A stretch of DNA of 64,000 bases. Source: Nitrospira sp. GTDB taxonomy: Bacteria; Nitrospirota; Nitrospiria; Nitrospirales; Nitrospiraceae. The position numbers and the translations under genes were made by a program. Numbering within the stretch: the first letter of the stretch is position 1; each line of letters opens with the position of its first letter. The notes beneath the pieces were generated by a model, which was not told the DNA's origin, did not search any database, and saw only the letters and a program-made list of their open reading frames with translations. This document shows positions 1-64,000 of the stretch, in pieces. The stretch spans positions 38,981 to 102,980 of the forward strand of contig JADYYH010000010.1 of assembly GCA_020853775.1 (NCBI GenBank), in the 5' to 3' direction.

Positions 1-444
1 CGTTGCATGATGGCCGGTGCCGAACGCCTGCTTGGGATCGATGATCAGTTCGATCTCGCCGGGACCCAGCGGCAGCTCCTTCCAGCTCGGCCTGATGACC
101 ACCCCCCCGATCCTGATCGGTTCCACCAGACGGGACCATTGTGCATTCCAATCCTGATTCGTCAGGTGATTGATCGTTACCGCATGATCCGGGTCCGGGT
201 GCCCCAGTTGGGTCAGCGCACGTTTGAGGTCCTGCCAGGTATCGGGGCCACAACGGCCCGCAGGCCAATACAGATACACCTGGTCATCCTCTTGCCAAGC
301 TCCGGTCACGTCAGGATCGTTCAAGACCCCCAACAGCTCACCGGCATCCAGGGAGGTCCGCACATCGACTTGAATCCAGTCTCCTGTGTCCACCGCCGCG
401 GGGTCGGACGGAGAAATTTGATCTGCCTTGGAGGTTGACGCCAT
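1..444 (-). CDS. prmA: Ribosomal protein L11 methyltransferase (3' part beyond window)
   Basis: Minus-strand translation from ATG at 444 gives MASTSKADQISPSD...LIIDPKQAFGTGHHAT, with the PrmA SAM motif; runs off the window start. Confidence 0.85.
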   Translation of the reverse strand, partial: MASTSKADQISPSDPAAVDTGDWIQVDVRTSLDAGELLGVLNDPDVTGAWQEDDQVYLYWPAGRCGPDTWQDLKRALTQLGHPDPDHAVTINHLTNQDWNAQWSRLVEPIRIGGVVIRPSWKELPLGPGEIELIIDPKQAFGTGHHAT

Positions 445-2354
445 CTCAGACTCCCAGTATCGTCAGCATTGTTGTGAACCCAGCCACGTCACCAGGATCG
501 AAACCCTCCCGTGAGCAGCATCTGATCCATGCGCTCCGGCGCGCGGCTCATTTGGACACGAATGGCCGCCGCATCAGCGCGCGGTTTACCACCGCTCGTC
601 TCACGATTTTTGTTGCGAGCCTCCTCGGTGCCGTCATTCCGCATAAGTTAGGCTGGACGCTCTTCGGCAATCTCGTGCTCGCGTCCGGCTTCATCCTGTT
701 CCTCATCGTGGCCTGGTATCATAACAGGCTCGAATATCGCTTGCATCGACTCCGGCGCTGGCAAGGCATCAAACGGGTGCACCTGGCGCGCCTCAGTTTA
801 AAATGGACGGAGATTCCGCTTCGTGAGGTACCCGTTCCGGAGCGACATGGGTATGCCAGGGACCTTGACTTGGCCGGTCCGCGCTCCCTGCTCCATTTAA
901 TCGACCACACGATTTCCTCCCAGGGCCGGCAACGTCTCGCTTCGTGGCTCTTGGAGCAGCCGCCTCGTGCCGCCCAATGGTCAAGCCGGCAGACCCTCAT
1001 CCGCGAATTGACGCCTCTCTCGCTGCTTCGAGACCGATTGGTCCTGGAAGCCCAAGCGATGGAGGAAGCCGATATCGACGGGCGGCGGCTGCTTTCGGTG
1101 TTGCAGAAACGGGTGGACGATTCAGGGCTCATGCCGATGTTGCTGACGGAATCGGTCCTCGCCCTGACCACAGCCGCCCTGCTGCTCGCCGACTTGATGT
1201 CCGGCCTGGGCAATTATTGGATGCTGTCGTTCGGGCTGTATGCCTTCTTGTTCCTTTCGGTCCGCAGCCGGTCTGAAGAAATATTCGACCATGCCCAGTC
1301 GCTGCACCTGCAATTGGAACGCCTCAGTTCCGTGCTCGGCTATCTGGAACGGCGCGCCTATCGTGCCACTCCGCATTTGGCCCGGCTCTGCGGTCCGCTC
1401 CTGCAACAACACAGCAGTCCGTCGCGCTCGCTGAAACAGGCCGCCTCCCTGATGAACCGGCTCAGCGTGCGCGCCCATCCTTTGGTCCACTATCTCATCA
1501 ACGCCGTCGGCCCGTGGGATCTCTTCCATACCTATCGCCTGCAACAGCTCCAGGACCGGATTGCGTCGGCAGCGCCGCTCTGGTTCGAACTGCTCGCCGA
1601 ATTGGATGCCGCGGCGTCCCTCGCCACCTTCGCCCACCTGCACCCGGACTACTTTTGGCCGACGCTGCATCACGCCGGCGCGGAGACGCAAGAAAACGGC
1701 GATGCGCCGAGGCTCGTGACTGAAGGGCTGGCGCATCCGCTCATTCCGGCCGCCGTCCGCGTGCCCAACCACGTCACATTGCAGGGGCGAGGACGGATCT
1801 TTCTGGTCACCGGCTCTAACATGTCCGGCAAGAGCACGTTTCTGAGAACCATCGGCCTCAACACCTGCCTCGCGCAGGCGGGGGCTCCGGTGTGTGCCAC
1901 GGCCTTTCGCTGGTCGCTGGTGCGCATCGGCAGTTGCATCCGTGTGGATGACTCCCTCGACGGCGGCCTCTCGTTTTTTTATGCCGAGGTGAAACGGCTC
2001 AAAACCATTTTGGACAGCACCAGGGACCGACAAGGACCGCCGGTGCTGTGGCTGATCGACGAGGTCTTCAAAGGCACCAACAACCGGGAGCGGCTCATCG
2101 GCGGGCGCGCGCTCATTACCGCACTCGCAGGCGGTAACGGATTCGGCCTGGTGACGACCCACGATCTGGAGCTCGCTGAATTAGAAAAGCAGCTGTCCAC
2201 GGTCACCAATGTCCACTTTCAAGAAACCGTCGTGGACGGCGCCCTGCACTTCGATTACCGTCTCAAGCCAGGCCCCTGCCCGACGACCAATGCCTTGCGG
2301 ATTATGGCGCTCGAAGGGCTTCCGGTTGAGCGTGTCGATCCAACGCCGCCGTGA
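435..2354 (+). CDS. MutS-family ATPase-domain protein with N-terminal transmembrane segments
   Basis: MutS Walker A-like GSNMSGKSTFLRTIGLN, DDSLDGGLSFFYAEVKRLK, LIDEVFKGTNNRER; hydrophobic N-terminal segments. Start codon uncertain (track uses TTG at 435). Confidence 0.85.
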   Translation: MTPSQTPSIVSIVVNPATSPGSKPSREQHLIHALRRAAHLDTNGRRISARFTTARLTIFVASLLGAVIPHKLGWTLFGNLVLASGFILFLIVAWYHNRLEYRLHRLRRWQGIKRVHLARLSLKWTEIPLREVPVPERHGYARDLDLAGPRSLLHLIDHTISSQGRQRLASWLLEQPPRAAQWSSRQTLIRELTPLSLLRDRLVLEAQAMEEADIDGRRLLSVLQKRVDDSGLMPMLLTESVLALTTAALLLADLMSGLGNYWMLSFGLYAFLFLSVRSRSEEIFDHAQSLHLQLERLSSVLGYLERRAYRATPHLARLCGPLLQQHSSPSRSLKQAASLMNRLSVRAHPLVHYLINAVGPWDLFHTYRLQQLQDRIASAAPLWFELLAELDAAASLATFAHLHPDYFWPTLHHAGAETQENGDAPRLVTEGLAHPLIPAAVRVPNHVTLQGRGRIFLVTGSNMSGKSTFLRTIGLNTCLAQAGAPVCATAFRWSLVRIGSCIRVDDSLDGGLSFFYAEVKRLKTILDSTRDRQGPPVLWLIDEVFKGTNNRERLIGGRALITALAGGNGFGLVTTHDLELAELEKQLSTVTNVHFQETVVDGALHFDYRLKPGPCPTTNALRIMALEGLPVERVDPTPP

Positions 2355-2361
2355 TACGTAA

Positions 2362-5300
2362 TTGCATCATTCCAGCAGTTTCGGCAGACTGAACCCTCAC
2401 TGTTCACAGGCGCTTGTGTTTCACCAGGCCAAGGAGGCACCTATCGATCCGCAGTCGGATTCCTCACCCCAGCCCGCGCGCCCGTTGCGGGGGTTGCTCA
2501 TCGCACAGTTTTGCGGGGCCTTCAACGACAATGCCTGGAAATTTATGGTGGCCCTCCTGGGCATCCGGGCCGCCACCTCGACCCTCGCGCCCGGCCAGGA
2601 TCTTGAAACGGCCTCGCAAACGCAGACCACGCTCGCAATGGTGGTGTTTACCCTTCCCCTGGTCCTGACCTCGTTCGTGGCGGGTTTTTTTGCCGACCGG
2701 CTGAGCAAGCGGACCGTCATCATCACCATGAAGGGGGTGGAAGTTCTGCTCATGGCCGGCGCCACACTCGCCCTGCTGTCGCATCCCACGGGAGGCCCCT
2801 GGGCCCTCGTGATGCTCGCCTGCATGGGTGTCCATAGCGCCCTGTTCAGCCCGGCCAAATACGGCATTCTTCCAGAACTGTTGCCGCATGCAGAGCTGGC
2901 CCGGGGCAACAGTATTCTAGAATTATTCACTTTCCTGGCGATTTTGACGGGCACCACCGCCGGAGGGTTTCTGCTGGCCGGCGCCGGACCCCAACCCTGG
3001 CTTGCTCCGCTTGCACTGACCATATTGGCGCTGATCGGTTTCGCCGCAGCCTGGGCCGTGCCGCCGGTTCCCCCCGCGCGTGCGACCGGGGGACTCTTCG
3101 ACACCTTGCGCGGCGCGCTCTCAGCCTTGCGCGCGGATCGTCTGTTACGACTGGCCATTACCGGCGCGGTATTTTTCTGGACGATTGCCAGCCTCGTCGT
3201 GCAGAACGTCCTGGTCTATGCCAAGGCCGTGCTCGGTCTGTCGGACGCGCTCGCCACCGTCCCCTCCGCACTCATTTCAGTGGGCATCGGACTGGGTGCT
3301 CTCGTGGTCGGCCGCCTCTCCCGGTCTCGTGTGGAATACGGGTTGGTCCCTCTGGGAGCGGCGGGCGTCGCCACGTTTCTGCTGACGCTCGGCTGGTGGA
3401 TGCCGGGGTTCACCGGCACGCTGGTCTTGATGATCGCATTGGGCATGTCGAGTGCCCTCATCTTCATTCCCATCAATGCCCTGGTGCAGTGGCGCGCGCC
3501 GCACGACCGCCGGGGATCCGTCATCGCGCTGGAAAATATCTGCGTCTTCACGGGCATTCTGCTGGGCTCCCTGAGCGGCGGCCTGCTGGCGAATGTCGGC
3601 CTTTCGACCGTCGGAATCTTCCTCGCCGCGGCCGGCGTCACCACCATCGGAACGGCCTGGGCCATGTGGTTGATGCCCGAAACGTTCCTGCGTCTCGTGT
3701 TGGTTCTCCTGACCCATACGATCTATCGGCTGCGTATTGTCGGGCAAACCCACGTACCCGTCACGGGTGGCGCCCTGCTCGTCCCCAACCATATTTCATT
3801 TATCGATGGGTTTTTGCTGATTGCGAGCCTGGATCGGCCTGTCCGGTTTGTCGTCGATGCCCACTATGTGAACCTCCCCCTGTTCAAACCGTTCATGCGG
3901 GCGCTGAACGTGATTCCGATTGCCTCCGATGGCGGCCCTCGCGTCATTCTCCGGGCCCTGCGCGATGCGGGCCAGGCCCTCGACGACGGTGATCTGGTCT
4001 GCATTTTCCCCGAAGGACAAATCACGCGCACGGGCAATCTGCTGCCGTTCCGCCGTGGATTCGAACGGATCGTGAAAGGCCGCGAGGTGCCGGTGGTCCC
4101 CGTGCATCTGGATCGGGTCTGGGGAAGCATCTTCAGTTTTGTCGGAGGGCGGTTTGTGACCAAATGGCCGGAGCGGCTGCCCTATCCGGTGACTGTGTCA
4201 TTCGGGGCCCCGGTTCCTACCGGCACCCCGGCGCATGAGCTTCGCCGGCTCGTCAGAGAACTCGGCGAAAGCGCCTGGCACTGGCGAAAGGCTTCACGGC
4301 GTCCGCTGCATGCGGCGTTTGTCCGCAGTATGCGGCGGCATCCTTTTCGCCTCGCGATGGCCGACGTGACGAAACCCCATGTGTCGTCGCTCCAGGCTTT
4401 GATCGGCGCGATCGCCCTGGCCCGCGCGCTGACGCCCCACTGGCGAGGACAAACCTCCGTGGGCCTGCTGCTACCGCCGACCGTCGCGGGGGCGCTAACC
4501 ACGGTCGCGGCCGCACTCGCCGGCCGCACCAGCGTGAACCTCAATTACACCGTCGGCAAGGCCGGGCTCGAATCGGCCGTGCGGCAGGCCCAGCTCCACA
4601 CCATCGTCACCAGCCGCAAGTTTATCGAGAAGGCGAAGCTCGAGGTCCCAGACGGGCCGACGGTCCTGTGGCTGGAAGACATCGGCGCCACCATCGGCAG
4701 CCTGCAGAAAGCGCTCGCCGCGGCCCTCGCGATACTCGCCCCACTCCGGCTCATTGAATCGGCCTGCGGACAAACCCGCCGCGTGACCATGGATGATCTG
4801 GCCACCATCATCTTCAGCAGCGGCAGCACAGGCGAACCTAAAGGGGTGATGCTGACCCACTTCAGCATCGATGCCAATGTGCAGGCCGTCTCGCAAGTAC
4901 TTCCCCTGGACCCGGAGGATCGCATCCTGGGCATTCTGCCCCTCTTCCACTCGTTCGGCTATCTCGTATTCTGGTACGTCGCGCTCAACGGCGCCGCCAC
5001 CGTATTCCATCCCTCGCCCCTTGATGTCACGGCCATCGGAGAACTGTGCGCCAAACATCGCCTGACGTTTCTCGTCTGCACACCGACGTTTTTGCAGCTC
5101 TATCAACGTCGCTGCACTCCCGAACAATTCAGCACGCTGCGGGTCGTACTGACAGGTGCGGAAAAATTACCGCTGCGTCTCTGCCAGTCGTTCGAGGACC
5201 GGTTCGGCATCGGCCCGATCGAGGGGTATGGCGTGACGGAATGCGCCCCGGTGATTGCCGTGAACTGTCCGGATTTCAGAGCCGCGGGATTCTTCCAACC

Positions 5301-5883
5301 GGCCTCGCGGCGCGGGACCGTCGGCCAACCGCTTCCCGGCGTGTCGGTTCGTATCGTCGATCCCGAGACTGACGCCATCCTCCCACCAGGCACACCCGGG
5401 ATGTTGCTGGTAAAAGGCCCGAACGTCATGAACGGCTACTTAGGGCGCGAGGATCTGACAGCTCAGGCCATGCGCGACGGATGGTACATTACAGGCGACA
5501 TCGCGACGCTTGATGATGACGGCTTCTTGACGATCACCGATCGGCTGTCACGTTTTTCCAAGATCGGCGGTGAAATGGTGCCGCATCGTCTGGTCGAAGA
5601 GGCGCTGCAACTCGCCTCCGGAGAAGAACTACAAATCTGCGCGGTCACCGGCGTGCCGGATGAACGCAAAGGAGAACAGCTGGCCGTTCTGCATACCCTC
5701 GCCGAAGAACGACTGCCGCAGATTCTGGCGAAGGCCTCGGCCGCAGGCCTTCCTAATTTGTTTCTGCCCTCCCATAGCCATTGCTTCAAGGTCGAGGCGC
5801 TTCCCATTCTGGGAACGGGCAAGCTGGATCTCCGGGCCCTCAAACGGATTGCGATGGAACGGCTCCATATTCGCCAATCGTGA
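2362..5883 (+). CDS. aas: MFS (LplT-like) + PlsC acyltransferase + AMP-dependent acyl-ACP ligase fusion (Aas-like)
   Basis: N-terminal MFS (FNDNAWKFMVALLG), acyltransferase motifs (VPNHISFIDG, FPEGQITRTG), AMP-binding motif (IIFSSGSTGEPKGVMLTH). Confidence 0.88.
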   Translation: MHHSSSFGRLNPHCSQALVFHQAKEAPIDPQSDSSPQPARPLRGLLIAQFCGAFNDNAWKFMVALLGIRAATSTLAPGQDLETASQTQTTLAMVVFTLPLVLTSFVAGFFADRLSKRTVIITMKGVEVLLMAGATLALLSHPTGGPWALVMLACMGVHSALFSPAKYGILPELLPHAELARGNSILELFTFLAILTGTTAGGFLLAGAGPQPWLAPLALTILALIGFAAAWAVPPVPPARATGGLFDTLRGALSALRADRLLRLAITGAVFFWTIASLVVQNVLVYAKAVLGLSDALATVPSALISVGIGLGALVVGRLSRSRVEYGLVPLGAAGVATFLLTLGWWMPGFTGTLVLMIALGMSSALIFIPINALVQWRAPHDRRGSVIALENICVFTGILLGSLSGGLLANVGLSTVGIFLAAAGVTTIGTAWAMWLMPETFLRLVLVLLTHTIYRLRIVGQTHVPVTGGALLVPNHISFIDGFLLIASLDRPVRFVVDAHYVNLPLFKPFMRALNVIPIASDGGPRVILRALRDAGQALDDGDLVCIFPEGQITRTGNLLPFRRGFERIVKGREVPVVPVHLDRVWGSIFSFVGGRFVTKWPERLPYPVTVSFGAPVPTGTPAHELRRLVRELGESAWHWRKASRRPLHAAFVRSMRRHPFRLAMADVTKPHVSSLQALIGAIALARALTPHWRGQTSVGLLLPPTVAGALTTVAAALAGRTSVNLNYTVGKAGLESAVRQAQLHTIVTSRKFIEKAKLEVPDGPTVLWLEDIGATIGSLQKALAAALAILAPLRLIESACGQTRRVTMDDLATIIFSSGSTGEPKGVMLTHFSIDANVQAVSQVLPLDPEDRILGILPLFHSFGYLVFWYVALNGAATVFHPSPLDVTAIGELCAKHRLTFLVCTPTFLQLYQRRCTPEQFSTLRVVLTGAEKLPLRLCQSFEDRFGIGPIEGYGVTECAPVIAVNCPDFRAAGFFQPASRRGTVGQPLPGVSVRIVDPETDAILPPGTPGMLLVKGPNVMNGYLGREDLTAQAMRDGWYITGDIATLDDDGFLTITDRLSRFSKIGGEMVPHRLVEEALQLASGEELQICAVTGVPDERKGEQLAVLHTLAEERLPQILAKASAAGLPNLFLPSHSHCFKVEALPILGTGKLDLRALKRIAMERLHIRQS

Positions 5884-5948
5884 ATCGTTGTCGGGGGCGA
5901 AGTCGCGATCGACAGACGAACGACCGGGAACCGGTTTTTGATACACCC

Positions 5949-6941
5949 ATGACGAACCAGATCAACAAATCGCTGATCGATTGCCACGTTCATCTTGCGG
6001 CACTGCCCGACGGCGACAACGGCTGCTACATCTCTTCCAAAACCCTGCGCAGCCCCCTGTTTCGCTTCCTGCTCTGGAAACATGGCCTCTCGCCGGAAAA
6101 GCCGCGTGAGGCGAACCAGAAATATCTGGCCGATCTGCTGACCGAACTGCGGGCTTCACGCCATGTGCACAAGGCCGTGCTCCTCGGCATGGACGGGGCT
6201 TATGATCAGAACGGCCGGCTGAACCAGGCCGACACCGATTTCCTTATCGGCAACGACTATGTACTGAAGACGGCGCAGGCCTATCCGCACGAATTACTCG
6301 CCGGCGTATCCATCAACCCGCAGCGGCGCGATGCCGTCGATGAAGTGCATCGTTGCGCGGATGCCGGTGCCGTGCTGGTGAAAGTGCTGGCGAACGCGCA
6401 ACAATTCGATCCGGCAAACAAGACCTACATTCCCTTCTATCGTGCACTGGTTGAACGCAAGTTGCCGTTCCTCAGTCATGTCGGCTATGAATTCAGCTTG
6501 ATCGGCAAGGATCAGTCGGTGGGTGAGCCGGACCGGCTTCGCCTCGCATTGGATGAGGGCGCCACGGTCATTGCCGCACACGCATGCAGCTACGGCTTGA
6601 TCCTCTACGAAAAGTTCCTCCCGACTTTGCACGATCTCGTGCGGCGCTATCCGCATTTTTATGCGGACATTTCCGCCCTCACGTTGCCCAACCGGCTGCG
6701 GATGCTGCTACATCTCCGGAAATATCCGAAGGTGCATGAACGTCTCCTGTTCGGAACAGATTACCCGTTGCCAGTTTTCCACCTGGCGGCATGGGGACGA
6801 GTCGGGATGGGAACCCTGCGAACACTCCTGACGACCGGGAACCGCTTCGACCGGCAAGTGGAAGTCTGCCGTGGACTTCGGCTGGGATTTCGGTCGATCG
6901 GTGATCTCATTTCCCCTGTGTCGGTACAATCATTCCGTTGA
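5949..6941 (+). CDS. Amidohydrolase-family (TIM-barrel) protein
   Basis: From ATG 5949: LIDCHVHLAAL..., LSHVGYEF, IAAHACS, LLFGTDYPL motifs. Confidence 0.75.
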   Translation: MTNQINKSLIDCHVHLAALPDGDNGCYISSKTLRSPLFRFLLWKHGLSPEKPREANQKYLADLLTELRASRHVHKAVLLGMDGAYDQNGRLNQADTDFLIGNDYVLKTAQAYPHELLAGVSINPQRRDAVDEVHRCADAGAVLVKVLANAQQFDPANKTYIPFYRALVERKLPFLSHVGYEFSLIGKDQSVGEPDRLRLALDEGATVIAAHACSYGLILYEKFLPTLHDLVRRYPHFYADISALTLPNRLRMLLHLRKYPKVHERLLFGTDYPLPVFHLAAWGRVGMGTLRTLLTTGNRFDRQVEVCRGLRLGFRSIGDLISPVSVQSFR

Positions 6942-6952
6942 GCACCACTGCC

Positions 6953-7450
6953 ATGACGCGAGACGACATCCTCACCCATCTGCGCGAAAGGATTCTGGCC
7001 TTCGCGACATCACGCCTCCAGCAGGACGCCGCCGAGGATCTCACGCAAGAGGTGCTGGTCCTCCTCCATGAGAAATATGCCCGCGTGACTGAGCTGACCG
7101 AACTGGTGCCACTGGCCTTTCAGGTGCTCCGGTTCAAAATGCTGGATGCCCATCGCAAATCCTTGCGGCGGGGCGAGTATAATCGAGATTCCATCGATGA
7201 CCTGCCGTTGGCCAATCCCGGCGACGATCCGGCCACCCAATTGGATCAGAAGCAGCGCGTCGACCGCTTGTTGACCGCCGTGGCGCAGCTTGGAGAGCGC
7301 TGTCGTGAACTGTTCAGATGGAAGCTGGAGGGCCACAGCTTTCCCGAGATTCAAACACTCATGGGGCAGGCGTCGATCAACACCATTTACACCTGGGACC
7401 TGCGTTGCCGGAAACAGTTGTTGAGCCTGATGGGCGGCACATGGGAATAA
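6953..7450 (+). CDS. RNA polymerase sigma-70 family (ECF-like) factor
   Basis: AAEDLTQEVLVLLHEKY region 2-like and C-terminal HTH-like region; ATG 6953, or TTG 6938 overlapping the upstream stop. Confidence 0.8.
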   Translation: MTRDDILTHLRERILAFATSRLQQDAAEDLTQEVLVLLHEKYARVTELTELVPLAFQVLRFKMLDAHRKSLRRGEYNRDSIDDLPLANPGDDPATQLDQKQRVDRLLTAVAQLGERCRELFRWKLEGHSFPEIQTLMGQASINTIYTWDLRCRKQLLSLMGGTWE

Positions 7451-7539
7451 TCCAGGATGAGGGTTGCCTGATTCGGCTTACGTTTTACGTTTCACGTTTT
7501 ACCTTTGACGGTTTCGTTCACGAATGACCCACGAACCGT

Positions 7540-8850
7540 ATGGCTGATCACGGGCTGGAACATCTGTTAGGCGGCTTTGCGGCTGATACCTTGACGCCGG
7601 AGGAGCGCAAGCGGCTCTATGCCGCGGCCTTGCACGATCAGCAGCTGTTCACTGCCCTGGCCGACGAACAGGCATTGAGGGAGTTGTTGGCGGATCCGGA
7701 TGTTCGTCGCCGTCTCCTCCAGGCTGTGAAGCAGCCGGGTTCCGCTGCGACAGGCGGCACCCCTGGCTGGCTGAGTTGGTTCAGGAAACCGGCAGGACTC
7801 GCCTGGGCAGGAGGCCTGACAGCAGCCGTCGTTGCCATCGCATTCGGGACCAGAATCTATCAAGAGAGCCTCGACCGCACGACCCAATCGACCGTGACCG
7901 AGGAGGCCAGACAGGCCGCGCCGGCAATGCAACGCGCGCAACCGGCCATGGACCCGACACCCTCTGCACCTGCGCCGGAAAGGACAGCCAAAGGGAATAC
8001 CCACTCGGCCAAGAACGACAGACGCGCCGATACGCTTGCCAAACGCGAGCAGCCTGTCGCAGGCAGGCCGCTGGAGCAGCCGGGGTCCAAATCTCTCGCC
8101 GACAATGCCACGTCTCGGCGCGAGCGCGATGCCTCGAACAAGCAAGGACCGATGGCGGCAGCCGACAAGGAATCCGCAGGCACGACGGCCTCAGCCGATC
8201 GGAAGCTCGCTACTCCCGCAGCTCCTCCGGCAGCCGCTCCGCAACCGTCGACAGCTCCGCCCCTCCAGCAAACGCCGGCCGGCTTATCGGCGGCGAACGC
8301 TCCAGCCCCGAAGACGAGCGCCCGCGCCCTCTTTTATGGTGAAGAAGCGAGCTCCAGCATCGGGCAGGCGAAACCATTGGGCCTTCGCTACAGTTTTGTG
8401 ACGAGGGGATCTGATGGCCGGACTCAGGAAGTCACTGCGGCAATGGCTGCGCGAAGCCGCGAACCAGTGCGCCTCACCGTTGAAGCGACGCAGGAATCGT
8501 ATGTACAGGTGCTCCAAAACCTTGGCTCTGCCGGCACCAGACTCTGGTGGCCGCCGCAGGAAACCGGCAAGATCTCCCTCAAACTCCAGCCTGGCAAACG
8601 GACCGAGATTCCCATGCCGCCTCCGGCCGAGAACGGCCTAATCACACTCATCATCCGGCTTTCGTCGAAACCCTTCGGACCGCTGACGATGCAAGAAGTC
8701 GGCATGCTGGACCGATTCTCCGCAACGCTGCTCATCGAAACCGTCTCGCCCGGCACGGGCACCGGCGTCCAGGAACAGGCGACCTATGTCGTGAGCCACG
8801 ATCCATCCACCAGCGCCCAGCTGGCCGTCGAGATACCGGTCGTTCAGTAA
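7540..8850 (+). CDS. Single-TM protein, candidate anti-sigma factor with C-terminal DUF4384-like domain
   Basis: N-terminal helical domain, TM segment GLAWAGGLTAAVVAIAFGT, Pro/Ala-rich linker, C-terminal beta-rich domain (VRLTVEATQESYVQVLQNLGSAGTRLWWP); directly follows the sigma gene. Confidence 0.65.
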   Translation: MADHGLEHLLGGFAADTLTPEERKRLYAAALHDQQLFTALADEQALRELLADPDVRRRLLQAVKQPGSAATGGTPGWLSWFRKPAGLAWAGGLTAAVVAIAFGTRIYQESLDRTTQSTVTEEARQAAPAMQRAQPAMDPTPSAPAPERTAKGNTHSAKNDRRADTLAKREQPVAGRPLEQPGSKSLADNATSRRERDASNKQGPMAAADKESAGTTASADRKLATPAAPPAAAPQPSTAPPLQQTPAGLSAANAPAPKTSARALFYGEEASSSIGQAKPLGLRYSFVTRGSDGRTQEVTAAMAARSREPVRLTVEATQESYVQVLQNLGSAGTRLWWPPQETGKISLKLQPGKRTEIPMPPPAENGLITLIIRLSSKPFGPLTMQEVGMLDRFSATLLIETVSPGTGTGVQEQATYVVSHDPSTSAQLAVEIPVVQ

Positions 8851-8874
8851 CCCTCCCTCGCTTCAACCGCGGCA

Positions 8875-9237
8875 TCAGGGGTAAAACCGCATCACCAGCA
8901 GGCCGACAATGGCCGCCACGCCGCCGGCAAGGCACAGCACAAATCCCAGCGCACCCGCTAGAAACCATGGTCGCACGTGCCGATATTCATCCGCCTGGAG
9001 TAACGGATGCAGCGCAACAGGTCTTTGCCACCAGCCTGGCGGCAGCGCCATGCGTAAAGACAAGGCCCGATACAGAACGACGTGATACCACCAGCCAGTT
9101 GGTATGCCGATCAACAAGCCGAGAGCCAGCGCCCAGAGGCCAAGCTCGACCATTCGAGGCGGGGTGGCAACAACGGTCAGCAGGCCTGTCAGCCCGATCA
9201 CCACCAGGCTCGCCAGCACGAGGAGCAGTTCCAGCAT
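8875..9237 (-). CDS. Small multi-pass membrane protein, hypothetical
   Basis: 120-aa ORF with several hydrophobic segments (LLVLASLVVIGLTGLLTVV, LWALALGLLIGIPTGWW, FLAGALGFVLCLAGGVAAIVGLLV). Confidence 0.6.
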   Translation of the reverse strand: MLELLLVLASLVVIGLTGLLTVVATPPRMVELGLWALALGLLIGIPTGWWYHVVLYRALSLRMALPPGWWQRPVALHPLLQADEYRHVRPWFLAGALGFVLCLAGGVAAIVGLLVMRFYP

Positions 9238-9285
9238 GGGCCGGATTATACGCGAACGACGGCAGGGAGGGCGGACACTGGCAGA

Positions 9286-9918
9286 TCACGGCGGCGCATC
9301 GATATCGGTGCGATTCCAGGTGAGAAAAAATAACATCGTGTACTGGTTGTAAAACGTTCGGCCCACAAGCGTGGCGGAAGAGCCAAGAAATTCGCCGGTA
9401 CGGTTGTCGTAAATATCCAGATGGAGCCGCGCATACCCGCTTTGGTTTTGTTGTTTGTAGAGGGTCAGTTCCGGGAGCGCGAAGGGAATCAGCAGGCTCT
9501 GCACCGGCGGCATGCCAAAGAAGGTGATTCCCTGCATCGTCCCGAATGATTCCGCCATGACACGCACGAGATAGGGCGACTCCATGTCGCGTGCCCGCAC
9601 CAGATACCCCCTGCGTCCCAATTCCGCCGCCACCGTATCGCGGATGTAGAGAATGTCGCGGTTGGGGCTGTTCAAAGAGCCCAGGTCCGAATTCGTCATG
9701 CGCAGTCGTGACCGATCGCTTTCCAGTCCCGTCGCATCGAGCTCAATGTTGACGCCGGCAGGCAACTGCACGGTGAGGTTCGTGAGCGCTTGATTCACGG
9801 CCTGCGTCAGCAGAACCTGCTCCACCGCCGTTCTGGGTGTTCGGGATAACTCTTGTTCGAGTGAGCACCCAGCCAGAACCGCCATGAGGCCCAACAGGAA
9901 GCACGAACGAATCAGCAT
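9286..9918 (-). CDS. Lipoprotein, hypothetical
   Basis: Lipobox signal MLIRSCFLLGLMAVLAGCS followed by a 190-aa domain. Confidence 0.7.
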   Translation of the reverse strand: MLIRSCFLLGLMAVLAGCSLEQELSRTPRTAVEQVLLTQAVNQALTNLTVQLPAGVNIELDATGLESDRSRLRMTNSDLGSLNSPNRDILYIRDTVAAELGRRGYLVRARDMESPYLVRVMAESFGTMQGITFFGMPPVQSLLIPFALPELTLYKQQNQSGYARLHLDIYDNRTGEFLGSSATLVGRTFYNQYTMLFFLTWNRTDIDAPP

Positions 9919-10044
9919 GTCATCACCCTCGACGGGAATCCCTCTATGCGTAAAGGCTAATAGACTATGCGGTGCTATTCAATGAGGCAGATCCCTAGAG
10001 GTTGAGAGCGTCCTAAGTGAGACTTTCCCGCCACCATCTCATTT

Positions 10045-10085
10045 CAGCGAGGCAGCGGCCCTAGGCTCTCCTGCGCGCGCAGAAC
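10045..10085. repeat. Partial copy of a palindromic intergenic repeat (direct repeat of 10235-10275)
   Basis: CAGCGAGGCAGCGGCCCTAGGCTCTCCTGCGCGCGCAGAAC matches 10235-10275 at 35/41 positions. Confidence 0.7.
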
Positions 10086-10234
10086 CAGGTCCTTCCCAGG
10101 GTGCGCGTTCTGCCAGGTGCGCGACGCGAGGCATAACGAGCGTCACGGTTGCGCACGCCGGCGAGACGGTGAGCCGACACAGTGCGAATACCTCTGCTGT
10201 GACGTATGATTTCTTATTCCCCCCTATCTCTCCC

Positions 10235-10330
10235 CAGCGAGGCGGCGGGCCGATGCTCTCCTGCGCGCGTCGAACGAGGGCTTTCTGAAGCCGCGCGTTC
10301 CGCGAGCAAAGAGCATCGGCCTGCCGCCTC
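10235..10330. repeat. REP-like palindromic element with 21-nt terminal inverted repeats
   Basis: Arms 10239-10259 GAGGCGGCGGGCCGATGCTCT and 10310-10330 AGAGCATCGGCCTGCCGCCTC, inverted at 20/21 positions. Confidence 0.8.
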
Positions 10331-10394
10331 ACCCCCCTTCTCTTCTGAAAGGATTTCCCGCTTCGTCCCATACCCTCCCGTGAAGGGAGGAGTT

Positions 10395-12638
10395 ATGGAG
10401 CAGCACCACACCAGTCCTGAACCGAATGCGCCAGCCTATCGGCACGATCCCCGCTCCTACCAAATCGCGAGCTTGAGCACCCTCCTTGTGTACGGTCTCT
10501 GCTGGCTGCACTTCGATCTGTCGATCTGGCAGATCGCCGTGACGGTCGGAACCGCATTGCTCACTCAATACGTCGGGACCGCACTCGCCGACCTGCCGTC
10601 CTTCGATCCCAAGAGCGCCCTGATTTCTTCACTGTCACTCTGTCTCCTGCTGCGCACGGATGATCTAGCCGTCGCCGCGTTGGCAGCCGTCATCGCCATC
10701 GGCAGTAAGTTTGTCCTTCGCTGGAATGACAAACACCTCTTCAATCCAACGAATCTGGCCTTGACCGTAATTCTTGCCTGCGGGCTAGGGTGGCTCTCGC
10801 CGGGGCAATGGGGACAGGCTGCCTGGTTCGCGTTTCTTCTCGCCTGCCTTGGAAGTCTGGTCGTGACCCGCGCCGCGCGGGCCGATGTCACGCTGGCGTT
10901 CCTCGCCTTCTATGTCGGGCTGCTGTTCGCACGGACGCTACGGCTCGGTGATCCGCTCACGATTCCGCTCCATCAGCTCGAAAGCGGCGCGCTGCTCATC
11001 TTTGCCTTCTTCATGATCTCCGACCCGAAGACAACACCCGATTCACGAATCGGGCGCATCATCTATGCGCTCCTGGTGTCCCTGGCCGCACTCTATGTGC
11101 AGTTCGGATTGTTCAAGCCGAACGGGCCACTGTGGGGCCTTATCGCCTGCGCGCCGCTGGTGCCAGTGATCGATCATATACTTCCCGGTTCGCGCTACCA
11201 CTGGGCACGCGCTTCAACCGGTGACTCTCCTCCCTCCGCTCCAAAACCAGTCCGCAATCTCGGCTCTGTGCTGTCATCAACAAAGGAGGTTCCTATGCGA
11301 CGTGCCATCGTTCCTTCGCTATTTCTCATGCTGGCCCTCTTCGCCTGGACAGACAACGCCTCGGCTTTTTGCGGCTTTTACGTCGGCAAAGCCGATACGA
11401 AACTCTTCAATAAGGCCTCCGAAGTGGCCATCGCACGGCACGACAACAAGACCGTGATCACGATGGCCAATGATTTCAAGGGCGACGTGAAGGAGTTCGC
11501 GCTGGTGGTGCCGGTCCCGACTATCTTGGAGAAAGAACAGATCCACGTCGGCGATCCGGCTTTGCTGAAACATCTGGCCGATTATTCCGCACCTCGACTG
11601 GTGGAATACTTCGACCAGAATCCCTGCCTCCGCGACGACCTGATGGAACGCCGCAGCATGGACGCCATGAAGAGCGTGGCGCCTGCGGCCGCTCCGCGTG
11701 AACGCGACAAGGCCCTGGGCGTGACGGTGGAGGCGCAATATACGGTCGGTGAATACGACATTCTGATTCTCTCCGCCAAGGAGAGCAGCGGCCTCGAAAC
11801 TTGGCTGACTGAAAACGGGTATCGTATCCCGCCCGGAGCATCGGCGGTCCTGCAGAGTTATCTCAAACAGGGGATGAAATTCTTTGTCGCGAAAGTGAAC
11901 CTGGGCGAGCAGGACAAGCTTGGCCTGACGCACCTCCGGCCGCTGCAGATCGCGTTCGAATCGCCCAAGTTCATGCTGCCGATCCGTCTCGGCACGGTCA
12001 ATGCCGACGGCGCGCAGGAGTTATTCATCTATTTCCTCACGAAGCACGGCCGGGTCGAAACCACGAACTACCGGACGGTGCGGTTACCGGATGGGCAGGA
12101 AATTCCGCTCTACGTGAAGGACAAGTTCGGCGACTTCTACCGTGATCTGTTCAGCCGGCAGGTGAAGCGGGAATACGAACGCGGCGTCTTCATGGAATAT
12201 GCCTGGGACATGAACTGGTGTGATCCCTGCGCGGCTGATCCGCTGTCGGCTGAAGAGTTGCGCAAGCTCGGCGTGTTCTGGCAGGAGAACAACGGCCGGA
12301 TAGGCAAAGGGATGCCGATGGCGCAGCACGTCTTCCTGACCAGACTGCATGTCCGTTACGATGCCACGCACTTTCCGGAAGACCTGATGTTCCAAGAGAC
12401 ATCCGATCGCGGCAACTTTCAGGCGCGCTACATCTTGCGTCATCCGTGGACCGGGGCGGAGGAATGCGCGGCTGCCACGTCATACCGCCAACAATTACGC
12501 GAGCGATACGAGCAGGAAGCGCAGACGCTCGCCTCGCTGACCGGGTGGAATATCAGCGAGATCCGCCACGCCATGAGATTGGCATCCCTGCCGGCCGACA
12601 GGGAGAAGAAATGGTATCAGCGTTTGTGGATGAACTAG
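10395..12638 (+). CDS. Continuous ORF: RnfD/NqrB-like membrane domain followed in frame by DUF2330-family protein; probably two genes or an internal start at 11295
   Basis: N-terminal multi-TM with RnfD-like FNPTNLALT and ISDPKTTPDSRIGRI; C-terminal secreted domain after internal signal MRRAIVPSLFLMLALFAWTDNASAFCGFYVGKAD; internal SD AAAGGAGGTTCCTATG. Confidence 0.75.
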   Translation: MEQHHTSPEPNAPAYRHDPRSYQIASLSTLLVYGLCWLHFDLSIWQIAVTVGTALLTQYVGTALADLPSFDPKSALISSLSLCLLLRTDDLAVAALAAVIAIGSKFVLRWNDKHLFNPTNLALTVILACGLGWLSPGQWGQAAWFAFLLACLGSLVVTRAARADVTLAFLAFYVGLLFARTLRLGDPLTIPLHQLESGALLIFAFFMISDPKTTPDSRIGRIIYALLVSLAALYVQFGLFKPNGPLWGLIACAPLVPVIDHILPGSRYHWARASTGDSPPSAPKPVRNLGSVLSSTKEVPMRRAIVPSLFLMLALFAWTDNASAFCGFYVGKADTKLFNKASEVAIARHDNKTVITMANDFKGDVKEFALVVPVPTILEKEQIHVGDPALLKHLADYSAPRLVEYFDQNPCLRDDLMERRSMDAMKSVAPAAAPRERDKALGVTVEAQYTVGEYDILILSAKESSGLETWLTENGYRIPPGASAVLQSYLKQGMKFFVAKVNLGEQDKLGLTHLRPLQIAFESPKFMLPIRLGTVNADGAQELFIYFLTKHGRVETTNYRTVRLPDGQEIPLYVKDKFGDFYRDLFSRQVKREYERGVFMEYAWDMNWCDPCAADPLSAEELRKLGVFWQENNGRIGKGMPMAQHVFLTRLHVRYDATHFPEDLMFQETSDRGNFQARYILRHPWTGAEECAAATSYRQQLRERYEQEAQTLASLTGWNISEIRHAMRLASLPADREKKWYQRLWMN

Positions 12639-12652
12639 CAGCGTACAAACCC

Positions 12653-12677
12653 CGGAGGCCGGAACAGCCGGCCTCCG
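12653..12677. terminator. Hairpin between convergent genes
   Basis: CGGAGGCCGG-AACAG-CCGGCCTCCG, perfect 10-bp stem; no strong T-tract. Confidence 0.55.
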
Positions 12678-12722
12678 TCACGCCGCTATCTGGTGTATTC
12701 GGAATCGGATTCAGGCAGGGAT

Positions 12723-13163
12723 CTACTTCGTGGCGCAATCGCCCATGCGTTTGCCATCCACCTTCATCGTCACCGACAAGGCTTTGTCACCCTTGGGCGT
12801 CGCTTTACGGACGACAGAAAAGCCGGTGTTCGAGACCGTGCCTTCCACGCGGGTGATCGCATAGAGGCCCTCAATCTCGTAACTGACCGTTCCGCCATGC
12901 ATCGACACGTTCATGACCTTGTTCGCCGGATTAGGTTTGAATCCGTTCAAAGCATAATAATTAAACACCGCATCCGGATTGACCAGGTGTTCTTCCTTCA
13001 CACAGCGGGTATGGGTATCCGGCTTGCCTGCCTCGCCGCTACTGCTTTCCGTCACCGCCGTCACCTGGTACTCACCCGGCGTCAGGGGAACCGCCTCTGC
13101 CCATGCCCAGGGCGCTGCACAGAGAACTCCCGCGATCACACCCAACCCCACGACTCCCTTCAT
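12723..13163 (-). CDS. DUF3617-like secreted protein
   Basis: Signal peptide MKGVVGLGVIAGVLCAAPWAWA; PGEYQVTAVTE, CVKEEHL and C-terminal MGDCATK pattern. Confidence 0.65.
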   Translation of the reverse strand: MKGVVGLGVIAGVLCAAPWAWAEAVPLTPGEYQVTAVTESSSGEAGKPDTHTRCVKEEHLVNPDAVFNYYALNGFKPNPANKVMNVSMHGGTVSYEIEGLYAITRVEGTVSNTGFSVVRKATPKGDKALSVTMKVDGKRMGDCATK

Positions 13164-13419
13164 CGTCGATCCTCCTTGTAACACCGGGGTGCGTCTGCTC
13201 CTGGCTCATCACAGCGACCAGGCCGCCTCGCCCGAATTCATGCCCCATCAAGGACCCGGCGATTGTGCTCATGCCTTGGGATATTGTCAACCGTTACCTC
13301 CGGCGCACGGCCCCCCTGTCTCTCGAGAACGGGCACCGTCCTAGGCTCATTTCCGTGCCGACTGTGTTATAGTCGGCCACCGTTACCTCATATCGCCGCA
13401 TGAGAAAGGAGCACTACGT

Positions 13420-13815
13420 ATGACAGAACCTCGTCGTTCGCTCATGGCCGCAGTCAGCGGACTTGCACTCCTGACGTTGCTGTCAGCCTGTTCCTTCAAA
13501 GCTACGTTTAAAGAGACCACCGACACCACCTCCAATATCACCGGTACGACCTCCGGGCGCATCTGGTGGAATGAAGACGGACTGTTGAAAGCTGAGCATA
13601 CGATAGCGGCTTTCACCGCCTACAATGCGGAGAATCTGGAAGCCGATGCGGCCAGGGGGCAGGGCGAATATCTCGCCTCGTTGAATACGCTCACGAATCT
13701 CCCGGATGCACCGGCATTTCAGCCCTCCGCGCAGGATGCGTTCAGCCGCTGGGGCCAAGCCGGCTCCCTGTCGACTACCGACCTCGTCAAGGCCTTACAA
13801 ACCGCGCACCGCTGA
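13420..13815 (+). CDS. Lipoprotein, DUF3015-like
   Basis: Lipobox LLTLLSACS; AENLEADAARGQGEYLASLNTL pattern. Confidence 0.6.
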   Translation: MTEPRRSLMAAVSGLALLTLLSACSFKATFKETTDTTSNITGTTSGRIWWNEDGLLKAEHTIAAFTAYNAENLEADAARGQGEYLASLNTLTNLPDAPAFQPSAQDAFSRWGQAGSLSTTDLVKALQTAHR

Positions 13816-13878
13816 CGACACAGACCGATCACCGGACAGTCACCCAGACACCGCAGTTCACCGGAGTACGAGACGGAC

Positions 13879-14733
13879 ATGAATGCGCCGCGCAATCCCC
13901 TCGCGATCCATCGCATCTTTCACCCAACGGATTTTTCGCAGGACAGCCAGGTGGCATTCGTCCATGCCCTCAAGCTGGCATTGGTCTTTCGCGCCGAACT
14001 GACCATCATGCACGTGGACCCTGACGTGTCCCCCGAAGGGTTCGAGGATTTTCCCCGCATCCGGCCGACGCTCGCGCAATGGGGACTGCTTCCGGAATCC
14101 AGCTCGAAAAGCGATGTAACCACACTGGGCATCCGGATCCGGAAGGTTCGCGCCCTGGCTGCCGATGCTAAGCAGGCGATCATTCATCATTTGAGCGCCG
14201 CACCGACCGATCTCATGGTCCTGGCCACACATAAACATGAGGGGTTCGCCCGGTGGATCCATCATGCCGTCGCGGAGCCCGTTTCACGCGCCATGCATGT
14301 CACCACGCTCTTCGTCCCCGCCAACGTGGCGGGATTTGTCTCGCGCACCACCGGCGACACCTCGCTACAGCGTGTGTTGCTGCCGATCTCGAGCCAGCCG
14401 TCATCTCAACCGGCCATCGATGCCGCGACCGTGCTGGTTTCTCAGCTGAGCGCGCCGCCTGTCACGATGACGCTCGTTCATGCAGGCGTGGAAGGCGATG
14501 TTGATGCGCTGGCGCTTCCTCAGAAGGCAGACTGGTCGTGGAACCAGTTGTTTGGAAAGGGCGACCCCGTCGAATGGATTCTCGCGGCAGGTGCCGAATT
14601 CGATGTGGATGTGATTGTGATGGCAACCAAGGGGCAGGACAGCTTACTCGACATGTTGCGCGGCAGCACCACCGAACGGGTCTTGCGAGGTGCACGGTGC
14701 CCGCTGCTTGCCATTCCCGCGCCGCTGATCTGA
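13879..14733 (+). CDS. Universal stress protein with two UspA-like domains
   Basis: FHPTDFSQDSQVAFVHALKLAL...; C-terminal VDVIVMATKGQDSLLDMLRGSTTERVLRGARCPLLAIP. Confidence 0.85.
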   Translation: MNAPRNPLAIHRIFHPTDFSQDSQVAFVHALKLALVFRAELTIMHVDPDVSPEGFEDFPRIRPTLAQWGLLPESSSKSDVTTLGIRIRKVRALAADAKQAIIHHLSAAPTDLMVLATHKHEGFARWIHHAVAEPVSRAMHVTTLFVPANVAGFVSRTTGDTSLQRVLLPISSQPSSQPAIDAATVLVSQLSAPPVTMTLVHAGVEGDVDALALPQKADWSWNQLFGKGDPVEWILAAGAEFDVDVIVMATKGQDSLLDMLRGSTTERVLRGARCPLLAIPAPLI

Positions 14734-17700
14734 TCAGGATCGGACGTCCCGTTGCGTCACTTCGAGGACCGAGGGCTCCTGCCGGTCGTTGGCGCTTCGT
14801 CCGGTCACCGTGCGAATGACGACGCCCTCGCGAAACACCACAAAGTTCGACGGGATCGCCGCGATACGCGGCCCCGGGAGAATAATTCCCGCCAGGTTCA
14901 AGGGATCAGCCGCAGAAATGTTGATCTCCTGCTGAGTGGCGGTGCCTGGGCGCTTCTTCAATGCCCGCAGTGCCTCCAGCGCTTCCGGCAAGGCAAATTG
15001 TTCGCCGGTGAATCCGCCGACAAACCGTCCCCCGCGTAACTCACCCGACGATTCGAGACGCCGATAACAGATCAACAGATCCCGCCAGGACGAGACGATC
15101 GACTCGCGTGCCAGCAAGTCCCGGAAGACCACTCCATACCGCTGCAGCAATTGCCGCGCAATGCGCTCTGTCACCTGCGCGGCTTGCGAGGAATCAGGAA
15201 CCTGAGCGAACGCGGATGGTGAGCGCGGATCCGCCGAGGCCTGCCGGCTGATCTGAAACTGCCCGACTGCCGGCCTCAGGAGCGACCAACGACCTCCGAC
15301 ATGGCGGGGCCGGCGATTCCGATCGGACGCCTCCGCGCGACGTCGCCGGGGATCGATCAGCGCCCGTAAATTATCGAACCCGTCGGCTGTCACCAACCCG
15401 GCCGCGACCAATTCCCAGAGCCCGTCTTCCACTTCCGACGCCAACAAACGGGTCCCGTGCAACAGCTCGCTGAAAAAGCTCGCGCCACGCTCCTGGAGGC
15501 AACGGCGAATGGCCTGCGCCGAGGGGCTGAGTTTGGACGAACAATCCACCCGGGCGACATCCGCTCCGGTCGCCTCCAGCAACACCGGGGCATCTTCTCG
15601 CGCAAACAGACTGACCGGCGCGACACGCGTGGGCACCACGCGTCGTCCCGGCAACACGGTAAGTTCCTGCATGAGCCGCGGATGCGGCGTCACACGTCCC
15701 CACATCAGCGCGCCGCCCAAACAGAGCCGGTCCAGCCATTCAGGCTGATATTTCGCCAGACGAACCCGAAGAATCTGCGCTTCCCAGGCGGATGCGGCGG
15801 CCTCGAATCCTCCGAGCTGCTTCGCGACCTCCAGCAGTCCGGCCTCTCCATGGAGACGAGCCCCCGGTGACGCATGCTGCCACTGGAACAGAAACCGCAT
15901 AAACTCGGCGGCGGTGACCGGCTCTATCTCCTTCCGTAACCGACCGACCGTGAGACGGTGAATTCTAGCCAGCAGGCGACGATGACACCACTCGACTACC
16001 TCATCCGTGGTTCGTGACGCCTCCAAGGAAAACCGTCCACGCAGCACGTGGCCTTGCGCTTCGAGTCGCAACATCGCGCCGTCGACATCATGCACGGCCA
16101 AGTCCAGACGCGCAGCCAGGCCGGCCGTTGTCACGGGCCCGATACTTTCCATCCATCCTAAGACGACGCGCTGAATTACCTCTTCCCGCTCCAGCGAGGT
16201 TTCGGGAGGCGTCGGAGCCGCCTCCGGATCGATCCGAACTTCCGGAAACAGCAGGCTGCCATATTGATGATGTTCCGCGGCCAACCATCCTCGCTTACTC
16301 TCTCCCTGCCACAGCGTGGCGATCCGGCCGGCGGGCTCGAGCCTCGGCGCGAGCAGGTCCCACCCCGGCATGCAGGCACAGGGCACCCAGCCGAGCGTCA
16401 ACAACGCATCGTGCAATTCCTCTGCATCCCGCACGTCGGGCCAGGATTCTTCTCGGACCTGATCGATGGCCGACTGGTCCAACGCGCCCATTTCGCCCGC
16501 CAGCGCGGCCGGAAGCGTGCGCCGCATATCCACCGCCCGTGCCCGGCGTTCTTCGAGCGGCGCATCGTCGAGATAGGCATAGGGATTGGCATTTAAAATT
16601 TCATGGCAGAAGGCGGAGGGCATCGGCGTATCGACGGCGACGCAGGTGATCGAGCCGGATTCAATCTTGTTCAACACCGTCGCCAGCCCGTCGATGTCCA
16701 TCGCGTCCGTCAGGCAATCCCGGATCGTTTCCTGCGCCAACGGATGGTCGGGGATCTGACGTACCGTCCGTTCCCCTTGAAAATTGTCCTGGCAGGCAAT
16801 CGCATCCGGGAACACGGCAGACAGCAGATCCTCGGCGCGCATGCGCTGAATTTGAGGAGGCACCCGCTTTCCGCCGGCAAACCGGAGCAACGCCAAAGCC
16901 CGCGACGCGTTCCACCGCCACCGGGTCATGAACATCGGCGCCTGCAACACGGCCTGCGTCAGCACGTCGCGCAGTGTCGTGACGTTCAAAAACGCGAACA
17001 CCGTATCGAGCGGAAAACTGTGCTTTTCGCCCAACGACAACACGATGCCTTCATCCGTCGCGGCGGCTTGCAGTTCAAAATCGAAGGCCACGCAAAAGCG
17101 TTTCCGCAGCGCCAATCCCCAGGCGCGATTCACCCGGCCGCCGAACGGGGCATGGATGACGAGCTGCATGCCTCCGCTCTCATCGAAAAATCGTTCCGCC
17201 ACGATCGTCTGCTGCGTGGGTACCGTCCCCAGAACGGACTTCCCGGTTAAAATATATTGGACCGCCTGTTCCGCCCCACGCTGATCGAGACCGCATTCCT
17301 GCTTGAGCCATTGCACCGGCGGCGCGGAAGGAGGAGGCGCCGGCACATGTGGATCCAGACGCTGGTCGAGATCGGCCCTGAGGCGCGCCACTTCTGCGGA
17401 CAAATCCGCCGTGCGCGCCGGCGCTTCACCCCGCCAGAACGGGATGGTCGGAGGAGCACCCTGCGCATCTTCGACACGCATCTTGCCGGTTTCGACGCCT
17501 TTGATGCGCCAGGATGTATTGCCCAGCAGGATAATGTCTCCCGTCAGACTCTCGACTGCGAAATCCTCATCGACGGATCCCACCACCGTGCCGTCCGGTT
17601 CAGCAATCACGGCGTAGTTGGCGGTGTCGGGAATGGCGCCGCCGGACGTGATGGCGGCCAATCTGGCGCCCCGGCGGCCGCGGATCTGATGGTTGATACG

Positions 17701-19185
17701 GTCGTGGTGCAGATAGGCTCGCCCCCTGCCTCGACTGGTCGCATATCCGTCGGCCAACATGGCGACCACCGCATCGAACGTCTCACGGCTCAGGTCGCGA
17801 AAAGGCATGGCCTTGCGGCACAACTCATACAGCGCCGTCTCGTCCCAGGCTTGGGTGGCAGCCGCCGCGACGATCTGTTGCGCCAGGACATCAAGGGGCG
17901 CGGGCGGCACCTCGATGTGGTCTAACACACCGGCGCTGATCGATCGGATCAGCGCGGCACATTCGATCAACTCGTCACGCGTGGTGGCAAAAAGGCGGCC
18001 TTTCGGGATGGCATGAACCCAATGGCCGGCCCGGCCGACACGCTGTAAGCAGGTGGCAATAGACCGGGGTGATCCGATCTGGCAGACGAGATCGACCGTT
18101 CCGACATCGATGCCGAGTTCCAGAGAGGCCGTCGCGACGACCACTCGCACGGCTCCGGTCTTTAATCGGTCCTCGGCAGCCAGGCGGATTTCCCGCGACA
18201 AGCTCCCGTGGTGGGCCGCCACGACGCCATCCCCCAAATGGCGCAACCGATCTTCTAAGTAGTGCGAGACCCGCTCGGCCAAGCGCCGCGTATTGACGAA
18301 GACCAGCGTGGAGCGATGCGCCTCGACCAGCGCGGCAACCCGATCGTAGATATCGCTCCAGATCGCATTGGTCGCCACGGGACCGAGTTCATCTTTCGGG
18401 ACTTCGACCGCCAGATCCATGTCGCGACGATGGCCGACATTGATGATCGCCACATCGTTCGCCAGCCGCAGGTCGTTCGGAGGTCCGTCTACGGAATCCG
18501 CGTCCTGCATGAGCGGAGAAGACCGACGGCTCCCGACCAGAAATTGCGCCATGCGTTCGATCGGACGCTGGGTGGCGGACAGGCCGATCCGCTGGACAAC
18601 ACCGCCAGCCAGCGCCTCCACGCGTTCCAACGACAAGGCTAAATGCGCCCCTCGCTTGTTCGGGGCGACGGCATGGACCTCGTCGACAATGACCGTACGG
18701 ACCGTCTTCAACATCGCCCGGCTCTTTTCCGCGGTGAGCAGAATAAACAGCGATTCGGGCGTGGTAATCAGGATATGCGGAGGGCGCCGGAGCATCTGCT
18801 GCCGTTCAGTCATCGGGGTGTCGCCGGTCCGTACGATCACCCGGAGGTCGGGCAACAACAGTCCCGCCGAGAGGGCCGCCTGACCGATCTCGAGCAGCGG
18901 TTGTTGCAGGTTTTTTTGCACATCATTGCTGAGCGCTTTGAGGGGGGAGATATAGAGGATTTGTGTTTCGTCCCGCAGGTCGCAACGCAGTGCCTGCTGA
19001 AACAGCCGATCGACACAGGACAGAAACGCGGCCAGGGTCTTGCCCGATCCGGTCGGGGCGGAAATCAGCAGGTCGCGGCCGGACTGAATCTCAGGCCAGG
19101 CCTGCTGCTGCACCTCCGTCGCAACCGTAAATTTTGCGGTGAACCATTCAGCGATGATGGGATGAAAGGGCGGAGCCGGAGTCAT
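14734..19185 (-). CDS. lhr: Lhr-family large DEAD/DEAH ATP-dependent helicase
   Basis: ~1480 aa; SAPTGSGKTLAAFLS, VDEVHAV, LSATQRPIERMAQFL, VGRAGHW and a long Lhr C-terminal region. Confidence 0.9.
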   Translation of the reverse strand: MTPAPPFHPIIAEWFTAKFTVATEVQQQAWPEIQSGRDLLISAPTGSGKTLAAFLSCVDRLFQQALRCDLRDETQILYISPLKALSNDVQKNLQQPLLEIGQAALSAGLLLPDLRVIVRTGDTPMTERQQMLRRPPHILITTPESLFILLTAEKSRAMLKTVRTVIVDEVHAVAPNKRGAHLALSLERVEALAGGVVQRIGLSATQRPIERMAQFLVGSRRSSPLMQDADSVDGPPNDLRLANDVAIINVGHRRDMDLAVEVPKDELGPVATNAIWSDIYDRVAALVEAHRSTLVFVNTRRLAERVSHYLEDRLRHLGDGVVAAHHGSLSREIRLAAEDRLKTGAVRVVVATASLELGIDVGTVDLVCQIGSPRSIATCLQRVGRAGHWVHAIPKGRLFATTRDELIECAALIRSISAGVLDHIEVPPAPLDVLAQQIVAAAATQAWDETALYELCRKAMPFRDLSRETFDAVVAMLADGYATSRGRGRAYLHHDRINHQIRGRRGARLAAITSGGAIPDTANYAVIAEPDGTVVGSVDEDFAVESLTGDIILLGNTSWRIKGVETGKMRVEDAQGAPPTIPFWRGEAPARTADLSAEVARLRADLDQRLDPHVPAPPPSAPPVQWLKQECGLDQRGAEQAVQYILTGKSVLGTVPTQQTIVAERFFDESGGMQLVIHAPFGGRVNRAWGLALRKRFCVAFDFELQAAATDEGIVLSLGEKHSFPLDTVFAFLNVTTLRDVLTQAVLQAPMFMTRWRWNASRALALLRFAGGKRVPPQIQRMRAEDLLSAVFPDAIACQDNFQGERTVRQIPDHPLAQETIRDCLTDAMDIDGLATVLNKIESGSITCVAVDTPMPSAFCHEILNANPYAYLDDAPLEERRARAVDMRRTLPAALAGEMGALDQSAIDQVREESWPDVRDAEELHDALLTLGWVPCACMPGWDLLAPRLEPAGRIATLWQGESKRGWLAAEHHQYGSLLFPEVRIDPEAAPTPPETSLEREEVIQRVVLGWMESIGPVTTAGLAARLDLAVHDVDGAMLRLEAQGHVLRGRFSLEASRTTDEVVEWCHRRLLARIHRLTVGRLRKEIEPVTAAEFMRFLFQWQHASPGARLHGEAGLLEVAKQLGGFEAAASAWEAQILRVRLAKYQPEWLDRLCLGGALMWGRVTPHPRLMQELTVLPGRRVVPTRVAPVSLFAREDAPVLLEATGADVARVDCSSKLSPSAQAIRRCLQERGASFFSELLHGTRLLASEVEDGLWELVAAGLVTADGFDNLRALIDPRRRRAEASDRNRRPRHVGGRWSLLRPAVGQFQISRQASADPRSPSAFAQVPDSSQAAQVTERIARQLLQRYGVVFRDLLARESIVSSWRDLLICYRRLESSGELRGGRFVGGFTGEQFALPEALEALRALKKRPGTATQQEINISAADPLNLAGIILPGPRIAAIPSNFVVFREGVVIRTVTGRSANDRQEPSVLEVTQRDVRS

Positions 19186-19384
19186 CGGGTGATCGTAACA
19201 CAACCACCACTGGCAGAACATGCGGGTCGGACCGTTGAATCGTGCGGGAGCTGGAGGGGAAGTCTCGGGCGGGGGGAACTTTTATGGAACGGCAGGCCGT
19301 GCGGAGAGCATCCAGACCATGCCGGTTCAGGAGGCGGGATGTGGTCGTCTTCCTCTTAGCGAACACCCAGCAAGCCAGGCTGCC

Positions 19385-19588
19385 TCATGGTTCACCATAG
19401 GTGTTGAAGATGTCATACGACAACCGGCATTCGCTGCAGTAGTTTCTCGAAAATCGCACCTGGGACGGCGACACCACGTGTCGCGCCAGGTAACTCGGAA
19501 AATCGACCCAACAGTTCGTCCCCCTGCCGGAGAATCCATCGTCGCGCACCCGACGGCACAACTCACACATCGGTACGACTCGAACCAT
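19385..19588 (-). CDS. Standalone Cys4 mini-protein resembling the C-terminal module of some sensory proteins (CxxCKxIRDD...FSxxxCxxC)
   Basis: MVRVVPMCELCRRVRDDGFSGRGTNCWVDFPSYLARHVVSPSQVRFSRNYCSECRLSYDIFNTYGEP; AGGAG upstream of ATG 19588. Confidence 0.7.
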   Translation of the reverse strand: MVRVVPMCELCRRVRDDGFSGRGTNCWVDFPSYLARHVVSPSQVRFSRNYCSECRLSYDIFNTYGEP

Positions 19589-19632
19589 CGTCGATCTCCT
19601 GTTGCAGAATTCACGCTCATGGATCACCGCAA

Positions 19633-20064
19633 TCAGGTGTCCTGTTTTCTGATCGCCCGCACATGAAGATCATCCGGACAACAAACTCGCTCTCCTCGGA
19701 GCACTCGGCCAAGGTAGTGCCCGAGATCGACCGTGAGGTGTTTCACCAAATATCCGCTCGCCCCGGCCTCGAATGCGGCCATCACGTAGACTGGATCTTC
19801 ATGGAGCGCAAAAAAGACCACCTTGCTGTCCGGCAGTGTCTCGTATAACTGACGAGCCGTCCCGAGCCCTTCCAGAAAGGAGAGGGAGAAATCCAGAATA
19901 ATCAACTCCGGTTCGAGTTTTTTTGCCGTCATGACCACGGCTTCGCCCTCGGTTTCGGATGCCACCACTTCGTAGTGAGATTCCAGCAAAATCTCCAGAT
20001 AGGCGAGCATGGCCCGAGAGGAATCGCCGATCAGCACACGAGGACGCGACATCTTTTTTCTCAT
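19633..20064 (-). CDS. Receiver-only response regulator
   Basis: RPRVLIGDSSRAMLAYLE...LIILDFSLSFLEGLGTARQL...GASGYLVKH; no output domain. Start 20064 or 20052. Confidence 0.8.
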   Translation of the reverse strand: MRKKMSRPRVLIGDSSRAMLAYLEILLESHYEVVASETEGEAVVMTAKKLEPELIILDFSLSFLEGLGTARQLYETLPDSKVVFFALHEDPVYVMAAFEAGASGYLVKHLTVDLGHYLGRVLRGERVCCPDDLHVRAIRKQDT

Positions 20065-20220
20065 AGTCCTACGAGGCACTGCGTAATTAAAGGAAGCGTA
20101 TAGTAGGACAAGTGAAGGGAAAACCACACGCGTAAGAGAACGGGTTTTAAGGCCAAAAATATACTGGTCTACTTACTAGTATCGACAGGATCGATGGGAT
20201 AGGAAACGGGTGGATTCCCG

Positions 20221-20865
20221 CTAGGTTTGGCTGGTTAAGCCCTGCGCCAAGGCATACTTCACGAGTTCGACGGTGGTGTGCAGGTTGAGCTGTTCCATGA
20301 TTTGCCCCTTGTGAAACTCAACCGTGCGAGGAGAAATCTTGAGGGTGCCGGCAATGTCCTTCACCGTATGGCCTTCGGCCAGGAGCTGCAACACTTCGCG
20401 TTGACGGGTGGTGAGTTCCGGGCCGGATGGGGCGCCGCCATCCACCCCGCGCAGCATGCTCTCCACGACCTCCTTCGTGACGAGCGGTGTCACATAGAAA
20501 TTGCCGCCACGGACGGCCCGGATCGCCTGGGCCAATTCCTCGCCCACACAACGCTTGAGCAGATAGGCGGAGGCGCCGGCCTCGAAGGCTGCGCGCACAT
20601 AGGCCGGATCGGCATGCATGGTGATAAACACCACTTTGACCTGAGGAAACTTGACCTTCATGACCCGGGCGGCATCGATACCGTTCAGCACCGGCATAGA
20701 GATGTCCAAAATGACGATATCCGGCTTCAGCTGCGGCACCGCCTCCAGCAGCGCCCGCCCATCGCCTACGGTGCCGACCAGTTCGCACTGATCATCCAAC
20801 AACCGTCGAAATCCCTCCAGGACGAGGGTATGGTCGTCTGCCAACAACACGCGCGGAAGCGTCAT
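20221..20865 (-). CDS. NarL/FixJ-family response regulator (LuxR HTH)
   Basis: VLLADDHTLVLEGFRRLL...VILDISMP; C-terminal LTTRQREVLQLLAEGHTVKDIAGTLKISPRTVEFHK. Confidence 0.92.
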   Translation of the reverse strand: MTLPRVLLADDHTLVLEGFRRLLDDQCELVGTVGDGRALLEAVPQLKPDIVILDISMPVLNGIDAARVMKVKFPQVKVVFITMHADPAYVRAAFEAGASAYLLKRCVGEELAQAIRAVRGGNFYVTPLVTKEVVESMLRGVDGGAPSGPELTTRQREVLQLLAEGHTVKDIAGTLKISPRTVEFHKGQIMEQLNLHTTVELVKYALAQGLTSQT

Positions 20866-22004
20866 ATCGCCACCCGGACAAGCGGTACGTACATAGATAC
20901 GGTTGTTCCTTTGCCCGGGCTGGACTCCACTTCGCACGTGCCCTGCACAGACAGGAGGCGTTCGCGCATATTCAACAGCCCCAACCCGCCCTCACATCGA
21001 TCCACCGTCAGTTGATCGAACCCCTTGCCGTCATCACGTACCACCACGACCACCCCCTCTTCTTCAACCGTGACCTCCACTTCGACTCTGGTTGCTTTCG
21101 CATGACGGGCGATATTGGACAGGCTCTCTTGAACGACGCGATACAGCGCCGTCGAGGCAGTTTTGTCGAGCGGCTGGTCAAGGGGTTGATGGACGAACAA
21201 GGCTTTGACGCCCGTTCGAGCGGAGAAGTCATCCAAGAGGCGCTGCAAGGCCGCCTTCAGCCCCAGGTCATCGAGAATGGAGGGATGAAAGCGATAGGCC
21301 ATGTACCGTACGTCGTCGGAGAGCGCCTCCAACCCCTTCAACACATTGTGCACACCGTCTTGAGCCGTCGCAGGCGAGCTCCCGATCTGCCGGTCCACGC
21401 TCTGAAGCTCCAACATGAGCAACGCCAGTCGTTGATTGACATCATCGTGCAGATCCTGGGCGATCCGCCGGCGTTCCTCTTCCTGGGCCGTGAGAATCCG
21501 CCCGGTCAGTGTATGCAACTGTTCTTCACTGCGCTCCAACGCCAGGCGGCTGGCGGCCAAATCTGCCGTCCGCGCTTCCACCCCCCGCTCCAGCCGCTCA
21601 TTCACTTCTTCGAGAAGCCGTTCCGTACGGCGACGCTGATAGATAAACACCACAGGCGCCCATAAGCCGAAGAGACTGAACAGGTGATTGCCCCATTCAA
21701 ACCACGGGGGAAGATTGGGAACTCGCGGGCTGAACGGAGCCGCAATGATCGTGAGCAATGAGCAAGCCGTGGCGGTGGCAATCGGCAACCATCGGTATTG
21801 ACTGGCCGACGACAGGAGCACGACCGCGCTGTAGAGCACCGCGTTCGCCACGCCCAGCGGCAATTGCAGATCCAGCACAAAAAAGAGACAGGCCAGCAGG
21901 CCGGCAAGTCCGACCAGAATCCGCTGCCGCCGCTGCGCCTGGGCATCGGTCGGTCGGCCGATCATCTCACCCGTCTCGTCCTGACGTAGGTTGAAAGACG
22001 CCAT
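20862..22004 (-). CDS. Sensor histidine kinase, HisKA_3 (NarX-like) type
   Basis: TM N-terminus; EEERRRIAQDLHDDVNQRLALLMLELQ; ATPase DDGKGFD...GGLGLLNMRERL; ATGA overlap with the RR. Confidence 0.92.
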   Translation of the reverse strand: MASFNLRQDETGEMIGRPTDAQAQRRQRILVGLAGLLACLFFVLDLQLPLGVANAVLYSAVVLLSSASQYRWLPIATATACSLLTIIAAPFSPRVPNLPPWFEWGNHLFSLFGLWAPVVFIYQRRRTERLLEEVNERLERGVEARTADLAASRLALERSEEQLHTLTGRILTAQEEERRRIAQDLHDDVNQRLALLMLELQSVDRQIGSSPATAQDGVHNVLKGLEALSDDVRYMAYRFHPSILDDLGLKAALQRLLDDFSARTGVKALFVHQPLDQPLDKTASTALYRVVQESLSNIARHAKATRVEVEVTVEEEGVVVVVRDDGKGFDQLTVDRCEGGLGLLNMRERLLSVQGTCEVESSPGKGTTVSMYVPLVRVAI

Positions 22005-22105
22005 CGAGGCCGGATTTTAGCACGCGCCTCTGTCCGGAGACTAGAACCAGAATGGGCTCAAACCGGCAGCAGCAAACGACCCAGCGGTTCGGGTATGATG
22101 GCCGG

Positions 22106-22924
22106 ATGTCCGCCCTCCGCCCCATTGTCATCCTCGGAACCGGCTATACCGGCCGCTGGATTCAGAAGCTGGCCCGGGAACAGTCGCTGCCCATTCTGGC
22201 CAGCAGCCGCCAGCCGCAGCACCACCTCCGCGACGTGGCCCAGACCGCCCGTCTCCAGTTCGATCTGGATCAGCCGTCCACGTGGGCTGCGTTGCCGCTG
22301 GACGCCGACCTGATCTGGACGTTCCCGGCGGTTCCTCTTGAGCAAGTCCAGGCCTTCGCCGCATATTCCTGTAGCCATTCCCGCCGATTGGTCGTGTTAG
22401 GCAGTACGTCGGCCTACGATCGAGGCGAAGAGCCTCTGATAGACCTGCCCCGGTGGATCGACGAGACCAGCCCCGTCAATGTCGATCTTCCGCGCGTTCA
22501 GGGGGAGGAATACCTCCGTACCCAGCACGATGGCATCATCCTGCGCGTGGCCGGGATTTACGGGCCGAATCGCAATCCGGCGGAGTGGATTCGTCAAGGA
22601 CGTGTCGGCCCGACGAATAAGTTCGTGAACTTGATTCATGTCGAAGATCTGGCCGCGCTCTGCCTTCTGGCCCTGCGGACTGGACGCGCGGGGGACATTT
22701 ACAACATCAGTGACGGGCATCCGCGCCGATGGGCCGACATTTGCGCGGAAGTCTCGAGCAGATGGGGCGTTGTGAGCCCGCGGGAGGCATCCTCCAGCCA
22801 ACCGGGCAAGCGGATCTGCAACCGCAAAGCGCTCGAAACACTCCACTACACACTCCGGCACCCGGACCTCTATCACACGCTGGCCGCATTGCAACGGGAA
22901 GCAGGCGAACGGATCTCGCCCTAG
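22106..22924 (+). CDS. NAD(P)-dependent epimerase/SDR-family protein (YeeZ-like)
   Basis: IVILGTGYTGRWIQ, LGSTSAYDRG, RVAGIYGPNRNP, FVNLIHVEDLA, YNISDGHP. Confidence 0.8.
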   Translation: MSALRPIVILGTGYTGRWIQKLAREQSLPILASSRQPQHHLRDVAQTARLQFDLDQPSTWAALPLDADLIWTFPAVPLEQVQAFAAYSCSHSRRLVVLGSTSAYDRGEEPLIDLPRWIDETSPVNVDLPRVQGEEYLRTQHDGIILRVAGIYGPNRNPAEWIRQGRVGPTNKFVNLIHVEDLAALCLLALRTGRAGDIYNISDGHPRRWADICAEVSSRWGVVSPREASSSQPGKRICNRKALETLHYTLRHPDLYHTLAALQREAGERISP

Positions 22925-22932
22925 CGAAGGCC

Positions 22933-24324
22933 TCACTCTGTGGCCAGACGAGTCGGGCTCCCGGCAAGCAGTTGATGGATGGCCTCCCCGGCCACGCGCT
23001 GCCCCTCCCCCGTCCAATGCGTGTCATCGGGAAGATAGGTCAATACGCCCTGTGCGGCGGCTTCGCGAAGCGGCGGAGTCAGATCGAGAAATTCGATCTC
23101 CGGCGCGAGTTGCTTCAGGATCGCCGCCACCTCTTCGGGCAGCTCGTTCAGCGGCCATTCCCTCATTTCCACTGTGAGGGGCTCGAAGTTTTCCAACCCC
23201 TGATGCACCCGATGTTTCACCGGGGCAAACGCCACCACGAAGCGAATGCCTTGTTGGCGACTCGTCTGATAGGCCTCGGCTAAAATTGATCGCAGCCGCT
23301 CCAGGCGCAGTCTGTCCGTGGCCTTCAATGCCCCGAGCTTCTCCCCGAAGTACAACAAGGTTTCCTTTCCCTCCATGTCCTGAAACCGTCCACGCAGACG
23401 CAAATAATCGGAGTGTGGCACACATCCTTGCGCGGCTTTGCGTGAGACGAGCAGAAGATTTCTCGTCAACGAGCGCATCCAATAGTCATCGTGCGCGGCC
23501 CTCATATCGGGTACGACACTCACCTCCTGATCTTCCGGGTCCAATTGATAGAGATCGTTTCCCTCAAAAAATACCCACACAATCGTCTTCGGCTGCAGGG
23601 CCAGCGCATATCGCTTCAACACAACGAGTTCCTGCTCCGGCCCATAGCCGCTGATGCCTAAATTCGCGACGGACGTGCGTAACCGATGGCTTAATTGCGT
23701 GGTCAGGAGAGTGGCGCCGGGCAGCATGGGCGATTCGACATAGGAATCACCGATGACTACGACGTCCGCCCGGTCCATATCCGTATCGTTTCGAAATCCC
23801 CGATGGTCATACCGGAGGTCAAAGCGTTCCGGAGTATTCGCCGGGAGGCAGAGCGCTTCACCGATATTCCCCCGCATATAGAACCCTTGCTCGCGGTAAT
23901 GCGCCTCACGCCGGTATCCGAGTTCCGGATCACGGACATACCCGGACCGATCGAACCATTCACGCCCATGGGTACCGAACAAGGTTTGGTAATTGAGGAG
24001 TCCCACCACGCCCAACAATTCGGCCGTCCCCAGCACCATGATCCCGCACAGGGTCATCAGGACGAACCGACCCTGAATCTCCTTGCGCGGCAGATCGGAG
24101 AGAAGGGCGTACAGGCCCCAACACAACAGATAGCCGGCAATGAGGTTGTCCACTAGATGTCTCGTGCTGGTGACCCCCGTCAGCCATGACACCACGCATG
24201 CCCCAAGAAATATCACCAACGTCAACCATGCCGCCTTATGTTCCACCACGCACGGTCCTCCCTGCTCACAACGGCTGCAGCAACGGCCGGCTTCAGCGCA
24301 GGCCACAGCGCGCGACGAATCCAC
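22933..24324 (-). CDS. Membrane-anchored SGNH/GDSL-type hydrolase-like protein
   Basis: N-terminal TM segments; VVVIGDSYVESPML; VFFEGNDLYQL; C-terminal LPDDTHWTGEGQRVAGEAI. N-terminal start uncertain. Confidence 0.75.
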   Translation of the reverse strand: MDSSRAVACAEAGRCCSRCEQGGPCVVEHKAAWLTLVIFLGACVVSWLTGVTSTRHLVDNLIAGYLLCWGLYALLSDLPRKEIQGRFVLMTLCGIMVLGTAELLGVVGLLNYQTLFGTHGREWFDRSGYVRDPELGYRREAHYREQGFYMRGNIGEALCLPANTPERFDLRYDHRGFRNDTDMDRADVVVIGDSYVESPMLPGATLLTTQLSHRLRTSVANLGISGYGPEQELVVLKRYALALQPKTIVWVFFEGNDLYQLDPEDQEVSVVPDMRAAHDDYWMRSLTRNLLLVSRKAAQGCVPHSDYLRLRGRFQDMEGKETLLYFGEKLGALKATDRLRLERLRSILAEAYQTSRQQGIRFVVAFAPVKHRVHQGLENFEPLTVEMREWPLNELPEEVAAILKQLAPEIEFLDLTPPLREAAAQGVLTYLPDDTHWTGEGQRVAGEAIHQLLAGSPTRLATE

Positions 24325-24577
24325 GCTTCACATCCTGAACGGGTGTCCAGTAATACTAAACAGGTTTTAGCCTGATCCGGAAGGTCTGAGAAGCTGGGGA
24401 TATCCCTAGCGGGCGGCGGCCAGAAAAAGATGACGGCCAGCCACAGCCCGGAGGACAACAGATCGCAGAAGGACAGAAACGTCACGCATTCTTGAGACTC
24501 ACCACAAAAACGTGTTACACAGGTAAAAAGGCGGATTTGCGCGTTCCACTTTAGGCAGGCGTTGGCACGAGCCCCTG

Positions 24578-25189
24578 ATGACCGACATCGCAAAGAAAAA
24601 GAAGCCGGCCAGACGTCCCCTATCCTCCCCGACCAAAGCCGAAGTGCACGTGGGCGACATTGTCCGGCGGCTCCGCAAATCTCTTCACCTTTCAGTACGA
24701 ACACTCGCCGACAAGTGCGGCTTCTCGCCCAGCTTCATCTCTCAGGTCGAACTACGCCAGGCCTCGCCGTCTATTGCCTCCACGGAAAAGATTGCGTCCG
24801 CGTTAGGCGTCACCCTGGGAGAATTTTTTCGCGCCATCGACCCTACGCCTCCTGCCATCATCCGGTCGGATGCCAGACCGGTCGTGCAAAGCGAATGGTC
24901 TCGCGCAAAAATCGAAGCGCTCGGGCCGTTCAACAAGGACAGTCAGTTTGAGCCCATGGTCATTACAATCCAGCCGGGCGGAGCCAGCGGGCACAAACCC
25001 TACGTACGCCAGGCTGAACAGTTAGCGGTGGTACTGCTGGGGACGCTCGAATTGACCTTGGAAGAGGAAGTGCACCATCTCAAGCGGGGGGATGCCGCCG
25101 GGATTCCCGCAGGCAATCGGCATTGCTGGCGAAACATCAGCAAGCGGCCGGCACAAATGCTGATCGTGACCGCACACCGGCGACTGTAA
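24578..25189 (+). CDS. XRE-family transcriptional regulator with cupin sensor domain
   Basis: HTH LRKSLHLSVRTLADKCGFSPSFISQVELRQASPSIASTEKIASALGVTLGEFF plus C-terminal cupin. Confidence 0.9.
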   Translation: MTDIAKKKKPARRPLSSPTKAEVHVGDIVRRLRKSLHLSVRTLADKCGFSPSFISQVELRQASPSIASTEKIASALGVTLGEFFRAIDPTPPAIIRSDARPVVQSEWSRAKIEALGPFNKDSQFEPMVITIQPGGASGHKPYVRQAEQLAVVLLGTLELTLEEEVHHLKRGDAAGIPAGNRHCWRNISKRPAQMLIVTAHRRL

Positions 25190-25276
25190 TCGCCGCGCCT
25201 TCCTCCCATCACCTGCAGGTTCTCGCCCATCCAAACGGCAGGCGAACATCAAGAGCCTCCGTCTCGATCTCATGTC

Positions 25277-26878
25277 TCAGGGCCGCAGGAGCGCCATCAC
25301 ACTGAGACAGACCAGCAGATTATTCACGGCATGCCCGATCATTCCCGGCCACAAGCTGCCGGTGCGCTCATAGGCCCAGGCCCATAACACGCCGCTCCAA
25401 AAGACACTCAAAAATCCGATCACTCCGTAGCCGTGAGCAATCGCAAACAACGCCGCGCTCAACATCGCTGCGGTTCCCCATTGAAAACGCCGCCGGAATA
25501 CGCCGAACAACAGTCCACGGAAAGCCAACTCTTCAAAGACCGGCGCAAAGACCACATATTCCATCAAGCTGACGATCAGGGTCGGAGGCGTGCCCCATAC
25601 GAGATCGGCGTCGAACCATTCGGTCCAGTGACTGATCAAATTGAGCGGTTCGGCAATGCGTCCCAACACCCACTCCCCTACGAGTCCGGCCGCGACGACC
25701 GCCAGCACCGCTAAGCTCAGTTGTCCCACATGACGCGGCTCAAGGCTCAATCCCAATCCTCGCCAAAACGTCTGCCGCTGGGGACGCAGCAAGTGATAAT
25801 AGGCCAGCGCCAGCAACGGCAGGTTCGACAACGGCACCGCGACGACCCGCAATGAGGGCAGGTCGCCGGCGGCAAAGAGGAACGCCACCGTCAACAATGC
25901 GCCAACGGCGCCCCCTCGGAGCAACACCCCGGCCCCCAGACGTCCGGCCCACAAGGGCGGCAACTCGGCGGATCCCACTCGAAACATGGCCGCGCCTTTG
26001 CCTCGCCGCAGCCACGCAATCAAGATGACCCCTCCCACAACCATAAGGCTCAACTCAAGCAGGGCGAATGCCCGTGAGCGCCGAACCAATGCGTCGATGC
26101 GTTGCTGATCGGCTGTCTCAATCGTGACCAGCAGCGGACGATCTCCCGCCCGTTCGGCGATACGAGCCGCCAGCCGGCTGTAGAACCAGCCCGAGACTGG
26201 TTGCTCCGCCAGGGACGCTTGCAGATCGAACCCGACACCGGGAGCCACATGCGTCTCGACGTAGCCGGCCTGCAGCAATCGGGCGAACAAGGGATAGGGT
26301 GCGGCTTGACGTGCCCATCGCGAAATCCATTGTCGCACCTCCGGAAGATGTCCCGCCTCACCTTCCAAGATGGCCATGTGGAAATCGACGAACGGATCGG
26401 ACGATTCTTCGGCCAGTTCGCGATACCATTCGATGGCCTGCTCCCGATCGTTCGCATCGCTTCCCATCGTGAGGTCATAGAGCAGCTGTTCCCGCACCGG
26501 CAGCATCTTCACACCGTCCGCTTGATCCATCAGTCGACCGACCATGTGACTAAGCGCGCGCCCGGGATCCGCGACTCGCTCCACCCTCGGGATATCGAAC
26601 GATAACCAGGCCACGACGGCAATCGAAGCCGACAGAACCACGGCGGACAAGAACGTGACCGCGCGTGAAAAGCCCGGATTGTACGCATGTGGCGGAGGCG
26701 GCGCCCCGACACAGGGCGCGGGAGAGTGAGATGAAGGCGAGACCGGACCGGTCGATGCGTCAGCGTCCACGAGACCTCCAAAGGGTACAGCGCGCCGGAG
26801 TATACCACCGGCTTCAGGACGGTGGAACCGGAGCGCATCCCGCAGGACCCGGCCGGGTGGATCTTGCGACAATCCCAT
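25277..26878 (-). CDS. CPBP-family intramembrane metalloprotease
   Basis: C-terminal EELAFRGLLFGVFRRRF...AIAHGYG...AVNNLLV; extended N-terminal region. Start uncertain. Confidence 0.85.
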   Translation of the reverse strand: MGLSQDPPGRVLRDALRFHRPEAGGILRRAVPFGGLVDADASTGPVSPSSHSPAPCVGAPPPPHAYNPGFSRAVTFLSAVVLSASIAVVAWLSFDIPRVERVADPGRALSHMVGRLMDQADGVKMLPVREQLLYDLTMGSDANDREQAIEWYRELAEESSDPFVDFHMAILEGEAGHLPEVRQWISRWARQAAPYPLFARLLQAGYVETHVAPGVGFDLQASLAEQPVSGWFYSRLAARIAERAGDRPLLVTIETADQQRIDALVRRSRAFALLELSLMVVGGVILIAWLRRGKGAAMFRVGSAELPPLWAGRLGAGVLLRGGAVGALLTVAFLFAAGDLPSLRVVAVPLSNLPLLALAYYHLLRPQRQTFWRGLGLSLEPRHVGQLSLAVLAVVAAGLVGEWVLGRIAEPLNLISHWTEWFDADLVWGTPPTLIVSLMEYVVFAPVFEELAFRGLLFGVFRRRFQWGTAAMLSAALFAIAHGYGVIGFLSVFWSGVLWAWAYERTGSLWPGMIGHAVNNLLVCLSVMALLRP

Positions 26879-26984
26879 GGCTGAATCCCCTTCGGTTTCG
26901 CTATACTACGTCACTCGTTGCGCCAAACATGTTTCCATAGACGATGCGACCTTGCCTGGCGAGCGGACACGATCAATTTCAACC

Positions 26985-28202
26985 ATGAGCCTTTCCTCTC
27001 ACGATCACGAATTTGTCCCTCCGTACCGGTTACTGATGGGCCCCGGCCCGAGCATGGTGCATGCGCGCGTGTTGCATGCCCTGTCGCAGCCACTTGTCGG
27101 CCATCTGGACCCACTCTTCCTCAGCCTGATGAACAGGATCCAAACGTCGCTGCGCACGCTTTTCCGGACGGAAAACGAGTTCACCATCGCCCTCCCCGGC
27201 ACGGGATCGGCAGGTATGGAAGCCGTGATCGCCAATCTCATCGAGCCCGGTGACCGCGTGATCGTCGGCGTCAACGGTGTCTTCGGTTCACGACTGGCCA
27301 CGATGATCGAACGAAGCGGCGGTATCCCGCTACGTATCGAGGCGCCCTGGGGAGAGATCATTCCTGTGGAGGCGGTGCACGACGCATTGTCCCGAAGCGG
27401 CCCGGTCAAGGCGGTGGTGCTGGTGCATGCGGAAACGTCGACCGGCGCCCGGCAGCCCCTCGAAGAAGTCGGCGCCCTCTGCCGCGCACACGGCGCCTTA
27501 CTCATCATCGATGCCGTCACCTCGCTCGGAGGCATCCCCGTCGAGGTCGACGCATGGGGCATTGATGCCTGCTACAGCGGCACGCAAAAATGCTTGAGCT
27601 GTCCGCCCGGCCTGGCCCCGTTGACGATGAGCCCGCGCGCCATGGAGGCCGTTCGACAGCGACGCACTCCCTGTCACAGCTGGTATCTTGACCTCTCACT
27701 GATTGCCGAATATTGGAATGACCGCAGCCGCGCCTATCACCACACGGCTCCCATCTCCATGCTCTACGCACTCTACGAAGCCCTGCGGCTGGTACACGAG
27801 GAAGGACTGCCGGCGCGGTTCATCCGCCATCAACTCCACAGCGACGCCTTACTCGCCGGCCTTGAGCCCCTGGGCCTCCGGCCGCTCCCTCCGACGGCGC
27901 GTCGACTCCCCATGCTCAACTGTGTCACCCTGCCCGAGGGAGTTGACGATATGCTGGTGCGGTCGCAGTTGTTGCGGGATCACGGAATTGAAATCGGGGG
28001 CGGCCTGGGGCCGCTGCGCGGACGGGTCTGGCGGATCGGGCTGATGGGCGAGTCCTGCCAGCAGGCTCACGTGCTGACATTGCTCAACGCCTTGGAAGAC
28101 ATCTTCGCCCAGCACGACTGGCTGGATCATCCCGGTCGCGCGGTACAGGCGGCAGTCGAAACCTATACCCAATCACAGTTGTCGGCGAGGAGGGGTGCAT
28201 GA
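26985..28202 (+). CDS. PLP-dependent aminotransferase (alanine-glyoxylate/serine-pyruvate type)
   Basis: LLMGPGPSMVHARVL, GTGSAGMEAVIANL, VVLVHAETSTGARQPLEEVG, LLIIDAVTSLGGIPVEVDAWGIDACYSGTQKCLSCPPG (PLP lysine). Confidence 0.88.
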   Translation: MSLSSHDHEFVPPYRLLMGPGPSMVHARVLHALSQPLVGHLDPLFLSLMNRIQTSLRTLFRTENEFTIALPGTGSAGMEAVIANLIEPGDRVIVGVNGVFGSRLATMIERSGGIPLRIEAPWGEIIPVEAVHDALSRSGPVKAVVLVHAETSTGARQPLEEVGALCRAHGALLIIDAVTSLGGIPVEVDAWGIDACYSGTQKCLSCPPGLAPLTMSPRAMEAVRQRRTPCHSWYLDLSLIAEYWNDRSRAYHHTAPISMLYALYEALRLVHEEGLPARFIRHQLHSDALLAGLEPLGLRPLPPTARRLPMLNCVTLPEGVDDMLVRSQLLRDHGIEIGGGLGPLRGRVWRIGLMGESCQQAHVLTLLNALEDIFAQHDWLDHPGRAVQAAVETYTQSQLSARRGA

Positions 28203-28801
28203 GTCGAAACGGGTTCTGGATCGTCATGGCAGGAGTCGCCGGCTTCGTGGCGGCGATCACCTATTGGGTCATCGCCCTCGCCGTGGCAGAGTCACGCAAG
28301 GCCGACATGGTCGCGCCCGAACGGGTCACCAGTTTCATCCATGCCGTGATCGATGCCAATCGCGCCAACTACACGCAGAACGTCGTCGACAAGTTGCACA
28401 CTCAAGGCGTGGTTGAGGCCCTCGAACATTGGAAAGAAGAAAAGGGACTTCCCCTGCCCGCCCAATTCCTACTCGAATCCGGCCGTCTGGTGGCGCAGAA
28501 AGACATGAAACTGAGTTTCCGGCTCGCTAGCCTCACCCCGATCTATGTGTGGAACGGACCGAACAGCGAATTTGAACGGCGGGGCCTGGAAGTCGTCATG
28601 AAGGCGCCGGAGAAACCCTTTACCGGATTTTATCAGCAGGGAGGGGTCCGCTACTTCCAAGGCATCTATGCCGACCGGGCGGTGTCGGAAAGCTGCGTGT
28701 CCTGCCACAACGGACATGTGAACAGCCCGCGACGAGACTATAAACTCAACGACATTATGGGCGGAGTGATCGTCACCATCCCGATCAGCGAGGCATCATG
28801 A
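28199..28801 (+). CDS. DUF3365 (Tll0287-like) c-type haem protein, membrane anchored
   Basis: N-terminal TM, ERVTSFIHAVIDANRANYTQ, SESCVSCHNGHVNSPRRDYKLNDIMGGVIVTIPI; one CxxCH. Confidence 0.8.
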   Translation: MSRNGFWIVMAGVAGFVAAITYWVIALAVAESRKADMVAPERVTSFIHAVIDANRANYTQNVVDKLHTQGVVEALEHWKEEKGLPLPAQFLLESGRLVAQKDMKLSFRLASLTPIYVWNGPNSEFERRGLEVVMKAPEKPFTGFYQQGGVRYFQGIYADRAVSESCVSCHNGHVNSPRRDYKLNDIMGGVIVTIPISEAS

Positions 28802-30006
28802 CACTTGCCATCCGCCAGATTCGCATCCTCGACGGCCAAGGCCGCAAGATTGAACGAGGGACCCTTATCATCGAGGGCGAACGCATTGTCGCCGTTGGAC
28901 CGGATCAGACGATCCGTCTTCCTCGCGGCGCGCGACGCCTCGACGGCCGAGGCCTGACGGTTCTTCCGGGTCTCATCGATTGCCATGTCCACTTTTGCCT
29001 CGGCGCAGAAGCCGATGTGGTGGCGGCCGTGGAGCAGGAATCCTCGGCTGTGACGTTGCTCAAGGCCGCTGAATTGGCACGCCGCACCGTGCAGGCCGGA
29101 TTCACGACCGTCAGAGATGTCGGGTTCCGCGACCACGCCGTGTTTGCCCTGAAGCAAGCTATCGAGTCGGGATTGACACCGGGGCCACGCATTCTGGCCG
29201 CCGGTCTTGCCATCTGCATGCCGGGAGGGCATGCCCGCTTCATCGGGCGTGAAGCACAAGGAATCGAAGCCGTGCGGGCCGCCGTGCAGGATCAACTCAC
29301 GGCCGGAGCCGAGGTCATCAAGGTGATCGCGTCAGGCGGGGTCCTCACTCCGGGAACGTCCCCCGACGAAGCCCAAATGACTGTGGAAGAACTCAAAGCC
29401 GCCGTTGAGGTCGCCGCCGCCCATGGCCGCCACGTCGCCGCCCATGCCCATGGCGCGACCGGAATGAAGAACGCCCTGCGCGCCGGAGTCCATTCGATCG
29501 AACATGCCACCCTCATGGATGACGAAGCCGCCGGCCTGATGAGCCAGCGTGGCGTCTACATGGTGCCGACACTCTCTGCCCTCGCTACCACAGCCGCCTG
29601 TCCGACCGGCTGCGGCATCCCCGACAGCGCCCGCTCAAAAGCGAAACGCATGGTCAGGCAACACGAGAAGAGCTTCCGCGCCGCCGTTCGGCGTGGCATC
29701 CCGATCGCCCTCGGGACCGATGCCGGCACACCCTTTAATTATCACGGCCACAATGCGCAGGAATTGGAGCGGATGGTCACCTTGGGCATGGCACCCATGG
29801 ATGCGATCCTGACCAGCACCTCCGCCGCCGCGCGGTTGCTGCGCCTCTCGGCAGAAATCGGCACCATTGAAGCCGGCAAACAGGCGGACCTGTTGGTCGT
29901 GGACGGCAACCCGCTCAGAAATATCGGCCTGTTGTTGAAGCAAGAACGGATCGCAGGAGTCATGCAGCGCGGACGATTTGTGTCGGGACCGCTCTCACAG
30001 ACGTGA
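28798..30006 (+). CDS. Metal-dependent amidohydrolase (imidazolonepropionase/prolidase-like)
   Basis: LPGLIDCHVHF, VIKVIASGGV, HVAAHAHGATGMKNALRAGVHSIEHATLMD, IALGTDAGTPF. Confidence 0.9.
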   Translation: MTLAIRQIRILDGQGRKIERGTLIIEGERIVAVGPDQTIRLPRGARRLDGRGLTVLPGLIDCHVHFCLGAEADVVAAVEQESSAVTLLKAAELARRTVQAGFTTVRDVGFRDHAVFALKQAIESGLTPGPRILAAGLAICMPGGHARFIGREAQGIEAVRAAVQDQLTAGAEVIKVIASGGVLTPGTSPDEAQMTVEELKAAVEVAAAHGRHVAAHAHGATGMKNALRAGVHSIEHATLMDDEAAGLMSQRGVYMVPTLSALATTAACPTGCGIPDSARSKAKRMVRQHEKSFRAAVRRGIPIALGTDAGTPFNYHGHNAQELERMVTLGMAPMDAILTSTSAAARLLRLSAEIGTIEAGKQADLLVVDGNPLRNIGLLLKQERIAGVMQRGRFVSGPLSQT

Positions 30007-30102
30007 GGCGAGAAAAGTCGAACGCGAAACGTAATACGGATGACTTAGGGCGTTATCACGGCTCATTTCATTCGCTTCGCGTGATGGTGCACCACTCAAA
30101 AT

Positions 30103-30741
30103 TCATCGACGTTCGTACAGAAGCTCCAGTGCCGTGGCAAACCCGTTGATTCGACCCTTCCGGAACATGTCGTCCAGGCGGCCTCGCAACGCGCGAATTC
30201 CCCCGTCATCGCCGCGGGCGACCACGGCCTGGGACACCATCATCTGCACGGCCACTTCGAGCAGGCGATGTTTGCGTTGTTCCATTTCCGGCGTGACGAA
30301 TTCGTCCAGCACCTCCGCTCCCCGCGCCTCAACGATCGGTTCCTTGAACGTATCATACCCCTGCTGCGCAACCGTGCGTTCGCGAATGATGGCCAATTCG
30401 GACTTGATCCGCGGCACCATTTTCATCATCACGGCGAACACTTCCTTTCGTCCCTCGTCGAACAGCTTCTTCTCCATTTCCTCGAGAATCAGCGCCGGAT
30501 CGACGGTCTCAGGCCGCAGTTCCTCGCCCCAGTGCAGGCGATCGTAGGTGCGCCGGCTCTCGGGATCCCCGAGGACTTCATAGGCCGAGTTGATCTCACG
30601 GATCTTCTCTTCCGCCTTGCTGTTATTCGGATTGCGATCGGGATGATGCTCGAAGACGAGCTTGCGGTAGGCTTTCTTGATCTCGTCATCGGAAATGTCC
30701 CGCGACACTCCGAGAACGCGATAATAATCGATACGCGGCAT
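30103..30741 (-). CDS. DnaJ-domain protein
   Basis: [54 protein letters not shown]-domain with HPD; uncharacterised C-terminus. Confidence 0.9.
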
Positions 30742-30941
30742 AGTGCGGGGGACTATACCATGTCCGCTTCGCGCGCTTCACCTTTGCCCGCCCCGCTCCC
30801 ACCCCCCAGCGTGTACCAGTGCATTGATCTCCCTGCTCGGCTTCGCCATACTCCCAGTCGCCACCGAACCTACAGTCAAACTGTGACCGAAGGAACTGTT
30901 CCTCATTCCTTGTTAGCCGCATCACCCGGCAGGGCGCGCAA

Positions 30942-31628
30942 ATGATTGCTCGCATGATCCAACTGAGCGAGTCAGCGGTCACCGTGGAGTTTGGGGACAC
31001 GATTGACCTGCGCACGAACGAACTCGTGTTGGCCTTTACCACGGCGGTGGACCAGGCGGGAATTCCAGGTTTCATGGAGGTCGTTCCCACCTACCGCTGT
31101 GCCACAATCTATTTTGACGCGCTGCTCACTGATGCCGCTACGATCATGAAAAACCTTCAAACGTTGACGGTGAACGCAGCGGGAGCGCCCTCACGCCCGC
31201 CCCTCACACACACTATTCCTGTCTGGTATGGAGGGGCCGCCGGGCCAGATCTTCCCAATATCGCCAGGCAAGCCGGGCTCACTCCGGAGGAAGCCGGCGA
31301 ACTCCACGCCTCCATCACATATCGGGTGTTTATGCTGGGCTTTAGTCCCGGGTTTCCCTACCTGAGCAGCGTGCCTGCGCCTCTTGCCACACCGCGCCTT
31401 CCGACGCCGCGCAAACTGGTGGCCGCCGGCTCAGTGGGCATCGCAGGAACACAAACCGGTATCTATCCCCAAGCCAGTCCAGGCGGGTGGCGCATCATCG
31501 GACGCACGCCGGTCGTTCTGTTCGATCTCCACAGACCCAAGCCGTTTCTGCTCGCTCCGGGCGACCAGGTGCGATTCGTGGCGATCGAGGAAGAAGAATT
31601 CAAGCAACTGGCAGGAGACCAGGCATGA
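30942..31628 (+). CDS. pxpB: 5-oxoprolinase subunit PxpB (KipI-like)
   Basis: SESAVTVEFGDTID..., FMLGFSPGFPYLSSVPAPLATPRLPTPRKLVAAGSVGIAGTQTGIYPQASPGGWRIIGRTP. Confidence 0.92.
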   Translation: MIARMIQLSESAVTVEFGDTIDLRTNELVLAFTTAVDQAGIPGFMEVVPTYRCATIYFDALLTDAATIMKNLQTLTVNAAGAPSRPPLTHTIPVWYGGAAGPDLPNIARQAGLTPEEAGELHASITYRVFMLGFSPGFPYLSSVPAPLATPRLPTPRKLVAAGSVGIAGTQTGIYPQASPGGWRIIGRTPVVLFDLHRPKPFLLAPGDQVRFVAIEEEEFKQLAGDQA

Positions 31629-32401
31629 CCCGGTTGCGCAGCATCGACCTGAACTGCGACGTCGGCGAAGCGCCAACACCCGAGCAACGGGATGTGGAGG
31701 CTCGCCTCATGCCGTATGTGACCTCGGTCAATATCGCTTGCGGAGTGCACGCAGGCGATGCGGCATTGATGCGCAGTACCATTCAACTGGCAAGACAGTA
31801 CGACCTGGCGATCGGTGCGCATCCCGGGTTACCTGACCGGGAATCACGCGGACGCCGGGAACTGCCGTTGTCCCAAGGGTTCGTGCTCGACGTCATTCTC
31901 TCGCAGGTGAGTGAGCTGTTGGCGATCGGTCAAACGGAAGGCGTCCGGCTCTCGCACGTGAAACCGCATGGAGCCCTCTACAACATGGCGGCAGGCGATC
32001 CGGAACTCGCAGACGCGGTGGCGGCCGGTATCGCCCAGCTCAATCGGGGATTGATCCTGATCGGATTAGCCGGCTCCGAACTGCTCACCGCCGGCACAGC
32101 GCATGGGCTGGCGGTCGCCTCAGAAGCATTCGTCGATCGAGCCTACCAGGCCGATGGTCGGCTAGTACCCAGGACCGAGGCGCATGCGGTGATCCACGAT
32201 GAGCCAACCCTGGTAGCGCGGGCGCACTCACTGCTGCATGAAGGCACCATTACGGCGGTCGATGGGACTTGCCTTCATTTCGACGTCGATACGCTGTGTC
32301 TTCACGGCGATACCCCCGATGCCGTCCGACTCGCCCATGCGTTGCGCACGATGTGTGCCGATGGCGGAATTTCCGTAAGACGACTCGATCATGCCGACTA
32401 A
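31625..32401 (+). CDS. pxpA: 5-oxoprolinase subunit PxpA (LamB/YcsF)
   Basis: IDLNCDVGEAPTPEQRDVEARLMPYVTSVNIACGVHAGD...SHVKPHGALYNMAAGD; ATGA overlap with pxpB. Confidence 0.93.
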   Translation: MTRLRSIDLNCDVGEAPTPEQRDVEARLMPYVTSVNIACGVHAGDAALMRSTIQLARQYDLAIGAHPGLPDRESRGRRELPLSQGFVLDVILSQVSELLAIGQTEGVRLSHVKPHGALYNMAAGDPELADAVAAGIAQLNRGLILIGLAGSELLTAGTAHGLAVASEAFVDRAYQADGRLVPRTEAHAVIHDEPTLVARAHSLLHEGTITAVDGTCLHFDVDTLCLHGDTPDAVRLAHALRTMCADGGISVRRLDHAD

Positions 32402-33356
32402 ACACCCGCTGATTCATGTGTTACATCCCGGCCTCTTCACAACCATGCAGGATCTCGGTCGTTCCGGATATCAGCGGTTCGGCGTGTCACAAAGTGGTGC
32501 GATGGACCCGTGGGCACTTCGGGTCGGCAATCGCCTGCTCGGGAATCCCGACGGGGCGGCCGGTCTGGAGATCACTATCCAAGGCCCTGAACTCTTGTTC
32601 GAGCAGGCGCTCACCATTGCCATCACCGGTGCCGACCTTTCGCCGACCAGCAATGGTCTCGCCTTTCCCATGTGGACCGTGGTGGCCATGCAGGCCGGCA
32701 GCCGGATACAGTTCGGGATGCGACGGCAGGGCGCCCGCGCCTATCTCACAGTCTCGGGGGGCATCAGCGGCCCGATGACACTGGGAAGCCTTGCGACGCA
32801 TGTCCGGAGTGGAGTGGGAGGACTGGCGGGTCGAGCGGTGAAAAAATGGGATCAATTAAGCGTGGGAACTTCCGCACCAATGGCGGCACAGTCCATCGGC
32901 CGCTTCCTGCCGGAACAGTTTCGGCCGCGCTATGTGGCGTCACCCACTGTGCGAGTCATGCCGGGTCCGCAATTCGACTATTTTACGGACGACGCTGTTC
33001 GACTATTCACCAGCAGTCCGTACCGCGTCACGACCGAATCAGACCGGATGGGCTATCGCTTAGAGGGTGCGGAACTCGCGCATCGTGCTTCAGCGGAAAT
33101 CGTCTCTGAAGCGGTGTGCGTCGGCAGTCTTCAAGTCCCGTCGAATCGACAACCAATTCTCCTGATGGCAGATTGTCAGCCGACGGGTGGATATGCCAAG
33201 CTCGCCACGATGATCGGCGCAGATCGTTCGCGAGCGGCTCAATTGGCCCCCGGCGACAGCCTGTTATTTCGAGTCATCAGCGCGCAGAAAGCATTTGAAC
33301 TGTTTCGGTCAAACCATGCCGAACTTGACCGAATCCTTCCTCCCTGCCGTTCGTGA
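32391..33356 (+). CDS. pxpC: 5-oxoprolinase subunit PxpC (KipA-like)
   Basis: VLHPGLFTTMQDLGRSGYQRFGVSQSGAMDPWALRVGNRLLGNPDGAAGLEITIQGP; QPILLMADCQPTGGYAKLATMIGAD. Confidence 0.92.
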   Translation: MPTKHPLIHVLHPGLFTTMQDLGRSGYQRFGVSQSGAMDPWALRVGNRLLGNPDGAAGLEITIQGPELLFEQALTIAITGADLSPTSNGLAFPMWTVVAMQAGSRIQFGMRRQGARAYLTVSGGISGPMTLGSLATHVRSGVGGLAGRAVKKWDQLSVGTSAPMAAQSIGRFLPEQFRPRYVASPTVRVMPGPQFDYFTDDAVRLFTSSPYRVTTESDRMGYRLEGAELAHRASAEIVSEAVCVGSLQVPSNRQPILLMADCQPTGGYAKLATMIGADRSRAAQLAPGDSLLFRVISAQKAFELFRSNHAELDRILPPCRS

Positions 33357-33488
33357 GACAAGCCCCTCCGCGAAGGAATCTCTGTGCGGACTTTTGCCGA
33401 TGATTCGTGCGCTGCCCCATCGAACGAGAGGGTCCCTTCAAGGCGCGGAGTCCTTGACATTGCCCTGAAGCGATCTATTATTATTCGT

Positions 33489-33689
33489 ATGGACACCATA
33501 CTGACTCCTCGACAAATTACCCACGATGAGAAAAAGGCGGCTGAGGCCGCTTTCGCCGGTCGCCCATTCAATCCCAAATGGTCTGACGCGGCTCGCATCG
33601 TCTACGACGGCCTTCTCGCCGCGATGGGGAAAGAAGCTCGTGCCGTCGACACGCACGACGAACTCGAGCCGGTTGAGCCGCTGGCTTAA
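33489..33689 (+). CDS. Small hypothetical protein
   Basis: 66-aa reading frame MDTILTPRQITHDEKKAAEAAFAGRPFNPKWSDAARIVYDGLLAAMGKEA. Confidence 0.5.
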   Translation: MDTILTPRQITHDEKKAAEAAFAGRPFNPKWSDAARIVYDGLLAAMGKEARAVDTHDELEPVEPLA

Positions 33690-33785
33690 TCCCCTCGCTG
33701 CAGTTCGGTTGCCAAGGGGTGCGCAGATGCCGCCCCTCCCCTGTGGCCATCGCGTTCGCATGGCATGAGCACGACGCGCATGAGG

Positions 33786-36446
33786 CTACACGGGTGAGCG
33801 CCGTCGCGCGATAAATTCCTTTACCAGTGCCTGCTCCTCCGCTTCACTCTGTACCTCCCCATTCAACCGTGCCTCGGTCAATCGCTCCAGGATGGTGCGA
33901 TACTCAGGACCAGGCTTCAACCCCAAGGCCTGAAGCGCCTTTCCCGTGAGTGCCGGCTTGACGTCACGATAGGTGGTGAGATACTGCGACAGATACCGTT
34001 TGGCGGTGTTGGAAGCGTTCTTCGCCAGAAGGAACACCAGGCACTCCTCTGACAAACCGGCCAGAATCGCGACCGTATCCGATGGCCGCAGAGGCGCGCG
34101 CCTCGTCAACGTCCGGCACACCGGCTGCGTGAGGAATCGAGCCTGGGTGATGGCCGTCCGCTCCGCCTCGGTAAAGGGAAACCGTGCAAGCATCTCACGG
34201 ACGGCTTGATCCGGCATGATCTCCACGAGAGCCATGGCATAGACCACCCATCTATTGAGGGTCCGATCCAGACAGGACAGCCGATACCAATCCAACGCCG
34301 CTTCCAGGTCGCTAAGTCGTCGATCCAGCCGAACAGACCACGTCAGCGTGGGGTGAAGAAACCGCAACAGATCAAGATCGGCCAACCGGCGGACCGCCTG
34401 TCGGGGGGTGCGCTCGGAAAATAGCAACCGCAGTTCATCCAGGAGACGCTGGCCGGAGAGACGATGGAACAACTCCATCTTCACTGCGCCCTTAATCAAG
34501 GCCAGTGTTTCTTTACTCAATTGAAAGTCGAACCGCAGTTCGAACCGGATGGCGCGAAAGACCCGCGTGGGATCTTCGACAAAACTCAAACTATGGAGCA
34601 CTCGGATCAGACGCTCTTTCAGATCGCGTTGGCCTCCATAGAAGTCAATGAGCTGGCCGAAATTCCGAGGCCTGAGCGCCACCGCCAGCGTATTGATCGT
34701 GAAGTCGCGCCGGTAGAGGTCCCTCTTGATGGAACTTTGTTCGACGGTCGGCAGGGCCGTCGGATACTCGTAGTACTCGGTACGGGCCGTCGCTACATCC
34801 ACTTTAAACCCGTCCGGCAGCAATACTACGGCCGTCCCAAACCGCTCGTGTACCTTGACGCGGCCTGCACGCTTCTTCGCGAGCGCGCGCGCAAACGCGA
34901 TGCCGTCCCCCTCGACGACCAAATCCACATCGAGATTCTCGAGGCCGAGCAACAGATCGCGGACAAATCCGCCGACCACGTAGAGGGACAAGCCCAGCCG
35001 TTCCCCCAATTCACCGGACGCCTGCAACAAGTCGTACACGCGAGCAGGCAGCCGATCGCGCAGGAGCCCTTTTAGCTCCCGCTTCCGCACTCCGCCAGGC
35101 GCGTCCAACCCCATCAACGACTTCGATTGACCGCGCGCAGACGCCAGCACATCGTCATGCAAACTGCGGAGCAGGTCGGTCCTCGTGATGACGCCGACCG
35201 TCCTGCCGTCGGACAACACCGGCACGAAACGTTGATTCAATTCAATCATCCGAGTCTCGATGTCATGGAACGGCGTGTCGGGCAACGCGCTGTAGGGTCC
35301 GCTGCTGGCCAGATCCCCCACTCGCTGAGCTCCGAGCTGATGAAACAGCGCTTTCTGAACCGTCTCCCGTGAAATCATGCCGATGTATCGATCGTTTACA
35401 TCCACCACCGGCAACACGTTGACACCGTAGGTGGTCATGGACCGTTCCGCCTCCGTCACCGTCGCATCCGCGAGAATCGATTTCACGGGCGTGGTCATCA
35501 CATCCCGGGCCAACAATGTGGGACGGTACCGTTCGGTCAGCAGACGAGTCAGTTGTTCCTGCACTTCCACCAGCGTACGCCCCTTGACGCTGGCGGCGGC
35601 CGCGACGGCATGCCCACCACCACCAAACTCGCGCGCGATCCAGGCCACGTCGATCTCCGGCCTGCGACTCCGTCCGATAATCTGAACCTTCTCCTCCATT
35701 GCAATGGCCACGATCACCGCATCAAAGCCTTGCAATTCCGCGAGCCGCTGCACCGCTTCAGCAAGGTCGCCTGTATACCGATCATAGGCACTTGCGGCAA
35801 CAAGGATTTTGCGGCCTTCTAAGTAGTAGATCGCCCCCGATTGAAGCAGATCGTTCAGCAGGGCAATGAGATCCGGATCGAGCGGGTGCTGCAGCGTCTC
35901 TGCAACCCGGTTCAAATCGGCGCCCGCGCGCAAGACAAACGCCGCGGCTTCCAAATCGCGCGGGGTCGTCGAAGGATAGGCCAGCGAGCCTGTTTCCTCA
36001 TACAGGCCCATTGCCAGCACCGTGGCCTCGTCGGCCGTCAGTACCACCTGCTGCGCTTTCAGTCGCTCGATCAGCAACGTCACCGTGGCTCCCACCGATT
36101 CGATATGCCGTTCCGTGACCGACGACCAGGCCGACTTTTCTGATCCTTCGCCTTGTCCATGATGGTCGAATATATGGACATCCACGTCCTTACGCTCACT
36201 GAGCACCTTCAAGGGACCGATCCGCTCGGGCTCTTGCACATCGACCAGGATCAACCGATGCACCTGCTCCAACGCCACATCCTTGAGACGACAGATGCCC
36301 ACGTCATGCTCGGCCAGAAAATTTCTGACGGACTCCTGCGCGCCCCCGGGAAATACCAGCACGGCACCGGGATACAGTTTCCGGGCCGCCACCATGGACG
36401 CCAATCCATCGAAGTCCGCATTGAGGTGAGTCGTGATGAGATCCAT
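33786..36446 (-). CDS. cca: tRNA nucleotidyltransferase / poly(A) polymerase-family protein with N-terminal DHH phosphoesterase and CBS domains
   Basis: DHH motifs (HLNADFDGLASM, DHHGQGEGSE, GGGGHAVAAAASV), two CBS repeats, PolyA_pol (VGGFVRDLLLGLENLDVDLVVEGDG, RRDFTINTLAVAL). Confidence 0.92.
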   Translation of the reverse strand: MDLITTHLNADFDGLASMVAARKLYPGAVLVFPGGAQESVRNFLAEHDVGICRLKDVALEQVHRLILVDVQEPERIGPLKVLSERKDVDVHIFDHHGQGEGSEKSAWSSVTERHIESVGATVTLLIERLKAQQVVLTADEATVLAMGLYEETGSLAYPSTTPRDLEAAAFVLRAGADLNRVAETLQHPLDPDLIALLNDLLQSGAIYYLEGRKILVAASAYDRYTGDLAEAVQRLAELQGFDAVIVAIAMEEKVQIIGRSRRPEIDVAWIAREFGGGGHAVAAAASVKGRTLVEVQEQLTRLLTERYRPTLLARDVMTTPVKSILADATVTEAERSMTTYGVNVLPVVDVNDRYIGMISRETVQKALFHQLGAQRVGDLASSGPYSALPDTPFHDIETRMIELNQRFVPVLSDGRTVGVITRTDLLRSLHDDVLASARGQSKSLMGLDAPGGVRKRELKGLLRDRLPARVYDLLQASGELGERLGLSLYVVGGFVRDLLLGLENLDVDLVVEGDGIAFARALAKKRAGRVKVHERFGTAVVLLPDGFKVDVATARTEYYEYPTALPTVEQSSIKRDLYRRDFTINTLAVALRPRNFGQLIDFYGGQRDLKERLIRVLHSLSFVEDPTRVFRAIRFELRFDFQLSKETLALIKGAVKMELFHRLSGQRLLDELRLLFSERTPRQAVRRLADLDLLRFLHPTLTWSVRLDRRLSDLEAALDWYRLSCLDRTLNRWVVYAMALVEIMPDQAVREMLARFPFTEAERTAITQARFLTQPVCRTLTRRAPLRPSDTVAILAGLSEECLVFLLAKNASNTAKRYLSQYLTTYRDVKPALTGKALQALGLKPGPEYRTILERLTEARLNGEVQSEAEEQALVKEFIARRRSPV

Positions 36447-36548
36447 GCCGGCATTCTAGCAGGATCACGTGAATCGATTCAGGCGTGATCTCAGAAATTC
36501 ACGCCACAGGTGCCACGATGCGTAGGGTGCGGAGGGGATCAGAAATAA

Positions 36549-36584
36549 CCATGCCGTCCACAGTGTGACCTGTGGACGGCATGG
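36549..36584 (-). terminator. Candidate intrinsic terminator for the 36678-36995 gene
   Basis: CCATGCCGTCCACAG-TGTGAC-CTGTGGACGGCATGG, perfect 15-bp stem; minus strand continues GGTTATTTCT. Confidence 0.65.
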
Positions 36585-36677
36585 AGACACTCGACAGCAA
36601 GCATGAGCGCAGAGACCGACCAAGTGACCCGGACCGGCATACTCACATATCTGCCGAGCCCCGTCCGGATGGGGACA

Positions 36678-36995
36678 CTATCGCTGCTGGCGGTCGTGCT
36701 TCTGGCGAGCAATGTGGCGCGACGTGCGATCCTGAGCATGGTTGATGCGGGCGCGCTCCTTCTTCGTCACCACTCCGTCGGACTTGGCCTTGTCCTCCAT
36801 GTTGTTGATATGCTGCTGCTGATTGTTCACGCGATTGGCCTCGCGTTCATTCAGTTGTCCGCTGGATATTCCTTGATCAATCCGTCGCTCCTGATTCGCC
36901 TGCCGCTGATCCATTCTGGGCGTCTCCGCCTGGGCCAACACGAATGACGGGACACACATCGACAGCAGAGCCGCACTCCAAATCATTTGCTTCAT
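36678..36995 (-). CDS. Secreted, highly charged small protein, hypothetical
   Basis: Signal peptide MKQMIWSAALLSMCVPSFVLAQA then Q/N/R/E-rich mature part; GGGAGG upstream of ATG 36995. Confidence 0.7.
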   Translation of the reverse strand: MKQMIWSAALLSMCVPSFVLAQAETPRMDQRQANQERRIDQGISSGQLNEREANRVNNQQQHINNMEDKAKSDGVVTKKERARINHAQDRTSRHIARQKHDRQQR

Positions 36996-37322
36996 ACATC
37001 CTCCCTTGGTTATCACGAGAGCCCTGTCGTTCAAATCAACGTACAAGGCGTCTACCTCGTTGACAACGGGTTTTTAATTCTGAGCGCGTCTACGGAGAAC
37101 TGCGTGTCGCCACGACAGCCGAGGCATGTGTCAGGAAGCATCCTGCACAAGCTGGGCAAAATTGAACAGGTGTTGGCGTTTTCCTCCCCTGCCGGTCCAA
37201 CTTCGTCACGCCAACCGGATACAACCGGCACAAATCCGAGTGATTCTCCATTGATCAGGGAGGCATGGGGATTGCTGAGTCAGTCGACGACCTGCAGTCG
37301 TCATCACTGAAGGAGGATTGTT

Positions 37323-37736
37323 ATGAGGATGAACGCTGACTCTTCATTGCTGGCCATCGCGGTGGCGACCCTAGCCGCCATCAGCTTCACGGTTGAACCG
37401 GCATTTGCAAAAGAGAAAGAACAGAAAGGCACACATCACCCGCACGCCGCAACCACCTCGGCAGCTGCGGCAGCGTCCTTGTCAGGATCTGTGCCTGAGC
37501 AATCCGCTGCCCCCAAACCGGGACAGTATGATTCCAAACCCGGCGTCGCATGGAAGACCGTGGGCGGCACCGTCAAGGACATTCAGGGAGAAACCTATAC
37601 GGTCGAAGATTACGACGGCAGTCACATACAGATGCGCGTCGGGCAAGGCACCAAGCAGCTTCGAGGTCACAAAAAGGTGGGCGACACCATTCGGGCTGAG
37701 ATTACTCACGGCGGCTTCGCCAATTCCATTCAGTAA
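37323..37736 (+). CDS. Secreted hypothetical protein
   Basis: Signal-like N-terminus; GTVKDIQGETYTVEDYDGSHIQMRVGQGTKQLRGHKKVGDTIRAEI; GGAGG upstream. Confidence 0.65.
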   Translation: MRMNADSSLLAIAVATLAAISFTVEPAFAKEKEQKGTHHPHAATTSAAAAASLSGSVPEQSAAPKPGQYDSKPGVAWKTVGGTVKDIQGETYTVEDYDGSHIQMRVGQGTKQLRGHKKVGDTIRAEITHGGFANSIQ

Positions 37737-37776
37737 CCCGCTGACCTTACGAACCCGCCTCAGCTCGCCGGTGTCC

Positions 37777-37809
37777 GAAGCGGCCGACCCTGCACAGGTC
37801 GGCCGCTTC
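37777..37809. terminator. Bidirectional hairpin between convergent genes
   Basis: GAAGCGGCCGACC-CTGCACA-GGTCGGCCGCTTC, perfect 13-bp stem. Confidence 0.65.
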
Positions 37810-37838
37810 CTCGTCCCTCACACCTGTGTTGATGACTG

Positions 37839-38576
37839 TTATTTCGGTGCGCCAACAAACTCGATATCACCATAATACGCCACGGCGCGCTCTTTGGTGT
37901 TATCCGTATCGGTCATGATCGCAATGCCGTTGATCGCCGGCGGTTCCTCGCCGAACGCCGAGAGATAATCCTGATAGACGTCCCGCTCCTCCTCGATCCA
38001 GGAACCGATCCGCCCAGCTCCGCTTTCCACAACAATCATCTTGGCAAAACTCGTGAAGGCGTTGTCCACCACCGTACCCACCGGGCTCTTGCTGTCCCAG
38101 ATGTAGCTAAGCGCACCGATGGGAATGTCGCCGAATAGCGCCTGGCCGGCTTTGTATTTGAGTTTTTTCCCGAAGCTCACCTTATCCGGTTCATAGGCAA
38201 AGGTAATGTACAACCGCGCCGGATAGTCGTCGCCGTCCTTCCGGTTCACGTCGCTCTTGTCCAAAATATTCTCGATCTTCCAACGCCAGCGGACAATCGG
38301 ATATTCCCGCGGGTCGATCGTCACGGCTTTGGTCAGCCCCGAAGCGCTGGCTTCACTCACCGCTTTGATTACGGTTACAGCATGGTCGTTGACGACTTCG
38401 TACTGCGTATGTCGCTCAATTTTCTTAAACGTGAGCCTTTGCCAGCCGTCAGGCAGTGCGGGCCCTTCTGCTGCGGTAGAAAACGTTCCCACCATCAGGA
38501 GTGCCGGCTGTTCGGCAAGCCCCATCACCGCTGCGCCCAACAATGCGAGACACAGGATGGGAGCAGTGAGCCTCAT
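37839..38576 (-). CDS. DUF3047-family secreted protein
   Basis: REYPIVRWRWKIENILDKSDVNRKDGDDYPARLYITFAYEP...LSYIWDSKSPVGTVVDNAFT. Confidence 0.8.
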   Translation of the reverse strand: MRLTAPILCLALLGAAVMGLAEQPALLMVGTFSTAAEGPALPDGWQRLTFKKIERHTQYEVVNDHAVTVIKAVSEASASGLTKAVTIDPREYPIVRWRWKIENILDKSDVNRKDGDDYPARLYITFAYEPDKVSFGKKLKYKAGQALFGDIPIGALSYIWDSKSPVGTVVDNAFTSFAKMIVVESGAGRIGSWIEEERDVYQDYLSAFGEEPPAINGIAIMTDTDNTKERAVAYYGDIEFVGAPK

Positions 38577-38582
38577 GTGTAC

Positions 38583-40151
38583 TTATCGCCTCATCCAGGC
38601 GAACAACCTGGTCAGGAGTGACTTCGTGCGCGGGGTAAAGTGCGCCTTGCGCCAGAGATTGACCGCCTTCTTGATGACTTCCGCACGTGTCGGATAGGGA
38701 TGGATGGTCGCGGCAATCGTCTTGGCACCTGCCCCGGCCTTCATCGCCACAGAAACTTCGCTGATTACATCTCCGGCGTGCGACCCGACAATGGTCGCGC
38801 CAAGAATCGTATCGGTACCGGCTTTGATATGAAGACGGGCAAACCCTTTTTCATCGCCATCCAGGATGGCTCGATCGACCTCGTCAAACCTATAGGTATA
38901 GGTTTCGACCTTCAGTCCCTGTTTCACGGCCTCCGCTTCGTACAAACCGACATGGGCGATTTCCGGAGTGGTGAAGGTACACCAGGGCATCTTGAGCGAA
39001 TTCACACTCGCATATCCCAATCCCAAGGGGTGGGGAAACAGCGCATTCTGAATGACGATCTGCGCCATCGCATCGGCGGCATGGGTAAACTTGTAGCGCG
39101 AACAGACATCGCCGGCGGCGTAGATACGCGGGTTCGTCGTCTGCAGGCGATCGTTTACCGTGATACCCTTGTCATCATAGTTGACGCCGACCCTCTCCAA
39201 TCCCAAGCCTTGCACATTCGGCGCGCGGCCCACGCCCACCAGGATCTCATCGACCGTCAGATCATGGTGTTGACCGTGTGAATCGACGACGAGCCGCTTG
39301 CCGTCGAAAACTTTTTCAACCTTGAGATCCTTCCCGCAACAGAGCAGAGTCACGCCGTCACAACCCATCGACTGTTGCACAAGTTCCGCCGCATCGCGAT
39401 CCTCATTCGGGAGGATGCCGTGCAGTGCCTCAATGAGCGACACGCGACTGCCGAACCGCGCGAAGGCCTGTGCCAATTCACAGCCGATCGGGCCTGCCCC
39501 GATCACGCCGACGCGCGCGGGGAGCGTCGTGAGCGAAAAGACGGTTTCATTGGTCAGATAGCCCGCCTCTTCCAATCCAGCGATGGCAGGCGCGGCCGCC
39601 CTTGCACCGGTACACACAGCCGCTTTGACGAAGGCTAAGGTCCGGTTGCCTGCCGAGCCTTCCACGACCACCGTGTCTTCGCCGTCAAACCGGGCCTGGC
39701 CGATATAGACGTCCACGCCGAGCCCCTTGTACCGGTGTGCGGAATCCACATGGCTGATTCTGGCCCGCAGCTGCCGCATTCTCGCCATGGCCGCGCCGAA
39801 ATCGTGACTCACCCCGTCCGGAATGCGGACGCCGAATTCCGAAGCGGCGCGCACTTGCGCCCAGGCGTTGGCAGCGCGGATCATTCCCTTGGAGGGCACA
39901 CATCCGACATTGAGACAGTCTCCACCCATCAAATGCCGCTCAACGAGCGCCACCTTTGCGCCCACTCCCGCAGCGATGACGGCCGTGACTAATCCGGCAG
40001 TTCCGGCCCCGACGACGACGATGTTGTATCGGCCCTCCGGCTCAGGATTCACCCAATTGGATGGATGCACATTGCCGACCAGTTTCCGGTTGTGCTCGTC
40101 ATCGGGCAGAACGAGATGGTGACTATCGGCGGCCATCAAAGACATCCACAC
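38583..40151 (-). CDS. Mercuric reductase / dihydrolipoamide dehydrogenase-like FAD-NAD(P) oxidoreductase
   Basis: VVVGAGTAGLVTAVIAAGVGAKVALVERHLMGGDCLNVGCVPSKGMI; NAD-binding VGVIGAGPIGCELAQAFARFGSRV; dimerisation domain. Confidence 0.9.
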   Translation of the reverse strand: MWMSLMAADSHHLVLPDDEHNRKLVGNVHPSNWVNPEPEGRYNIVVVGAGTAGLVTAVIAAGVGAKVALVERHLMGGDCLNVGCVPSKGMIRAANAWAQVRAASEFGVRIPDGVSHDFGAAMARMRQLRARISHVDSAHRYKGLGVDVYIGQARFDGEDTVVVEGSAGNRTLAFVKAAVCTGARAAAPAIAGLEEAGYLTNETVFSLTTLPARVGVIGAGPIGCELAQAFARFGSRVSLIEALHGILPNEDRDAAELVQQSMGCDGVTLLCCGKDLKVEKVFDGKRLVVDSHGQHHDLTVDEILVGVGRAPNVQGLGLERVGVNYDDKGITVNDRLQTTNPRIYAAGDVCSRYKFTHAADAMAQIVIQNALFPHPLGLGYASVNSLKMPWCTFTTPEIAHVGLYEAEAVKQGLKVETYTYRFDEVDRAILDGDEKGFARLHIKAGTDTILGATIVGSHAGDVISEVSVAMKAGAGAKTIAATIHPYPTRAEVIKKAVNLWRKAHFTPRTKSLLTRLFAWMRR

Positions 40152-40200
40152 GACCTTTCTCTCTGTGCGCGAGACCCGGCGCTCAGGCGCCGCGTTCGGT

Positions 40201-40917
40201 TCAGTCTGATTTACCAGTGAGCCGCTTGTAGAGGATCGGCACGAGCGCCAGGAGGCCCAGGAGGGTACATGCCATCAACACATTGGGCGACACGATTTCC
40301 TTGAGCGAATTGATCGTGCCCAACTGGCGTCCCGCATAGGCAAACACAAAACTTCCGGGAATAATCCCGAGGGACGTCGCCGCCACATAGGTTCCGACGT
40401 TGACCCGGGTTAATCCCGACACCATATTGACCAGAAAAAACGGAAAGAGCGGGATCAATCGCAGAGTCAGCAGGTAGCTGAACGCATTCCGAGCGAAGCC
40501 TTCCTGGATGGCACCGAGTCTGCTTCCGAATTGCTGTTCAACCCAATCTCGCAGCAGATACCGCGCAACCAGAAACGCCAGCGTTGCCCCGACAGTGGCA
40601 CCAACATTCACATACAGCGTTCCCAGCAGGCTGCCGAAGAGAAATCCTCCGGCCAGGGTCATGATCGCGCCACCCGGCAATGACAGCCCCACCACCGTGC
40701 AATAGACCAACACATACACCGCAACGGCCGTCGAATAGTTGGCGTCCGCGAAGGCAAGCAACTGATCGCGATTGGCCTTCAGCGCATCGAGTGAAAGGTA
40801 GCGACCGAGATCGAAATAGAGAAATCCCGCCACAGCAACACCCACGAGCAGGGCTAACACTAGCTTGCCGCTCCCGGCGCGTGTCTTGGAGAGAGAAGAA
40901 TCGGCAGAAATGGCCAT
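40201..40917 (-). CDS. TVP38/TMEM64-family membrane protein
   Basis: SLPGGAIMTLAGGFLFGSLLGTLYVNVGATVGATLAFLVARYLL; LRLIPLFPFFLVNMVSGLTRVNVGTYVAATSLGIIPGSFVFAYAG. Confidence 0.9.
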   Translation of the reverse strand: MAISADSSLSKTRAGSGKLVLALLVGVAVAGFLYFDLGRYLSLDALKANRDQLLAFADANYSTAVAVYVLVYCTVVGLSLPGGAIMTLAGGFLFGSLLGTLYVNVGATVGATLAFLVARYLLRDWVEQQFGSRLGAIQEGFARNAFSYLLTLRLIPLFPFFLVNMVSGLTRVNVGTYVAATSLGIIPGSFVFAYAGRQLGTINSLKEIVSPNVLMACTLLGLLALVPILYKRLTGKSD

Positions 40918-41114
40918 GATGTGCAGTACTCCCGGCGGTATCATCGTGTCTGCCCGCGCCTGTGTCAATCGCATCGCGCCTTGGCCAGCCTTGTCATCGC
41001 CTTTTTCCTCACCACCTGTTCCACCTTTTTCCTCTCCTTGCGTTGGCTGGTGCCCTCAAGTGCAGGGCTGCAACCTCCGAAAGAACTCTTGAAGCCGGGG
41101 GGCGAGTGGAGGTA

Positions 41115-41321
41115 ATGTCGAGGGTGTACGCGATCATTGATGTTCTGGACGCTGCCATGCCGACAACACACCCGGTTCCACAGCAGACTCGTACCTCGCA
41201 CCCCGCTTATGAAACCGCTTTACACGTGTGGATGCGCCCCTGCCCCCAGTGCCAGTGCCGCCTGAGAAAACATTCACCTGAAGAATCATGGCGTTGCGGC
41301 TGCGGCTGGCGCACGGAGTGA
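41115..41321 (+). CDS. Small Cys-rich (zinc-ribbon-like) protein
   Basis: MSRVYAIIDVLD...MRPCPQCQCRLRKHSPEESWRCGCGWRTE; GGAGGT upstream of ATG 41115. Confidence 0.5.
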   Translation: MSRVYAIIDVLDAAMPTTHPVPQQTRTSHPAYETALHVWMRPCPQCQCRLRKHSPEESWRCGCGWRTE

Positions 41322-41357
41322 AGTGGTACAATTAGCTCATATGAAGGGGGTGACGTC

Positions 41358-41507
41358 ATGGGACCGCTCTCGGTGCACGACATGAAAGGTGGATTCTTCC
41401 TCATCGCCAGCTTCGTGTTGCTGGCCACGATTTGCGCCATTGCGGCACTGGGCACGTTGATGCGCCCGCAACGCTGGTGTGAACGCGAGACCCGACTGCA
41501 CGTCTGA
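41358..41507 (+). CDS. 49-aa single-TM small protein
   Basis: MGPLSVHDMKGGFFLIASFVLLATICAIAALGTLMRPQRWCERETRLHV*; below the supplied ORF track cutoff; preceded by AAGGGGGTG. Confidence 0.55.
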   Translation: MGPLSVHDMKGGFFLIASFVLLATICAIAALGTLMRPQRWCERETRLHV

Positions 41508-41701
41508 TGTCCCTGGCCACGCTCGTTTAGAGGCTGTCTGAGCTTTCAGTCTCCACGGCGGCCTCGCCCCTCCCTCTGTGCCATCTTTCTCCTGCTCCGT
41601 CATAGAGATCCCGTTCAGCCAATTTGCCTCCTGCTTTTCCCATAGCTTCGCCCTTGTCAGAACAGGGCATCTTGTCCTACTCTGTGACCAGGGAGGCCGG
41701 G

Positions 41702-42346
41702 ATGAATGAGAATGACCGTTTGACCAAGACCAAGGAGAACTGGGCGAAGGCCCGGCGCGGCGGAGAAGAGCGCGAGGTGTTTTATGAAGGGGACGATCGG
41801 CTGCCTCCAGGCCAGCACCTGGTAGAAACGTGGCCGGTACTCGACTTGGGGCAGAAACCCGATATTCCGCTTGCCGAATGGACGCTTATAGTCGGAGGCG
41901 CAGTCGCGGCTCCGCTCACCTGGACCTGGACAGACTTTCTGGCGCAACCGCAGTTCACCGATATCTCGGACTTTCATTGTGTCACCTCGTGGAGCCGGTA
42001 TGACAATCAATGGGAAGGCGTGAGCTTCCAGCACGTGACCTCCGTTGTCCAGCCGCATCCTTCCGCCCGCTTTGTGCTGTTCAAATCCTATGACGACTAC
42101 ACCACCAATTTACCCCTCAGTGCCTGCCTGGACGATGACGTGCTGCTCACATATAAATGGAACGGCCGCCCCCTCACGAAGGAACACGGTGGTCCCGTGC
42201 GCATGATTATCCCCAAGCGATACGCCTGGAAGGGCGCGAAATGGATCAAGGAAATCACCTTCTCGGATCACGACGAGAAGGGGTTCTGGGAGGTGCGTGG
42301 CTACTCCAATACCGCCCTTCCCTGGAAAAATGATCGCTACGGATGA
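41702..42346 (+). CDS. Sulfite oxidase-like molybdopterin-dependent protein
   Basis: DISDFHCVTSWSRYDNQWEGVSF with Mo-ligand Cys; HGGPVRMIIPKRYAWKGAKWIKEITF; no obvious export signal. Confidence 0.85.
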   Translation: MNENDRLTKTKENWAKARRGGEEREVFYEGDDRLPPGQHLVETWPVLDLGQKPDIPLAEWTLIVGGAVAAPLTWTWTDFLAQPQFTDISDFHCVTSWSRYDNQWEGVSFQHVTSVVQPHPSARFVLFKSYDDYTTNLPLSACLDDDVLLTYKWNGRPLTKEHGGPVRMIIPKRYAWKGAKWIKEITFSDHDEKGFWEVRGYSNTALPWKNDRYG

Positions 42347-43476
42347 GCGTCCACCTGCAGCCACGACACCCCGCAGTGAGCTCCCACGTCATACAGCGCA
42401 TCGAGACCTGGCCGGTCGATATCCCGATCACCGACCCCTTCGTCGTGGCCACTGGTGCACGCGTGACGGCGCAAAACCTCTTCATGCGCGTCATCTTGCA
42501 GGATGGGACGCAGGGGATCGGAGAGGCCGCGCCCTTTCCCGAAGTGGGAGGCGAAGATCGATCCTCCTGCCTCGCTGCCGCGAAGCGACTGGCCTCCGCC
42601 CTGATCGGACAATCCGCCGGAGACTATGAAGACCTTGCAGACCGCCTGACTGAGCAAGCTCCGCTTTTTCCCGCCGCTCGATGCGGCCTGGAAACGGCCA
42701 TCCTCGATGCCTATTGCCGGAGTCAGGGCATCCCGCTCTGGCAACTCTTGGGGCAAGCCGATGTCCGGGAGCGGGAAACTGACATCACCATCCCGATCTG
42801 CGACCTGGAAAAGACAGTCGCCCTCTCCCGCGGCTGGTACGCCCAAGGCTTCCGCCTCTTCAAGATGAAGGTCGGAACCGACGTGGAAGAAGACATTCGC
42901 CGCTTACAGGGCGTGCACGACGCGCTTCCCGGTATCAGCTTCATCGGTGACGGCAATCAGGGGTTTTCCCGCGAGGACTGCATCCGTTTCGCCGGCGGAG
43001 TGAAACAGTTCGGGGGGCGACTGGTGCTTCTGGAACAACCGGTGGTGCGAGACGATCTCGAGGGACTGCAGGCCATTCGGCATCTGACGGGCATTCCGGT
43101 GGCAGCTGACGAATCCGTCCGATCGCTGGGTGATGCACGCCGGGTGGTCGAAATGCAGGCCGCCGACTATATCAACATCAAGATCATGAAAACCGACGTG
43201 ATCGAAGCACAGCGCATCGCGGCCTTCACCCGAACGGCCGGCCTTCGACTCATGGTCGGCGGCATGCTCGAAACCCGCATCGCGATGGGATGCTCGTTCA
43301 GCCTGGTGTTAGGGCTAGGCGACTTTGACGTGCTGGACCTGGACACACCACTTCTCCTCTCGACAGATCCCATCAGTGGCGGGTATCGCTACCAAGGCCC
43401 CCGACTTCAGCCGTGGCAGGATCCGGGACTCGACATGCAGATCGCCGGACCTGCCGACTGTCTCATCATTCAATAA
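42343..43476 (+). CDS. Dipeptide epimerase (enolase superfamily, L-Ala-D/L-Glu epimerase-like)
   Basis: GEAAPFPEVGGE, FRLFKMKVGTD (catalytic KxK), DGNQGF, LLEQPVV, AADESVRS, INIKIMKTDV; ATGA overlap with the upstream gene. Confidence 0.87.
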   Translation: MSVHLQPRHPAVSSHVIQRIETWPVDIPITDPFVVATGARVTAQNLFMRVILQDGTQGIGEAAPFPEVGGEDRSSCLAAAKRLASALIGQSAGDYEDLADRLTEQAPLFPAARCGLETAILDAYCRSQGIPLWQLLGQADVRERETDITIPICDLEKTVALSRGWYAQGFRLFKMKVGTDVEEDIRRLQGVHDALPGISFIGDGNQGFSREDCIRFAGGVKQFGGRLVLLEQPVVRDDLEGLQAIRHLTGIPVAADESVRSLGDARRVVEMQAADYINIKIMKTDVIEAQRIAAFTRTAGLRLMVGGMLETRIAMGCSFSLVLGLGDFDVLDLDTPLLLSTDPISGGYRYQGPRLQPWQDPGLDMQIAGPADCLIIQ

Positions 43477-43652
43477 CGAGCAGCCCGCCCCTCCGTCATC
43501 GACACAGTCTCTCCCAACCGCTTCTGCAGGTTTCCCGAAATATTTTGCCGTTTTTACACTTTTCTGAAAAATTAACCTCAGGCCCGGTGGCTCCGCCGAG
43601 CGGACCACCTTTCGCACCTATCGCCACTGTACGTATCCGGGAGGAAGGTCCC

Positions 43653-44435
43653 ATGCAAGCAATCACCCCGTACCCGCGACTCGCATCAGTCTTCACGCTC
43701 TGCTGGATGGTCGGAGGCGCGGCATTGACGCTGGGAGGCTGCGTCTCGCAGCAGACCTATGACAGCGCGCGGCATGAAGTCAAAGAACGGGCCGGCGAGC
43801 TGGCGCAGACGCAGACCGATATTCATAGCCTGGAACAAGAGCGAGATGCGGCACACCTCGCCAATCAGCGCGATGAACGCGCCCTTGCCACCTTGAAGAG
43901 CGAGCTGAAACAGATTCAAGGGTCCTACGATCAACTTCACAAGGCCAACCAAGCCAAGCTGGCACTGCTGGAGCACAACATTGCCGCCTTACGTGCCAGG
44001 CATCAGGCCATGATGAAGGAGATCAGCGAAACGAAGCGGATTGAAAAACGGCTGGAAACCCTCACCACGCTGCGCGAACGGACGATGGCCACGCAGCAGT
44101 CTGGACCGGAAGCACAGGTAAGGCCGGTCGATACGATTCCACAGGAGTCGCACACGATTGCGGTGATTACACCGCACCCCTCTCAGGCCGAGACGCCCTC
44201 AGCACCGCCTACGCCGGCAGCAGCTCCGTCACCAACGACTCCTGCACCATCGACTCCTCCGTCCGCACCGGCGGTTGCCACCCCCGCACCCTCGAATGCC
44301 CCCGCAAACGTGAGCCAGGCTGCCGCTGCCCCGCCGGCTGCTCGTCCAGTCCCTACAGCCGCACCCCAGGATGAATCCTGGTTCTCCAGCGTGACCGGGT
44401 GGTTTTCCTCTTTGATTGATTGGCTATGGGCCTAA
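43653..44435 (+). CDS. Coiled-coil lipoprotein-like protein with Pro/Ala-rich linker and Trp-rich C-terminus
   Basis: N-terminus ...LTLGGCVSQQ (lipobox), coiled-coil region, P/A/T-rich linker, C-terminal DESWFSSVTGWFSSLIDWLWA; GGAGG upstream. Confidence 0.65.
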   Translation: MQAITPYPRLASVFTLCWMVGGAALTLGGCVSQQTYDSARHEVKERAGELAQTQTDIHSLEQERDAAHLANQRDERALATLKSELKQIQGSYDQLHKANQAKLALLEHNIAALRARHQAMMKEISETKRIEKRLETLTTLRERTMATQQSGPEAQVRPVDTIPQESHTIAVITPHPSQAETPSAPPTPAAAPSPTTPAPSTPPSAPAVATPAPSNAPANVSQAAAAPPAARPVPTAAPQDESWFSSVTGWFSSLIDWLWA

Positions 44436-44444
44436 GCTAAGAAT

Positions 44445-44481
44445 CGGCCTGGACCAGCATATCTTTTCATGGTCCGGGCCG
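44445..44481. terminator. Hairpin between convergent genes
   Basis: CGGCCTGGACCA ... TGGTCCGGGCCG 12-bp stem with one mismatch/wobble, followed by CATCTCATTTTCC. Confidence 0.55.
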
Positions 44482-44505
44482 CATCTCATTTTCCCTCGGA
44501 GAAGT

Positions 44506-44727
44506 CTACGGAACCGCCTCGGTCGGGACGAACCCATCTCCCCCCTCTTCACACTTCTTGCAATTTAATTCAGTACCGATAAACCCCTGCCGCCCCTCTT
44601 CCGTCAGTACCCACAGACGACTCGTCATCGGCGGCTGATGGCGCACGTGCTGGCCGTGCCCGCAGCGAAGGTCGGCCACCCAATGGCCCTCCTCATCCTG
44701 GTGGTATCCGATAATCGACTGTTGCAT
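44506..44727 (-). CDS. DUF3565-like small protein
   Basis: MQQSIIGYHQDEEGHWVADLRCGHGQHVRHQPPMTSRLWVLTEEGRQGFIGTELNCKKCEEG. Confidence 0.75.
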   Translation of the reverse strand: MQQSIIGYHQDEEGHWVADLRCGHGQHVRHQPPMTSRLWVLTEEGRQGFIGTELNCKKCEEGGDGFVPTEAVP

Positions 44728-44853
44728 GACTCACTCCCTCGTCGTGATCCGAGCGGCCCCTGGCATCCCAGCTGATGTCGTGATACCGAGGCCGGAATAG
44801 ACTGTGGTACACTCCACGCCAATCAGAGTACCACGTTTCTCGGGAGGTTGCGG

Positions 44854-45753
44854 ATGGGACAGGCAGAGTTTCGTATCGGCATCGTCGGAGTCGGACGCAT
44901 GGGCGCCAACATGGCCCGCCGGCTCCACGACCTCAAGTATCAGGTTGTCGCCCTCTACGATACTGAGGCATCACGCGCGGAGACACTGGCCAACGAACTC
45001 GGCTGCAAGGCCGTGCCGACTCCAGCGCAGGTCGCTGAACCAGCAAACACGATATTGACCGTGGTCCCTGATGACGCAGCCATGCGCCACATCTATGCAC
45101 CGGGCAAACCAGAGAGCTTATTGCGGCATGCCACCAACCGGCTTTTTATCAATTGCGCGACCCTGTCGCCTGCGCTCCAGACAGAAGTCCACGCGCTGGT
45201 CGAAGGACAGGGGGGCCAGAGCCTCGAAGCCTGTATGGCGAGCAGCATTACTCAGGCCCGCCAAGGCACCCTCTATCTCATGTGTGGTGGACGACGAGAC
45301 GTGTTCGAGCGCGCGACCCCGTTACTGAAGGATTTGAGCGCGCACCTGCGCTACATCGGACCAGCGGGCGATGCCGCCAAGGTGAAGGCGCTGGTGAATA
45401 TGGTCATGAACGCCAATACCGCCGCCCTGGCGGAAGGCCTTGGATTGGCATCCGCCTTGGGATTGGATCTGACCATGTTGCGCGAGGTGTTTTCCCAGAC
45501 CGGCGCGAACTCCCGCGTCCTGGAGACCGATGGAGAAGACATGCAGCAACGCGCGCACGACTGCTACTTTTCCGCCGCTCATGCTGCGAAAGATTCAGGG
45601 ATCGCCTGCAGCCTGGCTGAACAGGTGGGACTGGAGTTCCCGCTCGCGAAAGCCACTTATGCTCAGTACCGCCGGCTGGTGACTCTCGGAAAGGGTGAAT
45701 TGGATAAGTCGGCAGTAGCAGAACTGACCTTCAGAGAGCGGCTGACTTCCTGA
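44854..45753 (+). CDS. NAD(P)-dependent oxidoreductase, 3-hydroxyisobutyrate dehydrogenase family
   Basis: RIGIVGVGRMGANMARRLHDLKYQV...; GPAGDAAKVKALVNMVMNANTAALAEGLGLA. Confidence 0.88.
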   Translation: MGQAEFRIGIVGVGRMGANMARRLHDLKYQVVALYDTEASRAETLANELGCKAVPTPAQVAEPANTILTVVPDDAAMRHIYAPGKPESLLRHATNRLFINCATLSPALQTEVHALVEGQGGQSLEACMASSITQARQGTLYLMCGGRRDVFERATPLLKDLSAHLRYIGPAGDAAKVKALVNMVMNANTAALAEGLGLASALGLDLTMLREVFSQTGANSRVLETDGEDMQQRAHDCYFSAAHAAKDSGIACSLAEQVGLEFPLAKATYAQYRRLVTLGKGELDKSAVAELTFRERLTS

Positions 45754-45762
45754 CAGGTGGGA

Positions 45763-46227
45763 CTAGTGCTTTTCAAACGGCCGCTCGGGCCTGACCGAAG
45801 CAGAGATGAACTGCCACCGTTTCTGGGCGTCCACATCAAACGTCCCTAAAAACTTCGATTGTCCCACCAGCGACTGAAACTCTACCAGCCGAATCGTGCA
45901 GTGCGTTTGGTCGATCACGCGGGCATCGTACTGCCCTACCAGTGTAATCGCACCCGACGCCTGCTCATACAGGTTGCGCCTCCCGGCATATCCCGTATCC
46001 GGAAATAACTCTACCGTATCGGTACAGCCCTCAGGACCGTCCACCTGCAGCGTTAAGCGATAACGGGACAAAAACGGATGTGTGGCGACACGGGTCACCC
46101 GCAAGCGAAGTCCCGCTGAAGGCACATCAGCCTCAGCAGGCTCCGGACGATCACTGTTACAGGCCGTCAGGAGGAGGACCAGCCCCATCCCTATCCAGAC
46201 AGGTCCTCGGCTCCGCACCGGGCTCAT
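45763..46227 (-). CDS. Lipoprotein, hypothetical
   Basis: Lipobox WIGMGLVLLLTACNSD; ATGA overlap with the upstream GlcG-like gene. Confidence 0.6.
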   Translation of the reverse strand: MSPVRSRGPVWIGMGLVLLLTACNSDRPEPAEADVPSAGLRLRVTRVATHPFLSRYRLTLQVDGPEGCTDTVELFPDTGYAGRRNLYEQASGAITLVGQYDARVIDQTHCTIRLVEFQSLVGQSKFLGTFDVDAQKRWQFISASVRPERPFEKH

Positions 46228-46775
46228 TTCGCGGCAGGCATCTTCGAGGCCGCCCCGATGGCATCGAGACCGGCTTCCGCACAGGCATCATCCAGGTGCG
46301 TTCCCGGCGCGCCGCCGACCCCGATCGCTCCCACCACTTCACCGGCAATTTCGATAGGCAAGCCACCACCAACCATCAAAATACTCTCGTTCATTTCGCG
46401 CAGCGCCTGCAGCGCCGGTTGCTTGGCAATCATGTCCGCCAACTCACTCGTCGCGCGCCGTAAACTGGCTGCCGTATAAGCTTTCTTTCTGCTGCTGTCG
46501 ACGGTGTGGGGACCGGCGCCGTCAGCCCGCAACATGGCCCGCAGTACACCAGCCCGATCCACAACCGATGCGCTGACCCGATAGCCATCCTTCTTACAGG
46601 CATCAAGGGCCGCCTGCGCGGCCTTCCCCGCGAGCGCTGCCGGCAAGACCGACTCTTTCGGCAACTCATCCGCTGCCTGCACCGCCCCCAGCCATCCGGA
46701 AGCCATGAGCGCCGCGGCAAGAAGGCCGGCACAACCTACCACCCGTTCAGACACCTGTATGCGCGCCCTCATCAT
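46224..46775 (-). CDS. GlcG/HbpS-family (DUF336) haem-binding-like secreted protein
   Basis: AQAALDACKKDGYRVSASVVDRAGVLRAMLRADGAGPHTVDSSRKKAYTAASLRRAT...GGGLPIEIAGEVVGAIGVGGAPG. Confidence 0.85.
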   Translation of the reverse strand: MMRARIQVSERVVGCAGLLAAALMASGWLGAVQAADELPKESVLPAALAGKAAQAALDACKKDGYRVSASVVDRAGVLRAMLRADGAGPHTVDSSRKKAYTAASLRRATSELADMIAKQPALQALREMNESILMVGGGLPIEIAGEVVGAIGVGGAPGTHLDDACAEAGLDAIGAASKMPAAK

Positions 46776-47101
46776 GAAGCCTCCTTTACTCCCGTTTCGT
46801 CAGTCGTGAGTCATTCACGCTACCCCGCGCGAGCCTACGGCCATCACACCGCTCTGTCAATACTCGGACTCCCTCAATAGGCTTGGTACGGGAGCGTGAT
46901 GAGCTAGGAATAGCGCGCGAACCTTGCTGACGCAGACCACTGATCGTGACGGACAGAGCGAGGAAGGGAATAACGGGCAGCATCGATCCCAGCATGGGAA
47001 AGCGCAAGTGACGCCCTGATATCCGGGCGCAACGTTTCTCTACAAGGGAAAACACCCTACCGATATATCAAGAAGGGATACGGGACAAAAACGATGGCCG
47101 C

Positions 47102-47611
47102 TTAGTGTGTGGAGATGGGATGGATCACTGCATCTGAAGAGCCGGGACGATGCAACTCTTCAATCCACACCTTCGCCTGCGCGACATAGAAGGTGTAGTC
47201 GCTTTCCGGATAACTGAACACGACGGCATGGAGAAGCTGTTCGGCTTCCTGCTCACGCCCGGCGCTCAGGCTGGTGCGTGCCGCCTGCAGCGTGCATGAG
47301 GCAGCCAGGGCTTTAGGATCGACGGTGGTGCGAACCGGTTGCTTGGTGACGAATCGATCCAGGCTCTTGGGCACGTCGGGAGCGGGAACGACAGGTGTAT
47401 CGGCAGCGGATTGCCGCAATTGCTTCGCCGCAGACAACACCGTTTCAACATCACCACTCGATTGGCAATGCCGGTACAATTCCCACATCGACATCACGGA
47501 TGGCGATCGTGGTGCGGCCTCGCGGGTGGAGGAGTCGAACAATTGGCAACCGGCCAATAACATCCCGACCGTCAACAATAGAAATGACTGTGGCCCAGAG
47601 GAAGAGACCAT
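47102..47611 (-). CDS. Lipoprotein, hypothetical
   Basis: FLLLTVGMLLAGCQLF lipobox followed by a ~150-aa helical domain. Confidence 0.65.
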   Translation of the reverse strand: MVSSSGPQSFLLLTVGMLLAGCQLFDSSTREAAPRSPSVMSMWELYRHCQSSGDVETVLSAAKQLRQSAADTPVVPAPDVPKSLDRFVTKQPVRTTVDPKALAASCTLQAARTSLSAGREQEAEQLLHAVVFSYPESDYTFYVAQAKVWIEELHRPGSSDAVIHPISTH

Positions 47612-47752
47612 AATGCTATCCTTACCGGATCGGTTCCGACGCTGTCAAGAATTTCGGGGAGGAATTGACAGAAACGAGCGAGGATCTGTGACAGCGGCGT
47701 CGCGATGAGGACGACAGAGCGTCGTCTGCTGTGAGGCGACACGACGAATGAA

Positions 47753-49741
47753 TCACGTCGAGCGCGGCGGCGGTTCGCGGAGCACTCCGATATCTTCAAT
47801 GAGCGCACGCAATGGCTCAGCCACGGACCAGGCCTGCGCAAAACAACCGCGTGGACGGTGTGGAAGTTGCCCATCAAAAATTTCCGACACGTGCCCCATA
47901 CAACCCTCGTCCACGTGTTCGGACACCCCCTCCAGAAACTGTCGCGCTTCACGCCGCACGGCCTCGTGGTCGCCATAGGTCTTCACCCAGGCCGTCACGA
48001 ACGGGCCGAGGAGAAACGGCCACACCGTTCCTTGATGGTAGGCCCCGTCCCGCTCGGACACGCCGCCTTCATAGGACGCACAGAATCGAATATCTTCCGG
48101 AGCGAGCGTGCGTAGCCCCACCGGTGTGAGCAGCCGTTCCTTCATGAGCTGCAGGATCTGTTTCGCCTGCGCCTCGGTCACCAGCTGATCATCCAACGCC
48201 AGGGCAAAAATCTGATTGGGGCGAAGAGAGGCGTCGTCTCCCGTCGGGCCGTCCACGACATCCAGCAGATACCCTCCCGTCCGATACCAGAACCGCTCAC
48301 GAAACGAGACCGTCGCGCGGGCGCGATCCTGCCGGCATTGCGCCGCATAGGCGGTTTCGTCGAACTGGTCTGCCAGCGACGCCGCCACGGCCAGCGCCCG
48401 CACCCAGAGGGCCTGCACCTCCACCGGCTTGCCATGCCTCGGCGTGACGACCCAATCGCCGATTTTGACGTCCATCCAGGTCAGCTGCACACCGTCCACC
48501 CCGCCGGTGATCAATCCGTCCTGGTCCATGCGAATGCCAAACCGCGTGCCCTGGCGATACCCGTCAAGAATCTGTTTGATGGCGGGCCAGGCGACCGCGC
48601 GGACTCCGGCCAGATCGCGACTGTAATGCAGATATCGATCCACGGCATGAATGAACCACAAGGAAGCATCGATGGTGTTGTATTCGGGCTGTTCCCCGAT
48701 GTCGGGAAATCGGTTCGGCAACATCCCCTGAGAGACGTAGGACGCAACCGCCTCGATCACCTGCCGTGCCACCTGGTAACGCCCGGTCACCAGGCAGAGA
48801 CCCGGCAATGCCACAAATGTGTCCCGCCCCCAATCGGCGAACCAGGGATACCCGGCGACCACGGTCTGCCGGGCCCCTCGCTGCACGAGATACGCGCCTG
48901 TTGCGGCCCACAACCGGCGCGTCAGGACATCATCGGTCTGGATGGAGTGCCGCGCCTCTCTGCGACGGAGACGTTCAGACTCGATCGCTTGCGTCACGTC
49001 GTAGGACGGCAGCGTCTCGCTGGTGAAGACCAGTTCCGCCGCGGTCCCGGGCGTGAGGGCGAACACACATTCTCCCGGCGACCACCAGTCCTCGACATGA
49101 TCGAGTCCGCGTTCCCGCTCCACACGATAGTTGACATGACGATACCAATCCGGTCCGTGATGGTACTGCCCGTTGTGAAACGCTCGCACGCCCGGCATCC
49201 CTTCATAGGGAGACCACATGACCTGATGGTCTTGCGTCGTCGCCTCGCTCCGAACGGCGGCGTTTTCTCTCTGTGTCGCATGAAAATCCCGCGCCGACAG
49301 CATCGGACGGACCCGCAACACCACCGGCGATGAGGCCTCATCCACCAGACGCCAGCGCAGGATCACCAGGTCGCGTCCCTGAGGACACAGCAGTTCTCGG
49401 ACCAGGCTGATGCCATGCCCGGCGTAATGCCACGTCGGCCAGGGATCGGCGGAAAATTCTTCGCAATACTGGTAACCTTCCGGATGCACGGCGTCGTGAT
49501 AGAGATTGGTCGACAACGGGAAGGTCCGTCCGCCGCTTTCCACGAATTCCTCAACGTGGTTCACGAGCACGACGCGGTCGACCGGCGGGTGCCTCGCGAC
49601 CAAGAGCAAGGCATGGTAGCGGCGCGTGTTGGCGCCCGCGACCGTGCCCGACGCATAGCCTCCGCGGCCATTCGTCTCCAGCCACTCCAGACTCAATGCC
49701 TGCTCCAGATCCTGACAACGTCGCGAATCGATGCGCATCAC
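47753..49741 (-). CDS. Amylo-alpha-1,6-glucosidase (archaeal-type glycogen debranching enzyme)
   Basis: LEWLETNGRGGYASGTVAGANTRRYHALLL; GYPWFADWGRDTFVALPGLCLVTG; EGGVSERDGAYHQGTVWPFLLGPFV. Confidence 0.92.
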   Translation of the reverse strand: MMRIDSRRCQDLEQALSLEWLETNGRGGYASGTVAGANTRRYHALLLVARHPPVDRVVLVNHVEEFVESGGRTFPLSTNLYHDAVHPEGYQYCEEFSADPWPTWHYAGHGISLVRELLCPQGRDLVILRWRLVDEASSPVVLRVRPMLSARDFHATQRENAAVRSEATTQDHQVMWSPYEGMPGVRAFHNGQYHHGPDWYRHVNYRVERERGLDHVEDWWSPGECVFALTPGTAAELVFTSETLPSYDVTQAIESERLRRREARHSIQTDDVLTRRLWAATGAYLVQRGARQTVVAGYPWFADWGRDTFVALPGLCLVTGRYQVARQVIEAVASYVSQGMLPNRFPDIGEQPEYNTIDASLWFIHAVDRYLHYSRDLAGVRAVAWPAIKQILDGYRQGTRFGIRMDQDGLITGGVDGVQLTWMDVKIGDWVVTPRHGKPVEVQALWVRALAVAASLADQFDETAYAAQCRQDRARATVSFRERFWYRTGGYLLDVVDGPTGDDASLRPNQIFALALDDQLVTEAQAKQILQLMKERLLTPVGLRTLAPEDIRFCASYEGGVSERDGAYHQGTVWPFLLGPFVTAWVKTYGDHEAVRREARQFLEGVSEHVDEGCMGHVSEIFDGQLPHRPRGCFAQAWSVAEPLRALIEDIGVLREPPPRST

Positions 49742-49752
49742 AGGTCTCCGGC

Positions 49753-52428
<2,676 letters not shown>

Positions 52429-52686
52429 ATGCACAGACTCCTTCTTTTGCCGGCCGCCCCTTGACCACAAAACGGCGCCAGCATGCACCGGGCATCGAAA
52501 AGATTCAACAGGGATTCGTGCAACGCCGAAGGGGGTCACTGCCTGAGGATGGTACTGCGGGAACAGAGCGGCTGATTAAACCCGAGCCTCAGCAGCGGTC
52601 GTCAGAGAGGCGCCGCGAGAAACCTGAGACAGACCCTGCAATGGTTTGAAGGACGGAGGGGAGGGGAATGCGTGAGGGCAGAGCAA

Positions 52687-52872
52687 CTAGCTCCAGACGA
52701 CGGTTTCCTGGTTCATGAGATAGTCGATGACCTCGATGCTATCCCGCAACTGGAGTTGTGCCTGCTCCGACATCGGCAAAATTGCCCCGAGGAGCTTGCC
52801 GGACTCCACCTCTGCCAGGTTGGGAATCCCGTCGGTACTGCGTTTTTCGAGATCGAATCGAAAGCTGGCCAC
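52687..52872 (-). CDS. 61-aa hypothetical protein
   Basis: MASFRFDLEKRSTDGIPNLAEVESGKLLGAILPMSEQAQLQLRDSIEVIDYLMNQETVVWS; GGAGGT upstream of ATG. Confidence 0.5.
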   Translation of the reverse strand: MASFRFDLEKRSTDGIPNLAEVESGKLLGAILPMSEQAQLQLRDSIEVIDYLMNQETVVWS

Positions 52873-53028
52873 GTCTTACCTCCAATCCTTTGTCGGTCGT
52901 AGTGCAGCAATTCTTGAGCCACGGAGGAGCCCGATGCATGCATGGCTCACCATGAAGCATACCACAGGGTTTCCGTCGCGGAGACGAGCCAGATAACCTC
53001 TTAATTTGTTGTACGTTCCGACTGAAAT

Positions 53029-54084
53029 TCAGTGGGAGGCGCTCAAGGGCGGGAGCGCGCCGAGATACGGAAAGGTGCCGATTTTGACGAGCGAGGTATC
53101 CGCTCGAAGCCTAAAATCATCTTTCGCAGTGTCAACGAACCTGGGGTCCACCGTCAAATCAGAATCGGGCTTCAGTTCCGGCGCCGGCTGGTTCGGAGTT
53201 CCCGACCGGAGATAGTTGGAACCTGAATTCTGCATATCATTGTAGGAGAAGAGCACCCGGCTTGAGGCTCCCACGACAAAGCCGTAGGCATTGAGGCTCA
53301 CAATATTGCCGGAGGCTTCATTTTGGGATGTGCCGAGAAAGGCGGCCCCTCCGCCGTTTTTCACGAACGTGTTCCCCACCAACACCGCCTGCGCCTGATC
53401 ATTGACGATCACGGCCTCGAAGAGGCTTCGGGTAATGACATTCCGTTCCAGCCGCACGGTGGATTTCCCTGCAACACTGACGCCGTGATCGTTGTCGTGG
53501 ATGAAATTGCCACGCATGACGGCCTGAGAATTGGCAAATTGCACACCGGTGGTTTCACTGCCGCCGATATCGCAATCCTCAATGCGCACATCCTCCACCT
53601 GCTGGGTAAACAGCATGCCCTTCACCCGCGCATGATGAAAGTGAATGCCGCGGCCATTAAACATTCCCATCGCATGCCCGCCATGTTCATTGACGGTGAT
53701 CCCGGAGATTTCGATATTGGTCGCGCCATAGGGCCATTTGCCGATGTGAAACACGCCCACCCGCTCGCGACCGAGGATCGTCACCTGATCCATGCCGGCC
53801 CCGATCAAGCGGACGTTTTCTTTGCTGTGGATGGTCACGTCTTCGGGATAGGCGCCGGGACGGATCAGAATGGTGTCGCCTGTTTTCGCGGCATCCACCG
53901 CTTCCTGAATGGAACGATACTGGCCCGAGCCGTCCAGCGCCACGACCAACGGCGGCCGTTCCCCTGGAGCCTCTTCCGCTCTCACCGGGGCCATACTCAC
54001 CGCTCCGACCGAGACACACAATAATGCGGCCTGCAGGAACCAATGTTTCATCATCTTCATAGGGATGGTCATACCGCTGGCCAT
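53029..54084 (-). CDS. Right-handed parallel beta-helix repeat protein (pectin lyase-fold), secreted
   Basis: QYRSIQEAVDAAKTGDTILIRPGAYPEDVTIHSKENVRLIGAG..., repeated NxFxxN...G beta-helix pattern. Confidence 0.88.
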   Translation of the reverse strand: MASGMTIPMKMMKHWFLQAALLCVSVGAVSMAPVRAEEAPGERPPLVVALDGSGQYRSIQEAVDAAKTGDTILIRPGAYPEDVTIHSKENVRLIGAGMDQVTILGRERVGVFHIGKWPYGATNIEISGITVNEHGGHAMGMFNGRGIHFHHARVKGMLFTQQVEDVRIEDCDIGGSETTGVQFANSQAVMRGNFIHDNDHGVSVAGKSTVRLERNVITRSLFEAVIVNDQAQAVLVGNTFVKNGGGAAFLGTSQNEASGNIVSLNAYGFVVGASSRVLFSYNDMQNSGSNYLRSGTPNQPAPELKPDSDLTVDPRFVDTAKDDFRLRADTSLVKIGTFPYLGALPPLSASH

Positions 54085-54144
54085 AGCGAGAAGTCAACCG
54101 ACCATCGTTGCGGGGACAGGACCCCCATGGTATCTTCCCGCCCT

Positions 54145-54747
54145 ATGATCTTTGTCGGCCTCACCGGCGGCGTCGCCACGGGCAAAAGCACGGTCGCCAA
54201 GATGTTGGAACGATGCGGGGCTTTCGTCATCGACGCGGACGCACTGGCCCATCAGGTGATGGAGCCGGGCAAACCGGCCTGGCGTGCGATCGTCAAGACG
54301 TTCGGGAAAGCCGTCGTACATCCCGATCGGACCATCAATCGCCCGGCGCTGGGTGCCCTGGTGTTCCGGAACCGCGCCAAGCTGCGCCGCCTGGAACAGA
54401 TCATTCACCCCCGCGTCGCGCGTGAGCAGGCCAGGCTTACCAGGCTCGCCTGCCGTAAAGATCCGAGGGCCGTCGTCATTTATGACGTGCCTCTCCTCTA
54501 TGAAGCCGGCATTGATGCACGCGTGGATAAGGTCATCGTCGTCACCGCCGACCGGGAGACGCAAATCAGCCGATTGAAGAAACGGAATGGATTGACCCGC
54601 ACCGAAGCGATTCGACGGATTCGCAATCAATGGCCCCTGCGGAACAAGGTTGCGGCCGCCGACTATGTCCTCGACGGAACCACCGCCCGCCCGCGCCTGT
54701 TCACGCTGGTCACATCGCTCCACCGAGAATTGGCCGGACTCGCCTAG
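54145..54747 (+). CDS. coaE: Dephospho-CoA kinase
   Basis: MIFVGLTGGVATGKSTVAKMLERCGAFVIDADALAHQVMEPG...IYDVPLLYEAG. Confidence 0.95.
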   Translation: MIFVGLTGGVATGKSTVAKMLERCGAFVIDADALAHQVMEPGKPAWRAIVKTFGKAVVHPDRTINRPALGALVFRNRAKLRRLEQIIHPRVAREQARLTRLACRKDPRAVVIYDVPLLYEAGIDARVDKVIVVTADRETQISRLKKRNGLTRTEAIRRIRNQWPLRNKVAAADYVLDGTTARPRLFTLVTSLHRELAGLA

Positions 54748-54856
54748 CGACTCGACAGCCAGGGTCCAACAGCCCCTCGATGATCTGTGCGAATCGTCCT
54801 CACCATGCGACCCCGCTGGCTTTTCCCTCACAGCGCCGGTGTGTTAGCATCCGCCC

Positions 54857-55783
54857 ATGCCTCGTCTTGTGATCATCGGCTCCGGCCCCGCCGGCCTGAC
54901 TGCAGCCATCTATGCCGCGCGAGCGAACCTCTCGCCGCTTCTGATCGAAGGCTGGCAATCCGGCGGACAACTCACGACCACGACAGAAGTCGAAAACTAT
55001 CCGGGCTTTTCCAAAGGGATCATGGGGCCCGAGTTGATGAAGGAGATGCGCGGCCAGGCAGCACGGTTCGGGACGGAGTTTTTGACCGGGGATGTCTCAG
55101 CCGTCGATCTATCGACGCGACCGTTTCGCCTGACCATCGACGGAGAACGGGCCATCGAGGCAGAAGCCCTCATTCTGGCGACGGGCGCCTCGCCTATTCG
55201 GCTCGGATTGCCGAACGAACAGCGCCTGACCGGGTATGGCGTCTCGACCTGCGCGACTTGCGACGGGTACTTTTTCCGAGGACAGGATGTGGTGATCGTC
55301 GGCGGCGGCGACAGCGCCGTGGAAGAAGCCACCTTTCTGACGAAGTTCGCGCGCACCGTCACCGTTGTGCACCGCCGCGACAAACTGCGGGCCTCCAAAA
55401 TCATGCAAGACCGCGCCATGCGTAATGAAAAGATTTCGTTCGCGTGGAATTCCGTCGTGGAAGACATCCTCGGGAAAGATCTGGTCACCGGGGTTCGACT
55501 CAAGAACATCGTCACCGGCACCTCCACCGATCTCCCCTGTGCCGGCGTCTTCATCGCCATCGGCCATCGGCCCAACACCGATCTCGTCAAGGGCCAATTG
55601 GATATGGACGAGCACGGCTACATCCTCACCTCGCGCGGGGCCCACACCACTGTGCCCGGCGTGTTTGCCGCAGGCGACGTCCAGGATGCGAAATACCGGC
55701 AAGCCATTACCGCAGCCGGCTCCGGCTGCATGGCCGCCATCGACGCCGAGCGGTTCCTGGAATCAGCGCTTCATCCTCTCTAA
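54857..55783 (+). CDS. trxB: Thioredoxin-disulfide reductase
   Basis: [33 protein letters not shown] (CxxC), [43 protein letters not shown]. Confidence 0.95.
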
Positions 55784-55791
55784 ACCTCCCA

Positions 55792-55917
55792 CAGGATGCT
55801 CAAAATGGTTGTCCAACAAAGCCGCAGGCGAGACAGATGCCGGAGGCGTACCCCCAGGGGTACGTTGAGGATATCGTCGAGCCGAGAACGAAGTTGGCGA
55901 CCATTTTCAGCATCCTG
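55792..55917. repeat. ~126-bp fold-back intergenic element with 18-nt terminal inverted repeats and central palindrome
   Basis: CAGGATGCTCAAAATGGT (55792-55809) vs ACCATTTTCAGCATCCTG (55900-55917), 17/18 inverted; central GTACCCC-CA-GGGGTAC (55848-55863). Confidence 0.85.
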
Positions 55918-55925
55918 GTAATATT

Positions 55926-57104
55926 ATGCATTGCGCGATCATCCACTACCACGAACTCGCCCTCAAAGGCCGCAACCGCGATTTCTTTGAACAGCGGCTC
56001 GTTCGCAATATCCGCTTGGCCCTCAAAGATCTGAACATCCGGCGGATCGAATCGCTGCAGGGACGTATCCGGGTGACGATCCCCGAGGGCGTCGCCCCGG
56101 ACGTGATCACGGAACGGCTCCGGCGCATCTGCGGCGTCTCCAACTTCCTGCTGAGCGAATCCGTGCCGTTAGATCTGAAGGAGCCGGATCTCTCGATGAT
56201 CAAGCAGGTCGCGCAGCGCCAGCTTGCTGCGCTGTCGTTCACCTCGTTTCGCGTCACGGCCAAACGCGCGGATAAACGTCTGCCGTTGACGTCCATGGAT
56301 GTGGAGCGTGAAGTCGGCGCCTATCTCCATGAAGTCACGGGCAAGGCCGTAAAGCTGAAACAGCCGGACCTGACGCTCTACATCGAGCTACTGACCAAAG
56401 AAGCCCATGTCGCGGCGAGGAAAATCGAAGGACCCGGGGGCATGCCGGTGGGCACCAGCGGTAAGGTGGCCTGTTTGATTTCCGGAGGGATTGATTCACC
56501 GGTTGCCGCTTACCGCATGATCAAACGCGGGTGTAAGGCGGTCTTCGTCCACTTTTCAGGCCGCCCGCTGGTCAGCCGCGCTTCCGAGGAGAAGGTTCAG
56601 GAACTGGTTCAGCTCCTCACCGCTTACCAATATCACTCCAAGCTCTACATTGTCCCGTTCGGCGAAATCCAACAGGAAATCGTCGCCAATGCCCCGTCGC
56701 CCTTTCGGGTGGTGTTGTACCGGCGGATCATGGTGCGGATTGCGCAGGAACTGGCGCGGCGGGAAGGCTGTTGGGCGTTGGTGACCGGCGATAGTCTCGG
56801 CCAGGTGGCCTCGCAGACAGCGGAGAATCTGGTGGTGGTCGAGAGCGCGGCGGACATCCCCATGCTTCGGCCACTCATCGGCATGGATAAAATCGAGATC
56901 ACGGAACAGGCCCAACAGATCGGAAGCTTCACCACATCCATCGAACCGGATCAGGATTGCTGCAAACTCTTCGTCCCCCTCCATCCAAGCACCAGAACCA
57001 AATTGGATGATATCAATCGGATTGAGCGAGGACTGGAGATCAGCGCCTTCGTCAAACGAGGCGTCGAGAAGGCGGAACTGACGATCTTCACTTTCCCTTC
57101 GTAA
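55926..57104 (+). CDS. thiI: tRNA 4-thiouridine(8) synthase ThiI (no rhodanese domain)
   Basis: YHELALKGRNRDFFEQRL (NFLD/THUMP), CLISGGIDSPVAAYRMIKRGCKAVFVHFSG (PP-loop), GDSLGQVASQTAENL. Confidence 0.93.
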   Translation: MHCAIIHYHELALKGRNRDFFEQRLVRNIRLALKDLNIRRIESLQGRIRVTIPEGVAPDVITERLRRICGVSNFLLSESVPLDLKEPDLSMIKQVAQRQLAALSFTSFRVTAKRADKRLPLTSMDVEREVGAYLHEVTGKAVKLKQPDLTLYIELLTKEAHVAARKIEGPGGMPVGTSGKVACLISGGIDSPVAAYRMIKRGCKAVFVHFSGRPLVSRASEEKVQELVQLLTAYQYHSKLYIVPFGEIQQEIVANAPSPFRVVLYRRIMVRIAQELARREGCWALVTGDSLGQVASQTAENLVVVESAADIPMLRPLIGMDKIEITEQAQQIGSFTTSIEPDQDCCKLFVPLHPSTRTKLDDINRIERGLEISAFVKRGVEKAELTIFTFPS

Positions 57105-57690
57105 CCAGATCCAGCGCCCGTTGCCGCACAAGCCGAAAGTGCACGTTGAGCTCCCGCTCCATGGCGACGGCGATCAACCAATCGGGAATCATCGTCCTCG
57201 GCTCGACGAGCAATTCAAACTCGGCTCGCGTTTGACTGCCGTCGCCCGCCGCTTGCAGCCTCCACTCCCGATGGTACTGCTTGAAATCGCCCCCCTTCAG
57301 ATCAGTGACCAACCCGCCGCCGGGCAATACCTGCGATTCGCAGAGCAGTCTCTGCTCACCAGGCAAGAGCGCATGGGAAATATAAACGTCCGTCAGGACA
57401 TGGCCTTCGTGCTCCTCGACCTGCGCCATGCGCATACGGGTTTCGAATAACTCGGGCCACTTGCGGTATTCGGTCAGAATGGAATGAAGCACCGACGGAC
57501 TACCCGGGAACAGCAGCGTGGCGGTCGCCTTGACTCCGCCACCCGGATCGGGTTCCACCAGCAGGGGCCGAAGGAGCTGGATCGATCCCACCTCTCCCGA
57601 CCAGCATGGGGCGAGGGGCGCCAGCACGAACACCGTCACACAGCCGAGCAGCATTCCAAGAAAAGACATGAGGCGTGGCATCGCGCGCAT
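57088..57690 (-). CDS. SRPBCC/START-like (polyketide cyclase-like) protein
   Basis: LLFPGSPSVLHSILTEYRKWPELFETRMRMAQVEEHEGHVLTDVYISHALLPGEQRLLCESQVLPGG. Confidence 0.65.
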   Translation of the reverse strand: MRAMPRLMSFLGMLLGCVTVFVLAPLAPCWSGEVGSIQLLRPLLVEPDPGGGVKATATLLFPGSPSVLHSILTEYRKWPELFETRMRMAQVEEHEGHVLTDVYISHALLPGEQRLLCESQVLPGGGLVTDLKGGDFKQYHREWRLQAAGDGSQTRAEFELLVEPRTMIPDWLIAVAMERELNVHFRLVRQRALDLVTKGK

Positions 57691-57954
57691 CAGGCTCTAC
57701 CGAAAGATCCGGCAAGTCGGAGGATGCAGGTGTTTACCAAGGAGATCGGGATCCATTCAACGATGACACCAGCGATCATTCGTACTCCAAGCATGACAAC
57801 GGACTGGCCGGCGGGATCACTCACCGCGGAAGGGATCATACGAGAAGTATACTGATTGACCACAGGGAGTGCGAGTGCAGAGAGCAGAGAGCAGGCGCAG
57901 TATCGTTCGCAGGCTGTTCAGAAAGGCCGTCCAGCAGCCTGTATCAACCGCCTG

Positions 57955-58716
57955 CTACTCGGTGGCGAGACGGAAAACCAACACAGCTCCGGTGGGTGCG
58001 CCATGTTCATCGTGGATCACCGCGGCGCTCTCATGGATCACATGCTCGACGCCGTGACGACTCATGAGCAGGAAGGGGCGCCGGCCCTGATCCACTGGCT
58101 TGATCTGCTGCAGCGCTGAAAGGGCGGGATTCACCAGAGAGGTACGTCGCTGCGCATCCACCACGACCATGACATCTTGAATGGCTTTTCCGAGCGCGTC
58201 TGGCTGCGACCAGCCGGTCAGCCCCTCCGCGGCCGGATTGAGCAACGTCACCTTTCCCTGCGGATCGATCGTCACGACGGCATCACTCATCGATTGCAGC
58301 ACCGAATCGAGCCAGCGGCCGCGCTGTTCGGCAATACGCAGGACACGCTGACGAAAGAGCGCCAGTTCGAGCGCGGCGCGTAAATCGCTGCTCACGAAGG
58401 GCTTGATCAGATAGGCCAATGGGAGTGTATATCTCGCCCGCTCCAGCGTGTCCTCATCGGAGAAGGCCGTCAGATAGATCACCGGAATGCTGTAACGCGA
58501 TTGAATGGTCCTGGCGGCATCGATGCCATCGAGCGGCCCTTTGAGCTTGATATCCATGAGAATCAGGTCCGGCCGATGTTGTCCGGCCACATCCACGGCC
58601 TCGCTTCCCGAGGCCACCACCCCGACCACGACATACCCGAGCGACCGCAGTTGTCGCCGAATATCTTCAGCCACCACGACTTCATCGTCGACGATCAGAA
58701 TTTTTTCTTGTGCCAT
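57955..58716 (-). CDS. Response regulator: receiver + PAS domain
   Basis: KILIVDDEVVVAEDIRRQLRSLGY...DLILMDIKLKGPLDGIDAARTI...VIYLTAFSD; C-terminal PAS (MSDAVVTIDPQGKVTLLNPAAEGLTGWSQ). Confidence 0.9.
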   Translation of the reverse strand: MAQEKILIVDDEVVVAEDIRRQLRSLGYVVVGVVASGSEAVDVAGQHRPDLILMDIKLKGPLDGIDAARTIQSRYSIPVIYLTAFSDEDTLERARYTLPLAYLIKPFVSSDLRAALELALFRQRVLRIAEQRGRWLDSVLQSMSDAVVTIDPQGKVTLLNPAAEGLTGWSQPDALGKAIQDVMVVVDAQRRTSLVNPALSALQQIKPVDQGRRPFLLMSRHGVEHVIHESAAVIHDEHGAPTGAVLVFRLATE

Positions 58717-59024
58717 CGTGCAACCAGAGAACGGCCTGAAACGATCATTGCGCCGTCATGCCGGGATCCCGTCGTCCCGTGACACACGTATCCACCCAGT
58801 TGTCCCGCAGTTCACGCAACTAGCATGCCACTCGGCCGTCCCTGTTCTTGCACCATGTTACGCCACAGCCTTCCTGCTCTCGCCTACGCTGACGGTGGTT
58901 TTTGAACAATGGTCGGACAGATTCGGAAGGGAGAGGGGCAAGATATCGCGGCCTGCCGATGGTGAGGGTTCGCTGCGGAAAGAAGGCTGTGGTACGATGC
59001 CATTTTTCACTGGAGCGCCGCACC

Positions 59025-59399
59025 ATGGCTTCGCTCGTTCGTGTGATTTCCCTGATTCTCTTCTGTCTGCCGGTCCCGCTCAGCGTCATGCCGTTTGCGG
59101 CGCAGGCACAAACGCCTCCTGACTCTGCGGCAACCACCGAGCACTCGTGCAGTTTCGGCATGGCCAAGGGTGACCCCGCCCATCAGTGCCAGGTACCGAT
59201 TCCTGCCGGCTGCGTCATTGCCAAATTTCCCGGGACCGACAAACCCTGGACCACCGTCTCCAAAGCCGGTCGCACCTTCTGCACCTTCGACACAAAAGGC
59301 ACGGACTGGAAAACCAAGATCACCGGGCAATGCACCCGCTGCGACTCCAGCCATTGTACCGGCCAATTCATGGTGCGGTTCGAGTGCACAAAACCGTAA
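59025..59399 (+). CDS. Secreted Cys-containing hypothetical protein
   Basis: Signal peptide MASLVRVISLILFCLPVPLSVMPFAAQA; seven Cys in the mature part. Confidence 0.65.
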   Translation: MASLVRVISLILFCLPVPLSVMPFAAQAQTPPDSAATTEHSCSFGMAKGDPAHQCQVPIPAGCVIAKFPGTDKPWTTVSKAGRTFCTFDTKGTDWKTKITGQCTRCDSSHCTGQFMVRFECTKP

Positions 59400-60430
59400 T
59401 GCCCGAAGCCCTTACAGCGCTGATCAAACAGGCCGCGCACGAGTTGGGGTTCGATGTCGTCGGCATCAGTCGACTGCCGCAGCCCTCAGAACCGACGTCC
59501 GGCCAGACTGCCGGCCCTTCCTCACATCGGCTCCGCGATCGGCTGCAGGAATGGTTGCAGCGAGGATTCCAGGCCTCCATGAACTGGATGACGCGTGACC
59601 CGGAGCGACGGGCCGATCCGGCTCTGGTCTTGCCCGGATGCCGTTCCATCATTTCCGTCGGAATGAATTATTACACCGATCAGCGGGCCGACGAGCGACC
59701 GGGGAACGGCCGGATCGCCCGGTATGCCTGGGGGCTCGACTATCACAAGATCCTGGGTGATCGATTAACCCGGCTGTCTGAACGCATCACCACCCTGACG
59801 CCAGAGAGTCGCCATCGCGCCTATGTCGATACGGGCCCGGTTATGGAAAAGGCCTGGGCTCAGCAGGCCGGGCTGGGATGGATCGGCAAACATTCTAACC
59901 TGGTCTCGCCTGAATTCGGTTCCTGGCTTTTGTTGGGAGAAATTCTGACGACCCTGGAGCTTGATCCGGACGAGGCTGGAACCGACCTCTGCGGCAGCTG
60001 CACACTGTGCATCCAGGCCTGTCCCACAGGAGCGATTACCGAGCCCTATGTCGTGGATGCCGGGCGTTGTATTTCTTATCTCACGATTGAACTTCGAGGC
60101 AGCACCCCCCCTGTTCCTGAGGAACTGCGACGGGGAATAGGCAATCGGATTTTTGGCTGCGACGATTGTCTGGATATCTGTCCCTATAACCACCAGGCCA
60201 CACCGACCAGCGAGCCCGGCTTCCAAGCCACCACGCTCTCCACATCACCTTCGTTACGCGGCTTGATGGACATGAACGAAGCGGCCTTCGCCGCAACGTT
60301 TAAACAGAGCCCCATTCGACGCGCCAAACACGCCGGACTTCAACGCAACGTCGCCTGGGCGCTGGCGAATGACGCCAAGGCCGTCGGACATCGCATGCCG
60401 ACACCAGCATCGGCCGCCGATTCTCTATAA
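59399..60430 (+). CDS. queG: Epoxyqueuosine reductase
   Basis: SVGMNYYTD..., YVDTGPVMEKAWAQQAGLGWIGKHSNLVSPEFGSWLLLGEILT, 4Fe-4S CGSCTLCIQACPTGAI and CDDCLDICPYN. Confidence 0.95.
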   Translation: MPEALTALIKQAAHELGFDVVGISRLPQPSEPTSGQTAGPSSHRLRDRLQEWLQRGFQASMNWMTRDPERRADPALVLPGCRSIISVGMNYYTDQRADERPGNGRIARYAWGLDYHKILGDRLTRLSERITTLTPESRHRAYVDTGPVMEKAWAQQAGLGWIGKHSNLVSPEFGSWLLLGEILTTLELDPDEAGTDLCGSCTLCIQACPTGAITEPYVVDAGRCISYLTIELRGSTPPVPEELRRGIGNRIFGCDDCLDICPYNHQATPTSEPGFQATTLSTSPSLRGLMDMNEAAFAATFKQSPIRRAKHAGLQRNVAWALANDAKAVGHRMPTPASAADSL

Positions 60431-60517
60431 GCTCCCCTCTGTTTCTCCTCGGCCGATAGTGGTAGGCTACGGCTCACGTCCTCGCACAAGAGGACCCACC
60501 TCAGCGGTTGCGAGACC

Positions 60518-61903
60518 ATGCACGCACCCACCCTCCTGATCGTCGACGATGAAGACCGCATGCGGCGCCTCTTCGAGTTGGTGCTGAAACCCGCCGGGTA
60601 TCAGCTCCTGCTGGCGTCTTCCGGCGACGAAGCCATTCGCATGCTGCAGGAGCAGGACTCCATCGACATGATCATCACGGATCTTCAATTGGGAACCCTG
60701 TCGGGCATGGACGTGCTGGAGGCTGCGCATCAACAGGCGCCCGACGTGCCGGTCCTGATCGTGACCGGGTATGGAACGGTGAAGTCGGCCGTCGAAGCGA
60801 TGCAGAAGGGCGCCTACGATTACATCTCCAAGCCGGTGGATAATGAAGAGCTGAAAATCGTCATCGCCCGGGCGCTGCAAGTCCGTCAACTCGCACGGGA
60901 TAATCGCACGTTACGCGCAGGGCTGCAGGAACAGTTCGGATTCGACCGGATCGTCAGCGTCTCCAAAGAAATGGAGCTCGTGAAACGGCTGGCCAAAGAG
61001 GTGGCCCAGACGGATTCCACCGTCTTGATCACGGGCGAGAGCGGCACGGGCAAAGATCTCCTCGCACGTGCGATTCATCTGGTCAGCCCGCGCGCCCAAG
61101 GCCCCATGGTGGCACTGAACTGCGCCGGGATTCCCGAGCATCTGCTTGAATCCGAACTGTTCGGGTATGAAAAAGGCGCATTCACGGATGCCAAAAAATC
61201 CAAACCCGGCCGCTTTCAAATGGCTGATCGGGGCACCCTATTTCTCGATGAAATCGGTGAACTCAGCCTCACGGCGCAGGCCAAACTGCTGCGGGTGCTC
61301 GAGCACCATGTGGTCGAGCCGCTGGGCGGTGTGCGGAGCATTCCGGTGGATCTGCGCGTCATTGCCGCGACCAATCAAGAGTTGCCCGATCTCATCAAGG
61401 CCGGTCGCTTCCGACTGGATTTGTATTATCGCTTGAACGTCTACCAGCTTCGCATGCCGCCCTTGCGCGAACGGCCGGGTGACATTGAACCGATCCTGAC
61501 TCAGTTTCTCGACCGGGCCCGGCGCGAGCGTGGCAGCCGGATCAAAAGCATCACACAGGATGCGCTGGCGCTTTTGAAACAGTATCCCTGGCCCGGCAAC
61601 GTGCGGGAATTGCACAATGTCGTGGAATGGCTCACCATCACTTGCAAGCAGGATGCGATCCAGCCGGAGCATCTGCCAGCCTCATTGACCGCCGCCGCCC
61701 CTCAACCGCCCGCGTCGCCGGCCGGCGCTCCCTCGCTCCTCTCGTTAGGGTTGTCGGTCGAAGAGGTCGAAAAGGCGATGCTGCAAGAGGCGCTGACTAA
61801 GAGCGGCGGCAATGTGTCCGAAGCCAGCCGACTGCTCAAAATCACACGCAATACGCTTCGGTATCGCATGGCCAAACATAACTTGTCGCAGCCTCAAGGG
61901 TGA
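60518..61903 (+). CDS. Sigma-54-dependent NtrC-family response regulator
   Basis: Receiver + AAA+ ([52 protein letters not shown]) + C-terminal Fis-type HTH. Confidence 0.95.
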
Positions 61904-63816
61904 TGCGCGCTGCACGACGGACGGGCGGACTCCAGAGAAAGTTTTTTGTCGCGTTGTTGATCGTCGGCATCGTGCCCGGCATGGTCGCGCTCTGGGCGAC
62001 GTACCGCTCCGGCACCGCCAGCCTCAAACAGGCGATCGGTGAAGGGTTTCAGGAAATTGCCCGTTCCACCTCGATTCGATTGGCCGGCGCCGTCGACGAG
62101 GAAATCGATCGCGCCGGGCGCCTGGCCATCAGCGTGGCCAATCAACAAGCAAGACATCGATCCAGCCAGACCACCCGCAATCCAACAGAAGCATCCCGTT
62201 CCCACATCGATCCCCGGCCTGTGACCAATCCCGTGACCGCGGGATACCTCGAAGAATGGGCGCGTGACTCGCGGCACTATCTGCGCGTCACCATTGCCGA
62301 TCAGCAGGGCCTCGTCGTGGCCTCCACCGATCCGGAACTCCCACCACAGCAGGCTAATCAAACCTGGTGGCGCGAAGCCATCATTGCCCCGGCCGGCGCG
62401 GCCTATGTCAGCAATGTCGCACTCGATCCGGTCACCAAGGACGCGATCTTCCACGTCGCGGTTCCGATTGTCGAAAAGTCTGGAGGCACGGTGACCGGCG
62501 CCGTCGACCTCGCGATTCGCCACCATCTCCTCACCCAACTGATCCTTCCCATTCAGATCGGCAATACGGGCCATGCGATGCTCCTGGATACACAAGGAAC
62601 ACCGCTCATCTGTCCGGTGCTACCGCCCACCGCCCACCTGATTCCAGCAACCCTCATGAACCGGCTGGCCCTAGACCATCCCTTGTGGCTGGTGGCCGAT
62701 GACGATGCGCACGGCGGCCGCGACGCAATCGTCGGAGCCTCGCCGGTCCGCTTCAGCCATCCGTTGACGCCGTCCAGCCTGGAAGGCAACCGGTGGTACG
62801 CCTTTGTCCGGCAGGCTCCCGAAGAGACCTATGCGCCGATCTATTCGCTCCTGCTGTCGGTAGGCGTAATCGGCTTCGGGTTGGTGATCGCGCTGTCTAT
62901 GTTTGGATTTGTGGTCGGCTACCGCATCGTCAAGCCGCTCACGGCGCTTCAGCGGGAAGCTGAAGGACTACGCCTTACTCTGGCGACGCCTCACACCGAC
63001 GGCACGGCCCCATCTGTGACGCCGCCCCTCTCTCAGGAGTACCGTACCGGCGATGAAATTGAAGACCTCGCCACCACGTTCAGCGCGATGCGGGCAGTGC
63101 TGGAAGAAAATCTGCGCACCATCAGGTCGCAGCAACATGAACTGATCCGGCAGGAAAAATTGGCCTCGGTTGGACAACTCCTGGCCGCCCTTGCCCATGA
63201 CCTCCGTAACCCCCTCGGCGTGATCCGAAGTTCCGCACAAGTGGTGCTGGAAGGCTCGCAAGGAGAAGCCATCCGTCATGAAATGGCCCGCTATATCATC
63301 GACGAAGTCGACAAACTGTCGCAGCGCCTCCACGACTTTCTGCGCTATGCGAGGCAGAAACCGCCGGACTTGGCCGACTGCGCTGCGGAAGACGTCATTC
63401 GTGCCGCCTTAAAGCAGTGGGCGGCGCAAGGGGGGCATGAACGCATCCGGGTCGAGCAGCGGTTCGAACGCAACCTGCCTCTGATTCGTATTGATCCTGA
63501 ACAGATCAAAGACGCGCTGATGAACGTGCTGATCAATGCGCGAGAAGCGATGGCCGAGGGGGGAGCCCTGATAGTGGCAACCCGTGGTGGGGATGGAAGC
63601 GCGGTAGAAATCGACGTGAGCGATACGGGAAGCGGCATTGCCCCCGACCATCTTGCGAGGATTTTCGAGCCGTTTTTCACGACCAAGAACTACGGCACGG
63701 GACTCGGCCTCACCAACGTCAAACGGCTCGTGGAAGACAACGGCGGAACCCTGGCCGTGATCAGCAACCAGGGAACCGGAACCACGTTCACGCTGCGATT
63801 TCGCCCCGTCAGCTAG
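61903..63816 (+). CDS. Membrane sensor histidine kinase (extracytoplasmic sensor + HAMP + HisKA + HATPase)
   Basis: LAALAHDLRNPLGVIRSSAQVVLEG; DTGSGIAPDHLARIFEPFFTTKNYGTGLGLTNVKRLVEDNGG; overlaps the RR stop (TGATG). Confidence 0.93.
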   Translation: MRAARRTGGLQRKFFVALLIVGIVPGMVALWATYRSGTASLKQAIGEGFQEIARSTSIRLAGAVDEEIDRAGRLAISVANQQARHRSSQTTRNPTEASRSHIDPRPVTNPVTAGYLEEWARDSRHYLRVTIADQQGLVVASTDPELPPQQANQTWWREAIIAPAGAAYVSNVALDPVTKDAIFHVAVPIVEKSGGTVTGAVDLAIRHHLLTQLILPIQIGNTGHAMLLDTQGTPLICPVLPPTAHLIPATLMNRLALDHPLWLVADDDAHGGRDAIVGASPVRFSHPLTPSSLEGNRWYAFVRQAPEETYAPIYSLLLSVGVIGFGLVIALSMFGFVVGYRIVKPLTALQREAEGLRLTLATPHTDGTAPSVTPPLSQEYRTGDEIEDLATTFSAMRAVLEENLRTIRSQQHELIRQEKLASVGQLLAALAHDLRNPLGVIRSSAQVVLEGSQGEAIRHEMARYIIDEVDKLSQRLHDFLRYARQKPPDLADCAAEDVIRAALKQWAAQGGHERIRVEQRFERNLPLIRIDPEQIKDALMNVLINAREAMAEGGALIVATRGGDGSAVEIDVSDTGSGIAPDHLARIFEPFFTTKNYGTGLGLTNVKRLVEDNGGTLAVISNQGTGTTFTLRFRPVS

Positions 63817-63833
63817 GCACGGCTCATCCGGGA

Positions 63834-63870
63834 AGCGAGAACGCCGCTGGCGGCCTGTTTCAGCCTCCTG
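63834..63870. repeat. Half-copy of the fold-back element (right end)
   Basis: GCGAGAACGCCGCTGGCGGCCTGTTTCAGCCTCCTG resembles 55882-55917 CCGAGAACGAAGTTGGCGACCATTTTCAGCATCCTG. Confidence 0.65.
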
Positions 63871-63947
63871 CCCCTAGCCCGCATTATTCACGAGAGTTCG
63901 TGACGAAACCGCCAAGACGCCACGCGAGACGGGCGCGCGGAGCTCCG

Positions 63948-64000
63948 AGAGGTCGAGGCATACTTGAAACAGTATGTTGAGGCCGCGAGGAGCGAGCCCG
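63948..64000. repeat. Second fold-back element copy, truncated by the window end
   Basis: GAGGTCGAGGCATACTTGAAACAGTATGTTGAGGCCGCGAGGAGCGAG: same GAGGC-[hairpin]-TTGAGG architecture as 55844-55870. Confidence 0.65.

Follow-up and report, generated by a model that had tools for sequence, protein, structure and literature searches.

The 126-nt hairpin element between trxB and thiI of Nitrospira is one copy of a Nitrospirota-wide structured repeat and, in the reading that we favour and to which we give an even chance, an IS5-type MITE whose hairpin would have been retained as a structured 3′-UTR or intercistronic element, with a function presumed from where and how it has been kept. The window analysed comprises 64,000 nt of contig JADYYH010000010.1 from Nitrospira sp. 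(GCA_020853775.1). An initial annotation had noticed here a fold-back element of MITE or REP type; the phylum-wide structure with covarying stems, the abutment on stop codons and the retention by selection go beyond that reading, which missed them. The features of the locus, in window coordinates, are the following.

54869 to 55783, plus strand: trxB, the upstream gene, thioredoxin-disulfide reductase (TIGR01292, 411 bits, cut-off 343).
55780 to 55783, no strand: CTAA, the trxB stop codon and proposed left 4-bp target duplication (YTAR), read from the sequence.
55792 to 55917, plus strand: the hairpin element, 126 nt, plus being the better-folding strand (covariance-model match 55785 to 55925, 132.7 bits).
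55792 to 55800, plus strand: left outer arm CAGGATGCT, pairing with 55909 to 55917 (covariation among copies).
55801, plus strand: C of a C.C mismatch with partner 55908 (invariant, 27/27 copies of alignment A1).
55830 to 55831, plus strand: first tandem G.A motif, with 55879 to 55880 (GA/AG in 18-22/27 copies).
55843 to 55844, plus strand: second tandem G.A motif, with 55867 to 55868 (GA in 23/27 copies, AG in 27/27).
55848 to 55863, plus strand: apical GTACCCC-CA-GGGGTAC stem-loop (GTAC..GTAC pairs near-invariant phylum-wide).
55884 to 55890, plus strand: GAGAACG side of a conserved large internal loop, opposite 55817 to 55827 (27-copy alignment).
55909 to 55917, plus strand: right outer arm AGCATCCTG, a transposon-type end; the minus strand reads CAGGATGCTG... 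(junction in many copies).
55918 to 55921, no strand: GTAA, apparently a decayed right-hand duplicate of the CTAA target (orthologues with CTAA or TTAA).
55926 to 57104, plus strand: thiI, the downstream gene, tRNA uracil 4-sulfurtransferase (TIGR00342, 373 bits).

The profile matches (TIGR01292 and TIGR00342) confirmed the names given to both genes, and the gap between them holds the element as had been described; for trxB, 54857 is an alternative start to 54869. The terminal inverted repeats (55792-55809 and 55900-55917, 18 nt each and 90 nt apart) are complementary at 17/18 positions (94%), the central palindrome at 55848-55863 is perfect as read from the sequence, and 8 nt separate the element end at 55917 from the thiI ATG at 55926-55928, all as initially annotated. 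The proposal that the thiI leader may fold as RNA was likewise supported: the predicted fold of 55780-55930 reaches -68.7 kcal/mol, a value that none of 200 dinucleotide-shuffled sequences attained (-39.6 +/- 3.6, z = -8.2); the minus strand of the element folds too, more weakly (-55.9 kcal/mol). The further suggestion of a terminator found no support in its canonical form: scanning revealed no U-run terminator or promoter, with 0 intrinsic terminators (GC-rich stem, short loop, 3′ U-run) in 55600-56100. A decayed second copy lies at 57910-57942 on the plus strand (covariance-model match 57903-57962, 20.8 bits, E 0.003), in which an internal deletion has fused the left arm and the loop start to GCCTG. 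It lies 12 nt away from a minus-strand gene, 57955-58716, whose stop codon is at 57955.

The impression that similar repeats are common in Nitrospira proved correct, and genome-wide searching found other copies in abundance. The same genome contains 43 by BLAST and 86 by a covariance model (R1), which also gave 123 copies in the closed genome of Candidatus Nitrospira defluvii (G024) and 77 in G044, a member of another family, i.e. about 80 to 120 copies per genome. At least one covariance-model match was present in 59/61 relatives, and in a sample of the phylum matches were found in 65/148 genomes, other classes included. When 84,980 species genomes were scanned with a pattern, every one of the 80 records listed came from Nitrospira or elsewhere in the Nitrospirota, apart from one under the name Nitrosospira isolate NOB2, which is probably mislabelled. 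Within the genus, the closed genome G004 carries just 2 copies, whereas all other members searched have at least 35; remnants at trxB-thiI and pyrG show that the element was once present there, and G004 is a natural knock-out lineage that has lost nearly all copies. As far as could be searched, the hairpin repeat family is previously unreported: Rfam matched nothing in the window stretch at thresholds up to E = 1 and nothing at the element in five distant loci, and the open papers searched on extragenic palindromes, MITEs, inverted repeats and structured RNAs in Nitrospira do not describe it. RepRanger reported thousands of REP-like hairpins in N. moscoviensis (PMC12306157), which we rejected as the present family because they are generic hairpin counts. 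Two further arrangements were seen among the copies. In distant families there are head-to-tail tandem pairs or triples with 0-60 nt spacing (C230, C17, C322 and C342 of G087; C32 and C33 of G178). At L199, L200, L210 and the trpB loci of G014 and G012 (L228, L234), some 65-110 nt are inserted within the element, and the inserted stretch, GTTCACGACGCGC...GCGCGTC...GTGAACGCCGCCGAG, recurs at the same place across species, as a nested repeat.

Assignment to a MITE family, one of the two types initially proposed, is borne out by dispersed non-coding copies, terminal inverted repeats (TIRs), target duplications, an autonomous partner and an empty site. Nine N. defluvii copies share 97-100% identity across roughly 205 bp, and in these young copies the hairpin makes up the left portion of a 205-bp unit that has CAGGATGCGGAAAAA and TTTTTCCGCAACCTG as its ends and is flanked on each side by the same 4 bp, TTAG, CTAG, ATAG or CTAA (YTAR duplications). 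A pattern search with the unit ends led to a 1.3-kb element of N. defluvii with inverted copies of the end (L198), which encodes an IS5-family transposase (NF033581, 279 bits, cut-off 140; PF05598 and PF01609) and is flanked by TTAG on both sides. In the genome of the window, similar ends are found at several contig ends, some of them alignable to the L198 IS, as expected if a multi-copy IS broke the assembly; a few copies have TIR remnants upstream, about 65-81 nt before the hairpin, and two of these (C4:5866 and C64:198) are complete 205-bp units with CTAG on both sides. Many copies share on their minus strand a (Y)TAG/CAGGATGCTGAAAA junction. Since a related hairpin also forms the left side of a MITE some 195 bp long in G044 (L134-L163), with GGGAATGTTGAA / TTCAACAGGCCC ends and 5-bp duplications, the core has travelled on MITEs of at least two kinds. 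The REP assignment, the other type proposed, had to be abandoned, as 126 bp is the wrong size and there is no link to Y1/RAYT transposases. Mobilisation by a RAYT/IS200 transposase was rejected because presence of Y1_Tnp (PF01797) does not track the element: it is absent from the element-rich G002, G003, G005, G009, G011, G013, G025, G027 and others.

Comparing occupancy of the trxB-thiI site revealed empty sites in sister families of the same order, where trxB and thiI overlap as TAGTG (G037) or TAATG (G041). A second empty site is seen where trpB is directly followed by trpA (G043, G037 and G051). Within the genus, an intact element lies between trxB and thiI in 16/19 genomes with a thiI match; of the exceptions, G004 retains a remnant, and G009 and G016 have another gene immediately before thiI. 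This small gene takes the place of trxB and the element (about 1100-1500 in L115 of G016 and L109 of G009), and its product resembles four-helix-bundle proteins of the 23S intervening-sequence type. Orthologues L111 and L121 have CTAA on both sides of the insertion and L118 has CTAA and TTAA; the right copy in the window would have decayed to GTAA. The left CTAA is 8 nt off the hairpin and the window copy has no clear TIR at that boundary, which makes the left end assigned to the transposed unit at this site provisional. In several species (L112, L119 and L122) the trxB end and the element are tandemly duplicated, joined at a GGCGGCCAT-like microhomology. At two other genes, counted manually from printed sequences, the hairpin follows the stop codon in 19/24 (trpB) and 21/24 (pyrG) genomes of the genus, with remnants or deletions in G004, G021 and G003 and a truncated copy in G012.

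Thirty copies were aligned, and a hand-made structure of 43 pairs was scored on 27 of them. The loops are conserved and the stems variable: at least one double change was found in 32/43 pairs and pairing holds in 86.6% of cells, with a covariation score of 0.368 vs 0.134 +/- 0.009 when shuffled (0/500) and at most 0.09 when the structure is slid. The orthologues of one locus alone gave 16 double-change cells vs 5.9 shuffled (0/500). While the stems vary, the loops, the tandem G.A motifs and the one C.C mismatch remain fixed; six of the seven GAGAACG loop columns are invariant and the seventh nearly so (27 copies), and the second tandem G.A motif, flanked by two fixed G.U pairs, is kept in most other aligned families. 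In aligned examples from other Nitrospirota families the core GAGGCGTAC....GTACGTTGAGG is kept and the outer arms are wholly different in several; the GCAAGG internal loop is kept in most families and absent from the f8 family (G087). That the same folded shape has been kept across the whole phylum suggests that the element does something for its host. The two strands are not equivalent. Within pairs, G.U exceeds A.C (155 vs 97 in 114 copies, p = 3e-4; 122 vs 40, counting the fixed G.U pairs, among 36 copies of other families), mismatches are purine-purine rather than pyrimidine-pyrimidine (145 vs 17), and the plus strand folds better than the minus strand in 46/56 copies from the window's genome and in 26/28 from other families. 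In most copies it is the strand antisense to the abutting gene that folds better, at trxB-thiI the sense strand. The strand bias leaves room for an antisense RNA, a single-stranded DNA or a protein-bound role, the main rivals of action through mRNA. Element orientation also differs markedly between the two halves of the chromosome of N. defluvii (79/111). An effect of the replication strand was rejected (p = 0.72): with 69% of genes on the leading strand and the element antisense to the neighbouring gene, gene orientation explains the bias.

Placement was counted in the genome of the window, with the 3′ end of the element defined in the better-folding orientation. Where this end faces a gene on the opposite strand (54 scored), the distance to the stop codon is -1 to +2 nt in 36/54 and exactly 0 nt in 19/54, compared with stop adjacency in 1/69 at the 5′ end. 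The abutting stops are 26 TAG, 10 TAA and 10 TGA, TAG being overrepresented (26/46 vs a background of 94/283, p = 0.003). A facing gene that shares the strand of the element, the class to which the window copy belongs, has its start codon 2-16 nt away in 8/17. In N. defluvii, divergent intergenic regions are avoided (2/96 vs 25/134, p = 5e-5) and convergent gene pairs enriched (26/96 vs 14/134, p = 0.001). The gene beyond the other end of the element has no orientation bias. Neighbours include trpB, pyrG, purH, nadA, urtD, yajQ and a gene for a P-II-like protein, the first two confirmed by search and the remainder named from translations. One end abuts stop codons because an IS5-type MITE targets YTAR, which accounts for placement at TAA and TAG stops; a simple DNA target motif as the sole cause was rejected, since TAA and TGA also occur at that spot. 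One neighbour is unusual: at L070 9150-9413, minus strand (C80 of G000, element at C80:34032-34167), a MoaD-like protein has the usual C-terminal Gly-Gly followed by SDGC, its stop now lying inside the abutting element, which reflects either a frame error in the metagenome-assembled genome or a MoaD with a masked C-terminus.

The 11 orthologous thiI-proximal elements have a mean identity of 86%, whereas thiI averages 79.8% over its opening 690 nt and 57.5% at its third positions; the element is more similar than the third positions in 55/55 pairs and than thiI as a whole in 46/55. Because of this difference from third positions, and because the same genes (trxB, trpB and pyrG) carry the element genus-wide, it appears not to be a decaying relic but to be kept in place by selection. 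The same site is occupied by different subfamilies in different species and therefore gene conversion or replacement also occurs; gene conversion among copies could inflate the apparent conservation at single loci.

From that, one could propose the following course of events. Copies move as non-autonomous IS5-type MITEs and insert at YTAR, very often at a TAA or TAG stop, with duplication of the 4-bp target. In an ancestor of the genus, a copy presumably inserted at CTAA, the trxB stop codon, at a time when the ends of trxB and thiI still overlapped there, parting the two genes by some 140 nt; the flanking transposon sequence would then have decayed while selection on the folded shape kept the hairpin, which may now work as a structured 3′-UTR or intercistronic element. 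The most likely effect on the mRNA would be protection or processing of the trxB 3′ end together with altered coupling of thiI, rather than simple intrinsic termination. The data establish the family, its mobility, its target and empty sites, the conserved structure and the slow evolution; both the action of selection through mRNA and the direction of the effect are what we infer from the location of the element at gene ends and between tandem genes. A pure mRNA role fits poorly with a better-folding strand that is antisense in most copies and with the unbiased gene on the other side, and the near-total loss in G004 shows that the element is dispensable in one species.

The hairpin could instead belong to a purely selfish MITE, serving transposition or maintenance at the DNA level, with only well-folded copies spreading and with slow decay and gene conversion explaining persistence at a position. 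The TIRs, target duplications and autonomous IS5 partner are what such an element should have, tandem duplication, and one subfamily replacing another at a given site, also point that way, and so does dispensability in G004; orthologues evolving more slowly than thiI and its third positions would however be unexpected for inert relics, IS5-type DDE transposition requires TIRs and not a conserved 126-nt core, and one core stands behind different ends (CAGG/YTAR in N. defluvii, GGGAATG/5-bp in G044, other arms elsewhere). We therefore find this explanation doubtful, if still one of substance. A cis-acting RNA or DNA binding site for a putative dedicated factor, lost in G004, would agree with the loops, tandem G.A motifs and GUAC apex fixed across families, with the strand bias, and with near-total loss from one closed genome in an element-rich genus; as it stands we judge it unlikely. 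A combined version, tentative but possible to a greater degree, is that one cis-acting structured RNA or single-stranded DNA motif rides on unrelated MITEs, whose TIRs make up the outer stem, is placed at stops by YTAR and is kept because a putative host factor reads the loops and G.A tandems, G004 having lost that factor and shed its hairpins since.

Two other explanations address termination and the covariation itself. A bidirectional terminator, with a GC-rich stem between AAAA and TTTT acting both ways at gene ends, would account for the near-invariant A4/T4 tracts flanking the inner stem, the avoidance of divergent regions and the enrichment of convergent ones. It is improbable in that the scan found no terminator-like site, the closing stem encloses about 65 nt, and the element sits inside the tandem pairs of trpB-trpA, pyrG and trxB-thiI, where full termination would silence the downstream gene. 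The covariation might also be an artefact of quasi-palindrome correction, in which template switching copies one arm onto the other and no selection acts on shape. Double changes in the arms are what template switching yields, and internal deletions have left only the arms in G004 and G021; such correction would nevertheless erase mismatches, whereas the C.C mismatch is present in 27/27 copies and the G.A tandems persist phylum-wide, and mismatches are strand-biased (145 vs 17 and 122 vs 40, as above). This last explanation is already disfavoured and appears very improbable. Retention of the MITE hairpin as a structured gene-end element continues to be our preferred reading.

Nitrospira are among the main nitrite oxidisers and include comammox organisms, and a repeat present about 100 times per genome and lying between their core genes (trxB-thiI, trpB-trpA and after pyrG) seems undescribed in searchable papers and RNA families. 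It would offer a clear example of how insertions of a transposon have time and again become gene-end elements that are conserved and constrained in structure, and the choice of YTAR as target explains how a mobile element can be placed exactly at stop codons without harm to the gene. The system offers a natural knock-out species (G004) and clear empty sites, and the covariance model is directly applicable to existing transcriptomes.

Among known systems, integron attC sites share with the element their position directly after stop codons, a strand that folds better, an imperfect hairpin and a similar length. An integron cassette was accordingly considered, prompted by the stop abutment and the folded bottom strand, and rejected, given that the neighbours are housekeeping genes at their natural C-termini; unlike in attC, there are no RYYYAAC/GTTRRRY ends, the element ending in CAGGATG/CATCCTG rather than R-box ends, and the apex is conserved and the base variable. 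REP/BIME sequences are likewise extragenic palindromes at gene ends, and REPs are tied to Y1 transposases, whereas many element-rich genomes have no Y1_Tnp. REPs are also only 20-40 bp long (PMC3733652), compared with 126 bp here. ERIC/IRU of enterobacteria resemble the element in plan only, as imperfect intergenic palindromes of about 126-127 bp in tens to hundreds of copies, and belong to a different phylum; to our knowledge, neither stop-codon abutment nor phylum-wide conservation of loops has been described for ERIC. In Yersinia, ERIC copies located at the 3′ ends of genes change how the mRNA decays, and the closest precedents for the role proposed here are ERIC and Correia elements processed in mRNA and QMITE2 in 3′ untranslated regions (PMC10969869). 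With IS5-derived prokaryotic MITEs the element shares short non-coding units, TIRs, the 4-bp YTAR duplication and an autonomous IS with the same ends, present in N. defluvii and as partial copies at contig ends in the genome of the window. It differs from them in its 126-nt core with covarying stems and conserved loops, which is also found in MITEs with other ends (G044) and is far older than any one IS.
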